A stretch of 64,000 bases of DNA from Sphingomonas sp. NFR04 (GTDB taxonomy: Bacteria; Pseudomonadota; Alphaproteobacteria; Sphingomonadales; Sphingomonadaceae). Each line of letters starts with the position of its first letter. Position 1 is the first letter of the stretch. This document shows positions 1 to 64,000 of the stretch, in pieces. The notes below the pieces were generated by a model. That model was not told the origin of the DNA. It searched no databases and saw nothing but the letters and a program-made list of their open reading frames with translations. The DNA is taken from NCBI RefSeq assembly GCF_900114095.1, contig NZ_FORV01000001.1, forward strand, positions 1,054,001 through 1,118,000, given 5' to 3'. Made by a program: the position numbers and the translations under genes.

Positions 1-219
1 GCTGGTGGTGTAGCGGATCATCTCGCCGCGCACGATTAGTGCGGTCGGCGCCGCGGGCACGCCGCTGCTCACCGGCGGCGGCGTTGGCGGTGCCGGGCGG
101 GAGGGCCTGGCGGGCGCCGGGCGCGCGGGGCCCTCGGGCGCCCCCACCTGCGGAATGCAGCCGCCGAGCATCGCTCCGCCGAAAACCCCAGCGAAAACCA
201 TTGCAACCAACAGGCGCAT
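1..219 (-). CDS. Proline/alanine-rich lipoprotein, cut by left edge
   Basis: The frame is open from an ATG at 219 down to base 1 with no stop, so the C-terminal part lies outside the window. The visible 73 residues begin with a hydrophobic signal ([18 protein letters not shown]) ending in the lipobox LGGC, with the Cys near residue 22, so a lipoprotein is expected. A Pro/Ala/Arg-rich linker follows (about residues 28-55) and then the start of what may be a folded domain ([14 protein letters not shown]). It is divergent from rph. I do not recognise the family. Confidence 0.6.
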
Positions 220-309
220 GCGTGTCTTTCTCCCCTTATCGTGCAAGACTGGCGGAACGCGCCGCCACGGTCTAGGTGCCCGGCTCGACCTTTAGGGAGA
301 CTGAATCGC

Positions 310-1023
310 ATGCGCCCATCCGGCCGCGCCCCCGACGAAATGCGGGAAATCACCATCACCCCGAACTTCACCCGCCACGCCGAAGGCTCGGTGCTGATCG
401 GCTTCGGCGACACCCGCGTGCTCGTCACCGCCAGCGTCGAAGAGCGCGTGCCGCCGTTCCTGCGCGGCAAGGGCGAAGGCTGGGTGACGGCCGAATACGG
501 CATGCTCCCCCGCGCCACGCACACCCGCGGCCAGCGCGAAGCGGCCAAGGGCAAGCAGTCCGGCCGCACCCAGGAAATCCAGCGGCTGATCGGCCGCTCG
601 CTGCGTGCGGTCACCGACCTCAAGCTGCTCGGCGAGCGCCAGATCACGCTCGATTGCGACGTGCTCCAGGCCGATGGCGGCACCCGCACCGCGGCGATCT
701 CGGGCGCCTGGGTGGCGCTGCGCCTCGCGGTCAACAAGCTGATGGCGGACGGCGCGATCACCACCGATCCCATCACCACCCAGGTGGCGGCGGTGAGCTG
801 CGGCATCTACCAGGGCACGCCGGTGCTCGACCTCGATTACCCCGAGGATTCGTCGGCGGATGCGGACGCGAATTTCGTGCTGCTCGCCAACGGCAACATC
901 GCCGAGGCGCAGGCCACCGCAGAGGGCGCGACCTATGACGAGGAAGGCCTGCTGCGCCTGCTCCGCCTGGCGCGCATCGGCTGCACCCGCATCTTCGACG
1001 CCCAGCTGAAGGCCATCGGATGA
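310..1023 (+). CDS. rph: Ribonuclease PH
   Basis: RNase PH is a phosphate-dependent 3'-5' exoribonuclease that trims the 3' ends of tRNA precursors. The 237-residue product matches the family length. The start fits the usual MRPSGR beginning and is preceded by AGGGAGA about 10 bases upstream. Conserved blocks visible are the Arg-rich loop [16 protein letters not shown] (about residues 85-100) and [14 protein letters not shown] (about 116-129), which belong to the phosphate-binding and catalytic region. The stop overlaps the next start (ATGA), so rph and rdgB are translationally coupled. Confidence 0.95.
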
Positions 1024-1691
1024 GCGGCGAGGGCGAAACCCCGCAGGCCATCCGCAAGCTCGCGCCGGGCCGGCTGGTGATCGCCAGCCACAATGAAGGC
1101 AAGGTGCGCGAAATCCGCGAGCTGCTCGGTCCCTATGGGATCGAGCCGGTCTCGGCCGCCGAACTCGACCTGCCCGAGCCCGAGGAGACCGGCACCAGCT
1201 TCGTCGCCAATGCCGAGCTGAAGGCGCTGCAGGCGGCGGACCTGTCCGGGCTTCCTGCCCTCGCCGACGATTCGGGGCTGTGCGTCGAGGCGCTGGGGCT
1301 GGCCCCCGGCATCTACTCCGCGCGCTGGGGCATGGCGGCGCCGGGCATGGACGGGCTCGCACCCGTCGCGCCGTTCGAGGGCCGCGATTTCGGCCTGGCG
1401 ATGCAGCGGGTGGAGGACAAGCTGGCGGCGCTGCCGCCCGAGACCAGCCGTGCCGCGCATTTCGTCTGCGCGCTGGCGCTCGCCTGGCCGGATGGCCATG
1501 TCGAATGGTTCGAAGGCCGGGTCCACGGCGAGCTCGTCTGGCCGCCGCGTGGTGAAAAGGGCTTTGGCTATGATCCGATGTTCGTGCCGCTGGGGCACGC
1601 GGAAACGTTTGGCGAAATGGAACCGGCGGCAAAACACGGCATGAGCCACCGCGCCGACGCCTTCCGCCAGTTGGTCGCTTCGGTCTTCTGA
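1020..1691 (+). CDS. rdgB: XTP/dITP pyrophosphatase (RdgB/HAM1 family)
   Basis: The family hydrolyses non-canonical purine triphosphates (dITP, XTP) to monophosphates and so cleans the nucleotide pool. The Ham1 motif [14 protein letters not shown] lies near residues 22-35 and the metal-site motif [11 protein letters not shown] near 81-91. The C-terminal [11 protein letters not shown] block is also typical. At 223 residues it is about 20 longer than usual; the extra piece is the N-terminus before RLVIASHN. The ATG overlaps the rph stop by four bases, so this start follows the operon structure, but a later start is possible. Confidence 0.93.
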
Positions 1692-1800
1692 GAAGCGTCT
1701 GTTGCGGCTGCAACGATATTCATGGCATCGAAGGTTTAAGCTATCCTAACGACGTCCATATGTTGATCGAGTAACGATCGCTGCCTAAGCACAGGCGACG

Positions 1801-2289
1801 ATGGAGGACAAATTGGGGGTGCGCGGCACCGAACTATTCGATGAAGTCGATGCGCGGCTGAGCGAAATCAAGCGGCTTTTCACGCAGTTCGCCGGTGACG
1901 CCCCTGCGGCCGCCGGCGAATCGCCGGTCGGTTCGTTTGGTCGGCTGGAACTCGCCCGGATGATTTTATGGGGCCGAACGCTGCTGGAGCGCGAAGTCGC
2001 CAAGGATCTGTTCGCCGATCCCGCCTTCAACATCCTGCTGACGCTCTATGTCAACCGCGCCGACGGCAAGGACGTGTCGACCTCGGCGGCCTGCACCGCC
2101 TCCGGCGTACCGACGACGACGGCGCTGCGCTGGATCAACGCGCTCGCCCGGCGGGGCATGATCCACAAGCGCAGCCTCGCCACGGACCGCCGCTTTACCT
2201 ACCTGGAGTTGACCGAGAAAACCGGCACGGCGCTGGATCGCTATTTCGATCTCATCCTGGATCGCGCAGCGCACCCGACGGCGCCATAA
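1801..2289 (+). CDS. MarR-like winged-helix regulator
   Basis: The 162-residue protein has a probable winged-helix DNA-binding fold in its C-terminal half. The segment DVSTSAACTASGVPTTTALRWINAL (about residues 85-110) reads as helix-turn-helix, followed by GMIHKRSLATDRRFTYLELTE as the wing, which resembles MarR proteins that recognise a resistant/dividing-cell or redox cue. The N-terminal half (about 1-80) is helical and acidic and could be the dimerisation region. No ligand pocket or cysteine switch can be recognised. It stands alone, with a 109-base gap after rdgB. Confidence 0.65.
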   Translation: MEDKLGVRGTELFDEVDARLSEIKRLFTQFAGDAPAAAGESPVGSFGRLELARMILWGRTLLEREVAKDLFADPAFNILLTLYVNRADGKDVSTSAACTASGVPTTTALRWINALARRGMIHKRSLATDRRFTYLELTEKTGTALDRYFDLILDRAAHPTAP

Positions 2290-2428
2290 TCCCGTATTTG
2301 GTGGTCAGGCGTTCGAGCGACAGCGAGACGTTGGCCGCCTCCGCATCTTCCCCCAGAAGGTCGAGAAGCGCGATCGCGTCCACCAGGTGCGTACACACCG
2401 TCTCGATACCTGCGCCCCGTTCGTCCAT
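2252..2428 (-). CDS. Small hypothetical protein (58 aa)
   Basis: An ATG at 2428 opens a 58-codon frame (MDERGAGIETVCTHLVDAIA...) with balanced, protein-like composition: an amphipathic helix rich in Leu/Ile/Asp/Glu. It is convergent with the MarR-like gene and overlaps its last 38 bases. The frame reads on sensibly upstream (IQYGYKDTRVIEA) to a stop, but no standard start codon lies there. No clear ribosome binding site was seen. It is too short to assign to a family. Confidence 0.35.
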   Translation of the reverse strand: MDERGAGIETVCTHLVDAIALLDLLGEDAEAANVSLSLERLTTKYGIMAPSGALRDPG

Positions 2429-2609
2429 TGCTTCAATAACTCGCGTATCTTTATATCCGTATTGGATTTTCGGCTACGCATGGACAAGTCAGGAATAATC
2501 CCGACGCGGGACACACCTAGTGCACGTTCTAACGCAATCGCAAGTCTTTGTGCATTGCGCCACTACATCCGTTTTGGATATTAACCTTGCTTTGATGCAA
2601 GGAAGGCCT

Positions 2610-2810
2610 GTGACCCCGCTTTCTACGCTCCTGGAGCGCGCCGAAGCCATCTACCTGACCCATGGCACCGGCAGCGCACGCTATCTGCTCGATCAGATCG
2701 AAACCGCCATCCGCGAAGGTGCGCCAGCGCAGCAGATCTGCGAACTCGACCATCTTCTGCAGCTGATCGAATATCGCGACCGGACATTGGCGATGTACGG
2801 AAACCGCTGA
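2610..2810 (+). CDS. Small hypothetical protein (66 aa)
   Basis: GTG at 2610 is chosen because AAGGAAGG lies just upstream; ATG at 2595 in the same frame would give 71 residues. The product (MTPLSTLLERAEAIYLTHGT...) appears all-helical, with charged amphipathic segments and no signal peptide, cysteine or membrane segment. The region before it (about 2430-2600) is noticeably AT-richer than its surroundings and probably carries the promoter. It is followed by the minus-strand tRNA-Tyr gene. I do not recognise the family. Confidence 0.55.
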   Translation: MTPLSTLLERAEAIYLTHGTGSARYLLDQIETAIREGAPAQQICELDHLLQLIEYRDRTLAMYGNR

Positions 2811-2873
2811 TCGCGCCTTTTGCCTGGCGCATGCGGCGTTGGCGATCCTGGGGAGGATCGCTCGCAGCGGCGG

Positions 2874-2960
2874 TGGTGGATAGGGATGGATTCGAACCAC
2901 CGTAGGGCGAAGCCCGGCAGATTTACAGTCTGCTGCCTTTAACCACTCGGCCACCTATCC
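2874..2960 (-). tRNA. tRNA-Tyr (anticodon GTA)
   Basis: Read on the minus strand, the gene starts GGATAGG, pairs with CCTATCC at the other end, and ends in an encoded ACCA. The anticodon loop contains CTGTAAA with anticodon GTA, and the T-arm loop has GGTTCGAATCC. A long variable arm (GCCGGGCTTCGCCC) makes it class II, as bacterial tRNA-Tyr is. Its length is 87 bases including CCA. Confidence 0.97.
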
Positions 2961-3081
2961 ATGGAGACCGCCGCTTGCGAGCGAGGGGGCCCAATGCCGA
3001 AGCGAATCGAACCTGTCAACGCCTTGCGTGCACTCTTTTGCCCGCATAGCGTCCCGCCGTCACTTTTTGGGGGGATAACAA

Positions 3082-4686
3082 ATGCGTCGCACCATGCTTG
3101 CACTCACCGCCGCGCTGCTCGCCAGCGCACCGATCGCCGCCCAGACGATCCAGACCAGCGCCACCGACCGCGTGATCGACCAGGGCACCAACCATTCGGA
3201 GGTGATGCGAATCGCGCAATACCTCACCGATGTGATCGGCGCCCGCCTCACCAACTCGCCCGGCATCCGCAAGGCCGAGGACTGGACCCAGGCCAAGTTC
3301 CGCGAATGGGGGCTGGTCAACGTCCACAAGGAAGGCTTCGAATTCGGCCGCGGCTGGTCGAACGAGAAGCTGGCGGTGCGCATGGTCGCCCCCCGCCCGC
3401 TCCAGCTGGTCGCCGCCCCCCTGCCCTGGACCCCGGGCACCGATGGCGCGATCACCGGCGAGGTCGTCCTCGCCCCGCTCGCCGACGAGGCCGCCTTCGC
3501 CCAGTACAAGGGCAAGCTGAAGGGCAAGCTGGTGCTGATCACCGAGCCGCGCGAACTGGAGGAGGCGACCGAGGCGCCGTTCAAGCGCTGGAGCGTCGAG
3601 GAACTGGCCAAGCGCGACTTCTACGACCTGCCCAATGGTGACGGCGAACGGCCGTTCAATACTGCACGCTACACCTTCGCGGGCAAGCGCGACGCCTTCC
3701 TCAAGGCAGAGGGCGCGATCGGCTATGCGATCATGTCCAGCCGCAACGGCAAGCTGGTGCATGGCCAGAACAGCCAGTTCCAGGTCGGCCAGTCGGGCGC
3801 GCTGCCGGGCATCGAGATCGCGGCGGAGGATTATCGCCGCCTCGCCCGCCTCGCCAAGATGGGGGGCAAGCCGACGCTGGAGATCGACGCGGTCAACCGC
3901 TTCGAGGACAGCGATACCAAGGGCTACAACATCCTCGCCGACATCCCCGGCACCGATCCCAAGGCCGGCTATGTGATGGCCGGGGCGCATCTCGACAGCT
4001 GGGCGATGGGCGACGGCGCGGCGGACAATGGCGCGGGCAGCGCGATGGTGATGGAGGCCGCGCGCATCATCCGAGCCTCGGGCATCAAGACCAAGCGCGC
4101 GATCCGCTTCGCGCTCTGGGCCGGCGAGGAACAGGGGCTGCTCGGCTCGATGGCCTATGTCGAGGCCCATATCGCCAAGCGCCCGGTCGACGCCGGCGCC
4201 AGCGGCATCGTCCGCTACATGACGTGGAGCCGCGCCTTCCCGATCACCCCCGGTCCGGATCACGCCAAGCTCGCCGCCTATTTCAACCTCGACAACGGCT
4301 CGGGCAAGATCCGCGGCATCTACGCGCAGGGCAACACCGCGGTGATGCCGATCTTCGAACAGTGGTTCACGCCCTTCCACGCGATGGGCGCGACGCAAGT
4401 GTCGGCGCGGCGCACCGGCAGCACCGACCATGTCTTCTTCGACGCGGTGGGCATCCCGGCCTTCCAGTTCATCCAGGACCCCCTCGACTATGGCTCCATG
4501 GTGCATCATACGGACGTCGATACGTTCGATCATCTGAAGGCCGACGATATGCGCCAAGGCGCAACCATCCTCGCCGCATTCCTGATCAACGCCGCCAACA
4601 GCGATCAGCCGCTGCCGCGCGCGCCGCTTGCGACCGCGCCGACCCCGGCCGATCAATTCTATCCCTTCCCGGAGTCTGCACACTGA
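3082..4686 (+). CDS. Exported M28-family metallopeptidase
   Basis: The protein has 534 residues with a signal peptide (MRRTMLALTAALLASAPIAAQ, cleavage after about residue 20). M28 peptidases are two-zinc aminopeptidases or carboxypeptidases acting outside the cytoplasm. The zinc-site motifs are visible: AGAHLDSWAMGDGAADNGAG (His and the bridging Asp), WAGEEQGLLGS (catalytic Glu-Glu), FNLDNGSG and the late YGSMVHHTDVDTFD His. A PA-like inserted domain (about residues 130-250) precedes the catalytic half. The GGGGGGATAA stretch before ATG is the probable ribosome binding site. Its last base is shared with the next gene (TGATG), so the two are coupled. Confidence 0.88.
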   Translation: MRRTMLALTAALLASAPIAAQTIQTSATDRVIDQGTNHSEVMRIAQYLTDVIGARLTNSPGIRKAEDWTQAKFREWGLVNVHKEGFEFGRGWSNEKLAVRMVAPRPLQLVAAPLPWTPGTDGAITGEVVLAPLADEAAFAQYKGKLKGKLVLITEPRELEEATEAPFKRWSVEELAKRDFYDLPNGDGERPFNTARYTFAGKRDAFLKAEGAIGYAIMSSRNGKLVHGQNSQFQVGQSGALPGIEIAAEDYRRLARLAKMGGKPTLEIDAVNRFEDSDTKGYNILADIPGTDPKAGYVMAGAHLDSWAMGDGAADNGAGSAMVMEAARIIRASGIKTKRAIRFALWAGEEQGLLGSMAYVEAHIAKRPVDAGASGIVRYMTWSRAFPITPGPDHAKLAAYFNLDNGSGKIRGIYAQGNTAVMPIFEQWFTPFHAMGATQVSARRTGSTDHVFFDAVGIPAFQFIQDPLDYGSMVHHTDVDTFDHLKADDMRQGATILAAFLINAANSDQPLPRAPLATAPTPADQFYPFPESAH

Positions 4687-5432
4687 TGAAACGTCGAGGC
4701 CATCGTCCCAGCCAGGCACCTGCATCGCGGCCGCGTTTCTACGGCCGCCACGCGGTGCTCGCGGCACTCGCCAATCCCGAGCGGACGGTGCGCAAGATCT
4801 GGGGCACGCGCGAGGCGCTGTCGGCGCTGGACCTGCCCCCGATCATCCCGATCACCTATGCCGACGCGGCCGATCTCGGCCGCCTCGTGCCGTCCGATGC
4901 GCCGCACCAGGGGCTGGTCGCCGAAGTCGATCCGCTCGAGGAGATCTGGCTGGGCGATCTGCTCGAGCAGGGTTCGGAGGACAAGCGCCCGCTGCTGGTG
5001 CTCGACCAGGTGACCGATCCGCACAATGTCGGCGCGATCCTGCGCTCGGCGGCGGCGTTCGATGCGCTTGGCATCGTGACGCAGGACCGGCACGCACCGC
5101 CCGAGACCGGCACCCTCGCCCGCTCGGCGGCGGGGACGCTGGAAGTCGTGCCCTGGGTCCGCGTGGTGAACCTGTCGCGCGCGCTCGACGAGATCGCCGA
5201 GGCCGGTTTCTGGCGGGTGGGCCTCACCGGCCATGCCAAGGCGACGCTGGGCGAGGTGATGGGCGAAGGCCGCGTCGCGCTGGTGCTCGGCGCCGAGGGC
5301 GAGGGCATGCGCCAGAACACCGAGGCGCATTGCGACCAGCTCGCCCGCCTGCCGATCTCGCCCAAGGTGGAGAGCTTGAACGTGTCGAACGCCGCAGCCG
5401 TGGCGCTCTACGCGGTGAACACGCGCGGCTGA
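4686..5432 (+). CDS. rlmB: TrmH/SpoU-family 23S rRNA 2'-O-methyltransferase, RlmB type
   Basis: The protein has 248 residues. SpoU-class enzymes use S-adenosylmethionine bound in a deep trefoil knot; RlmB methylates the 2'-O of G2251 in 23S rRNA. Motif 1 (DQVTDPHNVGAILRSAAAFD), motif 2 (LVLGAEGEGMR) and motif 3 (SLNVSNAAAVALYAV) are all present in order in the C-terminal 160 residues. The N-terminal substrate-binding domain begins FYGRHAVLAALANPER. ATG 4686 overlaps the upstream stop. The exact target base is inferred from family resemblance only. Confidence 0.85.
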   Translation: MKRRGHRPSQAPASRPRFYGRHAVLAALANPERTVRKIWGTREALSALDLPPIIPITYADAADLGRLVPSDAPHQGLVAEVDPLEEIWLGDLLEQGSEDKRPLLVLDQVTDPHNVGAILRSAAAFDALGIVTQDRHAPPETGTLARSAAGTLEVVPWVRVVNLSRALDEIAEAGFWRVGLTGHAKATLGEVMGEGRVALVLGAEGEGMRQNTEAHCDQLARLPISPKVESLNVSNAAAVALYAVNTRG

Positions 5433-5443
5433 GGAGCACACGC

Positions 5444-6175
5444 ATGACCAGGATGCTGCGAGCGCTGGCATTGGTGGTGCTCGCGCCGTTGGTGCTGGCG
5501 AGCTGCCTGTTCGTGCCCGGCAAGTTCGATTCCGCGCTCACCATCCACCGCGATCGCAGCTTCACCTTCACCTACAAGGGTGAAGTCGTCGCCCTCGACC
5601 TCAAGGGGCTGGGCGGCGACTTCATGAAGATCGCCGAGGAAGAAGGCGGCAAGAAGGGCAAGAACGGCTCGGCCGATCCGACTAAGGTCAAGGCGGCCGA
5701 GCAGGCGAAGCGCGACGAGGAATATCGCAAGCTGGCGGTCGAGCTTGCCAAGGAAGCCGGCTATCGCAGCGTCGAATATCGCGGCAACGGCATCTTCTAT
5801 GTCGATTTCGCGCTGTCGGGCGTGCTCGATCATGCCTTTGTCTACCCGTACAATCAGGACAACGAAATCATCCTGCCCTGGATCGCGATCGAGCTGCGCG
5901 GCAAGGATGCGGTGCGCGTGAAGGCGCAGGGCTTCGCTCGCCAGAAGAACGAGGCCGCGGGCCTCGGCGGCATGGGCGGAGGCATGGCCGCAGGCGCAGA
6001 GGCGGCCGATCGCATGGAGGGCACTTTCACCCTCACCACCGATGCCGAGGTGATCAGCCAGAACAACGAGGCCGGTGCCGAGACCGTCGGCAGCGACAAG
6101 GTGATCGCCTGGAAGGTGGACACCCGCACCAAGGACGCGCCGATGGCCTCGCTACGCGTGGCACCCTTGCGCTGA
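5444..6175 (+). CDS. Lipoprotein of unknown function
   Basis: The protein has 243 residues. GAGGAG lies nine bases before the ATG. The signal sequence MTRMLRALALVVLAPLVLASC ends in the lipobox LASC, so it should be lipid-anchored. The mature part has a Lys/Glu-rich charged stretch (about 65-105), then a beta-rich segment (RSVEYRGNGIFYVDFALSG) and a Gly/Met-rich patch near residue 178 (GLGGMGGGMAAG). No catalytic motif is apparent. It directly follows rlmB with 11 bases between and may be transcribed with it. Confidence 0.7.
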   Translation: MTRMLRALALVVLAPLVLASCLFVPGKFDSALTIHRDRSFTFTYKGEVVALDLKGLGGDFMKIAEEEGGKKGKNGSADPTKVKAAEQAKRDEEYRKLAVELAKEAGYRSVEYRGNGIFYVDFALSGVLDHAFVYPYNQDNEIILPWIAIELRGKDAVRVKAQGFARQKNEAAGLGGMGGGMAAGAEAADRMEGTFTLTTDAEVISQNNEAGAETVGSDKVIAWKVDTRTKDAPMASLRVAPLR

Positions 6176-6178
6176 TAC

Positions 6179-6213
6179 GAAAACGGGCGGGTGCAGCCTG
6201 CTGCACCCGCCCG
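6179..6213 (-). terminator. Rho-independent terminator after osmC-like gene
   Basis: A perfect 13-bp stem (CGGGCGGGTGCAG with CTGCACCCGCCCG, loop CCTG) lies at 6184-6213. On the minus strand it is followed by TTTTCG, so it serves the minus-strand OsmC gene ending at 6243. It may also stop the convergent plus-strand transcript. Confidence 0.75.
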
Positions 6214-6242
6214 CCCTCTCCACACCCCATTGGGGATAGGGT

Positions 6243-6668
6243 TCAGGCCAGTTCCCACTCCAGCGCGATCTGGGCCTTGAGCAGCTTGGAGACCGGGCAG
6301 TTCGCCTCGGCGCCCTTGGCCAGCGCCTCGAACTGCTCTTCGCTGATGCCGGGCACTTCGGCGCGCAGCTTCAGGTCCGAACGGGTGATGGTGAAGCCGT
6401 CGCCGTCCTGCTCCAGCTTCACGGCTGCCGTCGTCTCGAGCGTGCCGTCGCTGAACCCCGCCTGGGCAAGCGCGAAGCTGAGCGCCATGGTGAAGCAGCC
6501 GGCATGCGCCGCCGCGATCAGCTCTTCCGGGTTGGTACCCTTCTCGTCGCCGAAGCGGGTGTTGAAGCTGTAGGGAGTCGCCTCCAGCACGCCCGAGGGG
6601 CTGGTCAGCTGGCCTTTGCCGGTCTTGCCGAAGCCGGTGTAGCGGGCGGTGGCGGTGCGGGTGGTCAT
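6243..6668 (-). CDS. osmC: OsmC-family peroxiredoxin
   Basis: The protein has 141 residues. OsmC/Ohr proteins reduce organic hydroperoxides with two cysteines. Both are visible: one in AHAGCFTMAL (about residue 58) and one in NCPVSKLL (about 124). GTNPEELIAAAHAGC is the classic OsmC block. The spacing and C-terminus fit the OsmC rather than the Ohr branch. It is flanked by terminators on both sides, so it is monocistronic. Confidence 0.9.
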   Translation of the reverse strand: MTTRTATARYTGFGKTGKGQLTSPSGVLEATPYSFNTRFGDEKGTNPEELIAAAHAGCFTMALSFALAQAGFSDGTLETTAAVKLEQDGDGFTITRSDLKLRAEVPGISEEQFEALAKGAEANCPVSKLLKAQIALEWELA

Positions 6669-6684
6669 GGCAGGCTCCTGGAAA

Positions 6685-6714
6685 AGGTCGGGCCGGGGAA
6701 TCGACCCCGGCCCG
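6685..6714 (-). terminator. Rho-independent terminator after glycine-zipper gene
   Basis: The stem CGGGCCGGGG / CCCCGGCCCG with a six-base loop lies at 6689-6714 and is followed on the minus strand by ACCTTTTCC. It lies just downstream of the lipoprotein gene ending at 6721 and upstream of the osmC start. Confidence 0.7.
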
Positions 6715-6720
6715 CTTCTA

Positions 6721-7131
6721 TCACTTGCACGTGACGTTGTTGCGATCGATCGAACGACCCGCCGCTGCGCCGGCTGCGGCGCCGAGCAGCGTGCCCAGCG
6801 TCTGCGATCCGCCCGGCGCGATGACGTTGCCGAGCAGGCCGCCCGCTACGCCGCCGACGATCAGGCCGGTCGTGCCGTCGTTGCGGCGGCAATAATAACG
6901 GCCATCCTGTCCGCGATAGACACGGTCGTTCTGCGACAGGCGGCGCTCGCGGGCCCGCGAATTCTCGCGATAATAGCGGTCGGCATAATAGCCGTTATAG
7001 GCCGGGTCCGGGCGGTTATAGTCGTACTGGCGATAGCCGCCGCCGCCGGCATAGCCGGGGCCGTAGCCGCCTTCGGCGCAGCCGGAAACCAAGGTCGCCG
7101 CAGCAACCATGCTCAGAGCGAAGATGCGCAT
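6721..7131 (-). CDS. Glycine-zipper lipoprotein (paralogue 1 of 3)
   Basis: The protein has 136 residues. The chosen start has GGAGAGAGA just upstream. The signal MRIFALSMVAAATLVSGC ends in the lipobox VSGC. A Tyr/Arg/Gly-rich middle (about 20-75) leads to the motif RYYCRRNDGTTGLIVGG and a two-helix glycine zipper (GGVAGGLLGN... GTLLGAAAGAAAG) ending in a C-terminal Cys (NNVTCK). Genes at 43944 and 51157 share the same YC(R)...DGTTG + zipper + terminal Cys layout. Its probable place is the envelope; its function is unknown. Confidence 0.8.
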   Translation of the reverse strand: MRIFALSMVAAATLVSGCAEGGYGPGYAGGGGYRQYDYNRPDPAYNGYYADRYYRENSRARERRLSQNDRVYRGQDGRYYCRRNDGTTGLIVGGVAGGLLGNVIAPGGSQTLGTLLGAAAGAAAGRSIDRNNVTCK

Positions 7132-7217
7132 CGGGTCTCTCTCCTGATCCATGTTGATAAGCGTGGGCAATGCGCGGCCGCGCGGAAGGTTGCGCGGCCG
7201 TGCCGATCCGGGGAGGA

Positions 7218-7709
7218 TCAGGAAGGCGCCGCATCGTTGCGGCGGAGCTCGTCGGCCTGGCCGGCGACCAGCGTCGGGGCCGAACCGCCTGCCAGCGCCG
7301 GCGCAAAGGCCTCGCGCTCGTTGGCCGGGATCGATGCGGTGGGATCGGGGCGGAACTGCTCGATCGCGCGCTGGCTGCCATCGGGGTGGCTGTCACCCAT
7401 CAGGTCGGTCGGCACGGTGCCCGGCTCGGAAGCGCCACGGCGGCTCCACAGCGTACCGAGGGCAATGGCGCCGATGGCACCCAGTCCGGCGGCGGCGATG
7501 GCCGCGATGCCGGTCCGTCCCAGCGACGAACGCTTGCGGACCTTGGTCGCCGGCGCGGCTGCCTTGGGGGTGCGCTTCGGGCGCGCCTTGGGGGCGGGCT
7601 TGGCGGCGGCGGGCTCGGCCTTGGTGTCGGCGGCTGCAGCGGTGGTCGCGGCCTTGGGCGTGCGCTTGCGCGGCGTGGGGGTCTTGGGCGTCTTGCTGGC
7701 GGTTGCCAT
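7218..7709 (-). CDS. Ala/Lys/Pro-rich basic protein with one membrane helix
   Basis: The protein has 163 residues. AAAGGAGA precedes the ATG. Residues 1-65 are low-complexity and basic with repeated KRTPKAA and PKAT motifs, like the histone H1 tail. A hydrophobic helix (TGIAAIAAAGLGAIGAIALG, about 67-86) follows, then an acidic/neutral C-terminus. This suggests a membrane-tethered, perhaps DNA-contacting, stress protein, but that is inference. A consensus EcfG-type promoter lies 30 bases upstream. A second Ala/Lys/Pro-rich gene without the helix is at 45830. Confidence 0.65.
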   Translation of the reverse strand: MATASKTPKTPTPRKRTPKAATTAAAADTKAEPAAAKPAPKARPKRTPKAAAPATKVRKRSSLGRTGIAAIAAAGLGAIGAIALGTLWSRRGASEPGTVPTDLMGDSHPDGSQRAIEQFRPDPTASIPANEREAFAPALAGGSAPTLVAGQADELRRNDAAPS

Positions 7710-7738
7710 CGAAATCTCCTTTCGGTTACGGCACGGTC

Positions 7739-7764
7739 AACGGGCCGGGATGCGGGCGTGTTCC
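7739..7764 (-). promoter_or_regulatory. EcfG-type (general stress) promoter
   Basis: On the minus strand the sequence reads GGAAC, 17 bases, CGTT, a perfect match to the alphaproteobacterial EcfG sigma-factor consensus GGAAC-N16/17-CGTT. The start codon of the Ala/Lys/Pro-rich gene follows about 30 bases downstream with a good ribosome binding site between. Confidence 0.7.
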
Positions 7765-7777
7765 GAGCGATCCGCGA

Positions 7778-8245
7778 TCAGCGGGCGCAAATGCGGGTGC
7801 GTTGGTTCACCCAGCAGCCGTCCTTGCGGGTGACGGTGCCCAGCAGGTCGCCAGCCCTGTCGTCGTCGGGATCGGCATTCCAGGTGGCGTCGGCCTTGCC
7901 GTCGGGGCGCGTGGTGACCACGGCGAAGTGCGACTGGGCGGGCTTGCCGGCGCTCCAGGTGTTGAGCGTGTAGCCGCCATCCCCCATCGGATAGACCTGG
8001 CAGCGGCCGTCGAGCAGCGTCTTGCCGTCGACCTCGAAGTAGCATTGCTTGGCGGCGGAGTGGGGCGGGGTATCGTCCTTCGCCACCGGCGTGGTGCTGG
8101 GAGTTGGTGTCGGGCTGGGCGTTGCGACGAGCGATGCCTCGACGTTCGCCATGACGGCGTTGTCGGTCGGCTGGGGGCTGTTGCAGGCGGCCAGCGGTGC
8201 CAGGAGCAGCAGCGTCGCGGCGATGGAGCAGGTTTTCAGAGGCAA
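7778..8245 (-). CDS. Small secreted lipoprotein, unknown function
   Basis: The protein has 155 residues. The best start is TTG at 8245, with GGAGA eight bases upstream; no ATG fits before the signal sequence. The signal (KTCSIAATLLLLAPLAAC) has the lipobox LAAC. A Ser/Thr/Pro-rich linker (TPSPTPTPSTTP, about 42-53) leads to a C-terminal domain with four cysteines (QCYFEV, GRCQVY, DGCWVN, RICAR) and the YTLNTWSAGK segment, which suggests two disulfides. I do not recognise the family. Confidence 0.65.
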   Translation of the reverse strand: MPLKTCSIAATLLLLAPLAACNSPQPTDNAVMANVEASLVATPSPTPTPSTTPVAKDDTPPHSAAKQCYFEVDGKTLLDGRCQVYPMGDGGYTLNTWSAGKPAQSHFAVVTTRPDGKADATWNADPDDDRAGDLLGTVTRKDGCWVNQRTRICAR

Positions 8246-8326
8246 ACGGCGTCTCCGCAGGAAGTTGCCGCGCCCTACCCTTGCAGCCTGGATTTTGTTC
8301 CGCGACGGCGTCGCTCGCCATAGCCA

Positions 8327-8427
8327 CTCCCCTTCAGGGGAGGGGTTGGGGTGGGGCATGACCGACAAGGGCAGTACCGGTGGATCCGTCATGCCCCACC
8401 CCAAACCCCTCCCCTGAAGGGGAGGGG
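8327..8427. repeat. Intergenic inverted repeat, family A
   Basis: The two arms (8327-8363 and 8388-8427) are near-perfect reverse complements with one indel. Each contains its own small palindrome CTCCCCTTCAGGGGAG followed by GGGGTTGGGGTGGGGCATGAC, so the element can fold as one long cruciform. It lies between a lipoprotein gene and glnD. Related elements occur elsewhere in the window. Confidence 0.85.
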
Positions 8428-8498
8428 CTTAAGAGAGAAATGCATCCCCCCTCCCTTCCCACGTGAACTTCCCCCCAAATCCTCCTATCTGACTCCCC

Positions 8499-11246
8499 AT
8501 GCCGACCCGCTTCGCTTCCGTGCCCCACCGCCGCGCCCTGATCGATCGCCGTGCCGTCGCCGAACGCCTCGCTGCGCTGGAGGCGCGCGACACCGCCGCG
8601 CTGCGCCAGGCCGGCACTGCGGAGCTCAAGGCCGCGCTCGCCGCGGGCCAGGCCGAGATCGCCCGCCGCCTCGCCGAACACCCCTCGCGCGGGCTGGAAG
8701 CCGCTGCGGCAGGCGCGTTCCTCACCGACCAGATCCTGCGCCTGCTCTGGGACTTCACCGTCGAACGGCTCCACCCCAATGCCAACCCCACCGCCGCCGA
8801 GCGGATGACGCTGATCGCGGTGGGCGGCTATGGCCGGGGCGAGATGGCGCCGCATTCGGACATCGACATCGGCTTCCTCACCCCCTGGAAGGTCACCGGC
8901 TGGAGCGAGCAGGTGATCGAATCGATGCTCTATTCGCTGTGGGACATGCGGCTGAAGGTAGGGCATTCGTCGCGCTCGCTCGACGAAATGGTCCGCCAGG
9001 CCAAGGCCGACGTCACCGTCTGCACCGCGCTGCTCGAGGCGCGCTACGTCTGGGGCGATACCGAGCTGTATGACGAGGCGGCGAAGCGCTTCAAGGCGGA
9101 GATCCAGGCCGACAGCGCCCGCGGCTTCATCACCGCCAAGCTGGAAGAGCGCAACACGCGCCACAAGAAGATGGGCGACAGCCGCTATGTCGTCGAACCC
9201 AATGTGAAGGAGGGCAAGGGCGGCCTGCGCGACCTGCACACGCTCTTCTGGATCGGCAAGTTCGCCTACAACGTCCGCGAGCCCGCCGAGCTGGTCGAGG
9301 CCGGGCTGCTCACCCCCACCGAATACCGCCAGTTCCGCCGCGCCGAGAACTTCCTCTGGGCGGTGCGCAGCCAGCTGCACCTGATCACCAACCGCCCCGA
9401 GGATCGCCTGACCTTCGACGTCCAGCGCGAGATCGCCGAGCGGATGCGCTTCGCCGACCGGCCGGGCATGTCCAAGGTCGAGCGCTTCATGCGCTATTAC
9501 TTCCTCCAGGCGAAGGTGGTGGGCGATCTGACGGGCGTCTTCCTCGCGCATCTCGACGAGAAGTTCGCCGCGCGCGGCCGCCGCTTCGGCTTCCCGGCGC
9601 TGTGGCGCGGGCGGCGCAAGCTGAAGGGCTTCGTGCTCGAGCGCGGTCGGCTGGCCATCCCGCGCGACACCTATTTCCGCGAGGACCCGGTCCGCCTCAT
9701 CGAGCTGTTCGCCCTCGCCGACCAGCACGAGCTGGAGATCCACCCGCTGGCGATGCGCGCCGCCGCCCGCGACGCCAAGCTGGTCGACGACGTCCGCACC
9801 GATCCGCGCGCCAACGCGCTGTTCCTCGACGTGCTGACCTCGCCGCGTGATCCGGAAACCGTGCTGCGCTGGATGAACGAGGCGGGCGTGTTCGGCCGCT
9901 TCGTGCCGGACTTCGGCCGCGTCGTCGCGCAGATGCAGTTCGACATGTACCACCATTATACGGTGGACGAGCATTCGATCCGCGCGATCGGGCTGCTCAG
10001 CAAGATCGAGAAGGGCCAGCTGAAGGAAGACCATCCGCTGGCGAGCGGCATCCTCCACCAGCTCACCTCGCGCCGCGCGCTGTACGTCGCGGTGCTGCTC
10101 CACGACATCGCCAAGGGCCGCAGCGGCGACCATTCGATCCTCGGCGCCGAAGTCGCCGAGCGGCTCTGCCCGCGGCTGGGCCTCACCCCCGGCGAGACCG
10201 AGATGGTCGCCTGGCTGGTGCGCTGGCACCTGCTGATGTCCGCCACCGCGTTCAAGCGCGACCTCGCCGACTTCAAGACCATCCTCGACTTCACCGCCCA
10301 GGTGCAGAGCGCCGAGCGCCTGCGCATGCTGCTGGCGCTGACCGTGGTCGATATCCGCGCGGTGGGCCCCGGCGTGTGGAACGGCTGGAAGCGCCAGTTG
10401 CTCGGCGGGCTGTACGAAGCGGCAGAGGAAGTCCTCCGTCTGGGCCACAAGCAGCGCGGCCGCACCGAGCGGATCGCCGCCAAGCAGGACGAACTCGGCG
10501 CCGCGCTCGGCTGGGCGCCGGCCAGGTTCGAAGCGTTCAAGAAGCGCTTCACTGAAAGCTATTGGATCGCCGAGCCGAGCGACGTGCTGGAGCGCAACGC
10601 GGCGATGGTCGCCGCAGCGGGCGACGCGACGCTGCATGTCGAGGCGCAGGTCTATCCCGATCGCGGCGCGACGCTGGTCACGGTCTATGCCGCCGACCAT
10701 CCCGGCTTGTTCTACCGCATCGCCGGCGCCATCCACGTCGCCGGGGGCAATATCATCGACGCGCGGATTCACACGACGCGCGACGGCATGGCGCTCGACA
10801 ATTTCCTGGTGCAGGATCCGTTCGGCCAGCCCTTCGACGAAGAGGCGCGGCTCACCCGGCTCAAGACCGGCATCGCCGATGCGCTCGCCAATCGCGGCCG
10901 GCTCTCCGAACGGCTCAAGACCAAGGCGCCAGTGCGGCCGCGTGCCGATGCGTTCTCGATCGAACCCAATGTGTTCATCGACAACAAGGCGTCGAACCGG
11001 TTCACCGTCATCGAAGTCAATGCGCGCGATCGGCCCGCCTTGCTCTACAGTCTCGCCAACGCGCTGTTCCAGTCGAAGGTGACGATCCACTCGGCGCATG
11101 TCGCCACCTATGGCGAGCGCGCGGTGGATACCTTCTATCTGACCGACCTGATCGGGGATAAGATCAGCTCGACGTCGCGACTCAAGACGATCGAGCGGCG
11201 TCTGCTGGAGGCCGCGGCCGGCGAGGAGATCGCCCAGGCCGCCTGA
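8499..11246 (+). CDS. glnD: Bifunctional uridylyltransferase/uridylyl-removing enzyme GlnD
   Basis: The protein has 915 residues. GlnD uridylylates PII proteins when glutamine is low and removes UMP when it is high, controlling glutamine synthetase and Ntr signalling. The nucleotidyltransferase motif GGYGRGEMAPHSDIDIGFL (about residues 108-126) has the metal-binding Asp pair. The HD hydrolase motif VAVLLHDIAKGRSGDHS lies near 530-546. Two C-terminal ACT domains follow: TLVTVYAADHPGLFYRIAGA (about 725) and FTVIEVNARDRPALLYSLAN (about 836), which sense glutamine. Full length and all domains are intact. Confidence 0.97.
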   Translation: MPTRFASVPHRRALIDRRAVAERLAALEARDTAALRQAGTAELKAALAAGQAEIARRLAEHPSRGLEAAAAGAFLTDQILRLLWDFTVERLHPNANPTAAERMTLIAVGGYGRGEMAPHSDIDIGFLTPWKVTGWSEQVIESMLYSLWDMRLKVGHSSRSLDEMVRQAKADVTVCTALLEARYVWGDTELYDEAAKRFKAEIQADSARGFITAKLEERNTRHKKMGDSRYVVEPNVKEGKGGLRDLHTLFWIGKFAYNVREPAELVEAGLLTPTEYRQFRRAENFLWAVRSQLHLITNRPEDRLTFDVQREIAERMRFADRPGMSKVERFMRYYFLQAKVVGDLTGVFLAHLDEKFAARGRRFGFPALWRGRRKLKGFVLERGRLAIPRDTYFREDPVRLIELFALADQHELEIHPLAMRAAARDAKLVDDVRTDPRANALFLDVLTSPRDPETVLRWMNEAGVFGRFVPDFGRVVAQMQFDMYHHYTVDEHSIRAIGLLSKIEKGQLKEDHPLASGILHQLTSRRALYVAVLLHDIAKGRSGDHSILGAEVAERLCPRLGLTPGETEMVAWLVRWHLLMSATAFKRDLADFKTILDFTAQVQSAERLRMLLALTVVDIRAVGPGVWNGWKRQLLGGLYEAAEEVLRLGHKQRGRTERIAAKQDELGAALGWAPARFEAFKKRFTESYWIAEPSDVLERNAAMVAAAGDATLHVEAQVYPDRGATLVTVYAADHPGLFYRIAGAIHVAGGNIIDARIHTTRDGMALDNFLVQDPFGQPFDEEARLTRLKTGIADALANRGRLSERLKTKAPVRPRADAFSIEPNVFIDNKASNRFTVIEVNARDRPALLYSLANALFQSKVTIHSAHVATYGERAVDTFYLTDLIGDKISSTSRLKTIERRLLEAAAGEEIAQAA

Positions 11247-11259
11247 TCGGGGGACGGAT

Positions 11260-11643
11260 ATGCCGGTAGTGGGGCTGGGCGGCTATTTCTTCCGTGCGCA
11301 GGATCCGGATGGTCTGAAGAGCTGGTACCAGGAGATGCTGGGCGTCGGCGGCGGCTGCGGTACCGATGCCAGCGGGCAGGCGAGCCCGTGGTTCTGGTAT
11401 CCCGAGCCCGGCGGCGTGGTGTTCCAGCCCTTCCCGGCGGACAGCAGCTATTTCGCGACGGACAAGCAGGTGATGCTCAACCTGCGGGTGATCGATCTCG
11501 ACGGGCTGCTGGAGCAGCTCAACGCCGCGGGCGTGGCGATCGAGACGCGGGCGGAGTGGGACTCGCCGGAGACCGGGCGGTTTGCGCGCATCCATGATCC
11601 GGAAGGCAATCCGATCGAGCTGTGGGAAGCACCGGCGGAGTAG
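11260..11643 (+). CDS. VOC/glyoxalase-fold protein
   Basis: The protein has 127 residues. It reads as a vicinal-oxygen-chelate fold with two beta-alpha-beta-beta-beta units: GYFFRAQDPDGLKSWYQEMLG at the N-terminus and the closing HDPEGNPIELWE motif (metal-ligand Glu) at the C-terminus. VOC proteins include glyoxalases, dioxygenases and resistance proteins, so the substrate cannot be named. It starts 14 bases after glnD and may be cotranscribed. Confidence 0.8.
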   Translation: MPVVGLGGYFFRAQDPDGLKSWYQEMLGVGGGCGTDASGQASPWFWYPEPGGVVFQPFPADSSYFATDKQVMLNLRVIDLDGLLEQLNAAGVAIETRAEWDSPETGRFARIHDPEGNPIELWEAPAE

Positions 11644-11708
11644 GTCACCCCTCGCCAAGCGCAGGTCCTTCGCATCGGCAGGTGGACACACGTCCGCCCC
11701 ACCCCCTT

Positions 11709-11806
11709 CGTCATTCCCGCGAAGGCGGGAATCGATTTGCCAGGAGGCTGGAGGAAGGAACCGCGGCTTCAGCGCCAATGGATCCCCGCCTTCGCGGGGA
11801 TGACGG
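11709..11806. repeat. Intergenic inverted repeat, family B
   Basis: The left arm CGTCATTCCCGCGAAGGCGG and the right arm CCCGCCTTCGCGGGGATGACG are reverse complements, each with an inner GCGAAGGC-type palindrome. The linker contains CAGCGCCAATGGATCC, also seen in the copy at 18024. It lies between convergent genes and could act as a bidirectional terminator. Confidence 0.8.
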
Positions 11807-11826
11807 CTAGGGGCGGCGCCCTACGC

Positions 11827-12303
11827 CTACCCCGTCCCGAATGGCAGGATTGATTCCAGCGTCGCCAGCGGCGGCGCGCCCGGCACCACCGCACCCTGCC
11901 GCAGCAGGAAGACGTGCCGCACGATCTCCGCCTGCTGCTCGATGCCGTAACGCGCCAGCGTCCAGCCGGGCTTGATGCTGTAATGGTAGCGGCAGAAGGG
12001 ATGCCGCCGCAGCACGAGGTTCAGCCCCTGCTGGTGCTGCCAGACATGCACCAGCTCGTGGATCAGATGCCCCTGCAGCCCCAGCCCCGCGCTGGCAAAA
12101 CAGTCGCGATAGGCATCCCCCGCCGGGTGGAAGTGGAGATGCCCGCGCGGCGCCATTGTCACGTTGCGCGGCTGGAAGGGAAACCATTTCCGCCGGTAGA
12201 TGCGCACCGGATCGAGGTCAATCGCGTCGCCGAACATGCTGCGCGCCAGCGCACGCTCGGCATCGGTAAGGGGGCGGCCCCGTCGCGGATCCTCGCCGGA
12301 CAT
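11827..12303 (-). CDS. Putative HExxH metalloprotein
   Basis: The protein has 158 residues with no signal peptide. The motif HELVHVWQHQ (about residues 81-90) has the HExxH zinc signature of metallopeptidases and sits in a DUF4157-like context. The N-terminal YRRKWFPFQPRNVTMAPRGH segment is also characteristic of small sphingomonad proteins sometimes labelled vgr-related; I know this only as a loose resemblance. It could be a peptidase or a degenerate zinc-binding protein. It starts about 17 bases before the end of the downstream-oriented S9 peptidase gene. Confidence 0.6.
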   Translation of the reverse strand: MSGEDPRRGRPLTDAERALARSMFGDAIDLDPVRIYRRKWFPFQPRNVTMAPRGHLHFHPAGDAYRDCFASAGLGLQGHLIHELVHVWQHQQGLNLVLRRHPFCRYHYSIKPGWTLARYGIEQQAEIVRHVFLLRQGAVVPGAPPLATLESILPFGTG

Positions 12304-12319
12304 GGCCGCCCTCCCCTGC

Positions 12320-14461
12320 TTACTTGATGGCCAGCCCCGTCCACTTGGCGGCGAACGCCCAGAGGTCGGCGGTTTCCTCGATCACCTTGTCGGTCGGCTT
12401 GCCCGAGCCATGGCCGGCGCGGGTCTCGATGCGGATCAGGTGCGGACGGTCGCCGATCTGGGCATGCTGCAGCGCCGCCGCGTATTTGAAGCTGTGGCCG
12501 GGCACCACGCGATCGTCGGTATCCGCCGTGCTCACCAGGATGGCGGGATAGTCCACGCCGCTCTTGATATTGTGATAGGGCGAATAGGCATAGAGCCGCT
12601 TGAAGTCCGCTTCCTTCGACGGATAGCCATAATCGTCGACCCAGTAGCGGCCGGCAGTGAACCGGTCGAAGCGGGTCATGTCCATCACGCCCACCGCAGG
12701 CAGCGCCGCGGCGAACAAGTCCGGGCGCTGGTTGGTCACCGCACCGACGAGCAGGCCGCCGTTGGAGCCGCCCTGGATCGCCAGCTGGCCCTTGCCGGTG
12801 ATGCCTTCCTTAATCAGGAACTCGCCCGCGCCGACGAAATCGTCGAACACATTCTGCTTGTTGGCGAGGCGCCCGCCATCGTGCCACGCCTTGCCATATT
12901 CGCCGCCGCCGCGGATGTTCGCCACGACGAACGCCCCGCCCTGCTCCAGCCAGGCCAGCCGGCCCGCCGAGAAGCCCGGGGTGATCGGGATGTTGAACCC
13001 GCCATAGCCGTAGAGGATCGTCGGCGCAGGGCCGGTGACGCTCTTTTTGCGGACGATGAACATCGGCACCTTGGTGCCGTCCTTGGACGCATAGAAACGC
13101 TGCTCGACCGCATAGTCCTGCGGGTCGAACGCCACCTTCGGCTGCGCCCAGGGCTCGGCCTTGCCGGTCTTCACGTCGTAGCGGAAGATCGTCGTCGGAT
13201 AGTTGAAGCTGGTGAAGGCGAAGAAGGTCTCGCCCTCATGCGGATGCCCGCCGAACCCGCTCGCGGTGCCGATGCCCGGCAGCGCCACCTTGCCATCGGC
13301 CTTGCCGTCCAGCGTGTAGCGGCGCACCTCGGTGGCGGCATCGACCATGTAGCTGAGGATCAGCCGGTCGCCGACGATCGACTGGCCGGCCAGCGTCTCC
13401 TTCTGCTCGGGCACCACCTCGTGCGGGGTCAGCGCGGGGTCGGCGAGGTCGATGGTGACGATGCGCTGGCGCGGGGCGCCGTCGTCGGTCGCGAACCAGA
13501 ACTTCGTGCCGACATTGCCGATCGCCGACCAGTCATGCTCGAGCTTGCCGATGACCGTCTTCGCCTTCCAGGCGGAGTCCTGCAGGTCGACGATATGGAC
13601 CAGGTTCTTGTTGTCGGTGCCCTCGCTGGTGGTGATCACCAGATAGCGGCCATCGTCGGTGATGCCGGCATAATGGCTCTGCTTGGGCGCCGCCGGGGTC
13701 TCGTAGACCAGCCGGTCGGCGCTCTGCTGGGTGCCGAGCTTGTGGAAATAGACGCGGTGGTTCTCGTTGAGCGCCTGGAACTTGGCGTCCGCGGGCGGCT
13801 CGGGATAGCGCGAGTAGAAGAAGCCACTGCCGTCCTTGGCCCAGGCCACGCCCATGGTGAACTTGGCCCAGCTCACCGTGTCGCCCGTCTCCTTGCCGGT
13901 GGCGACATCGAGCACCTTGATCGTCCGCCAGTCGGTGCCGCCATCCTGGATCGAATAGGCGAGCAGCTTGCCGTCCTCGCTCGGCAGCCATTCGGCGAGC
14001 GCGGTGGCGCCGTCCTTCGACCAGCCATTGGGGTCGATCAGCACGCGCCCCTCGCCCTTCAGGCCGTCGCGGACGAACAGCACCGCCTGGTTCTGCAGGC
14101 CGCTGTTGTGCGCGTAGAAATAGCGGCCGCCCTTCTGCTCGGGGAGGCCAAAGCGCTCGTAATCGAACAGCTGCTTGATGCGGGCCTTCAGCGCCTCGCG
14201 CCCCGGCAGCGTCGCCAGATAGGCGTCGGTGACCTTGTTCTCGGCCTCGATCCAGGCGGCGACCTCCTTGTCGTTGCGGACGTCGTTTTCCAGCCAGCGA
14301 TAGGGATCGGCGACCTTCACCCCGAACTGCTCGTCCACCACATCGACACGGCGGGTCTCGGGATAGGCGAACTTGGTCATCGGCGCATTCATCTCCGGCT
14401 TGGGGGTCTGGGCGAAAGCGGGGCTGGCGAAGAGTAACGGCAGGATCAATGCGCGGCGCAT
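12320..14461 (-). CDS. Exported prolyl oligopeptidase (S9 family)
   Basis: The protein has 713 residues. The start at 14461 gives a signal peptide (MRRALILPLLFASPAFAQ) and follows GGGAG. S9A enzymes cleave short peptides after proline. They combine a seven-bladed propeller (here about residues 75-430) with an alpha/beta hydrolase. The catalytic Ser lies in QGGSNGGLLVGAV (about 550), the Asp in STADTDDRVVPGHS and the His in RAGHGSGKP near the C-terminus, so the triad is complete. The N-terminal DPYRWLEND is diagnostic. It probably acts in the periplasm. Confidence 0.93.
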   Translation of the reverse strand: MRRALILPLLFASPAFAQTPKPEMNAPMTKFAYPETRRVDVVDEQFGVKVADPYRWLENDVRNDKEVAAWIEAENKVTDAYLATLPGREALKARIKQLFDYERFGLPEQKGGRYFYAHNSGLQNQAVLFVRDGLKGEGRVLIDPNGWSKDGATALAEWLPSEDGKLLAYSIQDGGTDWRTIKVLDVATGKETGDTVSWAKFTMGVAWAKDGSGFFYSRYPEPPADAKFQALNENHRVYFHKLGTQQSADRLVYETPAAPKQSHYAGITDDGRYLVITTSEGTDNKNLVHIVDLQDSAWKAKTVIGKLEHDWSAIGNVGTKFWFATDDGAPRQRIVTIDLADPALTPHEVVPEQKETLAGQSIVGDRLILSYMVDAATEVRRYTLDGKADGKVALPGIGTASGFGGHPHEGETFFAFTSFNYPTTIFRYDVKTGKAEPWAQPKVAFDPQDYAVEQRFYASKDGTKVPMFIVRKKSVTGPAPTILYGYGGFNIPITPGFSAGRLAWLEQGGAFVVANIRGGGEYGKAWHDGGRLANKQNVFDDFVGAGEFLIKEGITGKGQLAIQGGSNGGLLVGAVTNQRPDLFAAALPAVGVMDMTRFDRFTAGRYWVDDYGYPSKEADFKRLYAYSPYHNIKSGVDYPAILVSTADTDDRVVPGHSFKYAAALQHAQIGDRPHLIRIETRAGHGSGKPTDKVIEETADLWAFAAKWTGLAIK

Positions 14462-14511
14462 GCAGGGGCTCCCAAAGAATGCGCCTACCCTAGGCAGCCC
14501 TGCCCTTCGGC

Positions 14512-14640
14512 TCAAGCAAAGCCGGCCCATTCGATCGCCCAGGCAAAGGCGGCGAGCGGGGACAGCGCCAGCAGCGCGGCGATCCACGCGCCGACATCGA
14601 TGGGCGCAGCGCTGCGCGCCCGTTTGGACTTGCGAGACAT
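14512..14640 (-). CDS. Small single-pass membrane protein (42 aa)
   Basis: A 42-residue frame starts with MSRKSKRARSAAP, a very basic N-terminus, followed by one hydrophobic helix (WIAALLALSPLAAFAWAIEW). CTGGAGAACTACC before the ATG is a good ribosome binding site. The positive-inside rule puts the N-terminus in the cytoplasm. Such a short basic-plus-helix protein could regulate a membrane partner, but no partner is evident. It lies between the S9 peptidase and the rplQ terminator. Confidence 0.6.
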   Translation of the reverse strand: MSRKSKRARSAAPIDVGAWIAALLALSPLAAFAWAIEWAGFA

Positions 14641-14759
14641 GGTAGTTCTCCAGCGCTGCCAGACGGGGCGGCGCACCCTGTTCGGCGGCGAAAATGGGGA
14701 GCGCCGGAGGGATTGCAAGCGAAACGAAACTTGGGGGACGGCAATAAAGTCTGCCAAAA

Positions 14760-14791
14760 CGAAAAGGGCGGCCGCACCAGCGACCGCCCTT
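14760..14791 (-). terminator. Terminator of the rpsM-rplQ unit
   Basis: The stem AAGGGCGG / CCGCCCTT (with partial further pairing inside) is followed on the minus strand by TTTTCG. It lies 29 bases beyond the rplQ stop and closes the alpha ribosomal unit. Confidence 0.75.
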
Positions 14792-14819
14792 CCCTTGTTC
14801 GATCCGAACGAAGTGCCGA

Positions 14820-15242
14820 TCAGGCGGCTTCGTCGAAATCCTCGTCCGACATCACCGGGCCGGAATCCTGACCCTTGGCCGAGACGTCGCGGTCGACGAA
14901 CTCGATGATCGCCATCGGCGACGCGTCCGAGGCGCGGATGCCGGCCTTGATGATGCGGGTGTAACCGCCGTTGCGATCGGCGTAGCGCGCGGCGAGCACG
15001 TCGAACAGCTTCACCAGCTGGGCGTCGTCCATCAGGCGCGCATGGGCCAGACGACGGTTGGACAGGCCACCCTTCTTGGCGAGGGTGATCAGCTTCTCGA
15101 CGTACGGGCGCAGTTCCTTCGCCTTGGCGACGGTGGTGGTGATCTGCTCGTGCTTGATGAGCGCGGCGCTCATGTTGCGGAACAGGGCAATACGGTGAGC
15201 CGAGGTACGCTGCAGCTTACGACCGCCTACACGATGGCGCAT
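14820..15242 (-). CDS. rplQ: 50S ribosomal protein L17
   Basis: The protein has 140 residues starting [17 protein letters not shown], the standard L17 N-terminus, which lies near the peptide exit tunnel. The C-terminus has an acidic tail (DEDFDEAA), a common extension in alphaproteobacteria. It is the last gene of the alpha unit but is separated from rpoA by about 260 bases of inverted repeat, which is unusual for this gene pair. Confidence 0.97.
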
Positions 15243-15304
15243 AATTCAATCCTTTCGTTCGTCAGGGGGCCGTCTGACGGTACCCCCAGCCAGGCAGCAC
15301 TTGA

Positions 15305-15497
15305 GGCGGCTGCCCTTTGCCTGATCCTCCCCGAGCTTGTCTCGGGGAGGGGGACCACCGCCAAGGGCGGTGGTGGAGGGGCCGGCCGAAGGCCGGTGCA
15401 GCGTCTGGAGGAAACCGATCGCCGCGTGCCGCGGCGCCCCTCCACCATTCGCTGCGCGAATGGTCCCCCTCCCCCGGCGCTGCCGGGGGAGGAATGG
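15305..15497. repeat. Compound intergenic inverted repeat, family A, between rpoA and rplQ
   Basis: Several nested palindromes occur: TCCCCGAGCTTGTCTCGGGGA, CACCGCCAAGGGCGGTG, GGCCGGCCGAAGGCC, CCATTCGCTGCGCGAATGG and CCCCCGGCGCTGCCGGGGG. The outer parts (GGAGGGGGACCA and TGGTCCCCCTCC) are complementary, so the whole 190 bases could form one large hairpin inside the rpoA-rplQ transcript. No coding signal is seen here. Confidence 0.8.
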
Positions 15498-15501
15498 ACC
15501 A

Positions 15502-16569
15502 TCAGCCCATGATCTCCTGCTCGAGCTTCTTGGCCATTTCCTCGATATTCTCGGGCGGCCAGCCCGGGATTTCCATGCCCAGGCGCAGGCCCATGCTGGA
15601 GAGGACTTCCTTGATCTCGTTGAGCGACTTGCGGCCGAAGTTCGGCGTGCGCAGCATCTCGGCTTCGGTCTTCTGGACCAGATCACCGATATAGATGATG
15701 TTGTCGTTCTTGAGGCAGTTGGCCGAGCGGACCGAAAGCTCCAACTCGTCGACCTTCTTGAGCAGATAGCGGTTGATCTGCGCGGCATCGCCCGCAGCAC
15801 CTTCCGCCGGAGCCGCTGCCGGCGCCATGCCGACCGGGGCTGCCCGGGTAACCGAAGAGTCGTCGAAGTGGACGAACAGCGCCAGCTGGTCCTGCAGGAT
15901 CCGCGCGGCATAGGCCAGCGAGTCCTCCGGGGTCACCGTGCCGTCGGTCTCGACGGTCAGCGTGAGCTTGTCGTAATCGAGCTCCTGGCCGACGCGGGTG
16001 TTCTCGACCTTGTACGACACCTGACGCACCGGGCTGAACAGCGCATCGACCGGGATAAGGCCGATCGGCGCATCGGCCGGGCGGTTCGCGGTAGCGGGCA
16101 CATAGCCCTTACCGACGTCCGCGGTCAGTTCCATGTTCAGCGTCGCGCCGTCGTCGAGGTGGCAGATCACCAGCTCGGGGTTCATCACTTCGATGTCACC
16201 CGAAACCGCGATATCACCCGCCTTCACTTCCGCCGGGCCGGTGGCCGACAGCTGGAGACGCTTCGGGCCTTCGCCCTGCATCTTGAGCGCGATCTGCTTC
16301 ACGTTGAGGACGATGTCGGTCACGTCCTCGCGGACCCCTGCGAGCGACGAGAATTCGTGCAGCACGTTCTCGATCTTGATCGAGGTGACCGCCGCGCCCT
16401 GCAGCGACGACAGCAGCACGCGACGCAGCGCGTTGCCGAGGGTGAGGCCGAAGCCCCGCTCCAGCGGCTCGGCGACGAACGTCGACTTCCGCTTGGGATC
16501 GCCACCGGGCTTCTTCTCGAGGCCGTTGGGCTTCTTGAGTTCCTGCCAGTTCTTAGCGTTGACCGACAC
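15502..16569 (-). CDS. rpoA: RNA polymerase subunit alpha
   Basis: The protein has 355 residues. The N-terminal assembly domain includes [20 protein letters not shown] (about residues 39-58), which contacts beta and beta'. The C-terminal domain, which binds UP elements and activators, includes [20 protein letters not shown] and [21 protein letters not shown] flexible Ala-rich linker ([15 protein letters not shown], about 249-263) joins the domains. Length and order are normal. It is preceded by rpsK in the alpha unit. Confidence 0.98.
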
Positions 16570-16669
16570 GGGCTTTCCTCATGTTGGGCGGGGAAGAGGC
16601 ATTCCCCGCCAGGTATTTACTGCAAGACCGCGAGACCCGCCTCAGGGCCCGCGGTGCAAGCAGGACGTA

Positions 16670-17059
16670 TCAGACGCGGCGACGCTTCGACGGCCGCACG
16701 CCGTTATGGGGGATCGCCGTCACGTCGCGGATCGAGGTGATCTGGAAGCCGACAGCCTGCAGCGCGCGGAGCGCCGACTCACGGCCCGAACCCGGGCCCT
16801 TGACTTCGACCTCGAGGGTGCGAACGCCGTGCTCGGCGGCCTTGCGGCCGGCGTCTTCGGCGGCGACCTGGGCGGCGTACGGGGTCGACTTGCGCGAGCC
16901 CTTGAAGCCCATCATGCCGGCCGACGACCAGCTGATCGCGTTGCCCTGCGCGTCGGTGATGGTGATCATGGTGTTGTTGAAGCTGGCGTTCACATGCGCG
17001 ACGCCGGCGGTGATGTTCTTGCGTTCGCGACGGCGAATACGCTGCGGTTCACGTGCCAT
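16670..17059 (-). CDS. rpsK: 30S ribosomal protein S11
   Basis: The protein has 129 residues. S11 helps form the mRNA exit-side platform of the 30S subunit. The conserved blocks [36 protein letters not shown] and the C-terminal [20 protein letters not shown] are all present. It lies between rpsM and rpoA in the usual order, with about 80-100 base spacers. Confidence 0.98.
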
Positions 17060-17138
17060 TTGGAATTTCCTGACCTAGAAGCTTGGTGCCTGGAGGCGCT
17101 GGGCCTCGGGGGAAGAAGTGCGCGCTGGGGAGCGCTGC

Positions 17139-17507
17139 TTACTTCTTCTTGCCGGCGATCGGCTTGGCCTTGCCCTTGCGGGTGCGCGCATTGGTGTGCG
17201 TGCGCTGGCCGCGGACCGGCAGGCCCTTGCGGTGACGCAGGCCGCGATAGCAGGCCAGGTCCATCAGGCGCTTGATGTTCATCGCCACCTGGCGACGAAG
17301 ATCACCTTCCACGGTGTAGCCGGCGTCGATCGCTTCGCGGATCTGCAGCACTTCCTGGTCGCTCAGGTCCTGCACGCGGCGCTCCGGCGCGATGCCCAGC
17401 TGGGTGGTCAGTTCCTTGGCCTTGGTCGCGCCAATGCCGTGGATATACTGCAGCGCGATAACGACGCGCTTGTTGGTCGGGATGTTAACACCCGCAATAC
17501 GTGCCAT
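17139..17507 (-). CDS. rpsM: 30S ribosomal protein S13
   Basis: The protein has 122 residues starting [20 protein letters not shown], the standard S13 N-terminus; ATG at 17507 is chosen over the longer open frame because the family begins exactly here. The C-terminal [20 protein letters not shown] binds the 30S head and contacts P-site tRNA. It is first in the alpha unit, with its own promoter candidate about 130 bases upstream. Confidence 0.98.
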
Positions 17508-17639
17508 GAAATATATTCTCCCAGCTCCACGGGGCACTGCATGGCAGCGGCGCCCCATCTCGTAGCGTTGCCTTCCGAAATGCAGTGGCACGACGCACGC
17601 AGGGAGCGCCGCCGTAATCTACTGTTCCGGAAGTTGGGC

Positions 17640-17668
17640 GAGATACGGGGCCGCAGGCGAACTGTCAA
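17640..17668 (-). promoter_or_regulatory. Promoter candidate for rpsM-rpsK-rpoA-rplQ
   Basis: On the minus strand TTGACA is followed by a 17-base spacer and TATCTC. The -35 box is perfect and the -10 keeps the key TAT. The rpsM start is about 133 bases downstream, and the preceding unit ends in a strong terminator at 18450, so an independent promoter is needed here. Confidence 0.6.
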
Positions 17669-17785
17669 GCGCCGCGGAGCCGGAAAATGCTGAACCCTCC
17701 TTATATAGCAAGGTTCCCGGCAGGCCAAGCGCGGCGAGCGGTTGCGGCGGTGAAGCGCGTCCCGATTCGGATAGGATAGCGCCGA

Positions 17786-17913
17786 TCCTCCCCTGCAAGG
17801 GGAGGTGGCAGCCCGAAGGGCTGACGGAGGGGTGTAACCGCTGCAACGGAGCCCCTGGTTGCAACGGTTACACCCCTCCGTCGCTTCGCGACACCTCCCC
17901 TTGCAGGGGAGGA
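17786..17913. repeat. Intergenic inverted repeat, family A
   Basis: The ends read TCCTCCCCTGCAAGGGGAGG and CCTCCCCTTGCAGGGGAGGA. Inside, ACGGAGGGGTGTAACCG pairs with CGGTTACACCCCTCCG. The two halves are thus reverse complements around a short centre. The same outer sequence and the phrase GTGGCAGCCCGNAGGGCTGA recur at 55208. Confidence 0.85.
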
Positions 17914-18023
17914 TCTGACGGCGTGAAAAGAGGGCGCCCACCTTCCAGCTACCCGTCCCCGCTAAGAACTGGGCCCATCGATCCGTCGATCCTTCGGCTC
18001 GCCCCTTCATCCTGACATCCCAT

Positions 18024-18120
18024 CGTCATTCCCGCGAAGGCGGGAATCTATTCGCCTGTGCACCGGGGGAAAGAACCGCAATATCAGCGCCAATGGATCC
18101 CCCCTTCGCGGGGATGACGG
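18024..18120. repeat. Intergenic inverted repeat, family B
   Basis: The left arm CGTCATTCCCGCGAAGGCGG and the right arm CCCCCTTCGCGGGGATGACG mirror the copy at 11709. The linker again ends CAGCGCCAATGGATCC. It lies in the adk-rpsM spacer. Confidence 0.8.
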
Positions 18121-18210
18121 CGGCTTGTGGTGGGAAGCGGTCATACGCTCCCGTCAGAAAAACTGAATTTAGACGTCCTCAGGTGGCGGACGGGGGCATC
18201 GGTGTATCCA

Positions 18211-18344
18211 TCTCCCTCTCCCGCTTGCGGGAGAGGGCCGGGGTGAGGGTGACTCGGGCGAAGAAAAGGGCCGCATTCGCCCCACACACCCTCACCCTTC
18301 CGCCGCCTGGCGGCGGCTCCCTCCCTCTCCCGCAGGCGGGAGAG
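18211..18344. repeat. Intergenic inverted repeat, family A variant
   Basis: CTCCCTCTCCCGCTTGCGGG and CCCGCAGGCGGGAGAGGG form the ends, with GGGGTGAGGGTGA and TCACCCT forming the inner arms and an extra CCGCCGCCTGGCGGCGG palindrome. It is in the adk-rpsM spacer. Confidence 0.8.
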
Positions 18345-18449
18345 GGAAAGCAAGCAGCAACCATTTATCTTCGTTCCGACGCACAGAAGGTGGACGCAGA
18401 GGGTAACGTCCGATCCTGGGCGGAGGCCGACGTCGCGATCCCCCAGAAT

Positions 18450-18477
18450 CAAAAAGGGCGGGGTTTCCCCCGCCCTT
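18450..18477 (-). terminator. Terminator after adk
   Basis: The stem AAGGGCGGGG / CCCCGCCCTT is followed on the minus strand by TTTTTGATT. It lies a few bases beyond the adk stop and closes the rplO-secY-adk unit. Confidence 0.85.
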
Positions 18478-18481
18478 CCCG

Positions 18482-19135
18482 TTACCCCTGCCCGCCGAGC
18501 ACCGCGGCGATCTGCCGGGTCACTTCGTCGATATCGGCCATGCCGTCGACTCGCCGGACCAGCCCCTTCTCCTCGTAGAAGGGCAGGATCGGCGCGGTCT
18601 TGGCGCGGTATTCCGCCATGCGGGTGCGCACCGTCTCGGCATTGTCGTCGGGGCGGCGCTTGAACTCGGTCGAGCCGCACACGTCGCACACGCCGTCCAC
18701 CTTGGGCAGCTTGTACTTGTCGTGATAGCCCTCGCCGCACTTGGCGCAGGTGAAGCGGCCCTCGACGCGATCGACCAGCGCCTCTTCGTTGACCAGCAGC
18801 TCGATCACATAATCGAGCTTGCGACCGCGTTCAGAGAGCAGCCCGTCGAGCGACTCCGCCTGCGCATAGGTACGCGGATAGCCGTCGAAGATCGCGCCCT
18901 TCTCGGTATCGGCCATATCGAGCCGCTCGCCGATGATGCCGGACACGATCTCGTCGGAGACGAGCTGGCCCGCCTCCATCACTGCCTTGGCCTTCAGGCC
19001 CGTGGGCGTCCCCGCCTTCACTGCGGCGCGCAGCATGTCGCCCGTGGACAGCTGCACCATGCCGCGCTCGGTCTCGAGACGCTTCGCCTGGGTGCCCTTA
19101 CCGGCCCCCGGCGGACCCAACAGGATGATATTCAA
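18482..19135 (-). CDS. adk: Adenylate kinase
   Basis: The protein has 217 residues. It catalyses ATP + AMP to 2 ADP. The P-loop GPPGAGKGTQ is at residues 7-16, the AMP-site DGYPRT near 84-89, and the LID carries four cysteines (CAKC near 130, CDVC near 153), making it the zinc-binding long form. It follows secY with 29 bases between, the classic spc neighbour, and ends in a terminator. Confidence 0.98.
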   Translation of the reverse strand: MNIILLGPPGAGKGTQAKRLETERGMVQLSTGDMLRAAVKAGTPTGLKAKAVMEAGQLVSDEIVSGIIGERLDMADTEKGAIFDGYPRTYAQAESLDGLLSERGRKLDYVIELLVNEEALVDRVEGRFTCAKCGEGYHDKYKLPKVDGVCDVCGSTEFKRRPDDNAETVRTRMAEYRAKTAPILPFYEEKGLVRRVDGMADIDEVTRQIAAVLGGQG

Positions 19136-19164
19136 CAGGTACCTCCCCTAGTGCCGCGCGCAAA

Positions 19165-20526
19165 TCAGCGCGCGCGGCCGCCCTTGAGCTTCGCCTTCTT
19201 GATCAGATCGCCATACTGGTGGGCCAGCAAATGCGACTGGATCTGCGTCACCGTATCCATGGTTACGTTGACGACGATGAGAAGGCTAGTGCCGCCCATC
19301 AGGAACGGGATGCTCATCGCGGAGAACGCCCATTCCGGGACCAGGCAGATGATGGTCAGATAGGCTGCACCGATCACGGTGATGCGGGTCAGCACATAGT
19401 CGAAATACAGCTCGGTGTTCTTGCCCGGCCGGATGCCGGGAACGAAGCCGCCATAGCGCTTCAGATTGTCCGCGGTTTCCTCGGGGTTGAAGACCACCGC
19501 GGTGTAGAAGAACGAGAAGAAGATGATGCCGGCCGCGTAGAGCGACATGTAGATCGGCGAACCGTGGCGCAGCCAGATGTTGAGGTTCGCGATCAGGTCG
19601 CCCCACCAGTTGTCGCCCGCGGACTGGCCGGCGAACTGGGTGATCGTCAGCGGCAGCAGCAGCAGCGACGAGGCGAAGATCGGCGGGATCACGCCGGCGG
19701 TGTTGAGCTTGAGCGGCAGGTGGCTGCGCTCGGCCTGGACGCCGCGCGCGGTCTGGCGCTTGGGATACTGGATCAGGATGCGGCGCTGGGCGCGCTCCAT
19801 GAAGCAGATGAACAGCACCAGCAGCACCACGCCGACGATCACGAAGATCAGGCGCAGCGGATCGATCGAGCCCGAACGGCCGCTCTCGAACAACTGGACC
19901 AGCGTGACCGGCAGGCGGGCGACGATGCCCGCCATGATGATCAGCGAGATGCCGTTGCCGATGCCGCGGCTGGTAATCTGCTCACCGATCCACATCAGGA
20001 ACATGGTGCCGCCGACGAGGCTGACCACCGCGGTGAGGGTGAAGGCCAGGCCGGGTTCGACCACCGGGCTCAGGCCCTTGGCGGCGCCGGCGGCTTCCAG
20101 GCCCTGCACCAGGAAATAGCCCTGCACGCAGGTGAGCAGCACCGTGCCGTAGCGCGTATACTGGTTCAGCCGCTTGCGGCCGCTCTCGCCTTCCTTCTTG
20201 ATCGCGTTGAGCTGCGGCGACAGTGAGGTCGCCAGCTGCACGACGATCGACGCGGTGATGTAGGGCATCACGCCCATCGCCACGATCGACATGCGCGACA
20301 GCGCGCCGCCGGTGAAGTTGTTGAAGAAGTCGAGCACGCCGCCCTGCGTCTGCTGCGCGAGCAGGCCGAGCGCGGTCGGGTCGATGCCCGGCAGCGGCAC
20401 ATAGCTCAGCATGCGGAAGACGATCAGCGCGCCGAGGGTGAACCACAGGCGCTTCTTGAGGTCGGTGGCCTTGCTGAACTTCGCCAGATTGATGCTGGAG
20501 GCCAGCTGGTCGGCTGCGGATGCCAT
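19165..20526 (-). CDS. secY: Preprotein translocase subunit SecY
   Basis: The protein has 453 residues with about ten membrane helices. It is the pore of the Sec translocon, partnered by SecE and SecG. LGVMPYITASIVVQL-like text (here MGVMPYITASIVVQLATS) and the cytoplasmic-loop GFVPGIRPGKNTELY are conserved SecY signatures. A promoter candidate lies 54-81 bases before the start, and a repeat separates it from rplO. Confidence 0.98.
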   Translation of the reverse strand: MASAADQLASSINLAKFSKATDLKKRLWFTLGALIVFRMLSYVPLPGIDPTALGLLAQQTQGGVLDFFNNFTGGALSRMSIVAMGVMPYITASIVVQLATSLSPQLNAIKKEGESGRKRLNQYTRYGTVLLTCVQGYFLVQGLEAAGAAKGLSPVVEPGLAFTLTAVVSLVGGTMFLMWIGEQITSRGIGNGISLIIMAGIVARLPVTLVQLFESGRSGSIDPLRLIFVIVGVVLLVLFICFMERAQRRILIQYPKRQTARGVQAERSHLPLKLNTAGVIPPIFASSLLLLPLTITQFAGQSAGDNWWGDLIANLNIWLRHGSPIYMSLYAAGIIFFSFFYTAVVFNPEETADNLKRYGGFVPGIRPGKNTELYFDYVLTRITVIGAAYLTIICLVPEWAFSAMSIPFLMGGTSLLIVVNVTMDTVTQIQSHLLAHQYGDLIKKAKLKGGRAR

Positions 20527-20579
20527 TTCGTATCTTCGTCCCGGATAAGTGACGGGCGCTCCCCCGCCCTGCGGAGTCG

Positions 20580-20607
20580 CATATAGGGGTTGTGCGCGGC
20601 TTGTCTA
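20580..20607 (-). promoter_or_regulatory. Promoter candidate for secY-adk
   Basis: On the minus strand TAGACA, a 16-base spacer and TATATG match the sigma-70-type consensus in nine of twelve key positions. It lies about 54 bases before the secY start in the enlarged rplO-secY gap. Confidence 0.45.
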
Positions 20608-20662
20608 ATGGCTGCGGGCGCGGAAAGAAACCGACACCTGCCCCGACCTTCGCCCAAACCCG

Positions 20663-20759
20663 CGTCATTCCGGCGAAAGCCGGAATCCATCGGGGTCACC
20701 GGCGCGGCGCTTGCCGCAACGTAGCGGCGAATGGATCCCTGCTTTCGCCGGGATGACGG
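20663..20759. repeat. Intergenic inverted repeat, family B
   Basis: CGTCATTCCGGCGAAAGCCG at the left pairs with CTGCTTTCGCCGGGATGACG at the right; the linker has ATGGATCCC before the right arm as in the other copies. It fills most of the 323-base spacer between rplO and secY, which otherwise holds only the secY promoter candidate. Confidence 0.8.
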
Positions 20760-20849
20760 ACATGGTGGAAGGCGTCGCTCACGACGCGCGCATACCCAGG
20801 CCCAGCACGAAGGAAGGCGGAGCCTTGGGAGCCCCGCCTTCGCATTTCG

Positions 20850-21380
20850 TCAGCCCTGCTTGGCGGCCTTGGCAGCGGCCTGGGCCGTGCGGTGCTTCGC
20901 CTTGTGCTTGTCGGCGGCCGGAACGATCTCCGGCACGGTGACCGAGCCACCGGCCTTCTCGACTGCTTCGCGCGCGCCGGCGGAAACGCCCTGCACGGTG
21001 AAGTTCAGCTTCGCGGTGAGCGAACCCTTGCCGAGCAGACGGACGCCGTCCTTGCCGCCACGGGCCAGGCCAGCGGCCTTCAGCGCGGCGTGGTCGATGT
21101 CGGTCGCGGTCAGCTTGCCGGCGTCAACAGCCTTCTGGATCTCGCCCAGGTTCACCTCGGCATAGTCCTTGGCGAAGATGTTGTTGAAGCCACGCTTCGG
21201 CAGACGCATGTGGAGCGGCATCTGGCCGCCTTCGAAGCCCTTGATCGAGACGCCTTCGCGGCTCTTCTGACCCTTGACGCCGCGGCCGCCGGTCTTGCCC
21301 TTGCCCGAGCCGATACCACGGCCGATGCGCATGCGGCGATGACGGGCGCCCTGGTTGTCGTTGAGTTCGTTCAGCTTCAT
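20850..21380 (-). CDS. rplO: 50S ribosomal protein L15
   Basis: The protein has 176 residues, longer than the usual ~145-150; the excess is a basic Ala/Lys C-terminal tail ([20 protein letters not shown]). The N-terminal [20 protein letters not shown] and the Gly-rich [16 protein letters not shown] are standard L15. Unusually, it does not follow rpmD directly: 1.3 kb with a terminator and a reversed pseudogene intervenes. Confidence 0.97.
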
Positions 21381-21430
21381 GATGTGTGCACTCGCTTTCG
21401 CTTTTGTCGCGCGTTGATGGGAAGCGCGGG

Positions 21431-21459
21431 CTCATAGCGGCGAGCGGGGGGAATGTCGA
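21431..21459 (-). promoter_or_regulatory. Promoter candidate for rplO
   Basis: On the minus strand TCGACA, a 17-base spacer and TATGAG lie about 50 bases before the rplO start. Since a strong terminator follows rpmD upstream, rplO needs its own promoter, and this is the best match in the gap. Confidence 0.5.
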
Positions 21460-21608
21460 CTCTTGTTTGCCACAGGCGGCGACTCGAGCTTGTGGCACGC
21501 GGCCGCACCCGACCATGCGCCGCAGTCCTCCCCGTCCTACGCTTCAGTCGTATCTGCGGAATGGTGATCATGCTATAGGTTTCCATCTCGATCTCGAGGG
21601 AGCGCCGC

Positions 21609-22555
21609 ATGATCGTTCCGCTTCTCGCCTTGCTATCGGCCGCCTTCGCGCCGCCGCCCGCTGGATCAGCACACGCCTGCAAACCCTCACCCATTCGCGT
21701 CGCCAGCGAATCGCTCCGGGCGGAGATACGCCAACGCAACGCTAACCTGGTCACGGCGCGCCTCGCGGGACGGGTCGACGCGCTGATGACGAACTATGCG
21801 CCGGACAGCGTGTTCATGCCGGAGCACCAGCCTCGCCTCTACGGCGTGGCGCAGGGCACCGCATATTATCGCGCGTATCTCGCGCGGCTTCCCGAGCGCG
21901 CGCTGACCTTCACGATAATGGATATCGTCCCCCTGGACGGCGGCGACTGGAATGGGGCACGTTTCAAGTCGTCCGCGGCGCGACCGACGGCTCTGCGTCG
22001 TCGACCTTGGTCGGCAAATATCTGCATCTGTGGCGCCGCCAGGCCGATGGAACGCTGAAGCTGACAGCGGAAGTGTGGGGATATTTGAAGCCGCTCGACG
22101 ACCCTTCCTCCCATTGGTTCCCCAGCCTCGCCCGAGGCGAGCCCAACGCCCATGTCCCGAGCGCCGAGGTGGCAGCCGAATTGGACCTGCTAAACGCGTC
22201 GAACGCCGCCTCGGTGCGCAAGCACGATTATGCGCGGATCGGACAATATGCCGATGACGCCGTGTACCTCCCCTTTGCGGACCAGCCACAGATGGGCATT
22301 TCGGCCATCCGGTCCCATCTGAAGCCCTATATCGAGAGAGGCCGGGGAACGACCTTCGAGCGCGTCGACGTCGGAAACGACGGCTTCGAGATCATCGATG
22401 GCCACATCCTCGAATATTCGAAGTTCGCGGTGCACTGGCGTGCCCGGGACCGGGCAGGCGTGACCTCTGGCGGCGGACTGCGTCTGTGGCGGCGCGGCGC
22501 GGATTGCTCGCTCAAGATCCTTTTGCAGATCGGCACGCACGACTACCGGCCGTAG
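21609..22555 (+). pseudogene. Frameshifted exported protein with two NTF2-like (SnoaL/DUF4440) domains
   Basis: The first frame (from ATG 21609) gives a signal peptide (MIVPLLALLSAAFAPPPAGS) and an NTF2-like half (RLAGRVDALMTNYAPDSVFM). It goes out of frame near 21948-21951 at GACTGGAATGGGG. One extra G there (GACTGGGAATGG) restores DWEWGTFQVVRGATDG and leads straight into the second frame, which contains LVGKYLHLWRRQADGTLK and a second NTF2-like domain (HDYARIGQYADDAVYLPFAD) up to the stop at 22555. It may be a true pseudogene or a sequencing error. It is oriented against the surrounding ribosomal operon. No substrate can be inferred. Confidence 0.7.
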
Positions 22556-22648
22556 CGCATTCCTGCCGAATACCGGCCTACGGGTCGAAGGCGAAAACTA
22601 CGGGCTCTGACAGCCCACTCCCCCTGGCTCCGCACGAACCTCCAAAAC

Positions 22649-22676
22649 GAAAAAGGGCGGTGGTTGCCCACCGCCC
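22649..22676 (-). terminator. Strong terminator after rpmD
   Basis: The stem GGGCGGTGG / CCACCGCCC with loop TTGC is followed on the minus strand by TTTTTCGTTTT. It sits 36 bases past the rpmD stop and splits the spc unit in two. It could also stop the opposing plus-strand transcript. Confidence 0.85.
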
Positions 22677-22711
22677 TCTTCCAATTGTCGCCAGGTCGGC
22701 CGACCGAAGGC

Positions 22712-22891
22712 TCAGCCCTCGATCACCTCGACCATGTGCGGCAGCTTGCGGATCATGCCGCGGACCTCGGGGCTGTCTTCCAGCTCCGAAACCTTGTGCA
22801 TCTTGTTGAGGCCAAGGCCGATCAGCGTGGCGCGCTGATCCTTGGTGCGGCGGATCGGCGAGCCGATCTGCTTGATCTTGATCTTCGCCAT
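22712..22891 (-). CDS. rpmD: 50S ribosomal protein L30
   Basis: The protein has 59 residues: [20 protein letters not shown] at the start, then the conserved [18 protein letters not shown] and a C-terminal HMVEVIEG. The length is normal for L30. It starts six bases after the rpsE stop. It is the last gene of the long rplC-rpmD unit. Confidence 0.96.
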
Positions 22892-22897
22892 GATCGT

Positions 22898-23638
22898 TTA
22901 CTCCGTAACGGCCGCAGCGTCCGCCTCGGCGGTCTGCGAACCACCGCGGCCGAGCAGGTCGGCGATCTTCTTGCCACGGCGCTGCGCGACCGACTTCGGC
23001 GAAGTCTGCTCACCCAGTGCCTCGAACGTGGCGCGGATCATGTTGTACGGGTTGGACGTGCCGACCGACTTGGTCACCACATCGGCAACGCCGAGCGATT
23101 CGAAGATCGCGCGCATCGGGCCGCCGGCGATGATGCCCGTACCCTGGGGCGCCGAACGGACGGTCACGCGGCCTGCGCCGAAATGGCCGTTGCCATCATG
23201 GTGCAGCGTACGGCCTTCCTTCAGCGGAACGCGGATCATCGCCTTCTTCGCCGAAGCGGTCGCCTTCGAGATGGCTTCCGGCACTTCGCGCGCCTTGCCA
23301 TGACCGAAGCCGACACGGCCCTTGCCGTCGCCGACGACGACGAGTGCTGCGAAGCCGAAGCGCTTGCCGCCCTTCACCGTCTTCGAGACGCGGTTGATGT
23401 GGACGAGCTTTTCGATCAGCTCCTCGCCACCGTCGTCCTGCGGACCACCGCGACGATCGTCGCGGCGACCACGGTTGCCGTCGCGGCCGCCACGGCCACG
23501 ATTGTCACCGCCGCCGCCCGGGCCGCCACGGCCACGGCCGCCACGCGAACCACGGCCCTGCTGCTGCTGGTCGGGAGCCGCCTGGCCGGCGTCCTGCGCC
23601 TCGACCGGTGCTTCGGTCGTGTTGATTTCATCGGCCAT
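22898..23638 (-). CDS. rpsE: 30S ribosomal protein S5 with RG-rich N-terminal extension
   Basis: The protein has 246 residues against about 165 for E. coli S5. The core begins at about residue 73 ([20 protein letters not shown]) and contains the normal double-stranded RNA-binding and fidelity region. Residues 1-72 are an added tail: acidic/Gln-rich at first ([20 protein letters not shown]) and then Arg/Gly-rich with RGG and GRG repeats. The ATG at 23638 sits right after the rplR stop. The tail is low-complexity and could bind RNA. Confidence 0.96.
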
Positions 23639-23639
23639 C

Positions 23640-24002
23640 TTAGAACTCCAATCCGCTCTCACGCGCGGCATCCGCCAGCGCCTTGACGCGACCATGGTAG
23701 AGGAAGCCACCGCGGTCGAAGACGACCTGGGTGATGCCTGCAGCCTTGGCGGCCTCGGCAACGCGCTTGCCCACTTCCTGTGCCGCGGCGATCGTGGCGC
23801 CGGTCTGGCCACGCACGTCCTTCTCGAGCGTGGAGGCCGAGGCGACGGTGCGACCTGCGGCGTCGTCGATCACCTGGGCATAGATGTGCTTGCCCGAGCG
23901 ATGGATCGACAGACGCGGACGGCCACCGGCCCGCGCACGAAGCGCGGTACGGTTGCGGCGACGACGCTTTTCGAAAAGCGAAAGACCCTTGGTGCTGATC
24001 AC
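23640..24002 (-). CDS. rplR: 50S ribosomal protein L18
   Basis: The protein has 120 residues. L18 binds 5S rRNA in the central protuberance. The basic start [20 protein letters not shown], the [20 protein letters not shown] block and the C-terminal [20 protein letters not shown] are typical. Its ATG overlaps the rplF stop by four bases, giving tight coupling. Confidence 0.97.
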
Positions 24003-24532
24003 TTCTTCTTCCCTTCCTTGCGGAAGATGAATTCGCCATCGTACTTGATGCCCTTGCCCTTATAGGGCTCCGGCTTGCGCCAACGGCGGATTTCCGCGGC
24101 CACCTGGCCGACCTTCTGCTTGTCGATGCCCGAGATCTCGACCGTGGTCTGATCCGGCGTCTTGATCTCGATCCCTTCCGGGATGTCGAAGTTGACGTCG
24201 TGCGAATAGCCGAGCTGCAGCTTCAGGACCTTGCCCTGCGAGGCAGCGCGGTAGCCCACGCCGGTGATCAGCAGCTTCTTGGTGAAGCCGGTGGTCACGC
24301 CGGTGACGAGGTTCTGCACCAGGGTACGCTGCATGCCCCAGAAGGCACGCGCGCGCTTGGTCTCGTTCGCCGGCTGCACCGAGATGCCGCCGTCGGTCAC
24401 TTCGTACTTGATGTCGTCGGCCAGCGGCATGGTGAGGGTGCCCTTGGGCCCCTTCACCGAGATCTGGCCGGCTTCGACCTGCGCGGTCACGCCCGCGGGG
24501 ACGGGAACCGGCTTCTTACCGATGCGGCTCAT
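23999..24532 (-). CDS. rplF: 50S ribosomal protein L6
   Basis: The protein has 177 residues starting [16 protein letters not shown]6 lies at the factor-binding base of the L7/L12 stalk. The C-terminal signature [19 protein letters not shown] is present near residues 149-167. Its first base is the last base of the rpsH stop. Confidence 0.98.
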
Positions 24533-24927
24533 CAGAACACCTCCGCGAGCACTTCGCCGCCGACATTCTGTTCGCGCGCTTCGGCGTCGGACAGAACGCC
24601 GCGAGGCGTCGAGACGATCGTGATGCCGAGGCCGTTACGGACGCGCGGAAGCTCCTGCGAACCCGAATAGACACGGCGGCCCGGCTTCGAGATGCGCGCG
24701 ACGTGCTTGATCGCCGGCTGACCCTCGAAATACTTCAGCTCGATGCGGATGCCGGCCGCGGGGCCCATCTGCTCTTCGCTGTAGCCACGGATATAGCCCT
24801 CGCGCTGAAGCACGTCGAGGACACGGACACGCAACTTCGACGCCGGCGTGAGGACAGAGTCCTTGCGCGCGCGCTGACCGTTGCGGATGCGGGTGAGCAT
24901 GTCACCCAGGGGATCGGTCACTGCCAT
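24532..24927 (-). CDS. rpsH: 30S ribosomal protein S8
   Basis: The protein has 131 residues starting [21 protein letters not shown]8 binds the central domain of 16S rRNA and is often a translational repressor of its operon. The C-terminal [20 protein letters not shown] contains the S8 signature. It follows rpsN after 12 bases. Confidence 0.98.
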
Positions 24928-24939
24928 CTTGCGTGTCCT

Positions 24940-25245
24940 TTACCAGCTCGACTTCGTGACACCCGGGATCAGGCCCTTGTTGGCCAGATCGCGCAGCATG
25001 ACACGTGCGAGACGGAACTTGCGGTAATAAGCGCGGGGACGACCCGTCAGCTCACACCGGTTGCGAATGCGGGTCGGGTTCCCGTTGCGGGGAATCTCGG
25101 CCATCTTGAGCCGTGCGATGAGACGCTCGGTCTCATCCAGGCTTTCGTCGTTCGCAATCGCCTTGAGCTTCGCGTACTTGCCGGCGTACTTCTTCACCAG
25201 CTGCTTGCGACGCTCGTTCTTGTTGATCGAACTCAGTTTCGCCAT
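24940..25245 (-). CDS. rpsN: 30S ribosomal protein S14
   Basis: The protein has 101 residues, the long zinc-free form: the CxxC pairs of the short form are missing, and [19 protein letters not shown] carries the family signature. It starts [20 protein letters not shown]. It lies between rplE and rpsH as usual. Confidence 0.97.
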
Positions 25246-25264
25246 GACTTAAGTTCTTCCTTCC

Positions 25265-25846
25265 TTACGCCGCCTGCTTCGTTTCGCCGTCCGCCTGCGG
25301 GAACGGGAAACCGAAGAGACGGAGAAGCTCGCGAGCCTCGTCATCCGTCTTGGCAGTGGTGGTAACGATCACGTCCATGCCGCGCACCTTGTCGATGCGG
25401 TCATAGTTGATTTCGGGGAACACGAGCTGTTCCTTCAGGCCGCAGGCATAGTTGCCACGGCCGTCGAACGACTTCGGGTTCAGGCCGCGGAAGTCGCGGA
25501 CGCGCGGGAGCGCGATCGTGATGAAACGATCGAGGAACTCGTACATGCGCTCGCGACGAAGGGTCACCTTCGCACCGATCGGCATGCCTTCACGCAGCTT
25601 GAACTGCGCGATCGACTTCTTCGCCTTGGTCACGACGGGCTTCTGGCCGGCGATCAGTTCCATTTCAGAAGCGGCCTGCTCGACCTTCTTCTTGTCCTGG
25701 GTGGCTTCGCCAACGCCCATGTTCAGCACGATCTTTTCGATGCGCGGAATTTCCATGACGTTCTTGTAGCCGAACTTCTCGGTCATCGCCTTGACGATCT
25801 GCTCGTCATAGAGCTTGCGCAGGCGGGGGGTGTAGGAATCAGCCAT
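25265..25846 (-). CDS. rplE: 50S ribosomal protein L5
   Basis: The protein has 193 residues from ATG 25846 ([20 protein letters not shown]). L5 binds 5S rRNA and touches P-site tRNA. The signature [17 protein letters not shown] is near residues 33-49. The start overlaps the end of rplX by eight bases (ATGGCTGA), supporting this start over a longer upstream frame. Confidence 0.97.
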
Positions 25847-26156
25847 TGATGACATCCCCGGTCTTGACGGCGACACGAACCTTCTTGCCGTCGCGGGTTT
25901 CGAAGCGGACGCGCGTCGCCTTGCCGTCGGCGGTCACGTGCGCGACCTTCGAGACATGGAGCGGCGCCTCGATGCGCACCAGGCCACCCTGGGGCTCGCC
26001 CTGGGTCGGCTTCTTGTGGCGCACGGCGATGTTCACGCCGGAAACGACGACCTTGTCGTCCTTCGGCAGCGACTTGACGACCTCACCGGTCTTGCCCTTG
26101 TCCTTGCCGGACAGAACAACAACGCGGTCGCCCTTCTTGATCTTGGCAGCAGCCAT
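25839..26156 (-). CDS. rplX: 50S ribosomal protein L24
   Basis: The protein has 105 residues ([20 protein letters not shown]) with a KOW motif in residues 8-35. L24 starts 50S assembly. ATG 26156 shares one base with the rplN stop; an in-frame GTG three bases earlier is also possible. Both ends overlap neighbours. Confidence 0.97.
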
Positions 26157-26524
26157 CACAGCACCTCGGGGGCGAGCGAAATGATCTTCATGAAGCCCTT
26201 CGAGCGGAGCTCGCGGACCACCGGGCCAAAGATACGGGTGCCGATCGGCTCCTCGTTCTTGTTGACCAGCACGGCGGCGTTACCGTCGAAACGGATCACC
26301 GAGCCGTCGGTGCGGCGGATGTCCTTCGCCGTGCGGACGATAACCGCGCGGTGGACGTCGCCCTTCTTAACCTTGCCGCGGGGAGCGGCTTCCTTGATGC
26401 TGACGACGATGACGTCGCCCACGCCGGCGAAGCGACGCTTCGACCCGCCCAGCACCTTGATGCACTGCACCCGCTTCGCGCCGCTGTTGTCAGCGACGTC
26501 GAGATTGGACTGCATCTGGATCAT
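26156..26524 (-). CDS. rplN: 50S ribosomal protein L14
   Basis: The protein has 122 residues beginning [20 protein letters not shown], the fixed L14 start. L14 is at the subunit interface. The start at 26524 is chosen because the upstream open frame is GC-rich repeat without family similarity. It is separated from rpsQ by 142 bases that include a repeat element. Confidence 0.98.
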
Positions 26525-26581
26525 CGATCCGGTTCCTTCTCGTTTGGCCTGCCGGGACGCGCCCGGTGGTTCCGTTTCTAA

Positions 26582-26662
26582 TGCGTCACCCCGGCCTCGC
26601 GGCCGGGGCACCAAAGCGGCGGCCTATGACCGCAACTTGAGTTCTCCGCAAGAGCGGAGATG
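26582..26662. repeat. Short intergenic inverted repeat inside the S10-spc unit
   Basis: GCGTCACCCCGGCCTCGCGGCCGGGGCACC forms one palindrome around CCCCGGCC/GGCCGGGG; then TTCTCCGCAAGAGCGGAGATGACG forms a second. The outer CGTCA/TGACG ends resemble family B. It lies between rpsQ and rplN. Confidence 0.6.
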
Positions 26663-26666
26663 ACGA

Positions 26667-26933
26667 TTATGCGTCGACCGTGTTCGGCGTCGCGTGGGTA
26701 TCGACCCGCCCGATCACCTTCCAGGTCTTCAGCTTGGAGATCGGCGCAGTCTCTTCGATGCGCACGGTCTCGCCGGCCTTGTACTCATTCGCCTCGTCAT
26801 GGGCGTGGTACTTCTTCGAGCGGCGGATGATCTTCCCGTAGAGCGGGTGCTTCACCTTACGCTCCACCAGAACCACCACGGTCTTGTCGCCCTTGTCCGA
26901 GACGACATTTCCGGTCAGCACGCGCTTCGGCAT
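26667..26933 (-). CDS. rpsQ: 30S ribosomal protein S17
   Basis: The protein has 88 residues starting [20 protein letters not shown]. The conserved block [20 protein letters not shown] is present. S17 binds the 5' domain of 16S rRNA. The spacing to rpmC is 13 bases. Confidence 0.97.
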
Positions 26934-26946
26934 GGTCTCGGTCCTC

Positions 26947-27150
26947 TTACTTGGCAGTCGAGCGCGAGCGCTCGTTCTGCAGCGTCTTGATACGGGCGAT
27001 GTCGCGACGCACTTCCCGCACGCGGGTCGGCTTCTCGAGCTGGCTGGTGGCCGCCTGGAAGCGCAGGTTGAACTGCTCGCGCTTCAGGTTGCCCAGCTGC
27101 TCGGCGAGCTGGTCGTCGGTGTTGGCCCGAAAGTCGGTTGCCTTGGTCAT
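26947..27150 (-). CDS. rpmC: 50S ribosomal protein L29
   Basis: The protein has 67 residues, two long helices: [20 protein letters not shown] and then [19 protein letters not shown], the L29 signature. L29 lies by the peptide exit and contacts trigger factor and SRP. Five bases separate it from rplP. Confidence 0.97.
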
Positions 27151-27155
27151 TTCTC

Positions 27156-27587
27156 TCAGCCCTCCAGGTGCGTCGTGTCGCCGAGGCGGGCGACGACCTT
27201 GGTCTTGATCGGCAGCTTCATCGCAGCGCGCTCGAACGCTTCCGCCGCGAGCGGGCCGGGAACGCCGTCCAGCTCGAACAGGATGCGGCCGGGCTTGACG
27301 CGGGCGACCCAGAATTCCGGCGAACCCTTACCCGAGCCCATGCGGACTTCGGCGGGCTTCGACGAAACGGGGACGTCCGGGAAGATGCGGATCCAGAGAC
27401 GACCCTGACGCTTGATGTGACGCGTGATCGCGCGGCGAGCCGCCTCGATCTGGCGCGCGGTGATCCGCTCGGGCTCCATCGCCTTCAGGCCATAGGAGCC
27501 GAAGTTGAGCGCCGTGCCACCCTTGGCTTCGCCATGGATGCGGCCCTTGAAGGCCTTACGGAACTTGGTGCGCTTCGGTTGCAGCAT
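27156..27587 (-). CDS. rplP: 50S ribosomal protein L16
   Basis: The protein has 143 residues. L16 organises the A-site side of the 50S subunit. [20 protein letters not shown] at the start and [20 protein letters not shown] near 82-101 are conserved. It lies between rpsC and rpmC. Confidence 0.98.
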
Positions 27588-27603
27588 TGTTCTGTCCTAG
27601 TCC

Positions 27604-28314
27604 TTAGCGGCGATGATCGTCGCGCGACGGGCGCACGCCCGAGGTCTGTGCCTCGAGGTTCAGCCGGTCCTGCGCCATCGGATCGTGGCCGAGGATTTCG
27701 CCCTTGAAGATCCAGACCTTCACGCCGCATACGCCGTAGGCGGTGTGGGCTTCGGCCTCGGCATAGTCGACGTTCGCGCGCAGCGTGTGCAGCGGAACGC
27801 GGCCTTCACGGTACCATTCGGTACGGGCGATTTCCGCGCCGCCCAGACGGCCGGCGCAGGTGATACGAATGCCCTCGGCGCCGAGACGGAGTGCCGACTG
27901 CACCGCGCGCTTCATCGCACGACGGAACGCGATGCGGCGCTCCAGCTGGTCCGCCACGCCTTGCGCGACGAGCTTCGCATCGACTTCCGGCTTGCGGATC
28001 TCGACGATGTTCAGCGACACGTCCGACGAGGTCATCTCGCCCAGCTTCTTGCGAAGCTTCTCGATGTCCGCGCCCTTCTTGCCGATGATCACGCCGGGGC
28101 GTGCCGCGAAGATCGAGATGCGGCACAGCTTGGCCGGACGCTCGATGACCACCTTCGAGATCGCGGCCTGGGGCAGCGTCTTGACGATGAACTTGCGGAT
28201 CTTGAGGTCCTCAAGCAGGAGCCGACCGTAATCGGCGCCCTCTGCGAACCAGCGGCTGTCCCAGGTGCGGTTGATCTGCAGACGCAGACCGATGGGATTG
28301 CTCTTCTGACCCAT
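27604..28314 (-). CDS. rpsC: 30S ribosomal protein S3
   Basis: The protein has 236 residues. S3 is at the mRNA entry pore and has helicase-assisting basic residues. The KH domain motif [20 protein letters not shown] is near residues 67-86, and the C-terminal [20 protein letters not shown]-like segment ([20 protein letters not shown]) is the S3 signature. The start shares its last base with the rplV stop region (overlap at 28314). Confidence 0.98.
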
Positions 28315-28691
28315 TATGCTTCTTCCTGCTCGCGCACGACGATGCGCAGACGGCTGAACGGCTTCAGGATGCGGGTGGACTTGCCACGGCCGCGCGTCGC
28401 GAAGCGCTTCATCGTGATCGACTTGCCGACCGACGCCTCGGCGACGACGAGCGCGTCGACGTCGAGGTTGTGGTTGTTCTCGGCATTGGCGATGGCCGAA
28501 GCCAGAACCTTGCGCGCGTCGACCGCCATCGCCTTCTTGGAGAAGGCGAGGATGTTCATCGCTTCAGCCGCGGTGCGGCCACGGATGAGGCCGGCGACCA
28601 GGTTCAGCTTCTGCGCCGAACCGCGGATCTGGGTGGCGACGGCAAGGGCTTCCTTGTCGCCAACCTTGCGGGGGGCTGCCTGCTTGCTCAT
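28314..28691 (-). CDS. rplV: 50S ribosomal protein L22
   Basis: The protein has 125 residues. L22 lines the exit tunnel with a long beta hairpin; mutations there give macrolide resistance in other bacteria. [20 protein letters not shown] and the tip region [20 protein letters not shown] are visible. It overlaps the rpsS stop by one base. Confidence 0.97.
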
Positions 28692-28969
28692 TAGCGCTTA
28701 CCCTTCTTGTCCGCGGCGTGGCCGGGGAAGAAACGGGTCGGCGCGAACTCGCCGAGCTTCATGCCGACCATGTCCTCGTTGACCGACACCGGCACGAACT
28801 TGCGGCCGTTGTAGACGTTGAACGTCAGGCCAACGAACTGCGGCAGGATCGTCGAGCGACGCGACCAGGTCTTGATCGGGCCAGCGCGGGTGCCGGCCTC
28901 CTGAGCGGTCTCTGCCTTCTTGAGCAGATGCAGGTCCACGAACGGACCCTTCCATACGGAGCGAGCCAT
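28691..28969 (-). CDS. rpsS: 30S ribosomal protein S19
   Basis: The protein has 92 residues: [20 protein letters not shown] and the signature [21 protein letters not shown]19 pairs with S13 in the 30S head. It starts three bases after the rplB stop. Confidence 0.98.
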
Positions 28970-28972
28970 CTA

Positions 28973-29824
28973 TCAGCCCTTCTTCTTCGCGTGACGCGAA
29001 CGGATGATCATCTTGTCCGTCGCCTTGTTGTGGCGGGTGCGCGCACCCTTGGTCGGCTTGCCCCACGGGGTAACCGGGTGACGGCCGCCCGAGGTACGGC
29101 CTTCACCACCGCCGTGCGGGTGGTCGACCGGGTTCTTCGCGACACCGCGGGTAAGCGGACGCGAACCCTGCCAGCGGCTACGACCGGCCTTGCCGAAGTT
29201 CTGGTTCTGGTTGTCGGGGTTCGACACCGCACCCACGGTCGCCATGCAGGCGGCGTGGATGTAGCGCTGCTCACCCGAGCCCAGACGCACGATCACCATG
29301 CCGCGGTCACGACCGACGACCTGGACGTACGCACCGGCCGAACGGGCGATCTGACCGCCCTTGCCCGGCTTCATCTCCACATTGTGGACGATGGTGCCGA
29401 CCGGGATCTGGCCCAGTTCCATGGCGTTGCCCGGCTTCACGTCGGTCTTCTTGCCCGCGATCACCTTGTCGCCGACAGCGAGACGCTGCGGAGCGATGAT
29501 GTAGGCAACGCGATCCTTGCCGGCTTCGTCGGCGCCGTAGTTGATCAGCGCGATGAAGGCGGTGCGGTTCGGGTCATACTCGATCCGCTCGACGGTGCCT
29601 TCGACGTCCCACAGGCGACGCTTGAAATCGACGATGCGATAGCGCTGCTTGTGACCGCCGCCGATGCCACGCGAAGTGACATGGCCCTTGTTGTTGCGGC
29701 CGCCGGTCTTCGTCTTGCCTTCGGTCAGCGCCTTGACGGGGCGACCCTTGAAGAGCTGCGAGCGGTCGATCAGGATCAGCCCGCGGACGCCCGGCGACGT
29801 CGGATTATAGTTCTTGAGCGCCAT
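28973..29824 (-). CDS. rplB: 50S ribosomal protein L2
   Basis: The protein has 283 residues. L2 is needed for subunit joining and peptidyl transfer. The active-site-near [20 protein letters not shown] lies near residues 227-246. The start [20 protein letters not shown] is standard. It is the normal length plus a few residues. Confidence 0.98.
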
Positions 29825-29828
29825 GGTC

Positions 29829-30140
29829 TCAGATCCCCGTGGTCACGTCGATCTGTTCGCCCTGGGCGAGCGTCACGACCGCTTTCTTAAAGTCCGAACG
29901 GCGGTAGGGCGCGCCCTTCCACTTCTTGGTCTTGCCCTTCTGGACGAGGGTGTTCACGCCGGTGACCTTGACGTTGAACAGCGCCTCGACGGCAGCCTTG
30001 ATCTCCGGCTTGGTCGCGTCGTTGGCGACCTTGAAGACCACGGCGTTCGCCTCGGAGACGAGCGTCGACTTTTCGGTGATGTGCGGGGCGAGCACCACGT
30101 CGTAGTGACGGATGTCGACCGGCTTTGACTGCTTAGCCAT
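29829..30140 (-). CDS. rplW: 50S ribosomal protein L23
   Basis: The protein has 103 residues. L23 is the docking site of trigger factor and SRP at the exit tunnel. [20 protein letters not shown] and [20 protein letters not shown] are characteristic. Its start overlaps the rplD stop by eight bases. Confidence 0.97.
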
Positions 30141-30759
30141 TGAAGCGCGCCTCCAGCTTCTCGACGGCAGCGCGGGTCAGGACCAGCGTGTCGCTCTTCA
30201 GGATGTCGTAGACGTTGGCGCCGATCGCCGGCAGCACGTTCACCTGGTGCAGATTGCCTGCCGCCAGCGCGAACGTGGTCTCGACGGTGTCACCGTCGAT
30301 CACAAGCGCCTTCTTGCCGAAGCCCAGCTTTTCCAGGTTGCCCACGAGCACCTTGGTCTTGCCGTTCTCGACGACCAGGCTGTCCATGACGATCAGCGAA
30401 CCAGCCTTGGCGTGGCTCGACAGTGCCATCTTCAGGCCCAGCGTGCGGATCTTCTTGTTCAGCGACGGATTGAAGTCGCGGACGCGGGCGCCGTGCGCCT
30501 TACCACCACCGATGAACACCGGAGCGCGGCGATCGCCGTGACGTGCAGTGCCGCCACCCTTCTGGCGACCCCACTTCTTGCCCGTACGCGCAACGTCCGA
30601 ACGCTCGCGGGTGCCGCGGGCAGTGCCGCGACGCTTCTCGAGCTGCCAGGTGACGACGCGGTGCAGGATGTCGGCGCGCGGATCGAGACCGAAGATCTCG
30701 TCGTTGAGCTCGATATCGCCCTTCTCGGCGGCGTCGAGGGTTTGAACCTTGACCTTCAC
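30133..30759 (-). CDS. rplD: 50S ribosomal protein L4
   Basis: The protein has 208 residues. L4 has a globular domain and a long loop reaching the exit tunnel ([20 protein letters not shown], about 65-84). In E. coli it also represses the S10 operon; no matching leader is evident here. It starts one base after the rplC stop. Confidence 0.97.
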
Positions 30760-31509
30760 TTAGACCTCCTGGCCTTCGGTGGCTTCCGGAGCCGCCACTG
30801 CGGGCGCTTCGGCGGGAGCCTCGTTGCTGTTCGCGACGGTCTTCAGACCGGCGGGGTACGGCGCTTCGGCGTGACGGGCGACCTTGACGGCGTCCTTCAC
30901 GATCAGCCAGCCACCCTTCGAGCCCGGAACCGAACCCTTGACGAAGATCAGGCCGCGCTCGGCATCGGTGCCGACCACTTCCAGATTCTGCTGGGTGCGA
31001 TTGCGGTCGCCCATGTGACCGGCCATCTTCTTGTTCTTGAAGACGCGACCCGGATCCTGGCGGTTACCGGTCGAACCGTGCGAACGGTGCGAGACGGAAA
31101 CGCCGTGGGTGGCGCGCAGGCCGCCGAAGCCCCAACGCTTCATGGCGCCGGCGAAACCCTTACCCTGGGTACGGCCCGACACGTCGACCAGCTGGCCTGC
31201 GACGAAATGGTCGGCCGAGATTTCGGCGCCCACGTCCAGCAGGCCATCTTCCTCGACGCGAAATTCGCAGAGGATCGCCTTCGGCTCGACTTCGGCCTTG
31301 CCGAAGTGGCCGCGCTGCGGCTTGGCGACGTTCTTTGCCTTCGCCGTGCCGGCGCCGACCTGAACGGCCACATAGCCATCCTTGTCGGTGGTGCGCTGTG
31401 CCACCACCTGGACGCCTTCCAGTGCCAGAACGGTCACCGGCACGTGCCGGCCGTCGTCCTGGAACAGGCGGGTCATCCCCATCTTCTTCGCGATAACGCC
31501 AGTGCGCAT
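30760..31509 (-). CDS. rplC: 50S ribosomal protein L3 with Ala/Glu-rich C-terminal tail
   Basis: The protein has 249 residues against about 210 in E. coli. The core ([20 protein letters not shown] to about residue 215) has the signature [20 protein letters not shown]. The last ~35 residues ([20 protein letters not shown]) are a low-complexity acidic/Ala-rich extension. ATG 31509 is chosen on family grounds. It is the first gene of its unit, after a terminator that follows rpsJ. Confidence 0.97.
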
Positions 31510-31838
31510 CGGCCTGTTGCTCCTATTACAGAGGCACCCCCGGGACCATTCCCGCGGGTGCGTGTTCAGCCCTAGAGTTTTTACTGCGAAGCCCCCGTCC
31601 GGGCTGAACCCCCGCCTTGCGGCGGGAGAGACGGGGGACGCAGGCCCGGCCACTCGAAAGCCGCCGGCGGTATCCCTTGTCGCTGCGGGCCGATCCGGCC
31701 CGCCACTCCTTGCGTTGGATCGGGAAACGATCCGGTCGAGGAGGATGACGACTCCAAGCATGGAGCCGCGAATCTCGAGGAAGCGGCGCCTTTACGTCAG
31801 CTACGCTTCCATGTCCACCGCATTAAAGGGTGAACGCC
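31510..31838. other. Non-coding leader between rpsJ and rplC
   Basis: This 330-base spacer is unusually long for rpsJ-rplC. It contains a nested hairpin (CCCCCGTC at 31592-31599 with GACGGGGG at 31630-31637, and CCCGCC/GGCGGG inside), a small palindrome GGATCGGGAAACGATCC at 31717-31733, and a weak promoter candidate at 31789-31817. No credible gene is seen. It could be a regulatory leader for the rplC unit. Confidence 0.55.
31789..31817 (-). promoter_or_regulatory. Weak promoter candidate for rplC unit
   Basis: On the minus strand TGGACA (one mismatch from the -35 consensus), 17 bases, and TAAAGG (poor -10). It lies just after the terminator that follows rpsJ, where a promoter is expected. 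Confidence 0.3.
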
Positions 31839-31863
31839 AAAAGCCCCCGCGAAACGCGGGGGC
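31839..31863 (-). terminator. Terminator after rpsJ
   Basis: The stem GCCCCCGCG / CGCGGGGGC with loop AAA is followed on the minus strand by TTTTGG. It begins 11 bases past the rpsJ stop, separating rpsJ from the rplC unit. Confidence 0.8.
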
Positions 31864-31873
31864 CGGAGCCGGC

Positions 31874-32185
31874 TCAGGCCAGCTTGATCTCGACGTCGAC
31901 GCCGGCGGCCAGGTCGAGCTTCATGAGCGCGTCCACGGTCTGCGGGGTCGGCTGAACGATGTCGAGCATGCGCTTGTAGGTGCGCGTCTCGAACTGCTCG
32001 CGCGACTTCTTATCGATGTGCGGGCCACGGTTGACCGTGAACTTGTCGATGTGAGTCGGGAGCGGGATGGGGCCACGGATGAGCGCGCCGGTACGGCGGG
32101 CGGTGTCGGCAATGTCGCCGGCAGCCTGATCGAGCACGCGGTGATCGAACGCCTTGAGGCGAATGCGGATATTCTGCGTTTCCAT
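31874..32185 (-). CDS. rpsJ: 30S ribosomal protein S10
   Basis: The protein has 103 residues: [20 protein letters not shown] at the start and the signature VRGPIPLPT-like [20 protein letters not shown] near residue 39. S10 also forms the NusB-NusE antitermination complex. Normally first in the S10 operon, here it appears as a single-gene unit between two terminators. Confidence 0.98.
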
Positions 32186-32370
32186 GGTCCTACCGATGCG
32201 AAAGAGCGGGGCAACGCACCCAATTGCCATCCCGGCGAAGCCCCGGCCCCTGCCCCATCCGCTGCTGGAGCGATTCGGGCGGCGCCGGTTGAACCGGAAC
32301 GGCGGCTGGATGGCCGCCTCTTGCTGTTGAACTCAAAACTCGAAGGGCGCGCCTTTAACGGCCCTTCTAT

Positions 32371-32412
32371 AAAAAGGCAACCGCCCGACACTCATTTTCG
32401 AGTGCCGGGCGG
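32371..32412 (-). terminator. Terminator after tuf (bidirectional shape)
   Basis: A 13-bp stem CCGCCCGACACTC / GAGTGCCGGGCGG (one mismatch) at 32381-32412 has T-tracts on both sides: CCTTTTTAT on the minus strand and CCTTTTTGC on the plus strand. It lies about 43 bases past the tuf stop. Confidence 0.85.
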
Positions 32413-32454
32413 AACCTTTTTGCAGTCACCTGCCGGCCGGAGCCGGCGAGATGC

Positions 32455-33648
<1,194 letters not shown>

Positions 33649-33728
33649 TGTCTTCCTACCTTCTGATTCAATTTCCCGTGCCGCATGGGGACTCGCGAGA
33701 ACGCGGCCCCATAGCGGCTGTTTTCCGA

Positions 33729-35825
<2,097 letters not shown>

Positions 35826-35891
35826 GATCGTGGTTTCCTTGAAAATTTGGGGAGCCGGACCGTCCAGCTCCCCAATATGTAGGTACGAAAG

Positions 35892-36362
35892 TTACCAGCG
35901 GTAGTGGCTGAAGGCGCGGTTCGCTTCCGCCATGCGGTGCGTGTCTTCGCGCTTCTTCACCGCATTGCCGCGGTTGTTCGCCGCATCCATCAGCTCACCC
36001 GAAAGACGGGCGGCCATGGTGTGCTCGCTGCGGTTGCGGGCCGAGGTGATCAGCCAGCGGATCGCGAGCGCCTGCGCACGCTCCGGACGGACTTCGACCG
36101 GAACCTGGTAGGTCGCACCGCCGACGCGGCGGCTGCGGACTTCGATGCCGGGCTTCACGTTGTTCAGCGCGTCATGGAACACGCCGATCGGCTCGCGCTT
36201 CGCGCGCTGCTCGACGGTCTGCAGGGCGCCATAGACGATCGCTTCCGCGACTGCCTTCTTGCCGTCCAGCATGACCGAATTCATGAACTTCGACAGAACC
36301 TGATCACCATAGACGGGATCGGGCAGGATTTCCCGCTTTTCGGGACGACGACGACGTGCCAT
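35892..36362 (-). CDS. rpsG: 30S ribosomal protein S7
   Basis: The protein has 156 residues. S7 starts assembly of the 30S head and contacts the E site. The N-terminus [20 protein letters not shown] and the signature [20 protein letters not shown]-like text ([20 protein letters not shown]) are present, as is the C-terminal [15 protein letters not shown]. Confidence 0.98.
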
Positions 36363-36425
36363 CTCACATAATTCCTTCTGAACTTCAGCCGATCCGGAAC
36401 ACGTCCGGGGCTTACTATGGCCTGA

Positions 36426-36797
36426 TTACTTCGGACGCTTCGCGCCGTACTTCGAACGGCTCTGCTTACGATCCTTGACGCCCTGCGTATCGAGCACGCC
36501 GCGAAGGACGTGGTAGCGGACGCCGGGAAGATCGCGCACACGGCCGCCGCGGATGAGCACCACCGAGTGCTCCTGCAGGTTGTGGCCTTCACCCGGAATG
36601 TAGCTGATGACTTCGCGGCTGTTGGTCAGGCGAACCTTGGCCACCTTGCGGAGTGCCGAGTTCGGCTTCTTCGGGGTCGTCGTGTACACGCGGGTGCAGA
36701 CACCGCGCTTCTGCGGGTTCTGTTCCATCGCAGGGACCTTGGACTTGGCCTTCTGCGGTTCGCGGCCCTTGCGGACCAGCTGGTTAATCGTCGGCAT
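36426..36797 (-). CDS. rpsL: 30S ribosomal protein S12
   Basis: The protein has 123 residues from [21 protein letters not shown]12 sits in the decoding centre. The streptomycin-related region [19 protein letters not shown] has Lys at the classic position (KKPNSA), so the protein looks drug-sensitive wild type. ATG 36797 is fixed by the family start. It is the first gene of the str unit. Confidence 0.98.
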
Positions 36798-36847
36798 GAA
36801 GCCCTTCACCTTTCAGATGGTTACTTTGCTGGAGCCCTGTTGGACAG

Positions 36848-36936
36848 AATACGAAAAAGCCCCGAAGGCCTCAGCCCCCCGGGCGATTGCGTCTCCAGCA
36901 ACGTTCAGCTCTTTGTACCCAAGGCAGGAATCGCCC
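36848..36936 (-). promoter_or_regulatory. Attenuator-like leader of rpsL
   Basis: In the minus-strand leader RNA, GGGCGATT (36936-36929) can pair with AATCGCCC (36888-36881). The same GCCC can instead pair with the GGGC just before TTTTTCG (36858-36848), which would make a terminator-like hairpin. The two pairings exclude each other. This is a reading of the sequence only; folding was not computed. Confidence 0.35.
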
Positions 36937-36953
36937 TACCCGGAACCGGGCGG

Positions 36954-36982
36954 CCTATACCGATGCGGGGCCATCCGGTCAA
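36954..36982 (-). promoter_or_regulatory. Promoter candidate for rpsL-rpsG-fusA-tuf
   Basis: On the minus strand TTGACC, a 17-base spacer and TATAGG. Transcription would start near 36947 and give a leader of about 150 bases before rpsL. Confidence 0.6.
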
Positions 36983-37081
36983 CTCCGCCGCCCTCGGGCC
37001 GCCGCAGCACCGGCGTTAACCCTTTCCAGGGGCTGCTCCCCGGCGGCAGCTGTGCTAGCCCGCGTGCCGAATTGGTTCAAC

Positions 37082-37537
37082 ATGGGGATGTGGCGCATGT
37101 TCAACGGCAATCGCAATCGGGAGGATCGCGCAGCGTCCGGCGGGAGCACCGCGCAGGCCAATGCGCGGCGCGGGCAGTTCTCGGTGCTCGGGGCCGACAT
37201 CGTCATCACCGGCAATCTCGTCGCCACCTCGGATCTGCATATCGACGGCCGGATCGAGGGCGATGTTCGCTGCGGCAGCCTGGTGCAGGGCGCCGAAAGC
37301 CAGATTTTCGGCCGAGTCGAGGCCGAGGACGCGCGGCTCGCCGGGTCGGTCGAAGGATCGGTGCGCGCCCGCCAGCTCACCATCGAGCGCACTGCGCGGG
37401 TCACCGGCGACGTCGAATATGAGACGATCATGGTCGAACAGGGCGGCCATATCGACGGCCGGCTCAAGCATATCGGCGGCACGACCGCCACGGTCGCGCC
37501 GCCGGTGCTGGTCAAGGCGAGCGAGGAAGCGGCCTGA
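37082..37537 (+). CDS. Bactofilin (polymer-forming cytoskeletal protein)
   Basis: The protein has 151 residues. Bactofilins polymerise without nucleotides and scaffold cell-wall or stalk factors near the membrane. The central beta-helix repeats are visible from about residue 37: FSVLGADIVITGNLVATSDL, IDGRIEGDVRCG, IFGRVEAEDARL, VRARQLTIERTARVTGDV. Flanking tails are short and unstructured. ATG 37082 is taken; in-frame ATGs at 37088 and 37097 would shorten the tail. It is divergent from rpsL. Confidence 0.88.
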   Translation: MGMWRMFNGNRNREDRAASGGSTAQANARRGQFSVLGADIVITGNLVATSDLHIDGRIEGDVRCGSLVQGAESQIFGRVEAEDARLAGSVEGSVRARQLTIERTARVTGDVEYETIMVEQGGHIDGRLKHIGGTTATVAPPVLVKASEEAA

Positions 37538-37555
37538 AGCCCCTTCCTCCGGGAC

Positions 37556-38170
37556 TCACATGCCCTTGATCATGTCGTAGTGCTTGGAGATCACGGGCGC
37601 CGCATCCTTCGCGAAGTCGCGCAGCTGCGCCACGTCGCCGCCCTTGGCATAGGCCTGCACCGCAGCGAGCGCCTTCTGGTGCGCGACCACCTGCTGGCTC
37701 TTGTACGCCGTGTCGAATTGGGTGCCGGTCGCCGATTCGAGCGTCTTCAGGTTCGCCTGCTGCTCGTCGGTCATTGCCGGCGCCGGGGTGATCGCCGGGC
37801 TGGCCTTGCCCGCTGCGGTCTTCAGCATCGCGGTGGACTTGGTGTGGTCGTCGACCATCTGCTTGCCGAAGCTCTTCAGGTCGGCGGCCGTCGCCTTTTG
37901 CTGGGCGAGCTTGCCGGCGGCGATCTCATAGGCGTCGCTCGCCGCGACCGTATTGGCGAAATCCTGGCCGGTCATCGGCGCGGCCGTCATGGCGTTGCCG
38001 TCCATGCCGTTCATCGTGCCCATATTATCGCCCATCGTCTCGCCGGCGGGAACGTTGGTGACGGTGTCGCCGCTATTCATGGCGTCGGTGCCGCCATTGC
38101 TGTTGCCGCCGCAGGCAGCGAGCGCGAAGATCGGGGCAGCGCTCAAGATCAACAGGTGCTTCTTCATCAT
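37556..38170 (-). CDS. DUF4142 lipoprotein
   Basis: The protein has 204 residues. GAGGAGG precedes the ATG (a second ATG follows directly). The signal MKKHLLILSAAPIFALAAC has the lipobox LAAC. A Met/Gly/Asn-rich linker (about 22-68) leads to a helical DUF4142 domain, which has a ferritin-like four-helix shape (QDFANTVAASDAYEIAAGKL, SFGKQMVDDHTKSTAML, FDTAYKSQQVVAHQKALAAV). DUF4142 proteins are often induced by general stress. A consensus EcfG promoter lies just upstream. Confidence 0.85.
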   Translation of the reverse strand: MMKKHLLILSAAPIFALAACGGNSNGGTDAMNSGDTVTNVPAGETMGDNMGTMNGMDGNAMTAAPMTGQDFANTVAASDAYEIAAGKLAQQKATAADLKSFGKQMVDDHTKSTAMLKTAAGKASPAITPAPAMTDEQQANLKTLESATGTQFDTAYKSQQVVAHQKALAAVQAYAKGGDVAQLRDFAKDAAPVISKHYDMIKGM

Positions 38171-38195
38171 ACAGACCTCCTCGTTTCCGGGACCG

Positions 38196-38220
38196 AACGC
38201 CCCGCCCCCGGTGGCGTTCC
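38196..38220 (-). promoter_or_regulatory. EcfG-type (general stress) promoter of DUF4142 gene
   Basis: On the minus strand GGAAC, 16 bases, CGTT followed by CGG. This is a perfect consensus match. The expected transcription start is near 38188, about 18 bases before the ATG, with the ribosome binding site between. Confidence 0.75.
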
Positions 38221-38424
38221 GAAACGAGGAGCATATGTATTTGAGTTAGCATCATAAGTTAGAATTGGAAGAGCCTGGAGTACTTTCGTTCGGCACGTTT
38301 CGTCGATGGATTGGTGCGGCGCAGCGCGATTGGTGCGGCGCGCAAACTTACGTTACGCACCATCCATTTGCCGGTTAAATTCGGCCCTTAGCTTTCGTGC
38401 CTCACGCTCAAAAGGACTCCCACG

Positions 38425-38619
38425 ATGCACCAGGATGAACGCACCCGCCGCATGGAACGCCTGCGAAGCTCGATCGCCCTGCTGTTGTTCGGGCTGGGAA
38501 CGCTCGCCTTCCTGATCGCGATCGATCGCCCCGAATGGTTCCACCTGCGTCCCGCCAGCGGCACGGCCGCGGCCATGTCCCATGCGTCCAGCCCGGCACC
38601 CGACCGGAACGACGGCTGA
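38425..38619 (+). CDS. Small single-pass membrane protein (64 aa)
   Basis: The protein has 64 residues with AAGGA before the ATG. A charged N-terminus (MHQDERTRRMERLRSS) precedes one helix (IALLLFGLGTLAFLIAI, about 17-33) and a short polar tail with no known motif. The 250 bases upstream, back to the DUF4142 promoter, hold no other gene. I do not recognise the family. Confidence 0.6.
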   Translation: MHQDERTRRMERLRSSIALLLFGLGTLAFLIAIDRPEWFHLRPASGTAAAMSHASSPAPDRNDG

Positions 38620-38656
38620 CCGGACCCGCAAAGGTTTTCGCGCGTATAGTCCGCCC

Positions 38657-39544
38657 ATGATCGTCACCACCGCTCCCCGCGCCAAGCAGGTCCTGCGCGA
38701 GATCTGGATGCCGCTGGCGCTGCTGTTCCTCTGGGACGTGGTCGTCACCATCATCTACTTCGTGCTGCCCTTTCGCGCGCCCTCGCTGCCGCTGACGCTG
38801 TTCGGAACGGTGTTGGGACTGTTCCTCGGCTTCCGCTCCAACTCGGCCTATCAGCGCTGGTGGGAGGGCCGCGGCCTGTGGGGGCTGATGATCAACGCCA
38901 GCCGCAACCTCGCGCGGATGGCGCGCAACTATCTGCCCGAGGGCGAGGCGGTGGACCTCAAGCGCACCATCGTGCTGCGCCAGATCGCCTATGTGAATGC
39001 GCTGCGCTGCCAGCTACGCCGCCAGCCCGCCGACCAGGAAGTGCTGCGCTTCCTCTCGCGTGGTGAGGCGGACTATGCGCTGGCCCGCACCAACATCGCC
39101 AACGGCATCGTCGACGGCACCGGCCGAAGGATCGAGATCGCCCGATCGAAGGGCTGGATCGATTCGATGCAGCAGAACTCGATGGAGCGCGTGCTGATCG
39201 ACATCGCCAATGCCCAGGGCGGCATGGAGCGGCTGAAGAACACGCCCCTGCCGATGCAATTCCGCTTCGTGCCGACGGTGTTCACCCATATCTTCTGCGT
39301 GCTGCTGCCGATCGGGCTCGTCGAGACGCTGGGGGTGGCGACCCCGCTGGGCTCGACCGTGGCGGGACTGATGTTCCTAGCCGTGCTCGCGATCGGCGAC
39401 GACCTGGTCGATCCCTTCGCCAACACCGTGCACGACCTGCCGCTCAACGCAATGTGCCGCACGATCGAGATCGACCTGCTGCAATCGATCGGCGACCCTG
39501 CTCCCGAACCGGCGACGCCCGACAAGGCCGGCGTATTGTGGTGA
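38657..39544 (+). CDS. Bestrophin-like (UPF0187) membrane channel
   Basis: The protein has 295 residues. Bacterial bestrophin homologues form pentameric ion channels. Visible features are the N-terminal helix pair (WMPLALLFLWDVVVTIIYFV, LTLFGTVLGLFLGFRSNSAY), the conserved QRWWEGRGLWG, and two late helices (VFTHIFCVLLPIGLVETLGV, VAGLMFLAVLAIGDDL) followed by DPFANTVHDLPLNAMCRTIE, the family signature. The selectivity cannot be read from the sequence. Confidence 0.85.
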   Translation: MIVTTAPRAKQVLREIWMPLALLFLWDVVVTIIYFVLPFRAPSLPLTLFGTVLGLFLGFRSNSAYQRWWEGRGLWGLMINASRNLARMARNYLPEGEAVDLKRTIVLRQIAYVNALRCQLRRQPADQEVLRFLSRGEADYALARTNIANGIVDGTGRRIEIARSKGWIDSMQQNSMERVLIDIANAQGGMERLKNTPLPMQFRFVPTVFTHIFCVLLPIGLVETLGVATPLGSTVAGLMFLAVLAIGDDLVDPFANTVHDLPLNAMCRTIEIDLLQSIGDPAPEPATPDKAGVLW

Positions 39545-39591
39545 TTCCACGGTGGGTTGCCGCCCTGCCCCGCTTGCCGCTAAAGGCCGCC

Positions 39592-39862
39592 GGGTAACGG
39601 GTGCCCTCCCGCAGACGGGAGGGTGAAAAGGGAAGCCGGTCCGAAGTCCGGCGCTGCCCCCGCAACTGTAGCCGGTGAGCCGGCGTGCCAATCTGCCACT
39701 GGAGCCGCATGCTTCCGGGAAGGCGGCGCGCCTGCGACGACCCGGGAGCCAGGAGACCTGCCCGCTACGGTCGATTCCTTCACGCGGGCGGGGTGCACCG
39801 GGTGAGCGGGGCTGAAATCCCCGTGTGAGCGACACCAAACCATGCGGGAGCATCACGCTCCC
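39592..39862 (+). promoter_or_regulatory. Cobalamin riboswitch upstream of btuB
   Basis: The aptamer spans about 39592-39766. It shows the fixed parts in order: GGGTAACGGGTGCC, GGGAAGCCGGTCCGAAGTCC, GCCCCCGCAACTGTA (B12 box core), TGCCACTG, TCCGGGAAGGCGGC and GGGAGCCAGGAGACCTGCC. Downstream, the GCGGGCGGGG stretch and the hairpin GGGAGCATCACGCTCCC (about 39846-39862), 17 bases before the btuB ATG, look like the expression platform. Bound adenosylcobalamin should lower btuB-btuF expression. Confidence 0.95.
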
Positions 39863-39879
39863 CATCCCGGGTGTCTGTA

Positions 39880-41730
39880 ATGAACGTCTTCAAGCTTTCC
39901 CTGTTCGCCACCGCCGCGCTTGCGCCGCTGGCCGCCCATGCCGATCCCGACGACGACCGTATCGTCGTCGTCGCCAGCGGCGTCGCCCAGCGCGCCGATA
40001 CGGTGGGGCGTTCGATCACCACCATCGACCGCGAAGAGATCGAGCAGCGCCAGACCGTCGCGCTCTCGGACCTGCTCGCCACCACGGCCGGCGTCAGCGT
40101 CGTCCGCAATGGCGGGCTCGGCACCGCGACGGCACTCAGCATCCGCGGCGCGCAGAGCGACCAGACGCTGGTGCTGATCGATGGCATCCGCGTGGGCGAT
40201 CCCTCCGCGACGGGCGGCGCGTACAACTTCGCTAGCCTGCTCGCTGGCTCGGTGGAGCGTGTCGAGGTGCTGCGCGGGCCGAACTCGGTGATCTGGGGCA
40301 GCCAGGCGATCGGCGGCGTGGTCAACGTCACCACGCTGCAGGGCGCGCAGGGGCTCCATGTCCGCGGCAATGCCGAGGGCGGATCGTTCGGCACGTTTAA
40401 CGGCAACGCCGCGATCGCCGGGGGCAACGACCGGATCACCGCGGGGCTCACCGCGGGCTATCTCACCACCGACGGCATCTCCGCGGCGGCGAACGGCAGG
40501 GAGGCGGACGGCTATCGCCAGCTCGGTGCGACCGGCAATGTCGAGGTGCAGCTGGCCCCCGGCCTCGCGCTCGACCTGCGCGGCTATTATGCCGACAGCA
40601 AGGTCGATCTCGACGGCTATGCGCCCCCGACCTACGACTTCGGCGACACGAATGAGTACGCCAAGACGCAGGAGATCTACGGCTATGCCGGGCTGAAGAA
40701 CGAGGCGTTCGGCGGCAGACTGCACAACCGGCTGGGCTTCACCCTCTCCGACATCCACCGCGACGGCTATAACGACGACTCGTCGATCGCCTATCGCTAC
40801 CGGGGCCGCGCCGAGCGCTACACCTATCAGGGCGACGCGACGCTGGCCGAGCAGCTCCGCCTCGTGTTCGGCGCCGAGCATGAGCAGAGCCGCATCCGCT
40901 ATGACGAGGGCTTCGGCAGCGCCGGGCGGTACTCGGTGGGGATCACCAGCTTCTACGGCCAGGCGATCGTCACGCCGATCGCCCCGGTGACGCTGACCGG
41001 CGGCGTCCGCCATGACGATCACGATACCTTCGGCGGCCACTGGACCTGGAACGGCGACCTCGCGGTGCGCGCCACCGCCAGCACGGTGCTCCACGCCAGC
41101 TTCGGCGAGGGCTTCAAGGCGCCGACGCTCTACCAGCTCTACAGCGCCTATGGCGATCGCGCCCTCCGCCCGGAGACCGCGAGAAGCTACGAGGCAGGGG
41201 TGCGGCAGACGCTGGCGGGCGGCAAGGTCGCGCTGGGCGCCACCTGGTTCCACCGCGATTCGGACAACCAGATCGACTATAATTTCGATACCTCGACCTA
41301 CTACAACCTCAACAAGACCCGCGCTGAGGGGGTGGAGCTCGAGGCGATGCTCCAGCCGGTCACCGCGCTGACGGTGCGCGCGAACGTCACCCATGTCTTC
41401 TCGGAGAACCGCAGCGCCGGCTATCTCGGCAACGACCTGCCGCGCCGCCCGCGCGACACCGCCAATGTGTCGGCCGACTATCGCTTCCCCTTCGGGCTGG
41501 CGATCGGCGGCACGGTGACGATGGTGGGCGACAGCTTCAACGATGTCGGCAACACCACCCCGATCGACGGCTATGCCCTTGCCAGCGTGCGCGCGGAGAT
41601 GCCGGTGACGAAGCTGCTTTCGGTCTATGGCCGCGTCGATAATATCGGCGATGTGCGCTACCAGCAGATCACCGGCTACGGCACCTATGGCCGCGCTGCC
41701 TTTGGCGGCGTGCGGGTGCGCTTCCAGTGA
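39880..41730 (+). CDS. btuB: TonB-dependent vitamin B12 receptor BtuB
   Basis: The protein has 616 residues. It imports cobalamin across the outer membrane using TonB energy. A signal peptide (MNVFKLSLFATAALAPLAAHA) is followed by the TonB box region (DRIVVVASG), the plug (about 45-140, with RGAQSDQTLVLIDGIRVGD and VLRGPNSVIWGSQAIGGV) and a 22-strand barrel ending in a C-terminal Phe-Gln (RVRFQ). ATG 39880 gives the best signal peptide; GTG 39871 is in frame. Control by the riboswitch supports the B12 substrate. Confidence 0.93.
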   Translation: MNVFKLSLFATAALAPLAAHADPDDDRIVVVASGVAQRADTVGRSITTIDREEIEQRQTVALSDLLATTAGVSVVRNGGLGTATALSIRGAQSDQTLVLIDGIRVGDPSATGGAYNFASLLAGSVERVEVLRGPNSVIWGSQAIGGVVNVTTLQGAQGLHVRGNAEGGSFGTFNGNAAIAGGNDRITAGLTAGYLTTDGISAAANGREADGYRQLGATGNVEVQLAPGLALDLRGYYADSKVDLDGYAPPTYDFGDTNEYAKTQEIYGYAGLKNEAFGGRLHNRLGFTLSDIHRDGYNDDSSIAYRYRGRAERYTYQGDATLAEQLRLVFGAEHEQSRIRYDEGFGSAGRYSVGITSFYGQAIVTPIAPVTLTGGVRHDDHDTFGGHWTWNGDLAVRATASTVLHASFGEGFKAPTLYQLYSAYGDRALRPETARSYEAGVRQTLAGGKVALGATWFHRDSDNQIDYNFDTSTYYNLNKTRAEGVELEAMLQPVTALTVRANVTHVFSENRSAGYLGNDLPRRPRDTANVSADYRFPFGLAIGGTVTMVGDSFNDVGNTTPIDGYALASVRAEMPVTKLLSVYGRVDNIGDVRYQQITGYGTYGRAAFGGVRVRFQ

Positions 41731-42569
41731 GGTTCGGCGCCGCGTTCCTCGCCTGCCTTGGGCTCGCCTGCCTGGGGCTCGCGGGCTGTGCGGCGCCGCC
41801 TTCCACCGGCGGCGGGGGCATCGTCTCGATGAACCCCTGCGCCGATGCGACGCTGCTGGAGCTGGTGGCGCCGTCGCGGATCGCCGCGATCAGCCATTAC
41901 TCGCAGCGCGCGGACTCCACCTCGATTCCGCTCGAGGTCGCCCGCCGCTTCCGCGGCAACGATGGCACTGCCGAGGAGGTCATCGGCCTCAAGCCCGATC
42001 TGGTGGTGGCCACCAGCTTCACCGCGCCCTCCACCCGCGAGGCCTTTGCCCGCGCCGGGCTGAAGGTGCTGTACCTCGGCATCCCGCCCTCGATCGCCGA
42101 CAGCAAGGCGCAGGTGACCGAACTCGCCGCGGCCGTGGGCGAACCGGCCAAGGGCGCCGCACTCAACGCGCGCATCGACGCTGCCGTAGACGCCGCCCGC
42201 TGGAGCGGCCCCAAGGCCCCCGCCCTACTCTGGATCGGCGGCAACCTCGTCACCGGCGGCAAGACGCTGCTCGACGACCTGATGACCACCGCCGGCTTCT
42301 CCAACCAGGCCGCGCACTACGGCCTCACCCATACCGGCCACCTACCGATGGAGCGCGTGATCGCCGACCCGCCGCGCGTGATGCTCGCCCCGGAAGGCGT
42401 CGGCCACGACAGCGATTCGCGCGCCGCGATCCTGCGCAAGCGCGCCATCGACGAGACCGGCCTGAAGGTCACCCAAGCGCAGTTTTCGCGAAGTCTCGTC
42501 AATTGCGGCGGCCCTGTGATTCCCGCCGCCCTCGCGCGCCTCGCCGCAATCCGCCGGCAGGTGCGCTGA
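41727..42569 (+). CDS. btuF: Cobalamin ABC transporter substrate-binding lipoprotein (BtuF-like)
   Basis: The protein has 280 residues. The start is GTG, overlapping the btuB stop by four bases (GTGA), so it shares the riboswitch control. The signal ends in lipobox LAGC (about residue 21). The periplasmic-binding fold is seen in IVSMNPCADATLLELVAPSR, GLKPDLVVATSFTAPSTRE and LVTGGKTLLDDLMTTAGF. No btuC or btuD gene follows in this window, so the inner-membrane part must be encoded elsewhere or replaced. Confidence 0.82.
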   Translation: MRFGAAFLACLGLACLGLAGCAAPPSTGGGGIVSMNPCADATLLELVAPSRIAAISHYSQRADSTSIPLEVARRFRGNDGTAEEVIGLKPDLVVATSFTAPSTREAFARAGLKVLYLGIPPSIADSKAQVTELAAAVGEPAKGAALNARIDAAVDAARWSGPKAPALLWIGGNLVTGGKTLLDDLMTTAGFSNQAAHYGLTHTGHLPMERVIADPPRVMLAPEGVGHDSDSRAAILRKRAIDETGLKVTQAQFSRSLVNCGGPVIPAALARLAAIRRQVR

Positions 42570-42575
42570 CCCCGC

Positions 42576-42977
42576 TCAGCGGCGCGAGAGCACCTTCTCG
42601 ATCGATTCGTGCCGCGCCGGATCGGCCTCGCCGAACTCGCGCTCCAGCCGGTCGCGGATGTCGAGCAGCTGCTTCTCGCTGAGATGCTCGATGCCGATGA
42701 ACTCGTTGCGGGCCTCGGCGATCGCGCGGATCACTTCGTCCAGCTTTGCCTGCAGCGCGGCGGCGTCGCGATTCTGCGCGTTCTGGATCAGGAACACCAT
42801 CAGGAAGGTGACGATGGTGGTGCCGGTGTTGATCACCAGCTGCCAGGTATCCGACCAGTGGAACACCGGCCCGCTGAAGCCCCAGACGATGATGATCAGG
42901 AAGGCGAAGACGAAGGCCGGCGGGCGCCCCGCCCATGCCGCGACGCTCTGCGCGAACCGTTCGAAAATCCGTCCCAA
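42576..42977 (-). CDS. Low-affinity iron permease family protein (Fet4-like)
   Basis: The protein has 133 residues. The best start is TTG at 42977, which has GGGAG seven bases upstream and yields MGRIFERFAQSVAAWAGRPP, the family N-terminus; a longer frame from 43034 lacks a ribosome binding site. Two helices (PAFVFAFLIIIVWGFSGPVF; LVINTGTTIVTFLMVFLIQN) are followed by AQNRDAAALQAKLDEVIRAI, the conserved PF04120-type text. Whether it moves iron is unproven for bacterial members. Confidence 0.8.
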   Translation of the reverse strand: MGRIFERFAQSVAAWAGRPPAFVFAFLIIIVWGFSGPVFHWSDTWQLVINTGTTIVTFLMVFLIQNAQNRDAAALQAKLDEVIRAIAEARNEFIGIEHLSEKQLLDIRDRLEREFGEADPARHESIEKVLSRR

Positions 42978-43064
42978 GCCGATGCTCCCGATCCGTGTGG
43001 GGGCCGCTATGCGCGCGCGCCGGGCGCTTGCCAATCGGGGCTATACCTCGGTCTGCGGGCCGGA

Positions 43065-43099
43065 AGCTAAAGGGGGGCCGGCATTGCCGCCAGCCCCCC
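43065..43099 (-). terminator. Terminator-like hairpin
   Basis: GGGGGGCTGGC / GCCGGCCCCCC (one bulge) is followed on the minus strand by TTTAGC. It would stop transcripts coming from the cupin gene side before the Fet4-like gene. Confidence 0.55.
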
Positions 43100-43380
43100 A
43101 TGTCGCCGGCCGGTCGGGTGGTGCGCCGAAGCGCATCGCCTGGCCCGTCGGCGGCCTGCAGCAAGCGCCCCGGCAGGGGGACGCTCACCGGATCGGCACG
43201 CGAACCGCCACCGGGAGGGGCGATCGTCGCGCACCTGCCGGGTCGCGCGGTTTCCCGAAGGCACCAGCGCCGACACCGGCTTGCAAGCTGCTGATTTTGC
43301 CTTGGTTTCCCTCCGCGCCACCAGCCTTCCTGCAGGGTCGATGGTCTCACCCACGGCGAGTCGCACCAAGCGGCAACGGC

Positions 43381-43407
43381 TGTTGATACTGTGGATAACG
43401 GGGATAA
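43381..43407 (+). other. Three tandem 9-mers including a consensus DnaA box
   Basis: TGTTGATAC TGTGGATAA CGGGGATAA stand head to tail; the middle one is the exact complement of the DnaA box TTATCCACA. The outer ones keep the GATA core. The role is unknown. Confidence 0.4.
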
Positions 43408-43414
43408 CCCGCGG

Positions 43415-43885
43415 TCAGAGACCCGGCGGCACCCAGCCGGGCGCGGCCAGCTCGAACCCGGCAAAGTCAAAGCCCGGCACCACCACGCAGCTCACCAGAC
43501 CCCAACCCTGCGACGCCTCGGTCGCCTGCCAGCGTCCGGTCGGCACACGGGCCTGCGGCACCTGCCCGGCCAGCACGTCGCCGCCGAGCACGATGCGCTC
43601 GATTGCCCCATCCGCGCCTTCGACCAGCAGCTCGAGCGGCGATCCGGCGTGCCACAGCCACAATTCATCGGCGTCCACCCGGTGCCAGTGCGAGCGCTGC
43701 CCCGCCTCGAGCAGAAAGAGGATTCCGGTGCCCCGCGAGCGGCTTTCCCCTTCGGCGGGGGCTCGCCACGTCTCGCGGTACCAGCCGCCCTCGGGATGCG
43801 CCGCCAGCCCCAGTCGCTCGATGATCGCCCGCGCCTCGTCCAACTGCCTGCCTCCTGCCTGAACGCGACGTAGTATTGGGTTCAT
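43415..43885 (-). CDS. Cupin-fold protein, DUF985 (cupin_5) family
   Basis: The protein has 156 residues. The signature LGLAAHPEGGWYRETWRAP (about 25-43) followed by GTGILFLLEAGQRSHWHRVD and DELWLWHAGSPLELL is the DUF985 pattern, a double-stranded beta helix with His ligands. Members have been linked to small sugar or metal ligands but no defined reaction. The ATG at 43885 overlaps the promoter region of the next plus-strand gene. Confidence 0.82.
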   Translation of the reverse strand: MNPILRRVQAGGRQLDEARAIIERLGLAAHPEGGWYRETWRAPAEGESRSRGTGILFLLEAGQRSHWHRVDADELWLWHAGSPLELLVEGADGAIERIVLGGDVLAGQVPQARVPTGRWQATEASQGWGLVSCVVVPGFDFAGFELAAPGWVPPGL

Positions 43886-43911
43886 GCAACCGCAGTTAAA
43901 CCCCGCACGTT
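43886..43911 (+). promoter_or_regulatory. Near-consensus EcfG-type promoter
   Basis: GCAAC, 17 bases, CGTT: one mismatch from GGAAC-N17-CGTT. The same variant (GCAAC-N17-CGTT) lies before the paralogous gene at 51157, which strengthens the call. Confidence 0.45.
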
Positions 43912-43943
43912 CGCTTCATCAACAACAACTCGGGGAGTATCCC

Positions 43944-44330
43944 ATGCGTACCCTTCTGCTTTCGCTCAGCGCCGCCGCGCTCGCCATTCCCGCCGCGGTC
44001 GTGCTGCCCGCCACCCAGGCAGAGGCCAAGGCGTCGATCGGCCAAGACCGCTATTATCGCGGCCATGACGACCGCCGCTATCGCGACGACCGCCGCTACC
44101 GCGACGACAATCGCCGCTATGCCTATCGCGAGTGGCGCGGCCGCGACGGCCGCCGCTATTGCCGCAAGCCCGACGGCACCACCGGCACCGTGGTCGGTGC
44201 GGTCGGCGGCGCGCTGCTTGGCCGCACCATCGATACCGATGGTGACCGCATGACGGGCACCCTGCTCGGCGGCGTCGCCGGCGCACTGGCCGGCCGCGCG
44301 ATCGAAAAGGGCGGCAGCAACTGCCGCTGA
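43944..44330 (+). CDS. Exported glycine-zipper protein (paralogue 2 of 3)
   Basis: The protein has 128 residues. GGGGAG lies before the ATG. The signal peptide MRTLLLSLSAAALAIPAAVVLPATQAEA has no lipobox Cys, unlike paralogue 1. An Arg/Asp/Tyr-rich segment with repeated DDRRYRD (about 40-60) precedes RRYCRKPDGTTGTVVGAVGG, the zipper pair (GALLGRTI; GTLLGGVAGALAGRAI) and the terminal NCR. Two conserved cysteines could form a disulfide. It is probably an envelope stress protein. Confidence 0.78.
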   Translation: MRTLLLSLSAAALAIPAAVVLPATQAEAKASIGQDRYYRGHDDRRYRDDRRYRDDNRRYAYREWRGRDGRRYCRKPDGTTGTVVGAVGGALLGRTIDTDGDRMTGTLLGGVAGALAGRAIEKGGSNCR

Positions 44331-44372
44331 TGCGCTGAAGCATTAACCCCGGGGTGGTAGACACCCCGGGAC

Positions 44373-45551
44373 ATGCTTCGCGTCCTCGTTCTCTCTACCC
44401 TGTTCCCGGACGCCGCGCGCCCGAATTTCGGCATCTTCGTCGAGCGCCAAACCCGGGCGCTGGCGGCGCGAGACGGGGTGGAGGTCCGGATGGTCGCCCC
44501 GCGCGGGCTCCCTCCCTTCCCGCTCGATCGCCACCCGCGCTATGCCGCGCTCGCCGCTCAGCCCCCGCGCGAAGACTGGAACGGCCTGACCGTTCATCGC
44601 CCGCGTTTCCTCAACCTCCCCGGCACCGGCGGCCGCTTCCACGCCGCGATGCTCGCCCGCGCGCTCCGCCCGATGCTGGCCGAGCTGCGCCGCAGCTTCC
44701 CCTTCGACGTGATCAGCGCCGAATTCTTCTTTCCGGACGGCCCCGCCGCCGTCGCGCTCGGCAAGACCTTCGACGTGCCGGTCTCGATCAAGGCACGCGG
44801 GTCCGACATCCACCAATGGACCCGCCGCCCCGCCATCGCCCGCCAGATCGTGCGCGCAGGTCAGGCAGCCGACGGCCTGCTCTCGGTATCGCTGGCGCTG
44901 CGCGACGACATGATCGCGCTCGGCATGCCGGCCGAGCGCACCGACTGCATCGTCACCGGGGTCGACCTCGCCCGCTTCGCCCCGCGCGATCGCGCCGCCG
45001 CCAAGCAGGCGCTCGGGATTGACGGACCGCTGGTCGCCTCGGTCGGCGCGCTGATCCCGCTCAAGGGGCACGACCTGCTGATCGACGCGGTCGCGAGCCT
45101 GCCCGGCGTCCACCTCGCCATTGCCGGCCAGGGACCGGAAGCGGAGCGGCTTGCCGCGCGCATCGCCGCGCTCGGCTGCGGCGACCGCATCCGCCTCTGC
45201 GGCCCCCTGCCCCCGGACCGGATCGCCGAACTGCTCGCGGCTGCCGACGTGATGGCGCTCGCCTCGTCTTCCGAAGGACTCGCCAATGCCTGGCTCGAGG
45301 CGCTCGCCAGCGGGGCTCCGATCGTGATCCCGGACGTGGGCGGTGCGCGGCAGGTGGTGACCGGGCCCAGCGCTGGCCGGATCGTGGAGCGCACCCCGGT
45401 GGCGCTGGCCGCCGGCATCGCCGATCTGCTCGCCGCGGCCCCTTCCCCTGAGGATGTCCGCCGTATCGCCGCCCCTTTCACCTGGGAGGCCAATAGCGAA
45501 CGATTGCACCGGCACCTGGAACGGCTCGTCGCCCGGCATCGGGGAACCTGA
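44373..45551 (+). CDS. Glycosyltransferase family 4
   Basis: The protein has 392 residues with a GT-B fold. The N-terminal acceptor domain starts MLRVLVLSTLFPDAARPNFG and has SIKARGSDIHQW near 145-156. The C-terminal donor domain has SVGALIPLKGHDLLIDAVAS (about 225) and the nucleotide-sugar site SSSEGLANAWLEALASGAPI (about 304-323), with the E-x7-E pair of GT4 enzymes. The sugar and acceptor are unknown; no polysaccharide gene cluster surrounds it. Confidence 0.88.
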   Translation: MLRVLVLSTLFPDAARPNFGIFVERQTRALAARDGVEVRMVAPRGLPPFPLDRHPRYAALAAQPPREDWNGLTVHRPRFLNLPGTGGRFHAAMLARALRPMLAELRRSFPFDVISAEFFFPDGPAAVALGKTFDVPVSIKARGSDIHQWTRRPAIARQIVRAGQAADGLLSVSLALRDDMIALGMPAERTDCIVTGVDLARFAPRDRAAAKQALGIDGPLVASVGALIPLKGHDLLIDAVASLPGVHLAIAGQGPEAERLAARIAALGCGDRIRLCGPLPPDRIAELLAAADVMALASSSEGLANAWLEALASGAPIVIPDVGGARQVVTGPSAGRIVERTPVALAAGIADLLAAAPSPEDVRRIAAPFTWEANSERLHRHLERLVARHRGT

Positions 45552-45600
45552 GCGTATCTGCAGGGGTTCGTAGCTACCGGGAAGACGCAAGGAGCCCGTG

Positions 45601-45753
45601 ATGCAGAAGCCCAAGCCCTATCGATCGCCGCGCCGACACCCGTCCCCGAACGCGTTGCCGCCGCGCCGCCTGCGTCGTGCCGCCGCCGCGCCGGTCGACA
45701 CCGATTTCGACATCGTCTTCGAATTCGAGGCCGACGGCCCCACCCACCACTGA
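45601..45753 (+). CDS. Small basic/acidic protein (50 aa)
   Basis: The protein has 50 residues. AAGGAG precedes the ATG. The first 32 residues are Arg/Pro-rich (PKPYRSPRRHPSPNALPPRR) and the end is acidic/aromatic (DTDFDIVFEFEADGPTHH). Upstream, GGAAC-N17-GGTT (from 45543) is close to an EcfG promoter. No family is recognised. Confidence 0.45.
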   Translation: MQKPKPYRSPRRHPSPNALPPRRLRRAAAAPVDTDFDIVFEFEADGPTHH

Positions 45754-45829
45754 GCGCTGCCCTCCAAACGTTGACAGCGCGAATCGCTTGGCGGAAGCTG
45801 GCCGCTTCACCCAGAAAGGGAGGTGCGGC

Positions 45830-46372
45830 ATGGCCGGCAAAAAAGAGAAGAAGGCGAAGAAGGACGGCAAGAAGACGTCATTCCTGCCCAAGGTGATCGA
45901 CGGCATCAAGCTACCCAAGGACGCCCGCCGCCAGCTCACTGCCCTCGCCAAACACCCCGTTATCGCCGATCTGCTCGCCTCCGGCCTGGTCGCGCTCGCC
46001 CATCGTATCAAGGGCGATGGCGCCAAGACTGAGGAGGCGCCGGCGACCGAGCCCGAAGCCGCGCCTGCACCGGCCGCGACCGAAGCGGCGGCAACGCCTG
46101 CCAAGCCGGCGGTGAAGCGAATCCGCAAGCCGGCCACCGCCGCCGCGCCGGCCGAAGCCGCGCCCGCCGCCAAGCCCGCGCCGGTCCGTCGCACCCGCAA
46201 GCCCACGGCAGCCAAGCCTGCCGCCGCGGCTGAACCCGTCGCGGCACCCGCCGCCACGGAAGCCAAGCCCGCAAAGGTCGCCAAGGCACCCCCGCCGCGC
46301 CGCACCCGCAAGAAGGCCGACACGACCGCCAAGCCGCGCACCCGCCGCACGCCGCCCAAGACGGAGAGCTGA
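45830..46372 (+). CDS. Ala/Lys/Pro-rich histone H1-like protein
   Basis: The protein has 180 residues. AAAGGGAGG precedes the ATG. Residues 1-16 are Lys-rich (MAGKKEKKAKKDGKKT), a short folded helix region follows (LPKDARRQLTALAKHPVIAD), and from about 65 the sequence is low-complexity with repeated VKRIRKPAT, VRRTRKPTA and RRTRKKADT motifs in an Ala/Pro background. The layout resembles bacterial H1-like nucleoid proteins. It shares tail style with the gene at 7218 but has no membrane helix. Confidence 0.65.
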   Translation: MAGKKEKKAKKDGKKTSFLPKVIDGIKLPKDARRQLTALAKHPVIADLLASGLVALAHRIKGDGAKTEEAPATEPEAAPAPAATEAAATPAKPAVKRIRKPATAAAPAEAAPAAKPAPVRRTRKPTAAKPAAAAEPVAAPAATEAKPAKVAKAPPPRRTRKKADTTAKPRTRRTPPKTES

Positions 46373-46415
46373 TCGCCTGCTATCCTGACTGCCGGGGCAA
46401 CCAGGGGGACACGGC

Positions 46416-47051
46416 ATGCAGACCACGCACGCGCCCGACACGCATGGGCCCGGCCATGCGATCGAGCGCCTGATCTTCTTCTCGGACGCGGTGTTCGCGA
46501 TTGCGATCACCCTGCTGATCATCGAGATCCATGTGCCGGAGGTGCACCCGCCCTTCACCGATGCGGCGTTCCTGCGCGCGCTGGCACCGCTGGGGGTGGA
46601 GTTCCTCAGCTTCTTCGTCTCGTTCTTCGTGATCGGCGCCTTCTGGGCCGGGCATCACCGCGCCTTCGATTGCGCGCGCCACTGGTCGCCCCGGCTGATC
46701 CTGCCCAATCTCTTCATGCTCAGCACGGTGGCGGCGATGCCGTTCTTCACCGCCTTCTCGTCCGAATATTATGGGCACCGGGTGCCCTCGGCGCTCTATG
46801 CCTTCTGGATGATGCTGATCGCGGTCGCCAATATCTGGGTGCAGCGGCTGGCGACCTCGCCGCCGGTGGTCGGCGAGCGGGTGGCGAAGGCACATTGCCG
46901 GGTGATCCGCCAGCGCGGGATCGCGACGCTGCTCGGCACCATGTCCGCCTTCGCGATGGCGCTGATATTCCCCTTCGCCTCGCAAATGACGCTGGCGACG
47001 ATTCCCTTGTGGCGGCTGCTGCTCCAGCGACTTTCGCCGCCCAGGGCATAG
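46416..47051 (+). CDS. TMEM175-like (DUF1211) potassium-channel family protein
   Basis: The protein has 211 residues with about six helices. The family hallmark, IERLIFFSDAVFAIAITLLI (about 16-35), with the FSD motif on helix 1, is present. TMEM175 proteins form potassium-selective channels with an Ile/Leu filter on helix 1. Other helices are visible at LGVEFLSFFVSFFVIGAFWA and ALYAFWMMLIAVANIWV. Membership is clear; conduction is inferred from the family. Confidence 0.85.
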   Translation: MQTTHAPDTHGPGHAIERLIFFSDAVFAIAITLLIIEIHVPEVHPPFTDAAFLRALAPLGVEFLSFFVSFFVIGAFWAGHHRAFDCARHWSPRLILPNLFMLSTVAAMPFFTAFSSEYYGHRVPSALYAFWMMLIAVANIWVQRLATSPPVVGERVAKAHCRVIRQRGIATLLGTMSAFAMALIFPFASQMTLATIPLWRLLLQRLSPPRA

Positions 47052-47066
47052 ACAGCAGATACGAAA

Positions 47067-47094
47067 CGGGCCCCGCCATGCGGCGAGGCCCGTC
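47067..47094. terminator. Bidirectional terminator between convergent genes
   Basis: A 12-bp stem ACGGGCCCCGCC / GGCGAGGCCCGT (one mismatch, loop ATGC) is flanked by CTTGTT on one side and TTTCGT on the other. It lies between the TMEM175-like gene and the minus-strand gene ending at 47115. Confidence 0.7.
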
Positions 47095-47114
47095 TTGTTC
47101 ATCAATCGCCGCGA

Positions 47115-47444
47115 TCAGCGACGGTGGTTGTTGCGGTCGTGACGCTCGTAGCGGGTCTTGGCCGACAGCGCGTCATAGCGGCGGTCGAGGTCGCGGCGCT
47201 CCTGCATGGTCAGGCCGGGGCGCGAGGCGTGATAGCGGGCCTCGAGGCGCACCAGGCCGCGATATTCGTTGCGGATCTGCGTCGCCTCGCGGCGGCTCAG
47301 CGAACCCGAGCGGATGCCCTGATTGATGCGCTGTTCGATGCGATCCTGGCGAGCATTGATGTTCTGCCAGCCCGGCTGCGCCGATGCGGGAACGGCGGCG
47401 GTGGCGACACCCAGGCCTGCGATCAGCAGCATGAACTTCTTCAT
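47115..47444 (-). CDS. Small exported Arg/Gln-rich protein
   Basis: The protein has 109 residues. GAGGAG precedes the ATG at 47444. The signal peptide MKKFMLLIAGLGVATAAVPASA is followed by helical, Arg-rich text (INARQDRIEQRINQGIRSGS, LSRREATQIRNEYRGLVRLE, RRDLDRRYDALSAKTRYERH). It is common in sphingomonads as a short periplasmic protein without known function. An EcfG-like promoter with one mismatch (GGGAC-N16-CGTT, 47497-47521) lies upstream. Confidence 0.75.
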   Translation of the reverse strand: MKKFMLLIAGLGVATAAVPASAQPGWQNINARQDRIEQRINQGIRSGSLSRREATQIRNEYRGLVRLEARYHASRPGLTMQERRDLDRRYDALSAKTRYERHDRNNHRR

Positions 47445-47496
47445 CGGATACTCCTCAATTCGACTGGACCGCCCCTGCGGTCGAGAGCCGTTGTGG

Positions 47497-47521
47497 AACG
47501 CCGATGTCGCGATTTTGTCCC
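47497..47521 (-). promoter_or_regulatory. Near-consensus EcfG-type promoter
   Basis: On the minus strand GGGAC, 16 bases, CGTT: one mismatch from consensus, 53 bases before the ATG of the small exported protein. Confidence 0.35.
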
Positions 47522-47576
47522 ACCACCCGCGATTTTGCGTCACCAATTGTCGCAAGTCGGAGACGTTCGTTCAGGT

Positions 47577-49238
47577 TCAGGCCGCGAGCAGCCGCTCCGC
47601 CTGGGCGCGCGCCTCGGGGGTGATCTCCGCACCGGACAGCATCCGCGCGATCTCCTCGCGCCGCTGCTCGGGGGTGAGCGGGGTCACGCCGGTGCGGGTG
47701 ACGATGCCGTCATGGCTCTTGGCGATGAGCAGATGCCGCGCCCCGCGCGCCGCGACCTGCGGGCTGTGCGTCACCACCAGCAGCTGCGAACCCTGCGCCA
47801 GCCGCGCCAGCCGCTCGCCGATCGCATCGGCGACAGCACCGCCGACGCCGCGATCGATCTCGTCGAAGATCAGCGTCCGCGCGCCGCCCTCTTCCGCCAG
47901 CGCCACCTTCATCGCGAGGATGAAGCGCGACAGCTCGCCGCCGCTGGCGATCTTCATCAGCGGGGCGAAGGGTGCGCCCGGATTGGTAGAGACCTCGAAC
48001 TCCACCCGGTCCATGCCGGCGGCGCTCCACTGATTCTCGTCGAGCGGCTCCACCACCGTGCGGAAGCGCGCGGCATCGAGCTTGAGCGGCTTGAGCTCGG
48101 TCGCGACCGCCGCATCGAGCCGCGCCGCTGCCATGGTGCGCATGGCGGATAGGGTCTGCGCCGCCTCGCGATAAGTGGCATGCGCCTGGGCCGCCGCCTT
48201 CTCCAATTTGGCGATGCCCGCGCCGCCGCTGGTCAGCCGCTCCATCCGGCCGGAAAGCTCGGCGAGCAGCGCTGGCAGCTCGTCCGGCTGCACGCGGTGC
48301 TTGCGGGCCAGGCCACGCAGCTCGAACAGCCGCGCCTCGTCCGCTTCCAGCGCGGCGGGATCGAAGGCCAGCGCCTCGGCGGCGGCATCGACCTGCGCCT
48401 GCGCTTCGCTGCCCTCGGTGATCGCCCGGTCGATCGCCGCGAGCGCCTCGGCCAGCGCTTCGTGATCATCCGACACGCGCTCCAGGATGCGCGCCGCCTG
48501 GCGCAACCGAGCGAGCCCGCCGTCCGAGCCTTCGAGCAGATCGGCGATCCCCTGCAGGTCGGTCGCGATCTTCTCGCCGCGCTGCATCGAGGCGCGGCGT
48601 TCGGCGAGCCGCTCCTCCTCGCCCTCCTCCGGCGCCAGCGCCGAGAGTTCGGTGACGGCATGCTCCAGCCATTCGCGATCGCGTTCGGCGCTGTCTTGCT
48701 CGGCCCGCGCCACCGCCAGCGCGTCCTCGGCCGCACGCCAGGCGCGGTGGGCGATCGCCACCGGCCCCACGTCGCAGCGTCCGAAGGAATCGAGCAGCAG
48801 CCGGTGCCCGCGCGGGTTCAGCAGCCCGCGATCGTCGTGCTGCCCGTGGATCTCGACGAGGTGCGGCGCCAGTTCGCGCAGGAACCCGGCAGAGGCAGGC
48901 TGGTCGTTGACGAAGGCGCGGCTGCCGCCATCGGCCTTGACCAGCCGGCGGACCAGCAGCGGCTCGCCCGGCTCCAGTTCCATGCCGTTCTGGGTGAAGA
49001 GATTGGCGATCTCGCCATCGGCGGCGGGCGGCACGAAGCTCGCCACCACCACCGCCTGCGCCGCCCCGCTGCGGACCAGCCCGCTATCGGCGCGCGCGCC
49101 CAGGGCCAGCCCCAGCGCATCGAGGAGGATCGACTTGCCCGCGCCGGTCTCGCCGGTCAGCACGCCGAGCCCTTCGCCGAACTCCAGGTCCAGCGCCTCG
49201 ATCAGCACCACGTCGCGAATGGATAGCGCGGTCAGCAT
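47577..49238 (-). CDS. recN: DNA repair protein RecN
   Basis: The protein has 553 residues. RecN is an SMC-like ATPase acting early in double-strand break repair. The Walker A GETGAGKSILLDALGL is near residues 28-43, the ABC signature KIASGGELSRFILAMKVALA near 427-446, and the Walker B TLIFDEIDRGVGG near 457-469. The middle region is coiled-coil (charged heptads, about 160-370). Full length. It follows bamD by 43 bases, the usual alphaproteobacterial pair. Confidence 0.96.
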   Translation of the reverse strand: MLTALSIRDVVLIEALDLEFGEGLGVLTGETGAGKSILLDALGLALGARADSGLVRSGAAQAVVVASFVPPAADGEIANLFTQNGMELEPGEPLLVRRLVKADGGSRAFVNDQPASAGFLRELAPHLVEIHGQHDDRGLLNPRGHRLLLDSFGRCDVGPVAIAHRAWRAAEDALAVARAEQDSAERDREWLEHAVTELSALAPEEGEEERLAERRASMQRGEKIATDLQGIADLLEGSDGGLARLRQAARILERVSDDHEALAEALAAIDRAITEGSEAQAQVDAAAEALAFDPAALEADEARLFELRGLARKHRVQPDELPALLAELSGRMERLTSGGAGIAKLEKAAAQAHATYREAAQTLSAMRTMAAARLDAAVATELKPLKLDAARFRTVVEPLDENQWSAAGMDRVEFEVSTNPGAPFAPLMKIASGGELSRFILAMKVALAEEGGARTLIFDEIDRGVGGAVADAIGERLARLAQGSQLLVVTHSPQVAARGARHLLIAKSHDGIVTRTGVTPLTPEQRREEIARMLSGAEITPEARAQAERLLAA

Positions 49239-49281
49239 CGGGGCCCCCTATCGCAGGAACAGGAGTAGAACGAAAGTGCTT

Positions 49282-50106
49282 TTAGCTCGCGGGCTTGGGC
49301 GGCGGGCTGGCCTTGGCGGCTGCCGCCACCTTGTCCTGATTGTCCTGGATCAGCTGATAGGCGTGCTTGTACCAGTCGGTGCCCGGATAATTGGCACCCA
49401 GCACGGCGGCCGCCTTGTTGGCCTCCTCCGGCACGCCCATCGCGAGATAGCTCTCGGTGAGGCGCATCAGCGCCTCGGGCACATGGGTGGTCATCTGGTA
49501 GTTGTCGACCACGTTGCGGAAGCGCAGCGCCGCCGCCAGCCACTGGCCGCGGGTCTCGTAGAAGCGGCCGACTTCCATTTCCTTGCCGCCCAGGTGATCG
49601 CGCACCAGATCAAGCTTCAGGCGGGCGTCGGCGGCGTATTTCGAATTGGGGTAGCGGCGAATCAGCTCGCCGAGCGAGTCGAGCGCCTGCTGGGTGATCT
49701 TCTGGTCGCGGGTGACGTCGCTGATCTGCTCGTAATAGGAAATGCCGACCAGATAATAGGCATAAGGCGCATCGCGGTTACCCGGGTGCACCGCCAGGAA
49801 GCGCTGCGCCGAGGCGATCGCTTCGGCATAGTCGCGGTTCAGATAATAGCTGAACGCCCCCATCAGCTGCGCGCGCCGCGCCCACACCGAATAGGGGTGC
49901 TGGCGCTCGACTTCGTCGAACAGCGCGGCGGCGAGCTTGTACTGGTGCTGGTCCAGCTTCTGCTTGGCCGTGCTGTACAGCGTGCCGACGTCGCGGGCGA
50001 CATAGGGAAGATCCTTCACCCCGCCGCGCTTGGCGCAGCCGGCGACGGAAAGGGCGAACACCGGAAGAAGCGCGAACGCAAGCGCGCGAGGCAGAGGACT
50101 ACGCAT
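49282..50106 (-). CDS. bamD: Outer-membrane assembly lipoprotein BamD
   Basis: The protein has 274 residues. BamD is the essential lipoprotein of the BAM complex that inserts beta-barrel proteins. The signal ends in lipobox VAGC (about residue 24). TPR-like repeats cover the rest: GTLYSTAKQKLDQHQYKLAA, FDEVERQHPYSVWARRAQLM, SAQRFLAVHPGNRDAPYAYY, LIRRYPNSKYAADARLKLDL. The ~25-residue tail ends KASPPPKPAS. Confidence 0.94.
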   Translation of the reverse strand: MRSPLPRALAFALLPVFALSVAGCAKRGGVKDLPYVARDVGTLYSTAKQKLDQHQYKLAAALFDEVERQHPYSVWARRAQLMGAFSYYLNRDYAEAIASAQRFLAVHPGNRDAPYAYYLVGISYYEQISDVTRDQKITQQALDSLGELIRRYPNSKYAADARLKLDLVRDHLGGKEMEVGRFYETRGQWLAAALRFRNVVDNYQMTTHVPEALMRLTESYLAMGVPEEANKAAAVLGANYPGTDWYKHAYQLIQDNQDKVAAAAKASPPPKPAS

Positions 50107-50230
50107 ATGGCGGGGTTCTTAGACCGGGGCCGTGGCTGCAAACAATCCTTTTCGGGGCGGGATTGCGGCGGAACCTGCTTCGGGCCACATGCGCTCCCGT
50201 TTCCGTGACCGTAATTGAAGGGGATCTTCC

Positions 50231-51073
50231 GTGCCCGCCACGCTTCTCGCCACCCACCGCGTCGAAAAACCCTGGGGCCGCCACACCCTGTATCCGGGCT
50301 TTGCCGATCCCGCCAAGGACGGCGATCCGGTCGGCGAAGTGTGGTTCCAGACGCCCGGCGACAGCACCCCCGATCTGCTGATCAAGTATCTGTTCACCAG
50401 CGAGAAATTGTCGGTCCAGGTCCACCCGAACGACGAGCAGGCGCATGCCGCCGGCTTGCCGCGCGGCAAGGACGAATGCTGGGTGATCCTCGACGCCCAG
50501 CCCGATTCGACGATCGCGCTCGGCACCAAGCAGCCGGTGGACCGCGAGGCGCTGCGCGCGGCCGCGCTCGACGGATCGATCGAAGACCTGCTCGACTGGA
50601 AGCCGGTCAAGGCCGGCGACTTTTTCTATTCGGGCTCCGGCACCATTCACGCGATCGGCGCGGGCATCACGCTGATCGAGGTGCAGCAGAACAGCGAGAC
50701 CACCTACCGCCTCTATGATTATGGCCGCCCGCGCGAACTGCACCTGGATGCGGGCATCGCCGTCGCCGAGCCCGTGCCGTTCGTGCCGCACCCGATGCCG
50801 GGCGCGGTGTCGCCGAGCCGCACGATCCTGGTCGAGGGGCCGAAATTCGTGCTCGAGCGCTGGGAAGGCGGGCATCGCCGCTTCGACTTGCCGGAAGGCG
50901 CCACCGGCTGGCTGATACCGGTGAAGGGCGAAGGCGCGGTCGACGGCATCGCCTTCAAGGCGGGCGAGTGCCTGACGCTGGAAGGCCATGTCGAGCTGCA
51001 CGCCGAGGTCGGCAGCGACCTGCTGTTCGCCTATCCGGGCGACACCCGAGTCCCAACAATGGACGCGGAATGA
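50231..51073 (+). CDS. manA: Class I mannose-6-phosphate isomerase (short form)
   Basis: The protein has 280 residues, the short two-cupin form. It interconverts mannose-6-P and fructose-6-P for GDP-mannose and exopolysaccharide synthesis. The zinc site is seen in LSVQVHPNDEQAHAAG, KDECWVIL and GTIHAIGAGITLIEVQQNSE. The start is GTG with AAGGGGA upstream. The GEGAVDGIAFKAGECLTLEG segment is the second cupin. It is not in a sugar cluster here. Confidence 0.88.
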   Translation: MPATLLATHRVEKPWGRHTLYPGFADPAKDGDPVGEVWFQTPGDSTPDLLIKYLFTSEKLSVQVHPNDEQAHAAGLPRGKDECWVILDAQPDSTIALGTKQPVDREALRAAALDGSIEDLLDWKPVKAGDFFYSGSGTIHAIGAGITLIEVQQNSETTYRLYDYGRPRELHLDAGIAVAEPVPFVPHPMPGAVSPSRTILVEGPKFVLERWEGGHRRFDLPEGATGWLIPVKGEGAVDGIAFKAGECLTLEGHVELHAEVGSDLLFAYPGDTRVPTMDAE

Positions 51074-51096
51074 ACCGGGCGTAGTTTCATATTCAC

Positions 51097-51122
51097 GCAA
51101 CCTGCCGCCGCGTGCGTACGTT
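51097..51122 (+). promoter_or_regulatory. Near-consensus EcfG-type promoter
   Basis: GCAAC, 17 bases, CGTT (then CGG). The same variant with the same spacing precedes the paralogue at 43944. Confidence 0.45.
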
Positions 51123-51156
51123 CGGCACGCATCGATAACGACAAGGAAATGTCCCG

Positions 51157-51660
51157 ATGCGCATGTTGTTCGTAGCCGCCGCGGCGGCGGCGCTGACCCT
51201 GCCGACGGTGCCCGCGATGGCGCAGGGCTGGCAGAATCGCGACGCCCATTGGCAGGATCGCGACCATGGCCGCGACCGCGACGGCCGCTGGAACGATCGC
51301 GGCCCGGGCCGCGGCCATGGTGCCGATCGTGGCGATTGGCGCCGCTGGCGCAACTATGACTATAACCGCCTGCCGCCGGGGCAGCGCCGCTATTATGCCG
51401 ACCAATATTATCGCGACGGCCGCTATTATCAGGAGCGCCGCTTGAGCCGGAACGACCGCATCTATCGCGGCCGCGACAACCGCTATTATTGCCGCCGCAA
51501 CGACGGCACGACCGGCCTGATCGTCGGTGGCCTGGGCGGCGGCCTGCTCGGCAACGCGCTGTCCTCGGGCGGCAATGCGACGCTCGGCACGCTGCTCGGC
51601 GCCGTGGCGGGCGGCGCGCTCGGCCAGTCGGTGGACCGCGGCAACGTCCGCTGCCGCTGA
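51157..51660 (+). CDS. Exported glycine-zipper, RcnB-like protein (paralogue 3 of 3)
   Basis: The protein has 167 residues. A signal peptide (MRMLFVAAAAAALTLPTVPAMAQ) is followed by a His/Asp/Arg-rich stretch (WQNRDAHWQDRDHGRDRDGR), then YDYNRLPPGQRRYYADQYYR, RYYCRRNDGTTGLIVGGLGG, zipper helices and a final VRCR. The His/Asp-rich part resembles RcnB-like metal-tolerance proteins; metal binding is inferred. It ends 22 bases before a strong terminator. Confidence 0.78.
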   Translation: MRMLFVAAAAAALTLPTVPAMAQGWQNRDAHWQDRDHGRDRDGRWNDRGPGRGHGADRGDWRRWRNYDYNRLPPGQRRYYADQYYRDGRYYQERRLSRNDRIYRGRDNRYYCRRNDGTTGLIVGGLGGGLLGNALSSGGNATLGTLLGAVAGGALGQSVDRGNVRCR

Positions 51661-51682
51661 GTTCCTGGGGCTTGCAGAAAGA

Positions 51683-51712
51683 GGGGTCCGGTTCGCCGGG
51701 CCCCTTTTTTAT
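51683..51712 (+). terminator. Terminator after glycine-zipper gene
   Basis: GGGGTCCGG, loop TTCG, CCGGGCCCC, then TTTTTTAT: a textbook hairpin with a UUCG loop and U-tract. Confidence 0.9.
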
Positions 51713-51714
51713 GC

Positions 51715-51951
51715 TTAGATGAACCCGCCCGTGAGCATCAGCCGCACGCCGCTGATGATCAGGATCAGCAAATTGAGGTTCCGCCCCGCCGTGCCGCGCG
51801 AGAGCATTCCCACCACCGTGCCCGCGAGCGCGATCGGGAAGGCGATCCAGTTGACCAGCGGCACAAAGGGGAACGGAATGATCCCCACCAGCGCGAAGGG
51901 CAGCGCCACCAGCCCGATCAGCAGCGATATTGCGTTGAACATGGCCTGCAT
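51715..51951 (-). CDS. Small membrane protein (78 aa)
   Basis: The protein has 78 residues, almost wholly hydrophobic: helices at AISLLIGLVALPFALVGIIP, WIAFPIALAGTVVGML and NLLILIISGVRLMLTGGF, with one charged loop (SRGTAGRN). ATG 51951 or 51942 could be the start. No ribosome binding site is strong. I do not recognise the family. Confidence 0.65.
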   Translation of the reverse strand: MQAMFNAISLLIGLVALPFALVGIIPFPFVPLVNWIAFPIALAGTVVGMLSRGTAGRNLNLLILIISGVRLMLTGGFI

Positions 51952-52086
51952 ATGGCGTGGCTGTGGTGTGTTATCAAGATAGCACGGCGTCAGGTCTGTA
52001 CGCAGTCAGCAGCGCGCAAGATGCGTTTGCGGGACCCAGGCGGGCCGAATACCGGCGGGACCAGCACGGCCACGCCGGCGACGGGC

Positions 52087-52932
52087 CTAGGCTTCGAAGC
52101 TGGTCGAACGGGAAAGCGCATCCCACTGGTCGCGTTCGACTTTCATCGCGACGAGCTTCTGATCGACCAGTGCCAGCGCATCCGCGCCGAGGAAGAGCCG
52201 CGTCGGCGGATTCTCGGCTTCGATCAAGGCGAGCAGCGCCCGCGCGGCCTTTGCCGGATCGCCCGGCTGATTGCCGCTCTTGGCCAGTCGCGCCTCGCGC
52301 AGCGGGTTCATCACCGCATCGTAATCGGGAATGCTGCGCGGCGTGCGGTCCATGGAGCGCCCCGCCCAGTCGGTACGGAACTGGCCGGGCGCAAGCGCGG
52401 TAACGTGGATCCCGAAGGACGCCACCTCTTTGCCAAGCGTCTCCGAAATGCCCTCGAGCGCGAACTTGCTGCCGCAGTAGAAGCTGATGCCGGGCATGGT
52501 GATGAATCCGCCCATCGAGGTGACATTGACGATGTGGCCGCTGCGCCGCGCGCGCATGCCTGGCAGGACCGCCTTCATCATCGCCACGGGGCCGAAGACA
52601 TTGGCAGCGAACTGGCGCTGGAGGTCGTCCATCGCGGACTCCTCCATCACGCCCTCATGGCCATAGCCCGCATTGTTGACGAGCACGTCGATCGAACCGG
52701 CGCGGCTCTCAGCGTCGGCGATGGCTGCCGGGATGGCGTCGTAATCGGTAACGTCAAGGATGAGCGGATGGGCGCGGTCGGGGGCGAGGGCGGCGAACAC
52801 CGCCGCATCCTCCGGCTTCCGCACGGTCCCGATGACGCGGTGGCCGGCATCGAGCGCACCCTGTGCAAAAGCGCGCCCCAGGCCCGAGCTGACGCCGGTG
52901 ATGAGGAATGTCTTGGGAGAGGCGGTGGTCAT
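52087..52932 (-). CDS. Short-chain dehydrogenase/reductase
   Basis: The protein has 281 residues. The classic SDR elements are TGVSSGLGRAFAQ (cofactor, about 10-22), NNAGYG (about 86-91), and the catalytic YCGSKFALEG (YxxxK, about 148-157) with a Ser upstream in NVTSMGG. The substrate is unknown. It is divergent from a TetR gene with a palindromic site between, so that regulator probably controls it. Confidence 0.9.
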   Translation of the reverse strand: MTTASPKTFLITGVSSGLGRAFAQGALDAGHRVIGTVRKPEDAAVFAALAPDRAHPLILDVTDYDAIPAAIADAESRAGSIDVLVNNAGYGHEGVMEESAMDDLQRQFAANVFGPVAMMKAVLPGMRARRSGHIVNVTSMGGFITMPGISFYCGSKFALEGISETLGKEVASFGIHVTALAPGQFRTDWAGRSMDRTPRSIPDYDAVMNPLREARLAKSGNQPGDPAKAARALLALIEAENPPTRLFLGADALALVDQKLVAMKVERDQWDALSRSTSFEA

Positions 52933-52958
52933 GCGATAAGCTCCAGGGCATGTTCAAG

Positions 52959-52972
52959 TATATCATGATATA
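52959..52972. promoter_or_regulatory. Palindromic operator TATATCATGATATA
   Basis: A perfect 14-bp palindrome lies in the 48-base gap between the divergent SDR and TetR genes, in the only AT-rich spot of the region. It is the probable binding site of the adjacent TetR-type repressor and overlaps any promoters there. Confidence 0.65.
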
Positions 52973-52980
52973 GAGTTTGC

Positions 52981-53577
52981 ATGACCCTCCACAAGCCCGA
53001 CGGACGCATTGTTGAGAAGGGGGAGCCGGTCCGTCAGCGGGTGCTCGATGGGGCGGAACGGCTGCTGCGCAGCGGCAAGGCCGAGTTTTCGATGCGCGAC
53101 CTGGCCGCCGAAGCGGGTGTCAGCTTCGCAACCCCGTTCAATCAGTTCGGCAGCAAAGCGGGGATTATGCATGCACTTTCCGGGCGCCGCATCGAGACCA
53201 TGACGTCGCGCTATGCAGCCGCTTCTCCCCCCGCCAACTCGGCTCGGCGGGTTCGGCTGGCGGTCGAGGTGGCAGTCGCCGTCATGCTGGACGAGCCAGC
53301 CGTGAATCGCGCGGTGATGGGGTCGATCGGCACCGCCGGCCCGGCGCAAGCCGACGCGCTGGTACGATCCACGGCCTATTGGGAACGCGCTCTTGAGGGT
53401 GAGCCGGGCATGCCGGGCCCAGCCGAGCCCTTCGTCAAGGAGCTGCCCCGGCAGCTCGCATTCGCCTTTCGAGGCGCCCTTTCGTTTTGGTCGGCTGGCG
53501 AGCTACCCGACGCGGAGCTTGGCCCGGCCGCCCTCGCGATCGCGGATACGCTGATGCTGCACGTCGCAGCGCGCTAG
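52981..53577 (+). CDS. TetR-family transcriptional regulator
   Basis: The protein has 198 residues. The N-terminal helix-turn-helix is seen in FSMRDLAAEAGVSFATPFNQ (about 36-55) followed by FGSKAGIMHAL. The C-terminal ligand domain is not assignable. The ATG follows the operator by eight bases, so its own mRNA leader is very short. It should sense a ligand linked to the SDR substrate. Confidence 0.85.
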   Translation: MTLHKPDGRIVEKGEPVRQRVLDGAERLLRSGKAEFSMRDLAAEAGVSFATPFNQFGSKAGIMHALSGRRIETMTSRYAAASPPANSARRVRLAVEVAVAVMLDEPAVNRAVMGSIGTAGPAQADALVRSTAYWERALEGEPGMPGPAEPFVKELPRQLAFAFRGALSFWSAGELPDAELGPAALAIADTLMLHVAAR

Positions 53578-53708
53578 CGTTGCCGACCGGCGCAAGTGCG
53601 TGAACTTAGCCCCGTAGCGGCCACCCGCCGAGGCGGCCGTCCCGAACCTGCGAATCGGCGCGCACCCCGAAACTTCCCCTTTGCCCCGATTCGCGCTAGG
53701 GGCGCACG

Positions 53709-54089
53709 ATGCCCAATCTTTTTCTCGTGATGCTCGGCGGGGCCATCGGCTCCGCGGCCCGCTACGGCGTTGGCCGCGCCGGCGTCGCCCTGCTCGGCCC
53801 GGCCTTCCCCTGGGGGACCCTTGCCGTCAATCTTGTCGGCGGTTTCCTGATGGGGCTGCTCGGCGCCAGCCTGCTGCGCTTCGGCCCCAATGCCGAACAG
53901 GCGCGGTTGCTGCTCGGCGTCGGCGTGCTCGGCGGCTTCACCACCTTTTCCTCCTTCTCGCTCGAGACCTTCGCGATGATCGAGCGCGGCGACCTCGTCG
54001 TGGCGATCGGCTATGTCCTCGCCTCGGTGATCGGCGCGATCGGCGCGGTCGCCATCGGCATGGCGCTGGCCCGGGCGGTGACGGCATGA
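53709..54089 (+). CDS. crcB: Fluoride channel CrcB (Fluc)
   Basis: The protein has 126 residues, four helices. Flucs are dual-topology fluoride channels. Conserved text: GGAIGSAARYGVGRA (Arg), WGTLAVNLVGGFLMGLL (pore Asn), GVLGGFTTFSSFSLETFAM (Phe-box Phe residues and the central Thr/Ser stretch). No fluoride riboswitch was recognised upstream. Its stop overlaps the rluC start (ATGA). Confidence 0.93.
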   Translation: MPNLFLVMLGGAIGSAARYGVGRAGVALLGPAFPWGTLAVNLVGGFLMGLLGASLLRFGPNAEQARLLLGVGVLGGFTTFSSFSLETFAMIERGDLVVAIGYVLASVIGAIGAVAIGMALARAVTA

Positions 54090-55198
54090 GCGGCTCCGAG
54101 GACGGCGTCCGCCAGTTCGTCGTCGGCTATGACGATGACGGCATCCGGCTCGACCGCTGGTTCAAGCGGCATCTGCCGGACGTGAGCTTCAACCTCGTCT
54201 CGCGCTGGGCGCGGACCGGGCAGCTCCGCGTCGACGGCTCGCGCGCCGCGCCGGGCGACCGCATTGCAGCCGGCCAGCAGATCCGCGTGCCCCCGGCCGA
54301 GCCGGCCAAGGCCGCCGCCGCCGCTGCCCCGCGCGCCAAGCGCGCGCCCAAGCCGCTCAGCGAGGAGCAGACGGCCTTTGCCAAGTCGCTGGTGATCCAC
54401 CGCGACGACGCGGCGCTGGTGCTCAACAAGCCGCCGGGTCTCGCGACCCAGGGCGGCACCAAGACGTTCGAGCATGTCGACGAACTGCTCGACGGGCTGT
54501 GGTTCGAGGCGGAGGGCCGGCCCAAGCTGGTCCACCGGCTCGACAAGGATACGTCTGGCGCGCTGCTCGTCGCCCGCTCGGCACGCGCCGCAGCCTTCTT
54601 CTCGAAGAGCTTCTCCAGCCGCACGGCGCGCAAGATCTACTGGGCGCTGGTGATGGGTGTGCCGGACATTGAGGACGGCTTCATCGAGCTGCCGATCGGC
54701 AAGCAACCGGGCACCGGCGGCGAGAAGATGCAGGTCGACATGGAAGAGGGCCAGCCCGCCCGCACCCGCTATCGGGTGATCGAGATGGCCGGCAATCGCT
54801 GCGCCTGGGTCGAGCTCCAGCCGTTCACCGGCCGCACCCACCAGCTGCGCGTTCACATGGCGGCGATCGGCCACCCGATCGTCGGCGACGGCAAATATGG
54901 GCTGCAGGAGGCGTTCCTCACCGGGGGCATCAGCCGCAAGATGCACCTCCATGCCCGGCGCATTCGCATCGACCATCCCGATGGCGGCCGCATCGACGTC
55001 CGCGCCGACCTGCCGCACCATTTCGCCGAGTCGATGCACACGCTCGGCTTCGACCTGGCGGTGGGCAATGCGCTGGAGATCGACGACGGCCCGCCGCCGA
55101 TGAGCAAGGAACTGCTCAAGCAGAAGGCCAAGGCGCACGCCAAGAACTACCGCAAGGAACGCCGCGGCGAACGGCGGGGCCGGGGCGAGAAGAAGTGA
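54086..55198 (+). CDS. rluC: RluA-family 23S rRNA pseudouridine synthase
   Basis: The protein has 370 residues. An S4 RNA-binding domain (about 14-62, RLDRWFKRHLPDVSFNLVSR) is followed by an Ala/Lys linker and the synthase domain with the catalytic Asp in VHRLDKDTSGALLVARSARA (about 150-169) and the HQLRVHMAAIGHPIVGDGKY block. The RluC type (positions 955/2504/2580 in E. coli) is the best guess. A basic C-tail (KAKAHAKNYRKERRGERRGR) is an extra RNA-binding feature. Confidence 0.88.
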   Translation: MSGSEDGVRQFVVGYDDDGIRLDRWFKRHLPDVSFNLVSRWARTGQLRVDGSRAAPGDRIAAGQQIRVPPAEPAKAAAAAAPRAKRAPKPLSEEQTAFAKSLVIHRDDAALVLNKPPGLATQGGTKTFEHVDELLDGLWFEAEGRPKLVHRLDKDTSGALLVARSARAAAFFSKSFSSRTARKIYWALVMGVPDIEDGFIELPIGKQPGTGGEKMQVDMEEGQPARTRYRVIEMAGNRCAWVELQPFTGRTHQLRVHMAAIGHPIVGDGKYGLQEAFLTGGISRKMHLHARRIRIDHPDGGRIDVRADLPHHFAESMHTLGFDLAVGNALEIDDGPPPMSKELLKQKAKAHAKNYRKERRGERRGRGEKK

Positions 55199-55207
55199 TC
55201 GGGCAAC

Positions 55208-55346
55208 ATCCTCCCCTGCAAGGGGAGGTGGCAGCCCGCAGGGCTGACGGAGGGGTGTCGACGCTGATGGCTCGTACCACCTTCACCACCGGGGACACCC
55301 CTCCACCACCGCCCGCGGCGGTCCCCCTCCCCCTCCGGGGGAGGAT
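55208..55346. repeat. Intergenic inverted repeat, family A
   Basis: It starts ATCCTCCCCTGCAAGGGGAG and contains GTGGCAGCCCGCAGGGCTGA and ACGGAGGGGTGTC, as in the copy at 17786. The inner arm GGACACCCCTCC pairs with GGAGGGGTGTC. The right part (CCACCGCCCGCGGCGG, CCCCCTCCGGGGG) is more like the copy at 15305. It lies between rluC and the HAD gene. Confidence 0.8.
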
Positions 55347-55355
55347 CGGGGGCGC

Positions 55356-56015
55356 ATGAACCGCCTCGCCCTGTTCGACTGCGACGGCACCTTGGTCGAT
55401 AGCCAGGCGAGCATCTGCCTTGCCATGGAGCATTGCTTCGCCGGCCAGAAGCTGGAGCCCCCCGCCCGCGAGTCGATCCGCCGCATCGTCGGGCTCAGCC
55501 TGGTCGAGGCGATCGCCCAGCTGCTTCCGCAAGCGGAGGACGATCTCCACCGGCACCTCGCCGAGGAATATAAGCGCGCCTATTTCGCGCTGCGCACCGC
55601 CGGTCATATCGAGGACGAGCCGCTCTACGACGGCATTCTCGAAGCGATCGAGACACTCGATGCCAATGGCTGGCTGCTCGGCGTCGCCACCGGCAAGTCC
55701 GACCGCGGGCTGATCCGTGTGCTGGAGGCGCACGGCCTGCGCCAGCGCTTCGTCACGCTGCAGACCGCCGACCGCCACCCCTCCAAGCCGCACCCGTCGA
55801 TGATCGAAACCGCGATCGCCGAAGCAGGCGCCGCGCCCGAGACGACGGTGATGATCGGCGACACCAGCTTCGACATGGCAATGGCCGTCGCCGCCCGCGC
55901 GCACCCCTTGGGTGTTGCATGGGGCTACCACACTCCCCATGATCTCCACGCGGCCGGCGCGGTGCGGGTCGTGGAGCATGCGTCGGCGATCCAGGCGCAT
56001 CTGGAGGCCCTGTGA
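55356..56015 (+). CDS. HAD-superfamily hydrolase (phosphoglycolate phosphatase-like)
   Basis: The protein has 219 residues. HAD motif I is FDCDGTLVDSQ (residues 7-17), motif II is the Thr/Ser of GVATGKSDRG, the Lys is in PSKPHPSM, and motif IV is MIGDTSFDMAMA. The cap domain (about 20-90) is the small helical type of Gph/PGMB. The substrate cannot be fixed. Confidence 0.88.
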   Translation: MNRLALFDCDGTLVDSQASICLAMEHCFAGQKLEPPARESIRRIVGLSLVEAIAQLLPQAEDDLHRHLAEEYKRAYFALRTAGHIEDEPLYDGILEAIETLDANGWLLGVATGKSDRGLIRVLEAHGLRQRFVTLQTADRHPSKPHPSMIETAIAEAGAAPETTVMIGDTSFDMAMAVAARAHPLGVAWGYHTPHDLHAAGAVRVVEHASAIQAHLEAL

Positions 56016-56233
56016 CCGACGCCGATCGCCTTGCGCGCAACCGCTATTTTCTGATGATGGGCGCAAACTGCGTCGGCGTCGCCGGCGCGGTGCTGGCGCT
56101 GCTCATCCTGGGCCGCGCCAAGACAACCGAGATGACCATGCTGGGCATCGCGCTGATGCTCGCCTCGTTCTGGGTCATGGCGGCAATCCCTAGGATGCTC
56201 GCCCGCCGCTGGAGGACACCCCCCGAAGCATGA
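56012..56233 (+). CDS. Small two-helix membrane protein (73 aa)
   Basis: The protein has 73 residues from GTG, overlapping the HAD stop. Helices: YFLMMGANCVGVAGAVLALL and MTMLGIALMLASFWVMAAIP, with charged ends (LARRWRTPPEA). It overlaps the ATP12 start, so the three genes form one unit. Confidence 0.78.
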   Translation: MTDADRLARNRYFLMMGANCVGVAGAVLALLILGRAKTTEMTMLGIALMLASFWVMAAIPRMLARRWRTPPEA

Positions 56234-56907
56234 AACGTTTCTGGAAGACCGTGACAATCGTCGACGGCGCGATCGCACTCGATGGCCGCCCCGTCCGCAC
56301 CCCTGCCCGCGCCGCGCTGACGCTGCCCACGCCGCAGCTGGCCGAAGCGGTGGCCGAGGAATGGCGCAGCGTCGGCGAGGAGATCGATCCCCGCGCAATG
56401 CCGCTGACGGGCCTCGCCAACGCCGCGATCGACCAGATCGCGCCGAACCCCGCCCCCTTCGCGGCGGACCTCGCCCGCTATGGCGAAAGCGACCTGCTCT
56501 GCTACCGGGCCGAGCTTCCCGAGCCGCTGGTCGAGCGCCAGGCTGCGCGATGGGACCCGCTGCTCGACTGGGCGCGTGCGCGCTACGACGTGCATTTCGA
56601 GACGACCGCCGGCGTCATGCATCGCCCGCAGCCGCCGGCGACGATCGCGCGATTGCAGGAGGTGGTAGCGGCGCTCGATCCATTCCGCCTCGCCGCACTG
56701 AGCCCGCTGGTCACGATCAGCGGCTCGCTGGTAGCGGCGCTGGCGCTGCTCGAAGGCGCCGTCGATCCCCAGACGATCTGGCGCGCCGCCCAGCTCGACG
56801 AGGACTGGCAAGCCGAACAATGGGGCGAGGACCCGCTGGCGGTACGGGCCCGCGAGGTCCGGCAGGCTGACTTCGACGCAGGCGTGCGATTCCTCAGCCT
56901 GCTGTAA
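56230..56907 (+). CDS. ATP12-family F1-ATPase assembly chaperone
   Basis: The protein has 225 residues. ATP12 binds the alpha subunit of F1 before assembly and is found in mitochondria and alphaproteobacteria. The pattern FWKTVTIVDGAIALDGRPVR at the start, LPLTGLANAAIDQIAP-like text (MPLTGLANAAIDQIA) and SGSLVAALALLEGAVDPQTI match. It is coupled with the two upstream genes. Confidence 0.88.
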   Translation: MKRFWKTVTIVDGAIALDGRPVRTPARAALTLPTPQLAEAVAEEWRSVGEEIDPRAMPLTGLANAAIDQIAPNPAPFAADLARYGESDLLCYRAELPEPLVERQAARWDPLLDWARARYDVHFETTAGVMHRPQPPATIARLQEVVAALDPFRLAALSPLVTISGSLVAALALLEGAVDPQTIWRAAQLDEDWQAEQWGEDPLAVRAREVRQADFDAGVRFLSLL

Positions 56908-56913
56908 GGCAGG

Positions 56914-57600
56914 TCAGAGAACGTCTGAGGATTCCCCGGTGGGGTCGCCGCGCTTCATCAGGCCGCGGATGAAGCCGATCAGGCCGGTCTGGCGCGAACG
57001 CTTGAGCCGTTCGGCCTTGAGGATGGTGTGGACCGCCTGGAAGCACGCATCGGCATCGTCGTTGACCAGGACGTAATCATAGCCGTCCCAGTGGCTCACC
57101 TCGTTCGAGGCGCGGGCCATGCGGTGGGCGATCACTTCGGGCGTGTCGGTCTGGCGGCCTTCCAGGCGGCGGTGCAGCTCGGCCATGGACGGCGGCAGGA
57201 TGAACACGCGGACCACGTCGCCGCCCATCGTCTGGTGGAGCTGCTGCGCACCCTGCCAGTCGATGTCGAACAGCATGTCGCGACCGGTGGCGAGCACCGC
57301 GTCCACGGGGCCCTTGGGGGTGCCGTAGCGATGCTTGAAGACGTGCGCCCATTCGATGAAATGGTGCTGCGAGACCATCTCGCGGAACCGCTCGACATCG
57401 ACGAACGTATAGTCGACCCCGTTCACCTCACCCGGCCGCGGCTCTCGCGTGGTCACCGAAACGGAGACGGCGAGATCGGGTTCGGCTGCCAGCAGCTTGC
57501 GGGCGATGGTCGACTTGCCGGCGCCCGAGGGCGAGGAAAGGACAAACAAAACCCCGCGGCGATGGAATCCATGCGGGTCGTTCTGGTGCGAATGGGCCAT
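56914..57600 (-). CDS. gmk: Guanylate kinase
   Basis: The protein has 228 residues. It phosphorylates GMP to GDP. The P-loop SSPSGAGKSTIARKL is near residues 22-36, TTREPRPGEVNGVDYTFVD (GMP site) near 52-70, and DIDWQGAQQLHQ near 113-124. ATG 57600 starts MAHSHQNDPHGFHRRGVLFV; the longer frame upstream is not conserved. The C-tail (RGDPTGESSDVL) is an extension. Confidence 0.96.
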   Translation of the reverse strand: MAHSHQNDPHGFHRRGVLFVLSSPSGAGKSTIARKLLAAEPDLAVSVSVTTREPRPGEVNGVDYTFVDVERFREMVSQHHFIEWAHVFKHRYGTPKGPVDAVLATGRDMLFDIDWQGAQQLHQTMGGDVVRVFILPPSMAELHRRLEGRQTDTPEVIAHRMARASNEVSHWDGYDYVLVNDDADACFQAVHTILKAERLKRSRQTGLIGFIRGLMKRGDPTGESSDVL

Positions 57601-57656
57601 GCGGGCCTTTGGCGTAGCGGCACCCGGGCCGTCAAGCCCGGGCACCGTTTGGCGGC

Positions 57657-57875
57657 TTACGCGCCCAGCCCCGTATCGGGACCGTGTTCGGTGGTCAGCT
57701 TGCGCTTGAGATAGGCCGCGCCCACCGCGCCCGCGCCGAGCACGAACGCCGCCGGCACCACGCGCTTGGCGACTTCCCAAGTCGCGACGCCGACCGCCGC
57801 GCCCACTGCGCCGCCCTCGCCGTCGCGCCGGTCGATCTTGCTGCCGATCCAGCCTGCAATCAACTTGCCGATCAT
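57657..57875 (-). CDS. Small membrane protein (72 aa) under stress promoter
   Basis: The protein has 72 residues. GGGAAGGAGA precedes the ATG at 57875. MIGKLIAGWIGSKIDRRDGE is followed by a Gly/Ala helix (GGAVGAAVGVATWEVAKR) and a second (VVPAAFVLGAGAVGAAYLKR) and a polar tail. It resembles YtxH-like stress proteins only in layout. The consensus EcfG promoter upstream makes it a likely general stress gene. Confidence 0.7.
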   Translation of the reverse strand: MIGKLIAGWIGSKIDRRDGEGGAVGAAVGVATWEVAKRVVPAAFVLGAGAVGAAYLKRKLTTEHGPDTGLGA

Positions 57876-57896
57876 TGTCTTCTCCTTCCCCGCAAG

Positions 57897-57921
57897 AACG
57901 GCGGTGCGGCGGCAGCGTTCC
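57897..57921 (-). promoter_or_regulatory. EcfG-type (general stress) promoter
   Basis: On the minus strand GGAAC, 16 bases, CGTT, a perfect consensus match, 22 bases before the ATG of the 72-residue membrane protein. Confidence 0.75.
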
Positions 57922-57940
57922 CGCCGCTCGCCGCAGCCGA

Positions 57941-59332
<1,392 letters not shown>

Positions 59333-59522
59333 GTGCTTCTCCGCTTGGTTTGTCCGCGATGTAGGCCGCCTGCCCCGCCCCACAACCCGTATGACAGTCG
59401 GCATTTCAGCGGCGGCGGCCAAGCCCTGAGAAACACTTGGTAACTTGCATTCCGGCGAAGGCAGCGCGCAAAGACACCGTGCCACCGGCGACAACAGCCG
59501 GGGCAACCGCAGGAGAAGAGCC

Positions 59523-59948
59523 ATGATCCCGTTGATTCTGGGGCTGCTGCTCGCCGCCCCCTTTTCCGAGATCGCGCACAGCGTGCGCATCGACCACCCC
59601 GCCGGCCCGGTCCATGCCGACTATCGCATGCGCGTCGACGTCCGCCACCAGCAGCTCGGCGTTGCCGCCCCCGGCGGTCGCGCCTCGACGCTGCGCTGCC
59701 GCTGGGAGGCCGATCTGGTGGTCGACCGGCACGCGCGCCACGCTGCCGGCACGCTCCAGCGCGCGCTGCGCCAGGAAGGTGTCGCCGCCGGCAGCCGTCC
59801 CGGCTGGTGCACCGCCAACCGCGCGGCGATCGCGAAGGACGTTGCCAGCGCGACCAAGGACATGCGAGGCGCGGTCGAAGCGCTCGCCGGCCAGGATGCC
59901 GAGATGCTGCGCGCCGAACTCGATCAAATAGGACGTGTAAACACCTGA
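59523..59948 (+). CDS. Exported protein of unknown function
   Basis: The protein has 141 residues. AGGAGAAGA lies before the ATG. A short signal ([20 protein letters not shown]) precedes a beta-rich N-half ([20 protein letters not shown]) and a helical, Ala-rich C-half. Two cysteines (LRCRWEA; GWCTAN) could pair. Its stop overlaps the next start, so it is cotranscribed with the TorF-like porin gene. I do not recognise the family. Confidence 0.72.
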
Positions 59949-60688
59949 TGCGTATCCCGCTTACCGTTGCCGCCTTCGCCGCGCTCGCCCTTCCGCTCGC
60001 CGCCCAGGCCCAGGTCCTGCCCAAGGTCTCGGGCGGCGTCGAACTCTCGACCGACGAAAGCCGCCGCGGCCTGAGCTGGAGCGAGAACCAGCTCAGCGCC
60101 TCGGGTGACCTGTCCGCCGGCATCCTCGGCTTCGACGCCTCGGCACGCGTGGCGATGGTGCGCGAATCGCGCCGCCATGCCGGCGCCGACACGGTGTTCG
60201 ACCTGGAGGCTGGCCATGGCTTCGACATCGGCCTGTTCAAGCTGCGCGGCTTCGTCACCGGCCACGTCTTCACCGGCGCGGCGCGGGCCATGGACTATGT
60301 GGAAGTGGGCGCGGACGGCAGGTTCTCGCTCGGCCCGCTGCAGCTGAACGGCGGCGCGACCTACGCGCCGGACCAGGGGCCGATCGGCGGCGACAATCTC
60401 TACCTGCACGCGGGCGCCGCGGTGGGCGTGCCCTCGACGCCGTTCACCGTGTCGGGGTCGATCGGGCACACGACCGGCAGCACCGACGACCTTCGCGCGG
60501 CGCGGCTGCGCCCGACCGGCGATTACACCGATTGGCGGATCGGCGTGGAGCATGTCAGCGGGCCGCTGACGCTCGGCGTCGATTATGTCGGGACCGACAT
60601 CGACACCAACCGCGCGGTGTCGTCGCCGTACGCGGACCTGCGGCACAGCGGCAACCGCGTGCTGGGGCGGGCACGGCTGTCGTTCTGA
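59948..60688 (+). CDS. TorF-like putative porin
   Basis: The protein has 246 residues. A signal peptide ([22 protein letters not shown]) is followed by alternating beta strands: VSGGVELSTDESRRGLSWSE, the TorF-type start of small sphingomonad outer-membrane barrels, through to the C-terminal Phe (GRARLSF), a Bam signal. Channel specificity is unknown. Confidence 0.8.
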   Translation: MRIPLTVAAFAALALPLAAQAQVLPKVSGGVELSTDESRRGLSWSENQLSASGDLSAGILGFDASARVAMVRESRRHAGADTVFDLEAGHGFDIGLFKLRGFVTGHVFTGAARAMDYVEVGADGRFSLGPLQLNGGATYAPDQGPIGGDNLYLHAGAAVGVPSTPFTVSGSIGHTTGSTDDLRAARLRPTGDYTDWRIGVEHVSGPLTLGVDYVGTDIDTNRAVSSPYADLRHSGNRVLGRARLSF

Positions 60689-60697
60689 AGCGTGCTT

Positions 60698-60871
60698 CGA
60701 TCCTCCCCCTCGAGGGGGAGGATAGCGTAGCTTGGCAGCGTGCTGCCTAGCGAAGCTTGGAGAGGGTGAGCGGCTGCGCAGCTGCCGCGCGAGGCAGCGC
60801 CTCGCTTTGCCCCTCTCCCTCCCACCGCCTGCGGCGGCGGGCCCCTCCCTCTCCCCGGCGGGGAGAGGGTG
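60698..60871. repeat. Compound intergenic repeat, family A
   Basis: GATCCTCCCCCTCGAGGGGG starts it; GCAGCTGCCGCGCGAGGCAGC, CCACCGCCTGCGGCGG and CTCTCCCCGGCGGGGAGAG are further palindromes. It fills the gap between the porin gene and the convergent PCu(A)C gene and can act as a terminator both ways. Confidence 0.75.
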
Positions 60872-60880
60872 TTCTGGCCG

Positions 60881-61318
60881 CTACCGCTGCTCGGCGCCGG
60901 GCACCGCCACATCGGCCACCGCGGTCGCCTCGTGCCCGCTGGCGAAGTGGAGCGTCAGCGGCACCTTCTCGCCGGCATGGACATTGGGCACCAGCCCGAA
61001 CAGCATGACATGCTTGCCGCCGGGCGCGAACTTCACCTCGGAGCCGACCGGCAGGTCGAGGCTGGCGAGCTGGGTCATCTTCGCCATGCCGGCCGCGTCT
61101 TTGTCGCTCTCGTGAATCTCCGCCTTGTCGGCCGCGCGGGTCGAGACGCTGACCAGCGTTTCCGCCTCGCGCCCGCCGTGCAGCGTGAAATACGCCGCCC
61201 CCGGCTGGCCCGCCACCGCCGGCAGCCGAATCCACGCGCCATCCACCTTCACGCCGTCCGCCTGGGGCGAACACGCCCCCAGCCCTAGAACCGCTACAAG
61301 TCCCGCCAGAGTGCGCAT
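60881..61318 (-). CDS. Periplasmic copper chaperone PCu(A)C
   Basis: The protein has 145 residues. PCu(A)C proteins deliver Cu(I) to cytochrome oxidase. The signal ends in the lipobox LGAC (about residue 16). The copper motif H-(M)-x10-M-x21-H-x-M is present as EIHES, GMAKM and GGKHVMLFGL. It is convergent with the porin gene and divergent from dnaK. Confidence 0.9.
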   Translation of the reverse strand: MRTLAGLVAVLGLGACSPQADGVKVDGAWIRLPAVAGQPGAAYFTLHGGREAETLVSVSTRAADKAEIHESDKDAAGMAKMTQLASLDLPVGSEVKFAPGGKHVMLFGLVPNVHAGEKVPLTLHFASGHEATAVADVAVPGAEQR

Positions 61319-61367
61319 TCGGCATCCTCCCTCTTTGATTTGGGAAATCTTGTAGAAACCCAGGCGT

Positions 61368-61395
61368 CTTGCGGCAAGGCACGACGCACCTATAT
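61368..61395 (+). promoter_or_regulatory. Heat-shock (sigma-32) promoter of dnaK
   Basis: CTTG, 17 bases, CCTATAT: a match to the alphaproteobacterial sigma-32 consensus (CTTG-N17/18-CYTATNT). Transcription would start near 61402, about 94 bases before the dnaK ATG. Confidence 0.75.
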
Positions 61396-61495
61396 CCCCC
61401 CTCGGACATCTGGACGGCGGTCGCCTCTTCTGGGGCCGGCATCCAGGTAACGCTTATGAACCCTTTTGTTTCGATTGTGGGGGCCAACGAGGACC

Positions 61496-63418
<1,923 letters not shown>

Positions 63419-63424
63419 CTATTG

Positions 63425-63534
63425 CCCCTCCCTCTCCCCGCCGGGGAGAGGGCCGGGGATTGGGGGGAGCGGGCATGATCGATGCGATCCGGCATCGGTG
63501 TAGTTCCTCTCCCTGTCCCCTGATGGGGAGAGGG
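63425..63534. repeat. Intergenic inverted repeat, family A, between dnaK and dnaJ
   Basis: CTCTCCCCGCCGGGGAGAG is at the left, CTCTCCCTGTCCCCTGATGG with GGGGAGAGGG at the right. The linker has GCATGATCGATGCGATCCGGCATC, a further palindrome around GATCGATGCGATC. It separates dnaK and dnaJ. Confidence 0.7.
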
Positions 63535-63542
63535 CTTGCTGG

Positions 63543-64000
63543 ATGACCACCGAAGTCGATTATTACGAACTGCTCGAAATCGAGCGCACTGCGGACGATG
63601 CGACGATCAAGTCGTCCTACCGCAAGCTCGCGATGAAATATCACCCGGACAAGAATGCCGGGTGCAAGGATTCCGAGGCCAAGTTCAAGGCGATCAGCGA
63701 AGCCTATGACTGCCTGAAGGACCCCCAGAAGCGCGCAGCCTATGACCGCTTCGGGCATGCCGCCTTCCAGAACGGCGGCGGCGGCCATGCTGGCGGCCAG
63801 GGCGATTTCGGCGCGTTCAGCGACATTTTCGAAAGCGTGTTCGGCGAGTTCATGGGCGGCGGGCGCGGCGGCGGCCGGCCCCAGCGGCGCGGGGCGGACC
63901 TGCGCTACGACATGGAGATCTCGCTCGAACAGGCGTTCCACGGCCATTCGACCGACATCACCATCGATGTCTCGGGTCCCTGCGACAGCTGCCAGGGCTC
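63543..64000 (+). CDS. dnaJ: Chaperone DnaJ (Hsp40), cut by right edge
   Basis: The visible 152 codons begin [20 protein letters not shown]. The J domain has the HPD motif in YHPDKNAG (about 33-40) that stimulates DnaK ATPase. A Gly/Phe region ([20 protein letters not shown]) follows and then the start of the Cys-rich zinc domain (GPCDSCQG, first CxxC). The frame is open to base 64000. AGAGGG before the ATG is part of the repeat end. Confidence 0.95.

Follow-up and report, generated by a model that had tools for sequence, protein, structure and literature searches.

A Sphingomonas-centred family of predicted bitopic membrane proteins preceded by a conserved EcfG-type promoter

The 163-residue protein encoded at 7218..7709 on the minus strand of the window (the whole stretch of 64,000 nucleotides analyzed here) belongs to an unnamed and uncharacterised family of predicted bitopic membrane proteins, delimited by its ORF and by homologue and profile searches, that is centred on Sphingomonas and very probably controlled by EcfG. 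The promoter of this family is conserved far beyond chance.

An EcfG-type promoter ahead of the 163-residue protein

The EcfG-type promoter was located at 7739..7764 on the minus strand, with the -35 element GGAAC at 7764-7760 and the -10 element CGTT at 7742-7739 separated by a 17-nucleotide spacer. The box lies 29 bp ahead of the ATG at 7709, which is preceded by a ribosome-binding site (AAAGGAG, 7716..7722, minus strand) 6 nucleotides ahead of it. Judged by the motif alone, this match is weak evidence and near chance: GGAAC and CGTT with spacers of 16 to 18 nucleotides occur three times in the window against 1.17 expected, 14 of 100 shuffles gave three or more such matches, and the whole genome holds 20 exact copies of GGAAC-N17-CGTT compared with 14 of a reversed control pattern. 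Motif counts by themselves gave no separation from chance, and we turned to conservation.

We searched 118 homologue loci, 111 from the genus of the window and seven from other genera of its taxonomic family, with the window's own copy excluded. The stretch searched comprised the 740 nucleotides ahead of the conserved protein motif and was shorter in three loci, at contig ends. A box was considered strict when it read GGAAC-N16/17-CGTT, relaxed when it read GGAAC-NGTT or GNAAC-NGTT, and placed when an in-frame ATG followed 5 to 60 nucleotides on. Strict boxes appeared in the sense orientation in 77 of the 118 stretches versus one for the reversed motif and none in antisense, and GGAAC combined with NGTT gave 101, three and five, respectively. 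The loosest pattern, GNAAC-NGTT (104 sense, four reversed), discriminates less because it also matched 20 times in antisense; only two placed boxes rest on it. Placed boxes were identified in 102 loci (73 strict, 27 GGAAC-NGTT and the two GNAAC-NGTT), and 95 of the 102 are distinct as whole 25/26-mers. In contrast, among 837 control ORFs taken mechanically from the same loci (at least 200 aa, first ATG), some of which are surely no genes, the 80 nucleotides upstream of the first ATG contained a strict box in two cases and a relaxed one in three. A chance match, as the modest excess of exact copies over reversed ones in the genome might suggest, is therefore extremely improbable, and it is through its placement and its conservation that the site stands far beyond chance. 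The earlier note had called the GGAAC-N17-CGTT match exact and well placed and had attributed it to EcfG. Letters and coordinates do agree (minus strand, 7764-7739), AAAGGAG and the ATG follow downstream, the box recurs in the matching place in the homologue loci, and the attribution is strongly supported by the 102 of 118 loci versus two of 837 controls, together with the transcript data from Sphingomonas melonis Fr1 described below.

The -10 elements of the 102 placed boxes read CGTT in 75 loci, GGTT in 21, TGTT in five and AGTT in one; the search pattern was NGTT, so CATT fell outside it. The distance from box to ATG was 8-9 nucleotides in 23 loci and 24-43 in the remaining 79, a distribution that is partly built in because the start codons were picked from the box. 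In the 23 loci of the first group (L100, L101, L104 and L108 among them), the -10 box ends so close to the ATG that little or no leader would remain on the EcfG transcript; one of this group, L180, may have been assigned too early a start.

Sixteen loci had no placed box. Seven of these carry TGAAC-N16/17-CGTT 52-55 nucleotides ahead of the start, and in L216 it is the gene immediately upstream that has a strict box in front of it. No convincing box was found in the stretch searched in the other eight (L156, L170, L173, L176, L177, L192, L194 and L215). L176 has a GCAAC-N16-CGTT 500 nucleotides upstream, near its glycine-zipper gene, and L192 sits at a contig end; for L156, L170, L173, L177, L194 and L215 neither a contig end nor an alternative box accounts for the absence.

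The regulators are encoded in the same genome. Contig C14 carries, side by side, the genes for an ECF sigma factor considered to be EcfG (L218:2877-2137), PhyR (3902-3087), NepR and an HWE/HisKA_2 kinase, the sigma factor being assigned by its profile hits (PhyR_sigma2 included) and its place beside phyR. A GGAAC-N16-GGTT sequence was located about 136 nucleotides ahead of the assumed nepR start. Beside this module we also noted a small lipoprotein-like ORF, entericidin-like by eye (L218:6179-6313), with a strict EcfG-like match about 226 nucleotides upstream (L218 5928-5952); 19 of 200 shuffles also gave a match.

Published regulons bear on the family. The motif reported for the EcfG regulon of S. 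melonis Fr1 is GGAAC-N17-20-GTT (PMC6599016), which includes the 17-nucleotide spacer of the window, whereas that spacer is one nucleotide longer than in the GGAAC-N16-CGTT motif of the general stress response (GSR) of Sphingopyxis granuli TFA (PMC7083833). EcfG regulons contain many "hypothetical proteins", as Table 1 of PMC6599016 illustrates; entry #1060 of that table is one of them, with the box GGAACAAGCGGTCGCAGCCTGTGGTT, a distance of 41 and a log2 change of -3.9 in the ecfG mutant. Within three mismatches, this box was found in only two of 295 genus genomes, G098 (two mismatches) and G146 (three), and both copies stand 41 nucleotides ahead of a family member's ATG (L199 and L200). Because its box recurs at this position, #1060 is, judging by its promoter, very probably a member of the family under EcfG.

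Architecture, distribution and neighbours of the family

The best conserved part of the protein lies at its C-terminus. Residues 97-149 (7263..7421, minus strand), predicted to be periplasmic, carry a motif defined by alignments A1 and A2 and by a profile, GTVPTDLMGDxHPDGSxRA...FRPDPTA..P..ERE...PAL....APTLV. Across 16 aligned sequences, D-L, R-A, F-R-P-D, A and P-A do not vary. The motif is preceded by a single predicted transmembrane helix at residues 67-91 (7437..7511, minus strand) and by a basic, low-complexity tail at residues 1-66 (7512..7709, minus strand) that is predicted to be cytoplasmic. The best hydrophobic 19-residue window is at residue 67, and the AlphaFold2 model places a helix at 67-91 with low pLDDT. 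Mean pLDDT is 54, and the helix was the only element obtained, at a confidence insufficient for a fold search; the model thus lends no support to a folded function of the C-terminal motif. Seventy-two residues follow the predicted helix. Of 102 members, 96 carry a net positive charge ahead of the helix and 71 a net negative charge after it, which leaves 31 without net negative charge there. An N-in/C-out topology fits this positive stretch before the helix and negative stretch after it, and we predict the window protein to be a single-pass inner-membrane protein in this orientation. In the last 60 residues of all 118 members, lysine is scarce compared with arginine (93 K, 662 R).

A single-sequence search detected homologues in 104 of 151 sampled genus genomes (G080 and G086 gave two matches), and the C-terminal-motif profile detected one match each in 111 of the 151, the window's own genome included. 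The named homologue loci among the matches listed, at least eight, are all from Sphingomonas and include S. trueperi, S. pituitosa and S. azotifigens. At the level of the taxonomic family, A1 reached 12 of 298 genomes (six of 96 genera) and A2 nine of 249 (four of 96 genera); at order level seven of 147 genomes had a match, all seven in the window's genus. As the number of first-look candidates scored per genome was limited in these reach counts, the absences outside the genus are weak, and a Sphingobium plasmid does carry one family member. On this plasmid, from Sphingobium sp. TomTYG65 (L243:1795-2674), the diverged member is the second of two tandem genes, the first encoding a 167-aa hypothetical protein; a strict EcfG box stands ahead of the first gene and neither protein matches Pfam. 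The diverged member in L216 is likewise in tandem behind another gene, with the strict box before that first gene.

The window protein matched no Pfam family at E<=1, and against NCBIfam it gave one weak match (13.6 bits against a cut-off of 100). Eighteen members compared with Pfam gave two weak matches, in one member each, and with NCBIfam weak matches only, the best (E 0.0036) in a single member. The C-terminal profile had no match at E<=1 among PDB sequences. In seven pairwise comparisons dN/dS ranged from 0.015 to 0.33 over tail, helix and C-terminus.

Two genes recur next to the family gene. In the window these are a glycine-zipper protein gene at 6721..7131 (Pfam PF05433, E=1e-07) and an OsmC-family peroxiredoxin gene at 6243..6668 (TIGR03562, E=1.5e-56), both on the minus strand. 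Glycine-zipper relatives were identified in 62 of the 118 stretches, always on the strand of the family gene (62/62), 50 of them downstream and 12 upstream, and 27 of the 50 downstream genes lie within 700 nucleotides of the family start; none was found in the other 56 stretches. OsmC relatives were present in 23 stretches, again all on the same strand (23/23), 22 downstream and one upstream, and both neighbours occurred together in 21. These counts are lower bounds, since 12 of the 118 stretches do not reach 8 kb. Relatives of the window's upstream lipoprotein gene and of glnD appeared in three and five of the 118 stretches. Aside from the family box, no GGAAC-N15-18-NGTT box was detected in the upstream regions of the 62 glycine-zipper or the 23 osmC genes, and the GNAAC version was found in one and four of them, respectively. 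Because the neighbours have no GGAAC box of their own, read-through from the EcfG promoter fits wherever the gene order allows it, and the gene of the 163-aa protein is possibly co-transcribed with the glycine-zipper and osmC genes. The 86-nucleotide gap to the next gene contains a GC hairpin at 7176..7199 on the minus strand, with an 8-bp stem, an 8-nucleotide loop and no T-run. OsmC peroxiredoxin is among the EcfG-dependent genes of S. melonis Fr1 (PMC6599016) and the GSR-dependent genes of S. granuli (PMC7083833).

Two repeats were observed elsewhere in the window. One, at 8322-8429, is a 35-bp inverted repeat, 89% complementary, whose arms are 38 nucleotides apart; it lies ahead of glnD, overlaps the listed lipoprotein ORF in the 5' part of the latter, and looks like a mobile or REP-type element. 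At 11590-11810 the translated frames show a HSREGGN...RLRGDDG-type repeat, typical of dispersed repeat elements in Proteobacteria.

The basic N-terminal arm

The earlier note had described a basic, membrane-anchored product that joins a histone-H1-like tail to a membrane helix and could link DNA to the membrane. As a prediction, the basic and membrane-anchored character held up, given 18 K+R versus 2 D+E in the tail, the hydropathy and the modelled helix at 67-91. The H1 likeness stood for composition alone. The 66-residue tail is rich in K, R, A, P and T, and it contains more lysine than arginine (11 K, 7 R) while the K:R ratio is 0.63 in four reference proteins of the window. The window protein matched none of the Pfam families, and among 18 members scanned a single one hit the HC2-type H1 profile (E=0.019). 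In the open-licence papers searched, no report united histone H1-like, Sphingomonas and membrane, and none dealt with a membrane-anchored nucleoid-associated protein with histone H1 in bacteria.

The distribution of the tail differs from that of the promoter and the C-terminal motif. We defined the tail as the residues before the most hydrophobic 19-residue window, counted it as long from 40 aa and 20% K+R upwards, and based the statistics and the tree on the 102 loci with a box, leaving out the 16 boxless ones. Tail length ranges from 0 to 167 aa with a median of 23.5; long basic tails are present in 18 members, tails of 30 aa or less in 75 and tails of 10 aa or less in nine, and the K+R fraction averages 0.28 over the tails of at least 15 aa. 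A tree of the helix and C-terminus (98 columns), with many unresolved forks and a bootstrap that had not converged, unites 11 of the 18 long-tail members in one clade (support 99/87). All 11 members of this clade have the tail, and it includes the nearest relatives of the window in the set. At least seven changes of the long-tail trait are required on the tree, or two when the starred branches alone are counted. The long tail therefore characterises one clade and otherwise occurs in scattered cases.

This pattern bears on the proposal that the family is a membrane-anchored nucleoid protein, whose tail would bind chromosomal DNA and whose helix would hold that DNA at the membrane under stress. 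The tail composition, the excess of lysine over arginine against the background of the reference proteins and the preferential conservation of K and R in the tail agree with it, and there is a precedent in the mycobacterial Rv3852 (PMC8233713). Against it, a long basic tail is restricted to 18 of 102 members while the promoter and the C-terminal motif are more widespread, the window protein has no H1 family match, and charge alone cannot tell DNA from ribosomes or lipids. We regard a nucleoid protein of this kind as unlikely. With 75 of 102 tails at 30 aa or less and the best conserved part beyond the helix, DNA tethering is unlikely as the function of the whole family; for the long-tail members it is a live hypothesis.

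The tail could instead be a mere positive-inside topology signal that lengthened through neutral expansion of low-complexity sequence, the genome being GC-rich, with all function residing in the C-terminus. The shorter tails are basic too, as the mean K+R fraction and the 96 net positive members indicate, the length is highly variable, and tail dN/dS (0.04-0.33) exceeded that of the C-terminus (0.015-0.15) in six of seven comparisons. However, these tail values argue against neutrality as well, and so do the retention of the tail in 11 of 11 members of the main long-tail clade and the excess of lysine over arginine. Moreover, in eight close homologues the basic residues are preferentially invariant: 13 of 18 K/R positions do not vary, compared with 17 of the 47 other positions (p=0.0096, one-sided Fisher test uncorrected for relatedness). 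We consider a pure topology signal rather unlikely. Because the basic residues are preferentially kept in the window's clade, the tail may have a role of its own there.

Proposed mechanism and comparison with known systems

In the PhyR-NepR-EcfG switch, stress leads to phosphorylated PhyR, which draws NepR off EcfG. We propose that RNA polymerase carrying EcfG would then transcribe the gene of the 163-aa protein from a start a few nucleotides downstream of CGTT, and that transcription may continue through the glycine-zipper and osmC genes. As a single-pass inner-membrane protein, the product would have its N-terminus in the cytoplasm and its C-terminus in the periplasm. The working part shared by the family would be the C-terminal motif, short and otherwise disordered; it most likely has its role in the envelope at times of stress, perhaps with the glycine-zipper neighbour. 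In the window's clade a short topogenic N-terminus would have lengthened into a lysine-rich arm whose charge is under selection. This arm is most likely in electrostatic contact with a polyanion at the inner membrane face, for which nucleoid DNA, ribosomal RNA and anionic lipid are candidates. Taken as a whole, this explanation, namely a genuine EcfG promoter, a bitopic envelope protein and a charged polyanion-contacting arm in the window's clade, is in our judgment more likely than not. The eight loci of 118 with no convincing box, the lack of a glycine-zipper relative in 56 of the 118 stretches, its upstream position in 12 of 62 cases and the stable hairpin in the gap count against it, as do the 31 of 102 members without net negative charge beyond the helix and the poor structure model. 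A bolder version for the window's clade, a stress-induced bridge whose H1-like arm would hold the nucleoid or ribosomes while the periplasmic motif grips an envelope partner, seems to us unlikely; if true, the general stress response would pin the chromosome or the translation machinery to the envelope.

The bacterial H1-like proteins of the chlamydial HC2 type are soluble nucleoid proteins. They have K/A/P-rich low complexity in common with the window tail and differ in that the window protein does not match the HC2 profile of Pfam. Rv3852 of Mycobacterium tuberculosis, reported to stay DNA-bound while membrane-tethered, is a nucleoid protein at the membrane that combines a membrane helix with a DNA-binding part (PMC8233713). 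The helix that such a protein requires is predicted in the window protein by hydropathy and by the model, but that of Rv3852 is described at the C-terminus (PMC8233713), whereas in the window's family a conserved stretch follows it.

YqjD of E. coli is an RpoS-dependent, membrane-anchored protein that binds ribosomes via its N-terminal region (PMC6389858), and by analogy the basic arm could tether ribosomes to the inner face of the membrane in stressed cells. Control by a general-stress sigma factor, a single helix and a cytoplasmic N-terminus are shared with YqjD, and ElaB, YqjD and YgaM are all small single-helix inner-membrane proteins under such control (PMC6389858). Their anchor is C-terminal, however, whereas 72 residues follow the helix of the window protein and the conserved stretch of the Sphingomonas family lies beyond it. 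The window protein has no Pfam match and none of the 18 members matches the YqjD/ElaB-type family or YgaM. A ribosome tether of this kind appears quite improbable.

The published stress regulons can be compared as well. The commonest other -10 boxes in S. granuli TFA are TGTT, CATT and GGTT, and TGTT and GGTT are common to its GSR and the family described here; the spacer is 16 in the S. granuli TFA motif and 17 in the window (PMC7083833). The box of S. melonis Fr1 #1060 (PMC6599016) is two to three bases off those found 41 nucleotides upstream of the G098 and G146 members. These presumed relatives of #1060 (L199 and L200) have only eight residues before the helix and no H1-like tail, unlike the window protein. 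The family is a new and uncharacterised one of the EcfG regulon, very probably under EcfG control, with two separable parts, a family-wide C-terminal motif and a basic arm of which just some members have a long version. A hypothetical protein of the EcfG regulon now becomes a defined family, with a conserved EcfG-type promoter in most members and often a glycine-zipper gene nearby. Its gene offers a concrete target for a knockout, and the family probably corresponds to a gene whose strong dependence on EcfG has been measured before, in S. melonis Fr1.
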